The notes under the pieces were generated by a model that ran no database searches, was not told the DNA's origin, and was given only the letters and a program-made list of their open reading frames with translations. Positions 1 through 34,848 of a DNA stretch of 34,848 nucleotides are shown piece by piece; the stretch's first letter is position 1; each line of letters opens with the position of its first letter. Origin of the DNA: Actinomycetota bacterium (GTDB lineage: Bacteria; Actinomycetota; Geothermincolia; Geothermincolales; RBG-13-55-18); the NCBI GenBank assembly GCA_013178005.1, contig JABLXL010000038.1, positions 1 to 34,848 on the forward strand, written 5' to 3'. The translations under genes were made by a program, and so were the position numbers.

Positions 1-86
1 AGGGATCGCCGTGGACGAATGGGGATTCGCTTCATCCCGCCACGGAACTCCCGGCGGTTCCCTGCCCGGCATAATTGGCTGCGCCG
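1..86. repeat. 86-bp direct repeat, copy 1
   Basis: This stretch reappears at 133-218 with a constant offset of 132 bases and no gaps; about 75 of 86 positions agree and the last 40 are identical. No gene is visible in it. It may continue to the left of the window, so a longer tandem array cannot be excluded. Confidence 0.8.
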
Positions 87-132
87 CAAATAGGGATACC
101 GACAGGGCGCCGCGACCTCGCTCCTGAAGGCG

Positions 133-218
133 AGGGATCGCCGCGGACAGACGGGAACCCGCTTCAGCCCATCACGGCACTCCCGGCGGTTCCCTGCCCG
201 GCATAATTGGCTGCGCCG
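133..218. repeat. 86-bp direct repeat, copy 2
   Basis: Second copy of the repeat at 1-86. It ends 11 bases before the sigma-28-like promoter of the flgM-like gene. The 46 bases between the copies are unrelated to the repeat. Function unknown. Confidence 0.8.
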
Positions 219-228
219 TATTTACCGT

Positions 229-256
229 TAAAAACCAGGCCTTCAGGTGACGATAT
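229..256 (+). promoter_or_regulatory. Sigma-28 (FliA/SigD)-like promoter
   Basis: TAAA at 229-232 and GACGATAT at 249-256, 16 bases apart, resemble the SigD pattern TAAA-N(14-16)-GCCGATAT (7 of 8 in the -10 part). The predicted transcription start near 263 lies just ahead of the ribosome binding site at 271-276. Control of an anti-sigma-28 gene by sigma-28 itself is a known feedback arrangement. Confidence 0.5.
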
Positions 257-282
257 AAATAATGGTTGAAGGAGGTCGAGAG

Positions 283-534
283 ATGTTGTCGGAAGCGAGC
301 CAAGGCGGCGAGAAATCGCATATGGGGTCCGGCATGACGCGGGAGTTGGGATACGCCGCCCCGGTGGGAACGGAGACCCTCGAGATGGTCAGGGGGTTGA
401 TGAAGCCGCCCGAGGTGCGCGAGGAACTGGTGGTTCCCCTCAAGGAAGCCGTCGCCGGCAATCATTACCGTGTCCCGGTCGAGCTTGTCGCGCAGCGCAT
501 CATCGAGAGCTGGACCTCCTGTACGCTCAATTGA
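283..534 (+). CDS. flgM: FlgM-like anti-sigma-28 factor
   Basis: Small protein of 83 residues. Its C-terminal half has the FlgM signature: an LKEAVAGNHYRVPVELVAQ segment (family pattern: helix, then I-x-x-G-x-Y-x-V, then a helix ending in VA), preceded by a flexible N-terminus. FlgM holds sigma-28 inactive until the flagellar hook is complete. The ATG at 283 is chosen because GGAGGT lies at 271-276 with a 6-base spacer; the in-frame ATG at 262 lacks such a site and would sit at the predicted transcription start. No other flagellar gene is visible here, but in many Gram-positive genomes flgM lies upstream of hpf-secA-prfB, as here. The product could also act on another sigma factor. Confidence 0.7.
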   Translation: MLSEASQGGEKSHMGSGMTRELGYAAPVGTETLEMVRGLMKPPEVREELVVPLKEAVAGNHYRVPVELVAQRIIESWTSCTLN

Positions 535-644
535 AACCGCCCGAAGGGCCAGGTGAAAGCCATGGCGCCCGCACGCTTGTGGCACAAGGGCCCTTCAATT
601 CGAAAGCATCTCCAGATAAGGGAACCGGCCGTGCGGCCATGGCG

Positions 645-650
645 TATAAT
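645..650 (+). promoter_or_regulatory. -10 box (TATAAT) for the RNA upstream of hpf
   Basis: Perfect TATAAT, without a convincing -35 box 17 bases upstream. Transcription would start near 656, where the structured region begins. The stretch 535-644 between flgM and this box shows no gene. Confidence 0.4.
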
Positions 651-655
651 GTAAC

Positions 656-1054
656 GGGAAGGCTTCTGCCCGGGTCTGTGGTTGAAAGTCGATGCCAGCC
701 GCAGGCGAAACGACCCACGTAAGCCAACTCTTGGTTGGTGAGCATGGTGCGGCTTAGGGGTAAGTCCTGCCCGGCATCAAGCCGGAGAAGCGTAGTAGTG
801 GAGGGCCCGGGGTCTTTCCGGAGAAGAGCCCGCCCTCTGCGAGCCGTTCAGCAGGCGAGTGTGGGGGCAAAGACCAGGTCAGCCGGGTTACGAGGCCTTC
901 CCTTCAACTACCCGCGTGTTGGCATCGGGTCGATGGTGTGTTAGGCTAATGCGAGTCGGAGAACGGAAACCGGGCCGGGTCCCGGGCGTGGCTCAGTCCC
1001 ATATAACGGTCTCGATGAAGGCCCATACCGCGAGCAACCTGGTATGGGTTTTTT
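656..1054 (+). ncRNA. Probable raiA-type structured RNA
   Basis: About 400 bases without a credible gene, lying directly upstream of hpf (raiA family), where the raiA RNA motif of Firmicutes and Actinobacteria is found. Structure seen: GCCCGGG at 668-674 can pair with CCCGGGC at 981-987 and close the whole region; GTCG/CGAC flanks a GC-rich loop near 690-715; a CCAAC/GTTGG hairpin lies near 724-738; GAGGG/CCCTC pairs near 800-838. A TATAAT box precedes it and an intrinsic terminator ends it. The raiA identity rests on position and structure, not on a covariance-model match. It could be a stable RNA or a regulatory leader of hpf. Confidence 0.55.
1022..1054 (+). terminator. Intrinsic terminator between the RNA and hpf
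   Basis: Perfect 8-bp stem (1022-1029 with 1041-1048) with an 11-base loop, then six T residues (1049-1054). It ends 25 bases before the hpf start codon, so it either ends the upstream RNA or acts as an attenuator for hpf. Confidence 0.85.
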
Positions 1055-1079
1055 CGCTGAAAGGAAGGGAGCGAGAGAT

Positions 1080-1622
1080 ATGCAGATGATCGTCAAGGGG
1101 AAGAACCTGGAGGTAACCGACGCCCTGCGCGCCTATGCCCTGGAAAAGGTGGGCAAGGTGGAAAAATACCTCGATCGCATCACCAAGACCGAGATCGAGA
1201 TGAGCGTGGAGAAAAACCCCAAGATCCCCGACAACCAGGTGGTCGAGGTCACCATATTCTCGAGCGGTCCCGTGATCCGGGCAAAGGAGTGCTCGACCGA
1301 CATGTACCAGGCCATCGACCTGGTGGCGGGCAAGCTCGAACGCCAGGCGCGCAAGGTCAAGAAGAAGCTCATCGACCGTTCCCACCACGTGAAGAAAGCT
1401 CCTAAGGGCATGGCCGTGGAAGGGGAGGAAGAGGAGCCGGAGCCGGTGATCGTGAAGACCAAGAGTTTCCCCCTCAAGCCCATGACTCCGGAGGAGGCTT
1501 GCCTTCAGATGGACCTGGTGGGCCACGATTTCTTCGTCTTCGTCAACGCCGAAACGGAGGAGACCAACGTGGTTTATCGAAGAAAGGATGGGAACTACGG
1601 TTTGATTGAGCCCGGGGGTTGA
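1080..1622 (+). CDS. hpf: Ribosome hibernation promoting factor, long form
   Basis: HPF of 180 residues. Residues 1-100 form the ribosome-binding YfiA/RaiA domain, starting MQMIVKGKNLEVTDALRAY with the basic KVKKKLIDR helix. A charged linker follows, then the C-terminal dimerisation domain (KSFPLKPMTPEEACLQMDLV, FFVFVNAE, VYRRKDGNYGLIEP). Long HPF dimerises 70S ribosomes into inactive 100S particles in stationary phase. The ATG at 1080 is preferred because AGGAAGG lies at 1062-1068; ATG 1086 is an alternative. An upstream in-frame ATG at 1044 lies inside the terminator and is rejected. The gene heads the conserved hpf-secA-prfB order, here interrupted by two HD-domain genes. Confidence 0.96.
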   Translation: MQMIVKGKNLEVTDALRAYALEKVGKVEKYLDRITKTEIEMSVEKNPKIPDNQVVEVTIFSSGPVIRAKECSTDMYQAIDLVAGKLERQARKVKKKLIDRSHHVKKAPKGMAVEGEEEEPEPVIVKTKSFPLKPMTPEEACLQMDLVGHDFFVFVNAETEETNVVYRRKDGNYGLIEPGG

Positions 1623-1623
1623 T

Positions 1624-1698
1624 ATGCGAAAGCTCCTGGACATGGCGCGCCAGGTCCTGGACTACGTCATCAGGCGGGGCGCCACCATGCGTCCCTGA
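1624..1698 (+). CDS. Possible 24-residue small protein
   Basis: A short reading frame starts one base after the hpf stop codon and would encode a basic, amphipathic 24-residue peptide beginning MRKLLDMARQV. It lies between hpf and the HD-GYP gene with only a G-rich stretch as ribosome binding site. It may be translated by coupling to hpf or be chance. No family recognised. Confidence 0.2.
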   Translation: MRKLLDMARQVLDYVIRRGATMRP

Positions 1699-1724
1699 GG
1701 GGGCGTCGCGGGAAAGGCCATCTC

Positions 1725-3347
1725 ATGGACATAAGGATGAAGGCGGCGGCGGGAGCGGGCCTCGTGGGCTCTATCGCGGTCATCCTCTATCTCACCCTGG
1801 CGGGGGATCTTTCGGTTTACTGGTTCTCGGTGGCGGTGCTGGGAGCCCTCATGGTGGTATGCGAGACCATGGGGGAGAGGATGGCCTCAGGGGGTCGCTC
1901 TACCTACGGGATAATCGTCATCTTCGCCGCGGTGGTTTCCCTGAACACGCCATCGGCCATGATCGTGGCGCTTTGCGGGGCTTTTCACCTGCATATGCTG
2001 GAGCGCAGGGAAGATCCCTGGGAGCTCGCCCTCGCCGGTTCCACCTACGCCATCTGCGCCTGGGCCTCCTCGGCGGTTTATCATGCCCTCGGCGGCGCCT
2101 CGCGGGCCTTCACCTTCTCGGGCGCCATGCGTTCGCTGCTGCCGCTCCTGGTGGCGGCGGGGGTTTTCTGGATGCTGAACACCCTGGCCGTGGGGCTGGC
2201 GCTGCGCTGGCGCGACGGCGTCGAGCCCGCGAGGTTCCTGTTAGGCGACGCCCTGAAGCTGCTCCCCAACCATTTCCTGTACGCGCTCATCGGGCTGGGA
2301 ATGGGGGTCATCTACGCTCAGAACGCCTTTCACGTCGCCATGGACCTCGAGGGAAGGCCGCTTCTGGACGCGGGAGGCAACCAGGTCATCCTGGGCTCGG
2401 TGGCGGAGTCGATACGCGGCTTATTCGCGGTGATGGCCCTCACGGCCATACTGGGGGTCGCCTGGTATTTCAGCGGCAAGAACATCGCCCTCCTGGAATC
2501 CTACGACCGCAGCATGGAGGTGCTGGTGACGCACCTGGAGAGGCGCGAGCCCTACCTTGACGGCCACGCGGTGAGGGTCGCCGAGCACGCGGCGCGCATC
2601 GCCGAAAGGCTGAGGTTGCCCATCTACGAGGTCAAACGATTGCGCCACGCCGCCCTCCTCCACGATCTGGGGCGGCCCGCCATACCGCTGGAGGTCCTGT
2701 TGCAGAGGTCTCCGTTGAGCGAAGAGGAATTCGAGCGCGTGAAGTCGCATCCCCTTGAGGGCGCCTCCCGGCTCGAGGAGGTATCGTACCTCTCGGATAT
2801 GGCGGAGGCGGTGAGGCACCACCACGAGTATTACGACGGAGGGGGGTATATCGACGGGTTGAAGGGAGAGACCATACCCCTTTCCGCGCGCATCCTGGCG
2901 GTGGCGGACGCCTATGACGCCATGGTCCATCCCCGCCCATGGAGGGACGCCAAGACCCACGAGGCGGCCCTGGCCGAGTTGCGCGAGAACGCCGGCCGCC
3001 AGTTCGACCCGGAGATAGTGGAACATTTCATCGCCTCCCTGCAGGTGGAGGGGACCGGCGCGGAGCGGAGGGCGGAACGCCGTGCGGCCGTGTCCGAGGA
3101 AAGCGTTTCCGTGGAAGCGGAGACGCGAGTCGAGGAGGAAGCGCGTAGGCCGGCGCCGGAACGCAAGCGTCGGGCGAAAAGGCGCGAGGAGATCCTGAGG
3201 GAGCGCCGCGAGGCCCGGGAACGCCTGGAGCGCGAGGCCATGCGGCGTCTGGAGGAGGATGGCGGCTCGACCCCGGCGCGAGGCGAAACGGGTGACGAGG
3301 AAGGCAGAGGATACGAAGCGGCGTCCGGAGAGGAGGAGGAGCGATGA
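1725..3347 (+). CDS. Membrane-anchored HD-GYP-type phosphohydrolase
   Basis: Protein of 540 residues. About six hydrophobic helices span residues 8-250. A cytoplasmic HD-GYP-like domain covers about 260-435, with HAVRVAEHAARIA, the metal-binding His-Asp pair at about 313-314 (HDLGRPAIP), HHE at about 366-368 with DGGGY, and VADAYDAM. HD-GYP proteins usually degrade cyclic di-GMP. Two signature residues differ: the Lys after HDxG is Arg and GYP is GYI, so activity and substrate are uncertain. Residues 440-540 are an Arg/Glu-rich tail, probably a charged coiled coil. The stop overlaps the next gene's start (ATGA), so the two are translationally coupled and may act as a pair. Confidence 0.85.
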   Translation: MDIRMKAAAGAGLVGSIAVILYLTLAGDLSVYWFSVAVLGALMVVCETMGERMASGGRSTYGIIVIFAAVVSLNTPSAMIVALCGAFHLHMLERREDPWELALAGSTYAICAWASSAVYHALGGASRAFTFSGAMRSLLPLLVAAGVFWMLNTLAVGLALRWRDGVEPARFLLGDALKLLPNHFLYALIGLGMGVIYAQNAFHVAMDLEGRPLLDAGGNQVILGSVAESIRGLFAVMALTAILGVAWYFSGKNIALLESYDRSMEVLVTHLERREPYLDGHAVRVAEHAARIAERLRLPIYEVKRLRHAALLHDLGRPAIPLEVLLQRSPLSEEEFERVKSHPLEGASRLEEVSYLSDMAEAVRHHHEYYDGGGYIDGLKGETIPLSARILAVADAYDAMVHPRPWRDAKTHEAALAELRENAGRQFDPEIVEHFIASLQVEGTGAERRAERRAAVSEESVSVEAETRVEEEARRPAPERKRRAKRREEILRERREARERLEREAMRRLEEDGGSTPARGETGDEEGRGYEAASGEEEER

Positions 3348-4705
3348 GCGAGAGGCGCATGAAAGCCCTGCGCTTCCTTTCCGTCCTGCTCTTCTTGACG
3401 GTCATCGTGGTATGCGCGCCCTTCGTGAAGTGGGGCGACATCGACCCCGCGCGCACCTTCGGACTCGCCGCCATACTGGCTTTCCTGGAGGCATGGAGGG
3501 TTCAGTTCCCGTGGGGCAGGCCGCTGCGCCTGGGGATGGCGGCCATCCTTTGCGTCATCGCCATAAGGCCGTTGCCGGAAGCGGTTTTCATCTTTCTGCT
3601 CGGAAGTCTGGTGGGACGGGCCTTCTCCCGTCTGCAGCGCTCGGGAGAGGGCGATTTCCTGCACATCATCCAGCGCACCTACATCGTTGCCCTGGCGGGG
3701 CTTATCTATCGCCTGGTGGCCTTCGCGGGCTGGGACATGACCTGGAATCCCTACCCTGCGTACTTCGGCAACCTGCCCGACGGCAACGTGTTTCTTACTT
3801 ATTACAACCCCGTGGTGCTCCACCGCGCGCTGGTTTTTCCGGCGGCGTTCTTGCTCATGGCGCTGGTCTTCTATCTGGGCGAGGTGATCACCTCCTCGGT
3901 GGAGACGGGGATCCTGCTGGCGGGTAACTGGCGGGTCATCTTGCCCCAGCATATGCGGCAGACCTTCCCCGCCTACCTCGCCATCAGCGGCGCGGGGGCG
4001 TTGATGGCCCTGTATTTTCCGCGCCTGCCCTGGTTCAACTTCCTGGTGTTCATGGTGCCGCTCCTTTTGGTGCGCATGGAGTCCAACCGCGATAAGGAGC
4101 TGGACGAACGTTACTTCCAGACCATGCGCATAATCGGCGACGCCTTCGACCTGGCGCGCGGGATGCCTGGACATTCGGGCAGGGTGAGCAACCTGGCCGC
4201 GGAGGTGGCGCGGGAGATGGGCGTCTCGGCGGAGGAGACGCGCAACATCCGCTACGCAGCGGCGCTGCACGACATCGGCCACATCGAGTTCGAGGCCGAG
4301 GAGAAAGCGGAGGCGCACGCCGGAAGGGGAGCGGAGGTGCTGGAGGAGGTGCCCCGGCTGCGTCCCATTGCCCATATCGTGCGCCACTCCCACCCCACCT
4401 CGGATGAGGAAGGCGGCATGGGCAAGGTGCCCGTGGGGTCCAGGATCATCAGCGTGGTGAGCGATTACGATGTCCTGACCAACCATCCCAAGCGCAAGCT
4501 GCCGCAGAAAGAGGCCCTGGAGGAGATGGGGCTCGAGCGGGGCAAGAGGTACGATTCCATCGTCCTGCGCACCCTCTCCCAGGTGCTTGAAACCCAGGCC
4601 AGGGCGCGCCGGCGCCCGGAGCGCGAGATCAGGCAGCGGGCCAAGGTGCTCGAGGAAGAGGAGCTCAAGGAGAGCCTGGAGGAGATCTTCAGGGAAGGGG
4701 ATTAG
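3344..4705 (+). CDS. Membrane protein with a divergent HD domain
   Basis: Protein of 453 residues coupled to the preceding gene by a 4-base overlap. Residues 8-245 contain six to seven hydrophobic helices. The HD domain (about 255-410) keeps a His in GHSGRVSNLA and the His-Asp pair at about 309-310 (HDIGH), with VRHSHP and VVSDYDVLT further on. The HHE...GYP half typical of HD-GYP enzymes is missing. The C-terminus is a charged Glu/Arg-rich helix similar in character to the neighbour's tail. The pair looks like a duplication in which this copy diverged towards another substrate or a regulatory role. Function is not assigned beyond membrane HD superfamily. Confidence 0.8.
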   Translation: MSERRMKALRFLSVLLFLTVIVVCAPFVKWGDIDPARTFGLAAILAFLEAWRVQFPWGRPLRLGMAAILCVIAIRPLPEAVFIFLLGSLVGRAFSRLQRSGEGDFLHIIQRTYIVALAGLIYRLVAFAGWDMTWNPYPAYFGNLPDGNVFLTYYNPVVLHRALVFPAAFLLMALVFYLGEVITSSVETGILLAGNWRVILPQHMRQTFPAYLAISGAGALMALYFPRLPWFNFLVFMVPLLLVRMESNRDKELDERYFQTMRIIGDAFDLARGMPGHSGRVSNLAAEVAREMGVSAEETRNIRYAAALHDIGHIEFEAEEKAEAHAGRGAEVLEEVPRLRPIAHIVRHSHPTSDEEGGMGKVPVGSRIISVVSDYDVLTNHPKRKLPQKEALEEMGLERGKRYDSIVLRTLSQVLETQARARRRPEREIRQRAKVLEEEELKESLEEIFREGD

Positions 4706-5159
4706 CCGGGCGCGCCGCGATTGGCGAGAGACGCAAAGGCTACCCCCCAATCTCCCCCGCGGCAAGGCGTGACGGGCGGTGGTCATACCAGGAAAGTCTA
4801 CGGCCATAAAGCAGGGGAAGAAGCCGCCGAAACCCGCGCCACATTACGGATGGTGGCCTATATACGGATTATCTGTGGCCGTGGTCATATTCAGGGATTG
4901 AAGGAGCGATTCGTGGGCGCCCGTGGGTCGTGAAGATCGCGCCACGCGAAGACCCGAGCGCTATCTGGAGACCTGAGGTGATCATTCTAACGTGATCGGC
5001 TGTGCACGGGATTAAACGAGCCTTCCGCCGTTCTCGGAGATGCCATGCCCGAAGAGGCCCGCATATTGAAAGACGTGCCGCTTACATGGCATGGTAAGGA
5101 TGCGGGGGCAAGGACCCGCGTGCCGACCTTGACGGGATAGAGAAGAAAAGGAGAAAGCG
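4706..5159. other. 454-bp intergenic region before secA
   Basis: No convincing gene on either strand. A short inverted repeat, GATCA/TGATC, sits around 4981-4998. ATGCCATG near 5040 recurs inverted as CATGGCAT near 5085, and GCGGG/CCCGC pairs near 5103-5119. A weak -35-like TTGAAA is at 5066-5071. It probably holds the secA promoter and leader, but no box is good enough to call. Confidence 0.4.
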
Positions 5160-7778
5160 TTGCGCAATCCCCTGGGGAAGATACTGCGCATGGGAGAGAG
5201 GAAGCGGCTGGAGCAGCTCTCCGCCGTGGTCCAGGAAGTCAACGCCCGGGAGCCGGAGATGCAGCGGCTCTCCGATGCCGAGCTGGCCGCCCTCACCGGC
5301 GACTTCAAGGGCAGGCTCGAAAGGGGAGCGTCCCTGGACGAACTCCTCCCCGAAGCCTTCGCCGCGGTGCGGGAAGCGGCGGTGCGCACGTTGGGGCAGC
5401 GGCATTTCGACGTGCAGGTGATGGGAGGCGTGGTCCTCCACCAGGGCTGTATCGCCGAGATGAAGACGGGCGAGGGCAAGACCCTGGTGGCCACCTTGCC
5501 CGTTTACCTCAATGCCCTGGAGGGCAAGGGCGTCCACGTGGTGACGGTCAACGATTACCTGGCGCGGCGCGACAGCGAGTGGATGGGGGTCATATACCGT
5601 TTCATGGGGCTCTCGGTAGGCCTCATCCAGGCCCAGATGCCCAAGGAGGAAAGGTACAGGGCTTACCGCGCGGACGTCACCTATGGGACCAACAACGAGT
5701 TCGGCTTCGACTACCTCAGGGATAACCTGGAGATCAGCCACGAGCGGCGGGTGCAGCGGGGGCACCATTACGCCATCGTGGACGAGGTGGACTCCATCCT
5801 CATCGACGAGGCCAGGACGCCCCTTATCATCTCGGGCGCGGCCGAGGAATCGGCGAAGCTGTACCGTCAGTTCGCGCAGGTCGCGCCGAGGCTGAAGGCG
5901 GGGGAGGACTACGAGGTGGAGGAGAAGACCCGCACCGTTTCCATCACCGAGGAGGGCATCCACAAGGTGGAATCCATCCTGGGCCTGGATAACCTCTACG
6001 ACCACCTCAACACCCCCCTGGTGCACCACCTCCAGAACGCCCTCAAGGCCAAGGAGCTTTACCGGCGCGACGTCGACTACGTGGTGACCGATGGCCAGGT
6101 GGTCATCGTGGACGAGTTCACGGGGCGCCTCATGCCCGGCCGTCGCTGGAGCGACGGGCTTCACCAGGCGGTGGAGGCCAAGGAGGGCTTGAGGGTGCGC
6201 CAGGAGAACCAGACCCTGGCCACCATCACCCTGCAGAACTATTTCCGCATGTACGAAAAACTGGCGGGCATGACGGGAACGGCGGCCACCGAGGCCGCGG
6301 AGTTCGAGGAGATATACGGGCTGGAGGTGGTGGTGATCCCCACCAACCTGCCCATGATCAGGACGGACCACAACGACGTCATCTACAAGACGGAGGAGGC
6401 CAAGTTCCGCGCCGTGGTGGAGGACATCGTTTCCTGCCACGAGCGCGGCCAGCCAGTGCTGGTGGGGACCATCTCCATCGAGAAATCGGAGCGCCTTTCG
6501 GCCATGCTCAAGAAGCGGGGGATACCCCACGAGGTGTTGAACGCCAAGCACCACGCGCGCGAGGCGGAGATCGTGGCCCAGGCGGGACGCCTGGGGGCGG
6601 TGACCATCGCCACCAACATGGCCGGGCGCGGCACGGACATCATGCTGGGAGGAAACCCGGAGATGCTGGCCCGGCGGAAGCTGGCGGGCAAGGAGGAGGT
6701 GAGCGAGGAGGAATACCGCGCGGTGCTCGAGGAGACGCGCAGGGAATGCGAGGAGGAGAAGAAAAAGGTCATAGAGCTTGGCGGCCTCTACGTCCTGGGC
6801 ACCGAGCGCCACGAGGCCCGGCGCATCGACAACCAGCTCAGGGGCCGCTCCGGTCGCCAGGGCGACCCGGGCATGTCGCGTTTTTACCTCTCCCTGGAGG
6901 ACGACCTCATGCGCATCTTCGCCTCCGGCACCGTCGCCTCGCTCATGGACCGCCTGCGCCTGCCCGACGACCACCCCATCGAGAACAAGATGGTTACCCG
7001 GGCCATAGAGACGGCGCAGAAGAACGTGGAGGCCAACAATTTCGAGGTGCGCAAGAACCTCCTCAAGTATGACGACGTCATGAACACGCAGCGCGAGGTC
7101 ATATACGGCGAGAGAGACCGCATCCTCCAGGGGGAGGACCTCCACGCCCGCGTGGAGGAGATGATCCCCGACGCCATCGAGGCGATACTCGAGCGCCACA
7201 TCGACCCGGACGAGTACCCGGAGAACTGGGACCTCGAAGGCCTTTTCCGCGCCCTGAAAGCGTTCTACCCGGCCACCTTCGGACCAGGGGAGATAGACAT
7301 CAAGGCCTTGACCTACCAGGGCCTGCGGGACGCGCTGGTGGAGGACGCCCTGGAGGTATACAAGGCCAGGGAGGAGGAATTCGCCGCCACGGGGCGCGAC
7401 ATCCGGGACATCGAGCGCCTGGTGATGCTGCGGGTGATAGACAACCGCTGGCGGGATCACCTGTACGACATGGACCACCTGCGCGACAGCGTGGGGTTGC
7501 GGTCCTTCGCGGGGCGCGACCCGCTGGTGGAATACCAGAACGAGGCCTTCTCGTCCTTCCAGGAGCTCACCGCGGGCATCCAGGAGGAGTTCCTGCGCTA
7601 CATGTTCCACGTCCAGGTGGCGAAGGCCGAGGAGCGGCCCTCCCTGCGCGTGGTGGAGGGGAGCGGGAAGGAGGGCGGGACAGGGAAGCCCGGGGCGGCG
7701 CGCTCCCAGAAGGTGGGAAGGAACGCCCCCTGCCCCTGCGGGAGCGGGAAGAAGTATAAGTTCTGCTGCGGCTCCTGA
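5160..7778 (+). CDS. secA: Preprotein translocase ATPase SecA
   Basis: SecA of 872 residues, the usual size for Gram-positive-type SecA. It drives secretory proteins through SecYEG using ATP. Walker A (TGEGKT) is at about 103-108, the [16 protein letters not shown] stretch at about 207-222, the second motor domain has [14 protein letters not shown] and [11 protein letters not shown], and the C-terminus ends in a zinc-binding [13 protein letters not shown] motif (about 857 on) for SecB or ribosome contact. The start is TTG at 5160: AAGGAG at 5148-5153 with a 6-base spacer supports it, and the N-terminus matches the family. The first ATG (5190) would remove ten residues. Confidence 0.97.
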
Positions 7779-7810
7779 GGACCGCCGGCGCCCGCCGCAC
7801 GCCCACGGTT

Positions 7811-7826
7811 ACAACCCGCGGGTTGT
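7811..7826. promoter_or_regulatory. 16-bp perfect palindrome upstream of prfB
   Basis: ACAACCCGCGGGTTGT is fully self-complementary and lies 33 bases after the secA stop. No T-run follows, so it is not a standard terminator. It could be an operator or RNA hairpin. The 275-bp gap between secA and prfB holds no gene. Confidence 0.35.
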
Positions 7827-7946
7827 CCCGTTTACCGCTTGCGGGATGGGCGAAACGCATCTTGGGTATGCGCCCGCCGGATGGCCAGCCCCCGGGCAGC
7901 CGGAGGTTTGAGGGCATTCCCGGGAGGCCGCCTGACCCCCTGCCGA

Positions 7947-7961
7947 ATCCGTTAAACGGAT
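7947..7961. promoter_or_regulatory. 15-bp palindrome upstream of prfB
   Basis: ATCCGTT-A-AACGGAT, a perfect inverted repeat with one central base, about 93 bases before the prfB start. It resembles an operator for a dimeric regulator; no regulator gene is adjacent. Confidence 0.3.
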
Positions 7962-8053
7962 GGCGCGAGTGGACGGGAAGGCTATCGCGGCTACACGACA
8001 GGAAAAGGGGCCCGCGGCGACGGGCTGGGGCAAGGGACGAAAAGGAGGGAGAC

Positions 8054-9155
8054 TTGCTGAGCGATCATCGTGCCGAGCTGGAAGAGATAGCCGGAAGGCT
8101 GGTGAAGATAAAGGAGTATCTTTGACGTAGAGGGGAAGAGGGCCAAGGCGGCGGAGCTGGAAAAGGAGGCTTCCCGGCCTGACCTCTGGGACGACCAGGA
8201 CAACGCCAGGCGCATCCTGGCCGAGCTGGCTTCCCTCAAGGACACGGTGGAGACCTGGGAAAAGCTGGATTCGGAGCGGCGTGAGCTTGCGGAACTTGCG
8301 GAGCTGGCCCAGGAGGAGGAGGACCTGAGCCTGCTGGACGAGATATCGGCCGGGGTGGGAGCCCTGCGGCGCGAGGTGGACCGCCTGGAGGAGAAGAGCC
8401 TGCTTTCCGGGGAGTTCGACGCGCGCGACGCCATAGCCAGCATCCACCCCGGAGCCGGGGGGCTGGAGTCGCAGGACTGGGCGGAGATGCTGCTGCGCAT
8501 GTACCTGCGCTGGGCGGAAGCGCGCGGCTTCAAGGTCGACCTCAACGACCTGCAGGAGGGGGAGGGAGGGGGGATCAAGAGCGCCACCTTCACCGTGCAC
8601 GGGCCCTACGCCTATGGCCTGATGCTCCCCGAGAAGGGAGTGCACCGCCTGGTCCGCATCTCGCCCTTCGATGCCTCCAGCCGCCGCCACACCTCCTTCG
8701 CGTCCCTCGACGTCATCCCCATGCTCGAGGACGAGGGCGAGATAGAGATAGACCCCAAGGACCTGCGCATAGACACCTACCGTTCCAGCGGCGCGGGAGG
8801 GCAACACGTGAACGTCACCGATTCGGCGGTGCGCATCACCCACCTGCCCACCGGCATCGTGGTGTCCTGCCAGAACGAGCGCTCGCAGATCTCCAACCGC
8901 CAGACGGCCATGCGCATCCTGCAGGCCCGCCTGGCCGACCTGGCGCGCAAGGAGAGGGAGCAGGAGATGGCCAAGCTCAGGGGCGAGAAGATGGAGATAG
9001 GCTTCGGGAGCCAGATCCGTTCCTACGTCCTCCATCCCTACCGCATGGCCAAGGACCACCGCACCGGGTTGGAGGTGGGCAACGTGGACGCGGTCCTCGA
9101 CGGAGACCTGGACGCCTTCATAGACGCCTACCTGCGCCAGAAGGCTTCTTCGTAA
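8054..9155 (+). CDS. prfB: Peptide chain release factor 2 (programmed +1 frameshift)
   Basis: RF2 recognises UGA and UAA stop codons and releases the nascent chain. The gene is in two frames: 8054-8122 (23 codons, TTG start, AAAGGAGG at 8041-8048 with a 5-base spacer), a shift at CTT-TGA-C, then 8124-9155 (343 codons), giving 366 residues, the normal RF2 length. After the shift the protein continues [13 protein letters not shown], as in other RF2 proteins. The stop-codon-reading tripeptide SPF ([16 protein letters not shown]) and the catalytic GGQ ([15 protein letters not shown]) are present. It should be annotated as one gene; reading only the longer frame from 8247 would lose the N-terminus. 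Confidence 0.96.
8111..8126 (+). promoter_or_regulatory. RF2 +1 frameshift signal
   Basis: Internal Shine-Dalgarno-like AAGGAG (8111-8116), TAT, the slippery CTT (8120-8122), in-frame TGA (8123-8125) and a following C. Layout and spacing match the autoregulatory RF2 frameshift site: low RF2 favours slippage and more RF2. Confidence 0.95.
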
Positions 9156-9158
9156 ATG

Positions 9159-9258
9159 CGGGCGTATGCGTGCCAGGCCTTGCATCGCTTCGCGACACAA
9201 CGCGCTGGCACCGTTGCGCCTCCGGCGCAATCGCTTACGCGATGCAGGCTCTCGGGCG
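9159..9258. repeat. 100-bp palindromic repeat, copy 1
   Basis: Begins four bases after the prfB stop. It contains nested inverted repeats: outer arms TGCATCGC (9181-9188) and GCGATGCA (9239-9246), a CGCG/CGCG pair, and a central hairpin TTGCGCC-TCC-GGCGCAA (9214-9230). The second copy at 9286 differs at one base. It looks like a REP-type or non-autonomous mobile repeat that can form a cruciform. Confidence 0.8.
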
Positions 9259-9285
9259 GGGGAGGGAAAACCCGGCGTATACATC

Positions 9286-9385
9286 CGGGCGTATGCGTGC
9301 CAGGCCTTGCATCGCTTCGCGACACAACGCGCTGGCACCGTTGCGCCTTCGGCGCAATCGCTTACGCGATGCAGGCTCTCGGGCG
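9286..9385. repeat. 100-bp palindromic repeat, copy 2
   Basis: Same unit as 9159-9258, offset 127 bases, with the central loop TTC in place of TCC. It ends six bases before a TATAAT box of the next gene. Short frames in the repeat on both strands are not genes. Confidence 0.8.
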
Positions 9386-9390
9386 TAAGG

Positions 9391-9396
9391 TATAAT
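9391..9396 (+). promoter_or_regulatory. -10 box for the PHP gene
   Basis: Perfect TATAAT just after the palindromic repeat, without a good -35. It overlaps the most upstream possible ATG (9395) of the PHP gene, which argues for a later start. Confidence 0.4.
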
Positions 9397-9433
9397 GGCA
9401 CGGGATAAAGGCCGGAGGATGAAAGGAATACGA

Positions 9434-10183
9434 GTGGCCGAGGAGGAAAGATACCGCTTCAGGGTGGACCCCCACGTCCATTCCATTTCCAGCGGCCACG
9501 CCTATTCCACCATCGAGGAGTGCGCGAGGGCCGCGGCGGAGAAGGGGCTGGATGCCTTCGCGGTGGCCGACCACGGGCCCGCCATCCCCGGATCGGGCAA
9601 CCTCTATCATTTCTGGAACCTGAAGGTGGTGCCCAGGCGCTGGCATGGGGTGCTGGTTCTGCGCTCGGTGGAGGCGAACATCCTGGACACAATGGGGAAC
9701 TTAGACCTCCCCGACAAGGTCCTGGCAAGCCTGGACCTGGTGCAGGCGGGGCTGCATCCCTATACTGGGTACGAGGGGGAGGGGATCGAGGACAATACCG
9801 CCGCCCTCCTCGCCGCCATAGCCCACCCGCTGGTGGACGTCATCGTGCACCCGGACAACCCCTCCTATCCCGTGGACATGGAGAGGCTGGTGGAGGCGGC
9901 GACGCGGGAGGGCAAGGCGCTGGAGGTCAACAACAGCTCCTTCGTCTATACGCGGGACGGCAGCGGGGACAACTGCCGCCTCATGGTCCGGCTGGCCGCG
10001 GAGCGCGGGTGCCGTCTCTCGGTGGGAAGCGACGCCCACGTGGCCACCTTTGCAGGAGAATTCTCTCACGCGGTCGAAATATTGCGGGAGACTGACGTGG
10101 ATCCGGGCGTCGTGATAAACTGCTCCCTCGAGAGCCTTGAGGAATACCTTGCCTCTCGGGGGAAGGGTCTGTCCCTGGGTTGA
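9434..10183 (+). CDS. ycdX: PHP-domain phosphatase, YcdX type
   Basis: PHP family metallo-phosphatase of about 249 residues, close in length to E. coli YcdX (245). Motifs in order: DPHVHS followed by [55 protein letters not shown] and SVGSDAHVA; these His and Asp residues build the trinuclear metal site. The natural substrate of the family is unclear. Start: GTG 9434 has AAAGGA 6 bases upstream and fits the family N-terminus; ATG 9419 and ATG 9395 are alternatives, the last unlikely because of the overlapping TATAAT. The next gene follows within 35 bases. Confidence 0.88.
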
Positions 10184-10214
10184 CGGAGGAAAGGCGGTCG
10201 AGGAAGGGAAGAGC

Positions 10215-11084
10215 ATGATCATACCCATGCGCAGGCCGGAAGGAGCGGCGGCGAGGGAAGTGGAAGAGAAAGAGCTCAGGGAATATTTGGTAAATATCGC
10301 CAGGGAAGTCCGCTGGGATATCGTGCGCATGATCGGTCTGGCGGGAAGCGGGCACCCCGGAGGCTCCCTGTCCTGCGCCGACATCCTGGTATGCCTCTAT
10401 TTCCACAAGATGAACCACGACCCGAAGCGCCCAGACTGGCGCCACCGGGACCGCTTCGTGCTCTCCAAGGGACACGCCGCTCCCGCCCTCTACGCGGTGC
10501 TGGCGAGGAGCGGATACTTCGACCGCGATGAGCTGTGGAAGCTGCGCCGGCTGGGCTCCATGCTCCAGGGCCATCCCGACCGGTTGAAAACGCCGGGGGT
10601 GGAGATATCCACGGGGTCCCTGGGCCAGGGGCTCGCCGCCGCGGTGGGGATGGCCCTCGGCCTGCGCATGGAGGGCAACCCCGCGCGCGTTTACGCCCTC
10701 ATCGGGGACGGGGAGAGCCAGGAGGGCGGCATATGGGAGGCGGCCATGCTGGCCAGCCACCAGCGCCTCGACAACCTCACCGCCATCTTGGACAACAACG
10801 GTTTGCAGATCGACGGCAGGTGTTGTGACGTGGTGGGGTTGGGGGACGTTCCCGCCAAGTGGAGGGCATTCGGGTGGGAGGTCCTGGAGGTGGACGGCCA
10901 CGACGTCCTGGACATCTGCTCCGCCCTGGATGAGGCGGAGGGGTTCCAGCGCCCGTGCATGATCGTCGCCCATACCGTGAAGGGTAAGGGCGTGTCCTTC
11001 ATGGAAAACAACGTTGATTTCCACGGCAAGGCGCCCACCCCCGAGGAGATGGAGAAGGCCTTGAAGGAGATCGAGGGCTCTTGA
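10215..11084 (+). CDS. Transketolase, N-terminal subunit
   Basis: Thiamine-diphosphate-binding half of a two-gene transketolase, about 289 residues. Motifs: [20 protein letters not shown], a GSLGQGL stretch, and the cofactor motif GDGESQEG...DNNGLQ. Transketolase moves two-carbon units between sugar phosphates in the non-oxidative pentose phosphate pathway. Start ATG 10215 has AGGAAGGGA at 10201-10209; an upstream in-frame start at 10137 would overlap the PHP gene by 47 bases and is not favoured. It is coupled to the C-terminal subunit by a TTGA overlap. Split transketolases are usual in archaea and many Gram-positive and deep-branching bacteria. Confidence 0.93.
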
Positions 11085-12022
11085 CGGCGCAGAGGGAGAC
11101 GAGAAACACCCGGGACGGATACGCCGCGGCCCTCCTGGAGCTGGGGGAAAAGGACGAGCGTATCGTCGTCCTCGACGCGGACCTCGCCAAGTCCACCCAG
11201 ACGGAGAAGTTCAAGCAGCGCTTTCCCGAGCGCTTCGTCGACTGCGGGGTGGCAGAGCAGAACCTCATGGCCACTGCGGCGGGGCTGGCCGCCACAGGCA
11301 AGATCGTCTTTGCCTCAACCTTCGCCATCTTTGCCACCGGGCGGGCTTACGACCAGGTGCGCAACACCATCGCTTACTCGAACCTGGACGTGAAGATCTG
11401 CGCCAGCCACGGCGGCATCACGGTGGGGGAAGACGGGTCCTCGCACCAGGCCCTGGAGGACATCACCCTCATGCGGGCGATTCCGCGCATGAAGGTGGTG
11501 GTGCCCGCCGATTACTACGAAACCCGCGAGGCGGTGAAGGCCGTGGCCTATATCGACGGCCCGGCATACGTGCGCATAGGGCGTCCCAAGGTCCCGGTGC
11601 TCTTCGACGAGGATTACCGCTTCGAGTTCGGCAGGGCGCGCGTGATGCGCGGGGGCCGGGACGTCACCATGGTGGCCTGCGGTTACATGCTCCACCAGGC
11701 CCTGGACGCCGCGGACGAGCTGGCGCGGGAGGGGATAGAGGCCGAGGTCCTGAACCTGCATACCGTGAAGCCACTGGACCGCGAGGGCATCCTGAGTTCC
11801 GTTTCGCGCACCGGGAGGGTGGTGACCTGCGAGGAGCACACCGTCGTGGGAGGTGTGGGGGGCGCCGTCGCCGAACTCCTGGTAGAGGAGATGCCCGTTC
11901 CCATGCGCATGATAGGAATCCGGGACAGCTTCGGCACCTCGGGTTCGGCCGAGGAGCTGGTGGAACATTTCGGACTGGACGCCCGTCACATCGCCGGGGT
12001 CGTGAGGGGTTTCCTCGCGTGA
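11081..12022 (+). CDS. Transketolase, C-terminal subunit
   Basis: Partner of the preceding gene, 313 residues, with the pyrimidine-binding fold ([32 protein letters not shown], the catalytic Glu in [21 protein letters not shown]) and a C-terminal transketolase domain ([14 protein letters not shown] ... [16 protein letters not shown]). It starts with TTG at 11081, overlapping the stop of the N-terminal subunit. The pair is followed closely by ftsE, perhaps in one transcript. Confidence 0.93.
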
Positions 12023-12069
12023 GGGGTGGGCGTGGCGATGCCGGCGAGAACGAGGGGAGATGATGGAAA

Positions 12070-12753
12070 GTGATCCGCATGCGGAGGGTCACCAAGATAT
12101 ACAAGGGCAACGTCTATGCCCTGGAGGACGTCACCCTGGACATAGAGAAAGGCGAGTTCGCCTTCCTGGTGGGGCCGTCCGGTTCGGGCAAGAGCACCTT
12201 CATCAAGCTGTTGATCAAGGAGGAGGAGCCCACCAGCGGCCAGATATACATAGCCGACACCAACATCGACCAGTTGCGCAAATGGAAGGTGCCCTACCTG
12301 CGGCGCAAGATAGGGTGCGTGTTTCAAGATTTCAAGCTCCTCCCGCACAAAACCGTTTACCAGAACGTGGCCTACGCCATGGAGGTAACGGGGAAATCGC
12401 GCCGCCTGGCGGAGCAGCAGGTGCCGGAGGTGCTCAAGCTGGTGGGGCTGGGGCACAAGCTGGACGCCTTCCCGGACGAGCTCTCCGGCGGCGAGCAGCA
12501 GCGCGTGGCCATCGCCCGCGCCTTCATCAACCGGCCCCCCATCCTCCTCGCCGACGAGCCCACGGGGAACGTGGACCCCTCCCTGGCCGACGGCATCGTC
12601 CGCTTACTGGAGAGGATAAACCAGGCGGGGACCACGGTGATCATGGCCACCCACGACAAGGCCATCGTGAACGCCTTCCGCAAGCGGGTGATAGCGCTGG
12701 AGAACGGGCGCATCATCAGGGACCAGGACAGGGGCGTGTACGGCTATGAATAA
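12070..12753 (+). CDS. ftsE: Cell division ATPase FtsE
   Basis: ABC ATPase of 227 residues: Walker [10 protein letters not shown] (about 37-45), Q-loop FQDFKLL, signature LSGGEQQR, Walker [10 protein letters not shown] and switch His in ATHD. With FtsX it forms a membrane complex that activates cell-wall hydrolases at the division septum. GTG start at 12070 behind a GAGGGGAGA stretch. Its end overlaps ftsX by 8 bases. Confidence 0.95.
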
Positions 12754-13645
12754 GATCGCCTATTTCGCTTCGGAGACCTGGGCCTCCCTGCGCAAGAACC
12801 TCATCCTTGCGGTGGCCGCCATCGCCGTGGTGGCGGTCTCCCTGGGCATACTGGGCATGGTGGTCATGGGCTGGAACATGTTCAGCAACATGATCAAGAA
12901 CGCCGAGCGCAAGGTGGGCGAGGTGGACATCTACCTCTCTGACCTGACCACCGAGGAGGAACGCGCCGCCATCGAGGCCTTCCTGGTGGGCATCCCCGAG
13001 GTGGATCCCACCAAGGTCACCTACAAGACCAAGGACCAGGCCCTGGAGGAGTTCAAGGAGAGGTTCAAGGACCAGCCCGAACTGTGGGAGTACATCGACG
13101 AGAACCCCCTGCCCAACTCCTACGAGCTCATGACCAAGGATCCCAAGGACGTGGGGCTGGTGGTGGGGAAGATAAACAACGAGGCCCCCTTCCGCGACCG
13201 TATCGAGGACGTGAAATCGGCCAGCTCGGCCATAGAGAAACTGGAGAACATCTTCGACAAGTTCCGCCAGATAGGCATCGTGGGCGTCATCGCCCTGGCC
13301 GTCATCGCCGTGCTCCTGGTCTCGGTGACCATCCAGGTGGCCATCTTCGCGCGCCGCAGGGAGATAGGGATCATGAAGCTGGTGGGGGCCACCAACTGGT
13401 TCATCCGGTGGCCCTTCGTGCTGGAGGGAATATCCGAGGGCCTGGTGGGATCGGCGGTGGCCATCCTGGTGGCTTTGGCGGTCAAGGTATGGATTCTGGA
13501 CAAGCTCATCGATAACCTGCAGTTCCTGCGCCTCTCCCTTTCTCCGGGTCTGCTGGCGGTGCTCTTCCCGTGCATGGTCCTGGGGGGAGTAGTCATCGGG
13601 GCCCTGGGAAGCGCTTACGCCCTGGGGCGCTTCCTGGAGGTTTGA
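12746..13645 (+). CDS. ftsX: Cell division permease FtsX
   Basis: Integral membrane partner of FtsE, 299 residues. One helix near residues 20-45, an extracellular domain of about 125 residues (metal- or hydrolase-sensing in known FtsX), then three helices at about 175-295, with the RRREIGIMKLVGATNWFIRWPFVLEG coupling segment typical of the family. The ATG at 12746 lies inside ftsE, so translation is coupled. The following peptidase gene could encode an envelope protease of the same pathway. Confidence 0.95.
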   Translation: MNKIAYFASETWASLRKNLILAVAAIAVVAVSLGILGMVVMGWNMFSNMIKNAERKVGEVDIYLSDLTTEEERAAIEAFLVGIPEVDPTKVTYKTKDQALEEFKERFKDQPELWEYIDENPLPNSYELMTKDPKDVGLVVGKINNEAPFRDRIEDVKSASSAIEKLENIFDKFRQIGIVGVIALAVIAVLLVSVTIQVAIFARRREIGIMKLVGATNWFIRWPFVLEGISEGLVGSAVAILVALAVKVWILDKLIDNLQFLRLSLSPGLLAVLFPCMVLGGVVIGALGSAYALGRFLEV

Positions 13646-13699
13646 TCGCGCGTAGCGTATGACGGGGACGGAAGCGCGGGGAAGGGGCTCACGGTCGAA

Positions 13700-15034
13700 G
13701 TGGAAGAGGCGAGAGAAGCTAACTTCAACGACAGGCGGCGTCGTGACCGCGCCATAATCATTTCCTCGATCATCGTTTCCCTCCTGCTGGTGGGTTCCTG
13801 CTTCACGGTGCCCTACATCCTGACCAGGGAAACATCGTCGCGTTCGACCCGCGACGAAGACACCGGCTACGCTTCGGGCGGCCAGGAGCGCCGGTCGGAG
13901 GAGGGAATCAGCGAGCTCGAGGAAACCCTGCTGGAAAGCGACGCTTACACGCGAGCACAGGATATTGTCGAGGCCAACTACGTGGACGATGTGGACGCCG
14001 ATTACCTGCTGGGCTCCGCGGCGCGCGGCATTCGCCGCCTGTCCGGGGAGGGAGCGGACGAGAGCGCCCTGGTGGAGAGGGGCATCACCGCCATGATCGA
14101 TTCCCTGGATGACCCCTTCTCCTCCTTTATGAGCGCCGACGAGCTCGCCATGCTGGACACCCAGCTCTCCGGGAGGCTGTCGGGAGTGGGGATCGCCCTG
14201 GAGAAGGTGAAGAGCGAGATAAGGGTGACGCGCGTTCTCGAGGGCACTCCCGCCCAGGAGGCCGGCCTCCAGGAGGGGGACATCGTCAAGGAGGTCGATG
14301 GCCAGGAGATCGGAGCCATGGAACTGGAGGAGGCTGTCTTCCTCATCCGCGGCCCGGAGGGGACCACGGTGCGCCTGGGCATCGTCAGGCCGCCCTCCTT
14401 GGAGGTCACCTATTACGATATCGTGCGCCGGGAAATCGAGATACCGGTTATCGAAAGCGAGATGAAAGAGGGGGACGTGGGCTACCTCCGCCTCACCGAC
14501 TGGACGGAGGACGCGCAGGAAAAGATAGCGCAGGCGCTGTCGGAGATGACGTCAAGGGGTGCCAAGTCCCTGGTCATGGACCTGCGCTCCAATCCTGGGG
14601 GCTACATGGATCCCGCGATCAAGGCGGCGGACATGTTCCTGCGCGACGGCGTCATCGTCTCCTCGCGGGGTCGCGTGGGAGGGGCCACCCGGGACTACCG
14701 GGCGGACGGAGAAGTGGAATGGGACCTCCCGGTGGTTTTGCTCATCAACCGCGGAACGGCCAGCTCCTCCGAGATCTTCTCCGCCGCCCTGCGCGAGAAC
14801 GGCCGTTGCGTCCTGGTGGGGGAGACCACCTTCGGCAAGGGATCCATCCAGAAGATCTTCCGCCAGGATGACGGCACCGGTCTGCGCCTCACCATAGCGC
14901 GCTACTACACCCCCAGCGGCTCCAGCATTGACGACGAAGGAATCAGTCCAGACGTCGCGGTGAAGAACCCCGTGGTGGGCGACGAGGACCTCCAGCTCGA
15001 GAAGGCGTTGGAGCTGGCCCGGGAAGGCGTCTGA
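13700..15034 (+). CDS. ctpA: C-terminal processing protease, S41 family with PDZ domain
   Basis: Membrane-anchored serine protease of 444 residues. Basic N-terminus and one helix (about 19-41), a variable linker, a PDZ domain at about 148-235 (SGRLSGVGIALE ... GLQEGDIVKEVDGQEI), and the S41 core. Catalytic Ser355 (in GTASSSE) and Lys380 (in GETTFGKG) are spaced 25 residues apart, as in Prc/CtpA. It cuts proteins near their C-termini outside the membrane. GTG start at 13700; the purine-rich 13678-13687 is a rather distant ribosome binding site, so the start is moderately sure. It is 54 bases after ftsX, as in other Gram-positive genomes. Confidence 0.92.
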   Translation: MEEAREANFNDRRRRDRAIIISSIIVSLLLVGSCFTVPYILTRETSSRSTRDEDTGYASGGQERRSEEGISELEETLLESDAYTRAQDIVEANYVDDVDADYLLGSAARGIRRLSGEGADESALVERGITAMIDSLDDPFSSFMSADELAMLDTQLSGRLSGVGIALEKVKSEIRVTRVLEGTPAQEAGLQEGDIVKEVDGQEIGAMELEEAVFLIRGPEGTTVRLGIVRPPSLEVTYYDIVRREIEIPVIESEMKEGDVGYLRLTDWTEDAQEKIAQALSEMTSRGAKSLVMDLRSNPGGYMDPAIKAADMFLRDGVIVSSRGRVGGATRDYRADGEVEWDLPVVLLINRGTASSSEIFSAALRENGRCVLVGETTFGKGSIQKIFRQDDGTGLRLTIARYYTPSGSSIDDEGISPDVAVKNPVVGDEDLQLEKALELAREGV

Positions 15035-15123
15035 ATCCAGGTCATGGCGGCAGGTAAAGCCCCATTGACGCATTCGCATGGAATCGGTCCGGGAAAGCGT
15101 ACGGTCCGCAGTCATGGTATGGA

Positions 15124-15150
15124 AATAAAAAGCCCTCCGGGAGGGCTTAT
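15124..15150 (-). terminator. Intrinsic terminator of ssrA
   Basis: On the minus strand: hairpin AGCCCTC/GAGGGCT (15131-15137 with 15141-15147) followed by TTTTTATTT, 8 bases after the tmRNA CCA end. It may also help to end ctpA transcripts from the other side. Confidence 0.85.
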
Positions 15151-15155
15151 ATGTT

Positions 15156-15500
15156 TGGTGGAGGCGGGGGGAGTCGAACCCCCGTCCAGAAATCCGGCCG
15201 GGTGGGCTCTACGAGCGTATCCGCCGTTTCAGGTTTCGCCGTCGGGTCGCCCGGCGGAGGGCTTGCCGGCGGCTATCCCGTTAGGATTTCCCTCGGCCTT
15301 TACGGGAGTGGGGCCTCGGTGATCCCGCTGCATGACGCCCCTTCCCCGGTCGCGGGCCCTCCGGGGAGGGACGGGCCGCTTAAGCGGCCAGAGCCAACTC
15401 GCTGTCGGCGTCTATTGGTTTTCCCGCTTGTTAACGAGGCTCGGGTCCCCGGCTCGCTCCCGCGCCGGCCGCCGATCCCTGTCGAAGCCGTTTCGCCCCC
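15156..15500 (-). ncRNA. ssrA: tmRNA
   Basis: Transfer-messenger RNA, 345 bases. The 5' end GGGGGCG (at 15500) pairs over seven bases with CGCCTCC before the ACCA end (15156), with one G-U pair. The 5' tRNA-like part has the family stretch GAAACGGCTTCGACAGGGA and the 3' part a T-arm GGGGGTTCGACTCCCCC. The tag frame reads ADSELALAA then TAA. It rescues ribosomes stalled on broken mRNA and marks the product for proteases such as ClpXP, encoded 13 kb away. smpB lies upstream on the same strand. Encoded protein frames across this region are not genes. Confidence 0.95.
15380..15409 (-). other. tmRNA proteolysis tag frame
   Basis: Nine codons plus TAA: ADSELALAA. The resume codon GCC follows TAGAC, comparable to TAGTC before the E. 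coli tag. The ALAA end is the ClpXP/ClpAP recognition signal. Confidence 0.85.
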
Positions 15501-15513
15501 AGGTTTTCAAAGT

Positions 15514-15541
15514 CCATTACGCTTTTCAACTACTATTGTAA
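15514..15541 (-). promoter_or_regulatory. Possible ssrA promoter
   Basis: Minus-strand TTACAA (15536-15541), 16-base spacer, TAATGG (15514-15519), placing the start a few bases before the mature tmRNA 5' end. The match to sigma-70 boxes is moderate. Confidence 0.35.
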
Positions 15542-15550
15542 CTCCTGCGG

Positions 15551-15668
15551 CGGATTTTGCCATGAGGAGTTTATGTATTCCCTGGCGCTGGGGCGCACGT
15601 ACCAGCGGGGTAAAACTCATCCGCATTGCGCAATCCAAAATGTGGTATCCGGCCACCCCTACGCTCTG
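15551..15668. other. Tandem structured element, copy A
   Basis: About 118 bases related to copy B (15692-15812). Pairings seen: TTTTG 15555-15559 with CAAAA 15636-15640; ATGAG 15562-15566 with CTCAT 15616-15620; CGCTGG 15586-15591 with CCAGCG 15602-15607 around the loop GGCGCACGTA; a palindrome ATTGCGCAAT at 15625-15634; and GTGG/CCAC near the end. Adjacent genes read on the minus strand, but pairing does not fix the strand. It ends about 10 bases from the ssrA -35 box. No known RNA family recognised. Confidence 0.55.
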
Positions 15669-15691
15669 AATTTTCGTTAGCACTTATGAGG

Positions 15692-15812
15692 TGGATCTTG
15701 CCATGGTGAGAAGTGCCGGTGTTCCCCCGCGCCGGGGCGTACGTCCCGGCGGAGCAAGCGTCACCAGGATTTTAAAATGCAAGACATGGCATCAGGCCAC
15801 ATACGCTGCCGT
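15692..15812. other. Tandem structured element, copy B
   Basis: Diverged second copy with the same architecture: TCTTG 15696-15700 with CAAGA 15780-15784; TGGTGA 15704-15709 with TCACCA 15761-15766; CGCCGG 15730-15735 with CCGGCG 15746-15751 around the loop GGCGTACGTC; palindrome ATTTTAAAAT at 15769-15778; and the same tail GGYATCMGGCCAC. Two stems differ from copy A by compensating T-A to C-G changes, which indicates selection on structure. Confidence 0.55.
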
Positions 15813-15937
15813 GTGAGGCTGAGCGGGAGGGATTCTTATGGTTCACCACGTAGCGTGTTGCCGCTATTGCCGATACCAGAGCGCTCCAGGGATCGGGATG
15901 AAGTGGCTTTTCGAGGGGTGCGGCGCGAGGCGTTGCG

Positions 15938-15943
15938 ATTATA
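15938..15943 (-). promoter_or_regulatory. -10 box between smpB and the tandem elements
   Basis: Perfect TATAAT on the minus strand, with no clear -35. It could start a transcript through elements B and A towards ssrA. Confidence 0.3.
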
Positions 15944-16008
15944 GCCGAAACGTGCTTTAAAGCGGGCGTGACGCGTTTTCTCCCGGTTAACGGGGCCGGC
16001 CTCCCGGT

Positions 16009-16488
16009 TCAATCGCGTTCCCGGCGGCCCCGGCCGGCTTCCTTCAGGGAACGCTCGAGGTCCCGCCGCGCCTCGCGCTCCATGATGTCGCGGCGCCGGT
16101 CCGCCTTCGCCTTTCCCCTGGCCAGCCCCAACTCTACCTTTATCTTGCCCCGCTCGTTCAAGTAGAGCCTCAGGGGGACAAGCGTGTATCCCTTCTCGTT
16201 CACCTTCCCCTCCAGCCGGCGGAGCTCATCCCTGTGCATGAGCACCTTGCGCGGGCGAAGCGGGTCGTGGTTGAAGGCGCCGCCGTGGCTGTAGGGGGAT
16301 ATGTGCACGTTCTCCAGGAACAGCTCTCCGCCGCTCATCCTGGCGAAGCTGTCGCGCAGGTTGGCCCTGCCCTCGCGGATGGACTTGACCTCCGAGCCCA
16401 GGAGGGCGAGCCCGGCCTCGTATTTTTCCTCTATGTGGTAATCATGCCTGGCCTTGCGGTTCTCGGCCAGGGTCCTCACGCTTCCCAT
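16009..16488 (-). CDS. smpB: SsrA-binding protein SmpB
   Basis: SmpB of 159 residues, the full family length. It binds tmRNA and places it in the ribosomal A site. Landmarks: NRKARHDYHIEEKYEAGLAL near the start, GSEVKSIREGRANLRDSF, HISPYSHGGAFNHDP, RPRKVLMHRDELRRL, and the basic C-terminal helix (GKAKADRRRDIMEREARRDLERSL) that enters the mRNA channel. The ATG at 16488 has AAAGGA about 7 bases upstream. It is co-oriented with and upstream of ssrA, separated by about 510 bases that hold the tandem structured elements. Confidence 0.96.
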   Translation of the reverse strand: MGSVRTLAENRKARHDYHIEEKYEAGLALLGSEVKSIREGRANLRDSFARMSGGELFLENVHISPYSHGGAFNHDPLRPRKVLMHRDELRRLEGKVNEKGYTLVPLRLYLNERGKIKVELGLARGKAKADRRRDIMEREARRDLERSLKEAGRGRRERD

Positions 16489-16740
16489 CGTTTTTCCTTT
16501 CCTCCGCCGCAGACAACATCATAGCGCACGCACGAGGGAGGCGGGAAACCCTTTCCGCGCAGCGCGTGGATAGATTCCGCCATTCCCTGGCAGAGCTCAG
16601 CCTTGCTATCGAGCATGACGCCCGACATCAAGGAGGATAAGCAAATCGATATCCCTTGTATATGGCTGTCCGGGCGTCGTCGCAGTCCTGTAGCTTGAAC
16701 ACACGGAAAGGGTCAAGGAAATAGGAGCCGGACAAGATAA

Positions 16741-17033
16741 GGAGAAGCCGGCCTCTTTTCCGGGCAGGTTATCATCGGCGCCATATATATCCTGGTGGCG
16801 ATACTCGTCAGCATGCTGGACGTGCGCCTGCTAGCCCGCCGCTACATTACGGGACCCATCGAGGAGCTTTCCAACATCTCGCATCGTATCATGGAAGGCA
16901 CCTTCGAGGGCGACTTGGAGGTGGTGGAGGACAGCGACTACGTGGACATGCAGCGGTTGCTACAGAGCGGGAAAGTACTTATGGACAAGATGATGGAGCA
17001 CCAGGGCGAGACACAGCTGGACATGCACCGTGT
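16741..17033 (+). pseudogene. Remnant of a membrane sensor with a HAMP-like region
   Basis: An open stretch with no proper start (a TAA precedes it near 16738) encodes a hydrophobic helix (GQVIIGAIYILVAILVSML), then ARRYITGPIEELSNISHRIMEG and a Glu/Asp-rich helix ending MDKMMEH. Helix plus PIEEL...IMEG resembles the end of a transmembrane segment running into a HAMP linker, as in sensor kinases or cyclases. No output domain follows: a terminator lies at 17034. The frame happens to stay open into the next gene, but the two parts are unlikely to be one protein. The 250 bases upstream of it (16490-16740) hold no gene. Confidence 0.4.
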
Positions 17034-17059
17034 GGGCGCGGCACGGCCGCGCCCTTTTT
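17034..17059 (+). terminator. Intrinsic terminator
   Basis: Stem GGGCGCGG (17034-17041) with CCGCGCCC (17047-17054), a 5-base loop, then TTTTT at 17055-17059. It separates the HAMP-like remnant from the MBL gene. Confidence 0.8.
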
Positions 17060-17118
17060 ATTATGTCTTGAGTGGTATGCTATACACCGCGGATACTGAC
17101 GGCCTTGGCGACCGGAGT

Positions 17119-17829
17119 ATGGCGATGCTGGACAGGCTTGCGGACGGCCTCTACCGGGTTAGGGGGCCGTTCGGCTCCAACGTCTATATCGTGTCCGACG
17201 GTGGGTTGACCATGGTCGATGGCGGCTTCCCCATGGACCTGCCGGCCGTGCTCCTGGGGTTGAAGTCCCTGGGGGCCGGGCCCCGCGACGTGGACATGGC
17301 CATAGCCACCCATTATCACGGCGACCACACCGGGACCATGGCGCGCATGCAGGCAGCGGGCGCGGAGGTGGCGATGCACCCCGAGGACGCGCCCTACGCG
17401 TCGGGGGAGCGGCCCCAGGAGACCTGCGACGTGGCCTTGCACAAGCTCCTCTTCTATACCGCCCTCTGGCCGCTCTTCCGTTACCGGCACTTCCGGCCCG
17501 ACCGCCAACTCCGGGAAGGGGACCGGCTGGATCTGTTGGGCGGGATGGTGGTGCTCCATACCCCGGGGCATTCTCCCGGAAGCCTGTGCCTCTACGCGGA
17601 GAGGAGGGGCATACTCTTCAGCGGCGACCTTATACGCAACGAGAAAGGGGTGCTTGAGGGACCCCCACCCCACTTCACGCCGGATCAGGACTCGGCGCGA
17701 GTTTCCCTGAGCCGGGTGCGCGAGCTGGACTTCGAGATGTTGCTTCCGGGGCACGGCGAGGTTATCGCCCGGGGAGCGGGAGAACGTTACCGGTCCCTTG
17801 CCCGCGAGGGGAGGATCTGGCCCCTCTGA
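17119..17829 (+). CDS. MBL-fold metallohydrolase
   Basis: Metallo-beta-lactamase-fold protein of 236 residues. Metal-binding motif THYHGDH (HxHxDH type), GMVVLHTPGHSPGSLCLY with the third His, FSGDL with the bridging Asp, and a final GHGE His. The pattern is that of the glyoxalase II-like branch; substrate unknown. The start is taken as ATG 17119 (MAMLDRLADGLYRVRG); a second ATG is at 17125, and no good ribosome binding site is visible. An in-frame extension upstream crosses a terminator and is rejected. The last codons and stop lie inside an exact 96-bp repeat. Confidence 0.82.
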   Translation: MAMLDRLADGLYRVRGPFGSNVYIVSDGGLTMVDGGFPMDLPAVLLGLKSLGAGPRDVDMAIATHYHGDHTGTMARMQAAGAEVAMHPEDAPYASGERPQETCDVALHKLLFYTALWPLFRYRHFRPDRQLREGDRLDLLGGMVVLHTPGHSPGSLCLYAERRGILFSGDLIRNEKGVLEGPPPHFTPDQDSARVSLSRVRELDFEMLLPGHGEVIARGAGERYRSLAREGRIWPL

Positions 17830-17916
17830 GCGGCGCGGCTTCGCGATGTCACATCGCGTTGGGCTAACCCCCTTTTCCAGGGTGGACAACCAAGCCTCTC
17901 TGAACTGCAGGGGTTT
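17821..17916. repeat. 96-bp exact repeat, copy 1 (covers the MBL stop)
   Basis: Identical to 17971-18066, offset 150 bases. It begins in the last three codons of the MBL gene and contains the hairpin CGCGATG-TCA-CATCGCG. A related, degenerate unit (CACCGCGTTGGGGCAACCCC, near 17928-17947) lies between the copies. Confidence 0.9.
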
Positions 17917-17970
17917 TGCTACCTTGCACCGCGTTGGGGCAACCCCGTTGTTATATGGGATTTAAATGAA

Positions 17971-18066
17971 CCCCTCTGAGCGGCGCGGCTTCGCGATGTC
18001 ACATCGCGTTGGGCTAACCCCCTTTTCCAGGGTGGACAACCAAGCCTCTCTGAACTGCAGGGGTTT
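17971..18066. repeat. 96-bp exact repeat, copy 2
   Basis: Second exact copy. Perfect identity implies a recent duplication or gene conversion. The region 17830-18140 has no gene. Confidence 0.9.
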
Positions 18067-18140
18067 CGCGGAGATGCCGAGCGAGAGGCCGCGCGGTGCC
18101 GGGTTCCTCCGAAGCGCGCGTCTCCTTGAAGGAGCGGAGT

Positions 18141-19769
18141 TTACCGAGGCGTTGACTCGCCGGAAAGCCGCCTCGCGACCGCTTCTTTCTCTGACCGCAG
18201 GCGGGCGCGCAGCCGCTCCAGCCTCCCGGCCTCCTCGCCCTTTGTCGGGGCGCTTTCGAGCTTCTCGTCGATGAACCCGGCGGTTCGCATTGCCAAGGCC
18301 ATGATGGTCAGTTGTGGGTTAACTCCCAGGGAAGTGGGGAGCACGCTGGCGTCGCAGATGAAAAGGTTCTCCACCTCCCAGGTCTCGCAGGTGCTCTTGA
18401 CCACCGAGGCGTAAGGGTCGCTGCCCATGCGGCAGGTGCCCATGGGATGGTAGGCGCTGAGCCCGTAGACGCTCGCGCGCTTGAGGCGGGCGCGGGAGAG
18501 CCTCATGAAATCCCGGGGGCCGGAGAGTTCCTTGAAGCCGTCGATGGGGGTGTATACGCGCTTCGCGCCCGCCGCGAACCATATCTCCGCCATGAGCAGG
18601 ATGGATCGCTTGAGGCGGTCCAGGTCCTCGCGCCCCAGGTTGTAGAAGGTCAGGGGCTGGCGCGCCGAGGGCCCCGCCACCACCTTCCCCGCCGAATCAT
18701 GCTCGCTGATCATGGAGCCGTAGCTGGCGATGAAGGGATAGTCGCGCATGGTCTCGGCGTGACGTCTCCCTCCCCAGGGGAGGGTGATGGCCATAACCGC
18801 CGGGGGCAGGGTGACGCCCTCCAGCATGATTCCCTCGGGGGCGAACTCGTCCACGTAGGTGCTCTGGGGGATGCCCTTGGGGTTTCCAACTACCTCCGGC
18901 ATGAGCGCCAGGGTGGCGCCGCAGGGGTGGATGGAGAGGTTTTCCCCCACCCAGCCCGAGGAGAGGCAGATGCGGTTGTGCATGAGCATGGAGGGTGTCT
19001 GGATGGCCCCGGCAGAGAGCACCACCACCGAGGCGTGCACCTCCAGCCGCTGCGTCCGGGCCCCCGTGCGTGGATCCGTGAAGTGGCCGCGAACCCCGGT
19101 CGCGCGGCCGTTGCGGACCAGGATGCGCTCCGCGCGGCAGTGGGTGTAGACGTCGGCTCCCGCCGCCACGGCATCCGGGATGAAGGAGACGTTCGCGCTC
19201 TGCTTGGCGCCGGAAGGGCATCCGTAGGCGCACACCCCGAAGCCCTCGCAGTCCTTGGCGTTCCGGGGCAGAAAACCGCCCGAATAGCCGAGCTTGCCGG
19301 CGTGCTCCAGGAAGAGGAGGTTGTTTTTTCCCGCCACCTCCGGGTCGGCGCGTTTCACGAAAAGGTATTCCTCAAGAGCTGCGTAGAGCAGGTTGAGTTC
19401 GTCCTCCCCGATGTCCTTCAGGCCGTGTTCGAGATGCCAGCGCTTGAGCACGTGGCGCGGGATGCGCAGGCAGGTGCCGGAATTGACGGTGGTGGTGCCC
19501 CCAACCGTTTTTCCCTGGGGGACGACGATGGCGGGAAGTCCCAGGGCCACCGTCTGGCTGGCGTCGCGGTAGAGGCGGGTGAAGGCGTCTGCGGCGCGGA
19601 AGTCGAAATCCTCGCGGGTGAAATGCCCTCCCTCCTCGATGACCACGACGCTGTAACCGGCCTCGGCGAGCTCCTTGGCTATGGGGCCCCCTCCGGCGCC
19701 GGAGCCGATCACCACCACGTCCGCCTCGCGCCTCACGTCTCCCGGCAGGCTCTCGGGCTTGATGATCAT
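18141..19769 (-). CDS. GMC-family FAD-dependent oxidoreductase
   Basis: Glucose-methanol-choline oxidoreductase of 542 residues. FAD-binding GSGAGGGP at 22-29 with the acidic VVVIEEGG strand end; the GGTTTVNSGTCLRIP flavin loop; a Cys-rich CEGFGVCAYGCPSGAK segment; SAGAIQTPSMLM; the catalytic-His region AYHPMGTCRMG; and the C-terminal VLPTSLGVNPQLTIMALA with the Asn partner. Such enzymes oxidise alcohols, sugars or sterols; the substrate cannot be read from sequence. Start ATG 19769 follows GGAGGT with a 6-base spacer; the frame extends further upstream but that part lies within the partner gene. Its first bases overlap the partner's stop (ATGA). Confidence 0.9.
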   Translation of the reverse strand: MIIKPESLPGDVRREADVVVIGSGAGGGPIAKELAEAGYSVVVIEEGGHFTREDFDFRAADAFTRLYRDASQTVALGLPAIVVPQGKTVGGTTTVNSGTCLRIPRHVLKRWHLEHGLKDIGEDELNLLYAALEEYLFVKRADPEVAGKNNLLFLEHAGKLGYSGGFLPRNAKDCEGFGVCAYGCPSGAKQSANVSFIPDAVAAGADVYTHCRAERILVRNGRATGVRGHFTDPRTGARTQRLEVHASVVVLSAGAIQTPSMLMHNRICLSSGWVGENLSIHPCGATLALMPEVVGNPKGIPQSTYVDEFAPEGIMLEGVTLPPAVMAITLPWGGRRHAETMRDYPFIASYGSMISEHDSAGKVVAGPSARQPLTFYNLGREDLDRLKRSILLMAEIWFAAGAKRVYTPIDGFKELSGPRDFMRLSRARLKRASVYGLSAYHPMGTCRMGSDPYASVVKSTCETWEVENLFICDASVLPTSLGVNPQLTIMALAMRTAGFIDEKLESAPTKGEEAGRLERLRARLRSEKEAVARRLSGESTPR

Positions 19770-20173
19770 CGCCGCACCTCCCTGGCGGCCGCCTCCCTGC
19801 GCATCTCGTGCACGTCGAAGCCGAGGCGGACCTGTACGTCGTCGCGGTTGTAATGGGCCATATATATGGGTGTGCCCAGCACGGTGGGGATCGCTCCCAG
19901 GGCGGCGAAACGGCTGGAATAGAGGGAGCGCACGAAGTCGTCCGCCTCCTCCGGCGGCAGGGAATAAACCGACCTGCCCCTGGTTGCCAGGCATACCGCC
20001 TGCAGCACCAGCACCATGGCGTAGAAGAGCATCCGGAAGGCGGGAGTGCCCGCCCGCAGGAATTGGTGGGCGAAGGACGTGACCTGGTCGGGGTCCGCGG
20101 GAGGCATTCCCTCCACGGGTTCGATGAACACCGGCACCAGCCGGCGAAGCCTGCGCGCGAAATAATCCCTCAT
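19766..20173 (-). CDS. Small partner protein of the GMC oxidoreductase
   Basis: Protein of 135 residues coupled by a 4-base overlap to the GMC gene. It begins MRDYFARRLRRLVPVFIEPVEG, has a mostly helical, partly hydrophobic middle (FRMLFYAMVLVLQAVCLATRG) and ends in a charged stretch. No signal peptide or cofactor motif is evident. Small genes next to GMC dehydrogenases often encode an accessory or third subunit, which is my inference here. Otherwise it is a conserved-looking protein of unknown function. Confidence 0.7.
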   Translation of the reverse strand: MRDYFARRLRRLVPVFIEPVEGMPPADPDQVTSFAHQFLRAGTPAFRMLFYAMVLVLQAVCLATRGRSVYSLPPEEADDFVRSLYSSRFAALGAIPTVLGTPIYMAHYNRDDVQVRLGFDVHEMRREAAAREVRR

Positions 20174-20274
20174 CTCGATCTCCCCCTCCCAGCGCGTGTG
20201 TAAGTGGCCCGGCGATCCTCCCAGCCCGAGCCCGTCGCTCTCCCTCGCGGCGCCCGCGAGCTCGCTTTATGAAT

Positions 20275-20304
20275 ATTCTATGACTGGCTTGTTCAAGGCG
20301 TCAA
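20275..20304 (-). promoter_or_regulatory. Sigma-70-type promoter of the GMC operon
   Basis: Minus strand: TTGACG (20299-20304), 18-base spacer, TAGAAT (20275-20280); 5 of 6 matches in each box. It lies about 100 bases before the small partner gene and is divergent from murI. Confidence 0.6.
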
Positions 20305-20331
20305 CGCGGGGGAGAACGGGCGGCGCGGTCG

Positions 20332-20340
20332 TGCTAGAAT
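20332..20340 (+). promoter_or_regulatory. Extended -10 promoter of the murI operon
   Basis: TGCTAGAAT, an extended -10 box (TGn plus TAGAAT) with no clear -35. The transcript would start near 20347, leaving a leader of about 85 bases before murI. Confidence 0.5.
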
Positions 20341-20433
20341 AGGGCTTTGCGTGGGGTAGTCCTCGCGCGGGGACGAAAAAGGGTGACCGGCGCCTGCCTG
20401 GAGAATGCGGACAGGAAGGAAGAGGTATCGACC

Positions 20434-21252
20434 TTGAACGACGCGCCCATAGGCATCTTCGACTCCGGCCTGGGGGGGCTCACGGTGATGAAGGCGGTGA
20501 TGCGCCGCCTCCCCCGGGAGTCCATCATCTACTTCGGCGACAGCGCGCGCGGTCCCTACGGGCCCCGGGACATCGCGGAGATACGCGGTTTCGCAGTGGA
20601 AATCGCCCGCTTCCTCGAGGATATGGGGGTCAAGATAGTGGTCGTAGCCTGTAACTCGGCCACCTCGGCGGGGTTGCTCGAGGCGCAGCGCGCCTGCAGG
20701 GTGCCGGTGCTCGGGGTGGTGGAGCCGGGGGCCAGGGGGGCGGTGCAGGCCACCCTGAACCGGCGCATAGCGGTGATCGGCACCAGGGCGACGGTGCGAA
20801 GCAGATCCTACCCGCGAGCCATCCGCCTCCTCGACGCGGGCGCCAGGGTGTTCTCCCGGGCCTGCCCCACCCTGGTGGACTTCGTGGAACGCGGCGAGGT
20901 CGAGGGAGCGCGGGTGGAGGCGGAGGTGCGGAGGTACCTGGCGCCCCTGCTCGGGCAGGGAGTGGACACCATCGTGCTGGGTTGCACCCACTACCCCCTG
21001 CTGCGCGGGGTCATCGCCGGCGTGGCGGGAGAGGGGATCAGGCTCATAAGCTCGGACGAGGAGGTGGCGCGGGAGGTGGAGGAGAACCTGGTGCGCAGGG
21101 GATTCCTGCGCGATCACGGCGAGCCCCCGGCTCACCGCTTCCTGTTCACGGGCGACGTGGATAGGGCAAAGGAACTGGGACGCGTTTTCCTGGGTCCCGA
21201 GGTGGTCGAGGTGGAGAAGGTCGGGCTTCCCCTGCGGGGGGTGAGGGGGTGA
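20434..21252 (+). CDS. murI: Glutamate racemase
   Basis: MurI, 272 residues, makes D-glutamate for peptidoglycan. The two catalytic Cys are at about 73 (ACNSATS) and 184 (GCTHYPLL); DSGLGG is at 10-15, and GDSARGPYG and GVVEPGARGA are present. The start is TTG 20434, with an AGGAAGGAAGAGGT purine tract just upstream, giving the normal length and an N-terminus beginning at the first conserved strand (NDAPIGIFDSG). The frame is open further up to 20347, but that coincides with the predicted transcription start. First gene of a tight operon with the MBL gene, rph and rdgB. Confidence 0.94.
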   Translation: MNDAPIGIFDSGLGGLTVMKAVMRRLPRESIIYFGDSARGPYGPRDIAEIRGFAVEIARFLEDMGVKIVVVACNSATSAGLLEAQRACRVPVLGVVEPGARGAVQATLNRRIAVIGTRATVRSRSYPRAIRLLDAGARVFSRACPTLVDFVERGEVEGARVEAEVRRYLAPLLGQGVDTIVLGCTHYPLLRGVIAGVAGEGIRLISSDEEVAREVEENLVRRGFLRDHGEPPAHRFLFTGDVDRAKELGRVFLGPEVVEVEKVGLPLRGVRG

Positions 21253-22007
21253 GGCTGACCGTTCTAGGGGCCTCGGGGACCTACCCGCGCCCCGGAGGGG
21301 CAACCAACGGCTTCCTGGTGCGGGAGGGAGGGACCTCCCTGGCCATAGAGCTTGGAAACGGCTGCCTCTCCAACCTGCTGCGGGAGGTGGAGCTCACCGC
21401 CGTTGACGCGGTGGTCGTCACGCACATGCACGTCGATCACTTCGGCGACCTCTACCCGCTCTATTACGCCCTGCGCTTTCATCCCCGCCGGCCCTGGGGG
21501 CAACGCCTGCTGCTCCCCCGAGGCGGGCTGGAGCTCCTGGGCAGGATACTGGGGGAAGACTCGCGGGAGTACCTGCCGCGGGTGTTCGCCGCCGAGACCC
21601 TGGAGGCGGGAAGGGATTACCGCGTGGGGGGGATGACCCTGCGCGCGTACCCCACCCGGCATCCGGTGGAGGGCTACGCCTTGCGCCTGGAGGGAGACGG
21701 GTGGAGCATGGCGTATTCCTCCGATTCCTCGCCCTGTCCGGGAGTGGAGGAGGCCGCGCGGGACGTGGACCTCTTCATCTGCGAGGCCACCTTGCCCGCA
21801 TCCTACGAGGAGGAGGCCTCCCACGGGCACATGACCTCCAGGCAGGCGGGGGAGACGGCGGCGCGGGCCGGGGCGAGGAAGCTGGTGCTCACCCACATCT
21901 GGCCCACCTTCGACGTGGTTGATATCGTGCGCGAGGCGGGGGAGACTTATGAGGGAGAGGTCCTGCCCGCGCGAGAGGGCATGACCCTTAGCCTGGGAGG
22001 AGGATAG
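21249..22007 (+). CDS. MBL-fold hydrolase, RNase Z-like
   Basis: 252 residues, GTG start overlapping the murI stop by 4 bases. MBL motifs: [11 protein letters not shown] (HxHxDH), [19 protein letters not shown] with the metal Asp, CEATLP, and a [28 protein letters not shown] end, which is the ElaC/RNase Z-like arrangement. Genes of this type often sit next to murI and rph in Actinobacteria. It could process RNA or hydrolyse a small ester; the exact role is unknown. Confidence 0.85.
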
Positions 22008-22008
22008 T

Positions 22009-22761
22009 ATGGCCAGGCGCGACGGCAGGAAGGCGCATGAACTAAGGCGCATGACCATAATCCGTGACTACATTGCCCACGCCGAGGGTTCGGCGTGGGT
22101 GGAGATGGGGGGGACCAGGGTGTTGTGCACGGCGACCCTGGAGTTCAAGGTCCCCCAGTTCCTCAGGGGAACGGGGCGCGGCTGGATCACGGCGGAGTAC
22201 GGCATGCTGCCGCGCTCCACCCAGGAGAGGATGAACCGCGAGTCGTCCGCGGGACGCCAGGGGGGGAGGACGCTGGAGATACAGCGCATGATCGGCCGCT
22301 CCCTCCGCGCGGTCGCGGACATGGAGGCGCTGGGAGAATGTACCATCTGGATGGACTGCGACGTCATCCAGGCGGACGGGGGCACGCGCACCGCGGCCAT
22401 CAACGGCGCCTACGTGGCACTCTACGACGCCTTCCGGCGCATGATCGAGACGGGAAGGCTCAAGGAGATGCCCCTGCGGGATTCCGTGGGGGCGGTGAGC
22501 GTGGGCATCGTGGACGGGACCCCCATGCTGGACCTGGATTTCGAAGAAGACGCCCGGGCCGAAGTGGACATGAACGTGGTGATGACTGGAGGGGGACTGC
22601 TGGTGGAGCTGCAGGGCACGGGGGAGAAACGTGCCTTCAGCCGCGACGAGCTACAGGAAGCCCTGGACCTGGCACAACGCGGGATAGAGCAGGTGACCTG
22701 GCTGCAGAACCGGGCCCTCATGGCCGAGGACGGGAGAGCGGAGCTGGAGGTGGGTTCTTGA
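22009..22761 (+). CDS. rph: Ribonuclease PH
   Basis: RNase PH, 250 residues, a phosphate-dependent 3'-5' exoribonuclease that trims tRNA 3' ends. Family stretches: [42 protein letters not shown], the catalytic-region [56 protein letters not shown]. One base separates it from the preceding stop, and its own stop overlaps rdgB. Confidence 0.96.
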
Positions 22762-23378
22762 GCCACGCCAGGCTGGCCCTGGCCACCGGCAACCGCGGGA
22801 AGGCGCGGGAGATCGCGGAAGTCCTCGACGGCCTTGAGCTGGATATCCTTACCAGGGATGACTTCGATGAATGGCCCGACCTGGAGGAGACGGGGAAGAC
22901 CTTCGAGGAGAACGCTGTCGCCAAGGCGCTGGAGCTGTCACGCTGGTCGGGCCTGCCGGCGCTGGCCGATGACTCCGGCCTGGAGGTGGAAGCGCTGGGA
23001 GGAGCGCCGGGAGTGGACAGCGCCATCTACGCGGGCACCCATGGGAACGACGCCGCCAACGTCGCGCGCCTGCTGCGGGAGCTGGAGGGCATCCCGCAAC
23101 GGGAGAGGGGGGCTCGGTTCGTCTGCGTGCTCGCCCTCGCCTCGCCGGCCGGGGACACGGTGTTGGTGCGTGAGACATGCGAGGGCGCGGTGTCCGAGGC
23201 GCCACGGGGGGACAAGGGGTTCGGGTACGACCCGGTTTTCATCCCCGCGGGCATGAGCCGCACCATGGCCGAGCTCACCCTGGAGGAGAAGAACGCCGTC
23301 AGCCACCGCGGCAAGGCGCTGCGGCGCTTGCGCGCCCTACTGGAGGCCGGCGAACCCGCCTGGCTCTTCTCCAGATGA
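22758..23378 (+). CDS. rdgB: XTP/dITP diphosphatase (RdgB/HAM1 family)
   Basis: House-cleaning nucleotide pyrophosphatase, 206 residues, removing non-canonical XTP and dITP. Motifs: [65 protein letters not shown]. The start is TTG 22758, supported by GGAGGT at 22746-22751 with a 6-base spacer and a TTGA overlap with the rph stop. The frame is open much further upstream, inside rph, but that is shadow coding. Last gene of the murI operon. Confidence 0.95.
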
Positions 23379-23478
23379 AGTAAAATAAAAAAGTCAGGAC
23401 CCAGAACCGCCTTTCCGGCTTTCCACGCTTGCTCTACGCAGTGACACATTTCATCGAAATGCCTGGAAGGAGTGAGAG

Positions 23479-23937
23479 ATGGCGAAAACCCATGTTTCCG
23501 CGCATACCGTATCCGTGCATGTGCGACGGCCCATCGAAGAGGTGTTCGATTACCTCACCACCGCCGCAAACTGGCCCAGGTGGCATCCCGCGACGGTTTC
23601 GGTCTCGGGAGCGGTCGATCACCCGGCCTTGGAGGGAGAGGTCATCGTCGAGAAGGTCAAGCACGGCCCATTGAGGGACACTTTCGCCTGGGAGGTGGTG
23701 GAGAGGCGGGCGCCGCACCATTGGGCCATAAGGGCGGCGAGCGAACGCCACGGTCAGAAGGTGAAAATCATATACACCCTGAGCGAGGAAGAAGGGGGTA
23801 CCAGATGGGAAAGGGAGATGCGTTTCTACTTCCCCTCCTGGTTCGCCCCCCTGGACCGGCTGCTTGCGGCTCGCATACTGAGGAAGAACTCCGAGACGGC
23901 GGTGAGGCAGTTGAAGGAGCTGATGGAGTACTTTTAG
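23479..23937 (+). CDS. SRPBCC-family protein
   Basis: 152 residues of the START/polyketide-cyclase-like SRPBCC fold, a hydrophobic ligand pocket. Begins VHVRRPIEEVFDYLTTAANWPRWHP, the usual first strand and helix, with EGTRWEREMRFYF-type strands and a long C-terminal helix (KNSETAVRQLKELMEYF). The ligand is unknown. ATG at 23479 with GGAAGGAG about 8 bases upstream. It stands alone, 100 bases after rdgB. Confidence 0.8.
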   Translation: MAKTHVSAHTVSVHVRRPIEEVFDYLTTAANWPRWHPATVSVSGAVDHPALEGEVIVEKVKHGPLRDTFAWEVVERRAPHHWAIRAASERHGQKVKIIYTLSEEEGGTRWEREMRFYFPSWFAPLDRLLAARILRKNSETAVRQLKELMEYF

Positions 23938-23966
23938 ACCGCTGGGGATCTTTGGGGAAAATAAAA

Positions 23967-24042
23967 TGGAGCGGGAGACGGGCCTCGAACCCGCGACCTA
24001 GAGCTTGGAAGGCTCTCGCTCTTCCAACTGAGCTACTCCCGC
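23967..24042 (-). tRNA. tRNA-Gly(TCC)
   Basis: Cloverleaf complete: acceptor GCGGGAG/CTCCCGC, anticodon loop CTTCCAA (anticodon TCC), T-loop TTCGAGG, CCA encoded. Extended -10 box (TGCTAGAAT) at 24057-24065 precedes it. Confidence 0.95.
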
Positions 24043-24056
24043 TCGTCGCAGAGAAT

Positions 24057-24065
24057 ATTCTAGCA
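24057..24065 (-). promoter_or_regulatory. Extended -10 promoter of tRNA-Gly
   Basis: Minus-strand TGCTAGAAT, 15 bases before the tRNA 5' end, without a good -35. The 220 bases between the Gly and Pro tRNAs otherwise show nothing. Confidence 0.45.
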
Positions 24066-24262
24066 CATGTTCCGGCTCGGCCGTCCCCTTGGCGACCGTG
24101 CTTTCACCTTCTGGAAAGAGCTGATGTTTCGTCCATGATTCGCGGATCGATCCCTCGGGGAGAATAGCCAACGTTGGATGGCCATGTTTCGGCGAGAGAG
24201 TGAATCCGTTGTCCCCTTGGGGAATGAGCACGGCGCCAGGTTGCTCGTCGGCTGGAACAAAA

Positions 24263-24340
24263 TGGTCGGGGTGGGCGGATTTGAACCGCCGACCTCATGC
24301 TCCCAAAGCATGCGCGCTGACCAAGCTGCGCTACACCCCG
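24263..24340 (-). tRNA. tRNA-Pro(TGG)
   Basis: Acceptor CGGGGTG/CACCCCG, anticodon loop TTTGGGA (anticodon TGG), T-loop TTCAAAT, CCA encoded. Extended -10 box just upstream. Confidence 0.95.
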
Positions 24341-24348
24341 ACGGCAAG

Positions 24349-24357
24349 ATTATAACA
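24349..24357 (-). promoter_or_regulatory. Extended -10 promoter of tRNA-Pro
   Basis: Minus-strand TGTTATAAT, 9 bases before the mature tRNA, with a poor -35. The stretch 24361-24761 beyond it has no gene I trust; an isolated TATAAT on the plus strand lies at 24581-24586. Confidence 0.5.
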
Positions 24358-24761
24358 CCAGCCCTCCACAAAAGCGGGCCCCATCGCCGCGGCGGGATAG
24401 CGGGCTCGCCCGCGCGGTCGTGCGGGCGCGGCGCGAGCCAGACATCGGACGGCTCGTATTGTTCGGACTGTCGCAATGCCGTAAGACGTGGAACGGGTGG
24501 AGAACCAGTCGTGTCGTGGAAAGGTATGTCCATCGCGATGTCTTTGCGCGGCTCGCCTTCCGATGCAGACGGATCGTTACTATAATTGGCGGCGTGGGCT
24601 GGTTTCCGGAAACGTTAATTCGCCGGAGGTCATCGATTGCATGCAGCTCGGCGACGGGCCACAGTTCATGCGCGGGGAGAAGAAAGGTGAGGCAGGCAAA
24701 TCGAAGTCGAACGCACTTTCCTCCTCCTCGACATAGGTCGGCGCGAAAGGGAGGTAGAACG

Positions 24762-25388
24762 ATGCTTGTAGAGAAGGGTTGGTTCATACCCACGCTGCAG
24801 TTCGGATGCGAGGACGTCTTCCTGGTGGAGGATTGGGACGAAACGCCGGCCGGGCCCTACAAGGCCGTCTTCCACTTCACGCCCGAGGACTATCGCACCC
24901 TGTACGTGAACAGCGAGGCTGGGAGGGACCTGGTCTCCACCATCCACCGCTTCGACGAGATGAGGGTGACGGCGGTGGACTCGCGGCGCGTCGACGGGCG
25001 ATGGAGCATCGAGGTGGACACCGGAGATAAGGGCGACCTGCGCATAGAGGTGGATTACCGGGAGACTCCCCTGCTCAAGGCGGTAAACCTCGTCGCCCGG
25101 CGTACGCCCGACGTCATCGCCCGCAACCCTCTCTACTGTGGACTGCTCCCGCGCCTGGCCGCCCCCATACTCGGCACCGATCCCAGCCAGAAGCTGATGG
25201 GGGTCACGGAGATGGGCCGCAACACGCGTTTCCGCTTGGAGCGCGTGTTCAAGGTCGAGTCGGCCCGTTGCGTCTGGGGCGGAAACGAGCCGGGTCCCCT
25301 GGTTGACTGCTGCTTCAAGCACGACATGGGCGTCTACAGCACCATCTCCAAGGCCATGGTGAGCTACCTTTACCTTTTCGTGGACTAG
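24762..25388 (+). CDS. Protein of unknown function, 208 residues
   Basis: Start ATG 24762 behind GGGAGGT with about 7 bases spacing. Begins MLVEKGWFIPTLQFGCEDVFLVEDWDETP; a mostly beta-strand, soluble protein with VTAVDSRRVDGRWSIEVDTG, a central helix RTPDVIARNPLYCGLLPRL and a Cys pair near the end (DCCFKHDMGVYSTI). No signal peptide, no membrane helix and no catalytic motif that I recognise. The frame is open upstream, but the strong ribosome binding site fixes the start. It stands alone between tRNA genes. Confidence 0.7.
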   Translation: MLVEKGWFIPTLQFGCEDVFLVEDWDETPAGPYKAVFHFTPEDYRTLYVNSEAGRDLVSTIHRFDEMRVTAVDSRRVDGRWSIEVDTGDKGDLRIEVDYRETPLLKAVNLVARRTPDVIARNPLYCGLLPRLAAPILGTDPSQKLMGVTEMGRNTRFRLERVFKVESARCVWGGNEPGPLVDCCFKHDMGVYSTISKAMVSYLYLFVD

Positions 25389-25489
25389 GGGCAACGGGGA
25401 GAGTTTGTCAACGCTAAGGCCCACGTGACGCGACCTGGAGGGCTAATTCCATGACATATGCCCGCGCTGATCTCCGCCCCGGCTAGCCA

Positions 25490-25810
25490 AATGGTGGACG
25501 CAAGCCCCATGCGCTCGCCTTTCTACATCCACTGGCTTTTTACTTCATGGAGGGCGAGATAACTCGTGTTCTGGTGAAGCCTTACGCAAATGAAGCCGTG
25601 GTTTCGCCCTTCAAGGACACGATCGGGTCTTTCCACCGCATAACCCTCCTCATAGGTCTGCAAGTCGTACTTGCCGACCTGGCTTTCCTTTCCGCAAAGG
25701 CGTTCTCTTTGGGGCAGTGGGTATGGCTGAGGTAATGGGCGATGCCTTCCTTCCTCGACCAAGGGGTTGAAGTGCTCCGGGGACTCCACCACGTCCACCC
25801 GAATCACGGA
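25490..25810 (-). mobile_element. Decayed transposase 3' end, remnant 1
   Basis: On the minus strand the end reads RLHQNTSYLALHEVKSQWM, matching the HQxLGYxTPxEF end of integrase-core (IS3/IS481-type) transposases. The matching DNA recurs at 26190-26280. Upstream coding is partly scrambled, so this is a relic. The surrounding 25389-25930 has no intact gene. Confidence 0.5.
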
Positions 25811-25931
25811 TTCCTGACTTGACCGCTAGTCCCGCCCCCGTTTATCTGTGGCCCGCGCGATGCGTTAAACGCGCGGCTCCGGCCCGGAGACCGGAAGGGC
25901 GAAGGGATATAGCGTCTGAGCTAATGCGAAA

Positions 25932-25951
25932 GCGGAGGCTTGCGCCTCCGC
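25932..25951 (-). terminator. Terminator-like hairpin after the His tRNA
   Basis: Stem GCGGAGGC (25932-25939) with GCCTCCGC (25944-25951), 4-base loop, followed on the minus strand by TTTCGC. Short T-run, but the position 10 bases after tRNA-His supports a terminator. Confidence 0.6.
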
Positions 25952-25960
25952 CCGATATCT

Positions 25961-26037
25961 TGGGGTGAGGGACGGGATTCGAACCCGCGGCCTCCGGGGC
26001 CACAACCCGGTGCTCTGCCGGCTGAGCTACCCCCACC
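25961..26037 (-). tRNA. tRNA-His(GTG)
   Basis: Acceptor GTGGGGG/CCCTCAC with the extra G(-1) opposite C73, anticodon loop TTGTGGC (anticodon GTG), CCA encoded. It follows the Arg tRNA after 11 bases, so they are probably one transcript. Confidence 0.95.
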
Positions 26038-26048
26038 AAGAGTTCTTC

Positions 26049-26125
26049 TGGCACGCCTGGGAGGACTCGAACCTCCAACCTGCGGATTAGAAGTCCGCTG
26101 CTCTGTCCAATTGAGCTACAGGCGC
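26049..26125 (-). tRNA. tRNA-Arg(TCT)
   Basis: Acceptor GCGCCTG with CAGGCGT (G-U at the end), anticodon loop CTTCTAA (anticodon TCT), T-loop TTCGAGT, CCA encoded. Promoter at 26139-26167. Confidence 0.95.
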
Positions 26126-26138
26126 ATGCACAAGGTGA

Positions 26139-26167
26139 ATTATAGCATCAGCATCATCGTCGATAAA
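26139..26167 (-). promoter_or_regulatory. Promoter of the Arg-His tRNA pair
   Basis: Minus-strand TTTATC (26162-26167), 17-base spacer, TATAAT (26139-26144) preceded by TGC, an extended -10. Start expected about 7 bases before the Arg tRNA. Confidence 0.6.
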
Positions 26168-26189
26168 CGGAATGTCCAGGTGAATACAT

Positions 26190-26330
26190 AGTGGACACAA
26201 GCCCCGCAAGATCGCCCTCCTCCATCCACTGGCTCAAGAATTCCATAAGGGTGAGATAGCCAAGGCTCTGGAGAGGCTCAAGCATTTAATGCGAAATTCC
26301 ACGGGGGATGACCAGAAGTATCCACCTCAG
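26190..26330 (-). mobile_element. Decayed transposase 3' end, remnant 2
   Basis: Minus-strand reading ends LQSLGYLTLMEFLSQWMEEG, related to remnant 1 (25490-25810) and to the C-terminus of IS3/IS481-type transposases. Shared DNA includes ATCCACTGGCT and the GTGGACxCAAGCCCC start. The two remnants lie in the same direction on either side of the tRNA pair. Confidence 0.5.
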
Positions 26331-26399
26331 AAACTCCCCTGGCGGGGCCTTATGCAATTATAGGTGAAATTCCAATCCCAAGGACGCGATCGTGCTCCT

Positions 26400-26454
26400 C
26401 CGTCATGTCTCCGAACCTATGCGCTGAACCAGATCACGCTACAGCGCCGGCGCG
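26400..26454 (-). pseudogene. Probable tRNA fragment (Pro-like, CGG)
   Basis: Minus strand shows GGCGCTG-TA-GCGT...GCGC, an acceptor 5' half and D-arm, then a TTCGGAG loop with CGG in anticodon position. The anticodon stem is broken and no T-arm follows. It resembles the 5' half of the tRNA-Pro at 24263-24340. Confidence 0.35.
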
Positions 26455-26700
26455 CTCGCGGCATGGGCGCGGGGACATCAGGTCAACGGAGCTCCCCCGG
26501 ATTCGGGTTACTGGAGGCGAAAAACCCGTCGGGAGCATGTCCGCCGCCCTCCCTGGGTGGGGAGTTCGCGGGCAGGCCTTGCGTCTCATGGGTGGGCCGT
26601 GAGCAGGAGATTTCCCCCTTTCCAGCGCGCGGGCGGCCCGTTTGCCATGCCCCGATGCGTGTAGTAGCATAATTAACGTTCTCAAAACGCAGATATGCGT

Positions 26701-26785
26701 GCGAGAGTGGCGGAACCGGCAGACGCGCCGGACTTAGGATCCGGTGGTGAAAACCGTGGGGGTTCGAATCCCCCCTCTCGCACCA
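26701..26785 (+). tRNA. tRNA-Leu(TAG)
   Basis: Class II tRNA, 85 bases: acceptor GCGAGAG/CTCTCGC, anticodon loop CTTAGGA (anticodon TAG), long variable arm GGTGAAAACCG, T-loop TTCGAAT, CCA encoded. Confidence 0.95.
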
Positions 26786-26790
26786 GGAAC

Positions 26791-26820
26791 TCCCGCACCC
26801 GCACGGGGGTGGGATTTTTT
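26791..26820 (+). terminator. Terminator after tRNA-Leu
   Basis: Imperfect stem TCCCGCACCC with GGGGGTGGGA, then six T residues (26815-26820). It separates the tRNA from tig. Confidence 0.75.
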
Positions 26821-26865
26821 ACGAGCGTTTCGCGTGCAGGAAGGATATGGGAAGGAGCGCGTAAG

Positions 26866-28257
26866 GTGGCCGTGAAAGCTGAGATGGAGGAAGTGGAAAA
26901 GAACAAGGTGCGCGTCAAGGTCGAGGTCCCGGCGGAGGAGATAAGCAAGGCCGTGGACGGCGCCTTTCGCGCCATCGCCAGGGAGGTGTTCATCCCCGGT
27001 TTCCGCAAGGGAAAGGTGCCGCGCAGGGTATTGCAGGCGCGCCTGGGCATGGATCCCATATACGACGAGGTGAAGCAGTCCAAGCTGCCCGAATACTACG
27101 TGGAGGCGCTGAAGCAGCTCGACCTCGAGCCCATCGATGAGCCCGAGATAGACGTCGACAAGATAGAGATAGAGGAAGGAAAGCCCCTGGCCTTCGAGGC
27201 CGTGGTGGAGGTGAAGCCCAGGGTCGAGCTGACCGGGTACAAGGGCGTGGAGGTGGAACGTCCCGAGGAAGAGGTCACGGACGAGGAGGTGGAGCGCATC
27301 CTCGACAACATGCGCGAGCGTTTCGCCCAGCTTGAGGTGGTCTCCGGCAAGACTCTCGCGGAGGGGGATTACGCGCTCATCGACTTCGACGGCACGGTTA
27401 ACAACGTGGCCTTCGAGGGAGGTTCCGCCAAGGACTTCATGCTGGAGATCGGGAGCGAGAACATCTGGCCGGAGTTCAACCAGGAGCTCCTGGGAAAACG
27501 CAAGGGCGACATACTGGACATCAAGGTGAAGATGCCCGACCAGTTCCCGGACGAGGAGCTGGCGGGAAAGATCGCCTCCTTCAAGGTCATCGTCAAGGAA
27601 GTGAAGGTCAAGAAGCTGCCCGAAGCGGACGACGATTTCGCCAAGGAGGCGAGCAAGTTCGACACCATCGCGGAGCTCAGGGAGGACATCCGCGCCAGGC
27701 TGGCGGAAACCAAAAAGCTGCAGGCGAAGGAGTCGGTGCGCAGGCAGGCGCTGGAGAAGCTGGCGGAGGGGTTGGACGTCGACATCCCCGAGAAGATGGT
27801 CCATGACTACGTGCACCAGCGCCGTCACGAGCTGGAGGCGCGCCTGGCCTCGCGCGGAATCGCCCTGGAGAGCTACCTCAAGGCGGTGGATTACACCGAG
27901 AGGCGCATGGAGGAGGAGTTCGAGGAGGAGGCCCGCAGGCTTATCCGCAACGAGCTGGTGCTGGACGCGGTCATCAGGGCCGAGGGCATAGAGGTGAGCG
28001 ACGCCGAGCTGGATGAGGAGATCGCGCGAAGGGCGGAGATGTTCGCCGTCAAGCCTGAGGAATTCCGCCGCGTGGTGAAGGAGAGAGGCGACCTGGAGGA
28101 GCTGAGGGAGAGCGTGCGGCGGGAGAAGGCGCTCGATCTCCTGGGCGAGAATGCCGTATTCGCCGGTGAAAGCTCGGAAAAGGTGGCCCCCTCGTCCGAG
28201 GAAAAGGTGGAGGAAGGCGGAATATCCGCGGAGCCCGAGGGCGAAGGGGAGGAGTGA
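26866..28257 (+). CDS. tig: Trigger factor
   Basis: Ribosome-bound chaperone and prolyl isomerase, 463 residues. Ribosome-binding domain with the FRKGKVPRRVL loop (signature GFRxGKxP), a PPIase domain at about 160-250 (EGDYALIDFDGTVNN) and a helical C-terminal domain. GTG 26866 is the most likely start: GGAAGGAG at 26850-26857 with a 9-base spacer. GTG 26872 and ATG 26884 are alternatives. The frame is open back into the tRNA, which is not coding. It leads the tig-clpP-clpX order common in bacteria. Confidence 0.95.
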   Translation: MAVKAEMEEVEKNKVRVKVEVPAEEISKAVDGAFRAIAREVFIPGFRKGKVPRRVLQARLGMDPIYDEVKQSKLPEYYVEALKQLDLEPIDEPEIDVDKIEIEEGKPLAFEAVVEVKPRVELTGYKGVEVERPEEEVTDEEVERILDNMRERFAQLEVVSGKTLAEGDYALIDFDGTVNNVAFEGGSAKDFMLEIGSENIWPEFNQELLGKRKGDILDIKVKMPDQFPDEELAGKIASFKVIVKEVKVKKLPEADDDFAKEASKFDTIAELREDIRARLAETKKLQAKESVRRQALEKLAEGLDVDIPEKMVHDYVHQRRHELEARLASRGIALESYLKAVDYTERRMEEEFEEEARRLIRNELVLDAVIRAEGIEVSDAELDEEIARRAEMFAVKPEEFRRVVKERGDLEELRESVRREKALDLLGENAVFAGESSEKVAPSSEEKVEEGGISAEPEGEGEE

Positions 28258-28346
28258 AGCCGCGAGAACGGTCGCGGCCCACGCGCCCCGCGGGGCTTTC
28301 GAGGCGGAGAGGCGCGAAACGGCGCAAAACCTCCGGCACGCGCGGG

Positions 28347-28352
28347 TATAAT
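28347..28352 (+). promoter_or_regulatory. -10 box upstream of clpP
   Basis: TATAAT about 65 bases before clpP; the -35 region is poor. It suggests that clpP has its own promoter besides read-through from tig. Confidence 0.4.
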
Positions 28353-28417
28353 CTTGGTATAGGAAAGGTAAGGCCTGAGACAAGCGGCGCGGCGCGCCGG
28401 GAAAAGGATGATGGGAG

Positions 28418-29026
28418 ATGACCAGCAGCCTGATACCCATTGTGATCGAGCAGACCAACAGGGGCGAGAGATCCTTCGATATTTACTCCCGCCTGCTCAA
28501 GGACCGCATCATTTTCTTGGGCACGGAGATCGACGACCACGTGGCCAACCTGGTGATGGCGCAGTTGCTGCACCTGGAGTCCGAGGACCCCGAGAAGGAC
28601 ATCCACCTCTACATAAACAGCCCCGGGGGAATTGTCACCTCCACCCTGGCCATATACGACACCATGCAGTACGTGAAGGCGGACGTGAGCACGATCTGCA
28701 TCGGGCAGGCGGCCTCGGGGGCGGCGTTGCTCCTGGCGGCGGGCGCGCCGGGCAAGCGTTTCGCCCTGCCCCATTCGCGGGTGCTGCTGCACCAGCCCGC
28801 GGGTGGGGCGAGCGGGCAGGCGGTGGATATCGACATCCACGCCCGGGAGATCCTGCGGCTGCGGGACCTTCTGGACGAGATACTCTCGCGGCACACCGGG
28901 CAGCCGCTGGAGCGCATCAGGTCGGACACCGACCGCGACTTCATCATGAGCGCCCAGGAGGCCAAGGAATACGGGGTCATCGACGTGGTGATCGAACGCA
29001 AGGCGGAGGAGGAGAAGGTAAAATAG
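28418..29026 (+). CDS. clpP: ATP-dependent Clp protease proteolytic subunit
   Basis: ClpP, 202 residues, forms the barrel protease used with ClpX. Catalytic triad Ser100 ([10 protein letters not shown]), His125 (LLHQP), Asp174 (SDTDRDF), spaced as in E. coli (97/122/171). YINSPGG and the C-terminal [12 protein letters not shown] are present. ATG at 28418 is preceded by AAGGATG and GGGAG. It is followed, after a 563-bp gap, by clpX. Confidence 0.96.
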
Positions 29027-29235
29027 AACGCGGAGGCGGGGGAGCGAAACGCGCGCGGAGAGCCACCGCGGACAAGCAAGCCCACAGCCGGTGAGAGGGG
29101 GATAACGGGGGGCCTCACGGGGATAATCGCCCGGAAAGCGAGGAGCGGCGGCAAGGGAACCCTGGCGGGCGTATGGCGGCGGATCTCCCAGGTGGGGGAG
29201 GGGAAGCGCAACCGGTAAAACCCCGTTTTTCGGCA

Positions 29236-29274
29236 AGATTGGCAGGTCCCAAAATTGGGAGGGGTCGCCAATTT
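29236..29274. repeat. Nested inverted repeat between clpP and clpX
   Basis: ATTGGC (29238-29243) with GCCAAT (29267-29272), enclosing TCCCAA-AA-TTGGGA (29247-29260). It lies in the 563-bp clpP-clpX gap (29027-29589), where I see no credible gene. No T-run follows, so it is not a standard terminator. Confidence 0.4.
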
Positions 29275-29589
29275 CGCCCGAGCCGGGGGCGTGAAGCGTA
29301 CGGGAAACAGAAGAAGTAAAAGGAATCACTCTCGGCTGACGATAATAATAGTGGCCGCGAGGCGCGTACAGGATCGGGAAAGACGGTGTAAAGGAACCGG
29401 TCAAAAGGGACGATACGAGGTGATGTCTCCGGGGGGATGCTCGAAACGGCCCGGAGGCGGTAGGCGGGAACCCCGGCTCGCGCTACACGGATGGGGGTCG
29501 AAGGGGACGGGGAGTCCGGGCGGAAGCGAGACCCGAGGATGGTGACCGGGCCAAGGGGTCCGGAGATTGACAAGCGGAGGTAGCGATAG

Positions 29590-30852
<1,263 letters not shown>

Positions 30853-31000
30853 CCGGCAACCCAAGCTACCTTATCCGCGTTAGGACCCATTTTATTCCAT
30901 CGCGACGCATGATTGACGCATGCCTGAGCCGGCGTTAATATGATCGATGGATAGAGCCAATCGTGGGTGCGATCGGTCTCATGCCGGTAGCTTCTGAAGG

Positions 31001-31113
31001 CGCGCCTCGGAGATAGATTATCTTTCCGCTCTTTCCCCGGGACGCTTTTCGGGAGCGTCTCGGGGGAAACGAAATGGGGTTATCTATCGAGATGGATGGT
31101 TTCACGAGGCGCG
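31001..31113. repeat. 113-bp imperfect palindrome
   Basis: Arms: CGCGCCTCG (31001-31009) with CGAGGCGCG (31105-31113); GATAGAT (31012-31018) with ATCTATC (31082-31088); TTTCCCC and GACGCT (31032-31046) with AGCGTC and GGGGAAA (31054-31069). It lies in the 491-bp gap between clpX and the secreted protein gene, with no other gene seen there. It resembles a MITE-type element or a large RNA hairpin; no T-run on either side. Confidence 0.65.
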
Positions 31114-31343
31114 TAGCGGTCTCCGGTTTCTCACCTTTCATACCTCTCTACTCACCTGAGGCATAGCGCGCTATCACGTCCCCACCGGCTTTGGTTGCGG
31201 CAAGAGGCTTATGGGAAGGGCGCGCGGCGGTGGCCGAACTTAGCGGGATATGCGCGCGCTGAATGTCGGCTCGCGGTGTGGAGCGCCGGGCTTGAATGCG
31301 TCGTGGCACGGAGCGCTTTCAGAAGGGCAGGGAGGTGTGAGAG

Positions 31344-34300
31344 ATGGGAAACTCTGACCGTAACGCGAAGCTCGCCAGGCTGCTCGCGCTCCTGGCAGCG
31401 GCGATCCTATGCATGGGGGTCCTGGCCCCCCTGGGGGCGCGGCCGCCCCTGGGGGAGGAAGCCGCCTCGGCCGACGCGGACCCCTACGAGCCCAACGATA
31501 CCATCGAACAGGCGTACGGACCGCTGTCCCTGGGGAGCTACGAGGCCTTGATCTATCCGGAGGGGGACAGCGACTTCTACTCCATCGATGTGCCGTCCAG
31601 GTGCCGCGCCCTGCGCATCACCCTCACCAGCATCCCCGAATCCTGCGACTACGACCTGCGGCTGTATGACGCCGCAGGCGAACAGATCGATGGATCCGGC
31701 AACGAGAACAACCAGGACAAGCGCATCGACCGGGCGAACCCTGCCCAGGGCAGGTACTATATCGAGGTCATGTCGTACGAAACCTATTCTGAAAGCGACA
31801 CCTATGTGCTGGGCGTAGGCCGCAGCGACCTGGTCACCGACCGCGTGTGGGAGAAGGTCGGACCTTCCGGGATCTCGCCCCCGCTGGTGGATTATTCCGT
31901 GGCGCAGGTGGAGGCTTGCGGCCAGGATGTGGCTTACGCGGTGCTGGACCCGGAGGCCTCCGCCGACGGCAAGGTGCTCAAGACCACCGACTACGGCGAA
32001 AACTGGGAGGTATTGGACCTCGCCCATCCGAACCCCGACTACAAATTCGACTGGACGCAGCACATCTCCGTGGTTGACGACCAGACGGTCTGGGTGGGCA
32101 GCGTAAGCTGCCCGGAATACATGGTGGCCAGGACCACCGACGGCGGAGAGTCCTGGTCATACCATGGGGGCAGCGCTTATATGTACGCCTTGGAGGCGAC
32201 AAGCAGTCTCGAGGCGTGGTTAGGGGGCTATTATCAGCCCGCCGGTTTTATTTTGCACACCGTCGATGGGGGATTTAGCTGGGGAGACCCGGAGTTCGCC
32301 AGCAATTGGTACACCATCCTGGACATACACCAGCAAGGCGGCGACGCCTGGGCGGTGGGGACGCACAACTACAGCGGAAGGGTGCTGCACCGCGTCTTCG
32401 ACGAAGGGGAGGGCGAATGGGGCTGGGCGGAGGTGGCGCTCCCGTCCGGCGTGCCACAGGAGCTCCTGGGCTGCTGGACCCTGGAGGAGGGGGGCCAGCG
32501 CGTGGTCTGGGCGGTGGGCGGAGACGCCATCCTGAAGTCCCTGGACGGGGGCGGCAACTGGTCGTTGTACCGCGCGCCGGTGGGCGCCGGCTATCTGCGC
32601 GCCGTCTGCGCCCTGGATTCCTCCACCGCCTTCGCGGCGGGGGATGGGGGGACCATACTCCGGACCACCGACGGGGGCGAGAACTGGGATTTCATGTACA
32701 ACATCAGCAGCGAGAAACTCACCAGCATATACGCCGTGGATGCCGACCACGCCTGGGCCTCGGGCGATAACGGCACCCTGCTGCGCCTGGTTCAGTACAA
32801 CACCCGGGTGGGCAGCGATGTGACCGTGGACCTGGGCGGCGGCGATTCCATCACCTTCGCAAGCGTGACCGCGCCTGGCAACACCATCAAGACCTCGGCG
32901 CCGAACCCGACGGGCGAGGAGTTCAACCACCACTTCCCCTTGAAGTGCGTTGACATCTCCACCAGCGCCTCCTTTTCGGGGACGTTCGAGGTCAGGTTTC
33001 CATATGGAGATTCGATTTGGGACGACAGGGCTTTTCATATGCTGCACAACACCGGCAGCGGCTGGGAGGACATCACCACCGGCGTCGATACGGAGAACAA
33101 CATCATCACCGGGCAGGCGACCTCGCTCTCGGAGTTCGTGGTCATCTTCCCCATACCCAAGATCAACTCCATAGATCCCAGTTGGGGTCTCCGCGGGAAC
33201 TCCGTCGATGCCGAGATCACGGGCTACGGTTTCTGGGAGGCGCCCTCGGACAAGCCGTATATAGCGCTGCAAAGGGAAGGCCAGGCCGACATAGAGGCAA
33301 CCGACGTCGTGGTACACAGCCTCTACCGCATCACTTGCAGTTTTCCCCTTCCAGCCGGCGCCCTGCCGGATATATGGAACGTGTATATCATGAACCCCGA
33401 CGAAATGTACGAGGACACGCTTCCCAACAGCTTCAGGGTCATGGACCCCATGCCGCTGCCCACCGTCACCTCCACCAGCCCCGGCTACGCGCAGAGGGGC
33501 ACGGAGAACGTTTTAATAGATATATACGGCACCGGCTTCTGGGAGGCCTTCCCCGCCTACCCCACGGCCTGGTTGAGCAGGGAAGGAGAGCCCGATATCA
33601 CGGGCACGCTCTACACGTTCTACGATTCGACTCATGCAAAATACGAGTTCGACTTGCCCGCCGACGTGTATTCTGGACCCTGGGACGTGAACGTGAAGAA
33701 CCCCGACGGCAAGGCGGGGAAACTTCCCGGCGGTTTCATGATCACGGGAGGCTTACCGGCGCCGACCCTGACTAGTGTAAATCCCAATGCGGGATCGTCG
33801 GGCGCCACCGTTGACGTCACCGTGGGGGGAACGGGCTTCTGGGGAACGCCCTTTATATGCCTGAGACACGCCAACGAGGGCCAGGGAGTCGCTTATAATC
33901 CCATATGGGCGACGGATATCGCGGTACAGAGCCCCACCAGCGTCACGTGCAAGTTCCCCCTCTACGCGAACCGGGCCCCAGGGGCCTGGAACGTGTTCAT
34001 CAGGAACCAGGACAACCAGGAGGCGACCCTGGTCGGGGGCTTCACCGTAACCGCCGCCAACCCTCCGCCCACGGTCACCGGCATCACCCCGAACTCCGGC
34101 GCCCAGGGTTCGACCGTGAGCGTTACCAACCTCGCGGGCACCGGCTTCTACGGCACCCCCACGGTGAAGCTCAAGAAGGCGGGCCAGACCGACATCACGG
34201 CGACCGGGGTGGTGGTGCAGAGCCCCAACAAGATAACCTGCTCGCTGCCCATTCCCTCCGGCGCCGCCACGGGGGCCTGGGACGTGTGGGTCAAGAACCC

Positions 34301-34848
34301 CGACAACCAGGAGGCGACCCTGGCCGGGGGCTTCACCGTGACCGCCGGCGGGGGGGGAGGAAACACCCCACAGGGCACGGACGTGGAGGTGGACCTCGGC
34401 GGCGGCGTGGAAGTGGGCTTCGAAAGCGTGAGCGGCGGGGGCGAGACCACCGCCACTCCCCTGCCGGACCCCAGCGTGGCTAACTTCCATATCCTGGGAG
34501 GAAGCTGCTACGACATCACCACCACCGCCACCTTCACGGGGACCATCCTGGTGACCCTCCCCTACGACGAGGGCGCGCTCACCGTGCCCGAGAGCAGCCT
34601 GAGGTTGCTGCACCTGGAGGGCGGCAGCTGGGTCGACGTGACCAGTAGCCAGGACACCGACGCCAACACCATCACCGGGGAGGTGGACTCCCTGTCCCCC
34701 TTCGCCATCGGATGGGCGGCTGCGGACACCTGGTACCTGGCCGAGGGCTGCACGCAAGGGGGCATGAAGACCTGGGTGCTGGTGCAGAACCCCAACCCCG
34801 ACCCGGTCAAGGTGGACCTCACCTTCATGACCTCCCAGGGCAAGGTGG
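31344..34848 (+). CDS. Large secreted repeat protein, C-terminus beyond the window
   Basis: Open for 1,168 codons to the window edge. ATG 31344 follows GGAGGT (31331-31336) with a 7-base spacer. Residues 1-45 form a signal peptide (basic start, LLALLAAAILCMGVLAPLGA). A PPC-like domain (DPYEPNDT, DSDFYSIDV) follows at about 50-150. BNR/Ycf48-type beta-propeller repeats have xTTDGGExW near 263, 305, 397 and 438. Then come module X (about 482-600), four IPT/TIG domains (about 605, 705, 807, 910; PxV-SxxP-G...GTGFW), a second module X after a Gly run (about 1000), and a TWYLAEG...WVLVQNPNPDP domain at about 1129. Probably a cell-surface or extracellular adhesin-like protein; ligand unknown. Confidence 0.85.
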   Translation, partial: MGNSDRNAKLARLLALLAAAILCMGVLAPLGARPPLGEEAASADADPYEPNDTIEQAYGPLSLGSYEALIYPEGDSDFYSIDVPSRCRALRITLTSIPESCDYDLRLYDAAGEQIDGSGNENNQDKRIDRANPAQGRYYIEVMSYETYSESDTYVLGVGRSDLVTDRVWEKVGPSGISPPLVDYSVAQVEACGQDVAYAVLDPEASADGKVLKTTDYGENWEVLDLAHPNPDYKFDWTQHISVVDDQTVWVGSVSCPEYMVARTTDGGESWSYHGGSAYMYALEATSSLEAWLGGYYQPAGFILHTVDGGFSWGDPEFASNWYTILDIHQQGGDAWAVGTHNYSGRVLHRVFDEGEGEWGWAEVALPSGVPQELLGCWTLEEGGQRVVWAVGGDAILKSLDGGGNWSLYRAPVGAGYLRAVCALDSSTAFAAGDGGTILRTTDGGENWDFMYNISSEKLTSIYAVDADHAWASGDNGTLLRLVQYNTRVGSDVTVDLGGGDSITFASVTAPGNTIKTSAPNPTGEEFNHHFPLKCVDISTSASFSGTFEVRFPYGDSIWDDRAFHMLHNTGSGWEDITTGVDTENNIITGQATSLSEFVVIFPIPKINSIDPSWGLRGNSVDAEITGYGFWEAPSDKPYIALQREGQADIEATDVVVHSLYRITCSFPLPAGALPDIWNVYIMNPDEMYEDTLPNSFRVMDPMPLPTVTSTSPGYAQRGTENVLIDIYGTGFWEAFPAYPTAWLSREGEPDITGTLYTFYDSTHAKYEFDLPADVYSGPWDVNVKNPDGKAGKLPGGFMITGGLPAPTLTSVNPNAGSSGATVDVTVGGTGFWGTPFICLRHANEGQGVAYNPIWATDIAVQSPTSVTCKFPLYANRAPGAWNVFIRNQDNQEATLVGGFTVTAANPPPTVTGITPNSGAQGSTVSVTNLAGTGFYGTPTVKLKKAGQTDITATGVVVQSPNKITCSLPIPSGAATGAWDVWVKNPDNQEATLAGGFTVTAGGGGGNTPQGTDVEVDLGGGVEVGFESVSGGGETTATPLPDPSVANFHILGGSCYDITTTATFTGTILVTLPYDEGALTVPESSLRLLHLEGGSWVDVTSSQDTDANTITGEVDSLSPFAIGWAAADTWYLAEGCTQGGMKTWVLVQNPNPDPVKVDLTFMTSQGKV

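Follow-up and report, generated by a model that had tools for sequence, protein, structure and literature searches.

The non-coding region ahead of the hpf gene raises the question of whether a structured RNA encoded there controls hpf in cis, or whether the RNA and hpf are independent neighbours, each with its own signals for transcription. A preliminary description of the window (the whole stretch of 34,848 nt that was analysed) proposed a raiA-type RNA with a terminator of its own directly ahead of hpf, and a possible regulatory switch. The raiA/ModT RNA, for which a solved structure and a growth-transition phenotype are available, has no known mechanism, and the neighbourhood of hpf is among the few clues. 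The reading that we consider probable is that two adjacent and separable units meet here: a trans-acting raiA/ModT RNA, and hpf with its own promoter and an attenuating terminator.

The gene order is a FlgM-like gene, the raiA RNA, hpf, two HD-domain protein genes and secA. The hpf (or raiA) gene, at 1080-1622 on the + strand, encodes a two-domain protein of the long form (long HPF; Pfam PF02482 and PF16321, Ribosomal_S30AE and Ribosom_S30AE_C), and a ribosome-binding site, AGGAAGGGAG, is located at 1062-1071 (+), 8 nt before the ATG. The gene that immediately precedes the raiA RNA (283-534), for a FlgM-like anti-sigma-28 factor, has a Pfam match barely over the cut-off. Upstream of it, an 86-nt unit, possibly a repeat element, is present in two direct copies that are 87% alike (1-86 and 133-218). 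The two HD_5 membrane-like proteins encoded between hpf and secA (1725-3347 and 3344-4705) may be HD-GYP-related; because loss of ModT alters cyclic diguanylate (c-di-GMP) in Clostridioides difficile (PMC11706538), this neighbourhood may be worth a look. Elsewhere in the window, a tmRNA gene is present at 15156-15500 on the - strand (RF00023, 152.6 bits).

Judged by its sequence, the RNA of this locus is a genuine new member of the known raiA/ModT family (RF03072). A covariance-model search, the check that the preliminary description had proposed, matched the Rfam raiA model (RF03072, cut-off 101.3 bits) to 665-891 (+) over model positions 1-209 with 176 bits and an E-value of 6.5e-45, bearing out the claim of a raiA-type RNA ahead of hpf. 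The source genome has a single copy of the RNA. Among related genomes, it was found in 14 of 15 from the family, in 29 of 31 from the class and in 136 of 396 sampled from the phylum. The two class genomes that lack it (G008 and G020) have no detectable hpf either, and so are uninformative about its loss. The core of the RNA ends 188 nt before hpf, a position that fits the habit of the family.

The RNA possesses the features that mark members of RF03072, namely a closing helix (P1) with covariation and a strongly conserved core. Bases 668-673 form the 5' strand of P1, with 883-888 as their partner in the Rfam model, and an inverted repeat (656-666 with 892-902) extends the helix outward as far as the predicted first transcribed base. 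Among 17 relatives, the outer pairs covary: position -7 from the core is found as G-C, C-G or A-T, position -15 as A-T or G-C, and position -11 as C-G, T-A or T-G. Of the five inner pairs, four are intact throughout the 17 sequences and the remaining one in 16 of them. The long-range pairing of 668-674 with 981-987 that had been claimed for this region was rejected: the two words are complementary, but the first belongs to P1, which together with its outer extension is far more stable (-34.0 versus -18.9 kcal/mol), and the second is not conserved in the family alignment. The segment 656-1056 folds only slightly better than shuffled sequences (z of -1.3), and the case for a raiA RNA is therefore built on the covariance model and on comparison rather than on folding energy.

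A perfect -10 box, TATAAT, is located at 645-650 (+), as previously noted, and predicts a start of the raiA RNA at about 656-657. The same hexamer is found in 14 of 14 family genomes, at the same distance from the RNA core to within 3 nt, and no -35 consensus was recognisable upstream of it in these genomes. The short form of the RNA would occupy 656-902 (+), comprising the Rfam core, the inverted repeat and the covarying outer P1. Across the class, sequence comparison suggests that the 3' end of the raiA RNA is formed by its own closing helix and a U-tract behind it: over the 29 loci of the class, T makes up 47% of the ten bases that follow P1, compared with 21% of the remaining intergenic sequence, and 20,000 resamplings gave no value as high as 47%. 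This succession of helix and U-tract suggests that P1 itself serves as a terminator stem in much of the class. The pyrimidine tract at the corresponding site of the source species (903-912, +) is weak (CTTCAACTAC; 3 T in 10), so that read-through as far as 1054 is likely, which would give both a short and a long form of the RNA.

A second promoter, overlooked in the preliminary description, is predicted at 919-947 (+) and is tied to hpf rather than to the raiA RNA. It consists of a -35 element, TTGGCA (919-924), a 17-nt spacer, and a -10 element, TAGGCT (942-947), extended by a TG one base before it, with a predicted start at about 953-954; the pattern occurs once in the source genome. TAGGCT is a weak match to TATAAT, a point against the reading preferred here. 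The extended -10 element is present in 14 of 14 family genomes, and 13 of them also have, at a distance of 17 or 18 nt on its upstream side, a word that resembles a -35 element and reads TTGCGG in two genomes and TTGGCA in the others; in the remaining locus, L013, the word is TTGGCG and has been pushed 10 nt further off by an insertion, which likewise counts against that reading. The distance from the -10 element to the hpf start codon is about 125-135 nt in 11 of the 14 genomes, 95 and 114 nt in the two genomes without the terminator stem described below, and longer in L007, which carries an insertion, whereas the raiA core and the promoter may be as close as about 25 nt or as far apart as 326 nt.

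From this promoter and the start codon, an hpf leader is predicted at 954-1079 (+), of about 126 nt up to the start codon or about 100 nt if transcription is terminated. Within it, an intrinsic terminator spans 1018-1054 (+), with a stem CCCATACC/GGTATGGG at 1018-1052, a U-run at 1049-1054 and a dG of about -16; the strong terminator reported earlier was thus confirmed, as was the gap of 25 bases (1055-1079) between its U-run and the ATG at 1080. A conserved promoter upstream of a terminator that in turn precedes the start codon is the arrangement of an attenuator, and the terminator probably attenuates hpf, whose transcripts would have to read through it. The preliminary description had offered read-through or a separate promoter as alternatives; hpf has a promoter of its own and would still need read-through, and the choice between the two falls away.

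The same stem, with a variable loop, precedes hpf in 12 of 14 family genomes and is unique in the genome in 11 of those 12. A second copy of the stem in G013 (L111) was discarded because no U-run follows it. Across four genera the stem is nearly invariant while the loop drifts. The U-run begins 29-32 nt before the hpf ATG in the family cases that were scored; two loci (L005 and L011) fell below the U-run rule of the terminator scan, yet their stem is seen in the alignment. Two family genomes (L004 and L006) lack the stem, and hence the terminator is not essential to the arrangement. L007 has an insertion downstream of its original terminator, and the inserted DNA supplies another whose distance to the ATG is once more within this range (31 nt); a locus of another family (L017) has a terminator of different sequence 32 nt before hpf. 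As controls, the window and 71 hpf loci from other groups were scanned for terminators, and only 2 of the 71 loci had one within 80 nt upstream of hpf; in the 12 of these foreign loci that were checked, no raiA RNA scored above the cut-off.

Where 60-300 nt of other DNA has come between the RNA and hpf in relatives, the promoter, the leader and the terminator remain next to hpf as a block. Near-fixed spacing to hpf and variable spacing to the RNA indicate that all three are parts of the hpf unit. The proposal that the terminator is the raiA RNA's own did not hold, as it is downstream of both promoters and moves with hpf. In our estimation, it is unlikely that a long raiA RNA is instead made constitutively and ends at this terminator, with leaky read-through, a weak or inactive second promoter, and hpf transcribed mainly from the raiA promoter. 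The weak tract after P1 in this species would agree with such an arrangement, as would the long clostridial isoforms, which end at a downstream terminator (PMC11706538), and ten other actinobacterial loci where a terminator-free gap of 32-58 nt separates the raiA core from hpf, so that the RNA and hpf are probably one transcript; but the second promoter is kept in 14 family genomes in linkage with hpf and not with the RNA, and in L009 about 430 nt lie between the end of the RNA and the terminator.

The leaders were examined for folds that could act as a switch. In 12 leaders, the terminator folds with a probability of 0.87-1.0, its 5' arm has no recurring alternative partner that could act as an antiterminator, and the sequence ahead of it gives no consistent signal of conserved structure (z of -2.5 to +1.3). 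No Rfam family matched within 880-1100. Three candidates were considered and set aside: pairing of 894-900 with 1017-1023 as an antiterminator, because the 3' word is GAAGGCC here and GATGGCC and GAGGGCC in the two other members of the genus; complementarity between the -35 region (920-927) and the invariant bases 690-697 of raiA, which is kept in a minority of relatives and was judged to be due to chance; and a leader peptide across the terminator (frame from 1015), because the loop lengths vary and L007 has a stop.

These results bear on the suggestion that the raiA RNA controls hpf in cis as a riboswitch, in which binding of a ligand selects either the terminator or read-through. Rfam types RF03072 as "Cis-reg; riboswitch", and the RNA is directly upstream of hpf with a terminator between, but such a mechanism is very improbable: no conserved pairing joins the RNA core to the terminator, no conserved alternative fold links the RNA to an expression platform, the terminator folds with high probability in the leaders examined, and it stays with hpf where the RNA is hundreds of bases away. 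Furthermore, the phenotypes of ModT deletion in C. difficile were complemented from another locus, i.e. in trans, and the authors exclude a cis riboswitch (PMC11706538). That the RNA and hpf look like separate units in this lineage argues against reading their proximity as that of a riboswitch and its gene, and the cis switch envisaged in the preliminary description is not supported. Partial read-through is the simplest mechanism; if read-through is regulated, a protein, the rate of elongation or an RNA acting in trans would be more likely causes than a refolding switch.

The sequence conservation of the terminator stem exceeds what simple attenuation explains, and counts against the model of two separable units as the best explanation. 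It could be accounted for by a trans factor that recognises the conserved stem and opens the terminator (regulated antitermination), a possibility to which we assign a low probability. The near invariance of the stem in four genera while the loop drifts would be in keeping with such recognition, as would the related stems before hpf elsewhere that have a cold-shock-like (csp) gene just upstream, although no candidate factor was identified and the conservation of the stem may reflect only the kinship of the genomes. Conceivably, though with little likelihood, a cold-shock-type RNA chaperone, another protein or an RNA opens the stem upon entry into stationary phase, with related forms recurring near csp in other actinobacteria. 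If true, this would be a dedicated and so far undescribed antitermination control of ribosome hibernation.

In three other families of the class (f4, f5 and f7), the csp gene is located between the raiA RNA and hpf, and in several of these loci hpf is preceded, at about 50-63 nt, by a terminator whose stem resembles AACCCCAT/ATGGGGTT. L146 and L153, which are from outside the class, have a comparable stem 35 nt before hpf. Terminators near hpf in several lineages suggest that an intrinsic terminator close ahead of this gene has been kept or gained repeatedly. Across distant actinobacteria (L146, L153, L118 and several f4 and f7 loci), stems resembling AACCCCAT/ATGGGGTT are seen repeatedly, either ahead of hpf or behind csp. 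In L016, a palindromic element with ends like GTCTCATAAATAC/GTATTTATGAGAC is found inside the loop of the csp-hpf terminator, and a similar element is found upstream of the raiA RNA in L029.

According to the model of two separable units, the raiA/ModT RNA would be transcribed from the TATAAT promoter (645-650), fold into its known structure, closed by a long P1 that starts at the first bases of the transcript, and act in trans. Its 3' end would lie close to the tract that follows P1 (short form) or, as the weakness of that tract suggests, at the terminator at 1054 (long form). Transcription of hpf would begin from its own promoter at 919-947 and cross about 100 nt of leader before meeting the terminator just ahead of the ribosome-binding site, and hpf mRNA would be made only by polymerases that read through. 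The terminator would attenuate hpf from either promoter and keep basal HPF low; read-through may increase as cells enter stationary phase, owing to a factor or to slower polymerase and not to refolding of the RNA. The comparisons point to an independent, conserved control of hpf by read-through.

The raiA RNA shares with the raiA/ModT RNAs (RF03072) of Bacillota and Actinomycetota a full-length match to the model, a site before hpf and a promoter of its own. Its P1 is several base pairs longer, in the outward direction, than in the RF03072 model. In clostridia, raiA/ModT is an abundant, stable, trans-acting RNA, and in C. difficile it has short and long forms (PMC11706538), which may be produced here also. 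Unlike the known raiA/ModT loci, this one has a separate hpf promoter and a terminator between the RNA and hpf, a lineage-specific arrangement. The hpf attenuator is modestly new and specific to this lineage; no earlier account of an attenuator before hpf turned up in the part of the literature that was covered. Like premature-terminator attenuators generally (PMC2965389), it has a terminator between promoter and start codon that is conserved between species, and differs from them in that neither a leader peptide nor an antiterminator fold was recognised. Among documented architectures, the nearest is that of the UpsM leader before mraZ and the dcw cluster of Rhodobacter, in which expression of the gene hinges on rare read-through of the terminator in its leader (PMC5089854). 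The two leaders agree in having a terminator that must be read through for the gene to be expressed, and a small RNA as the terminated product (predicted in the case of hpf); UpsM shares the only promoter of mraZ, whereas hpf has a promoter of its own, and the raiA RNA is a separate, widely conserved structured RNA.
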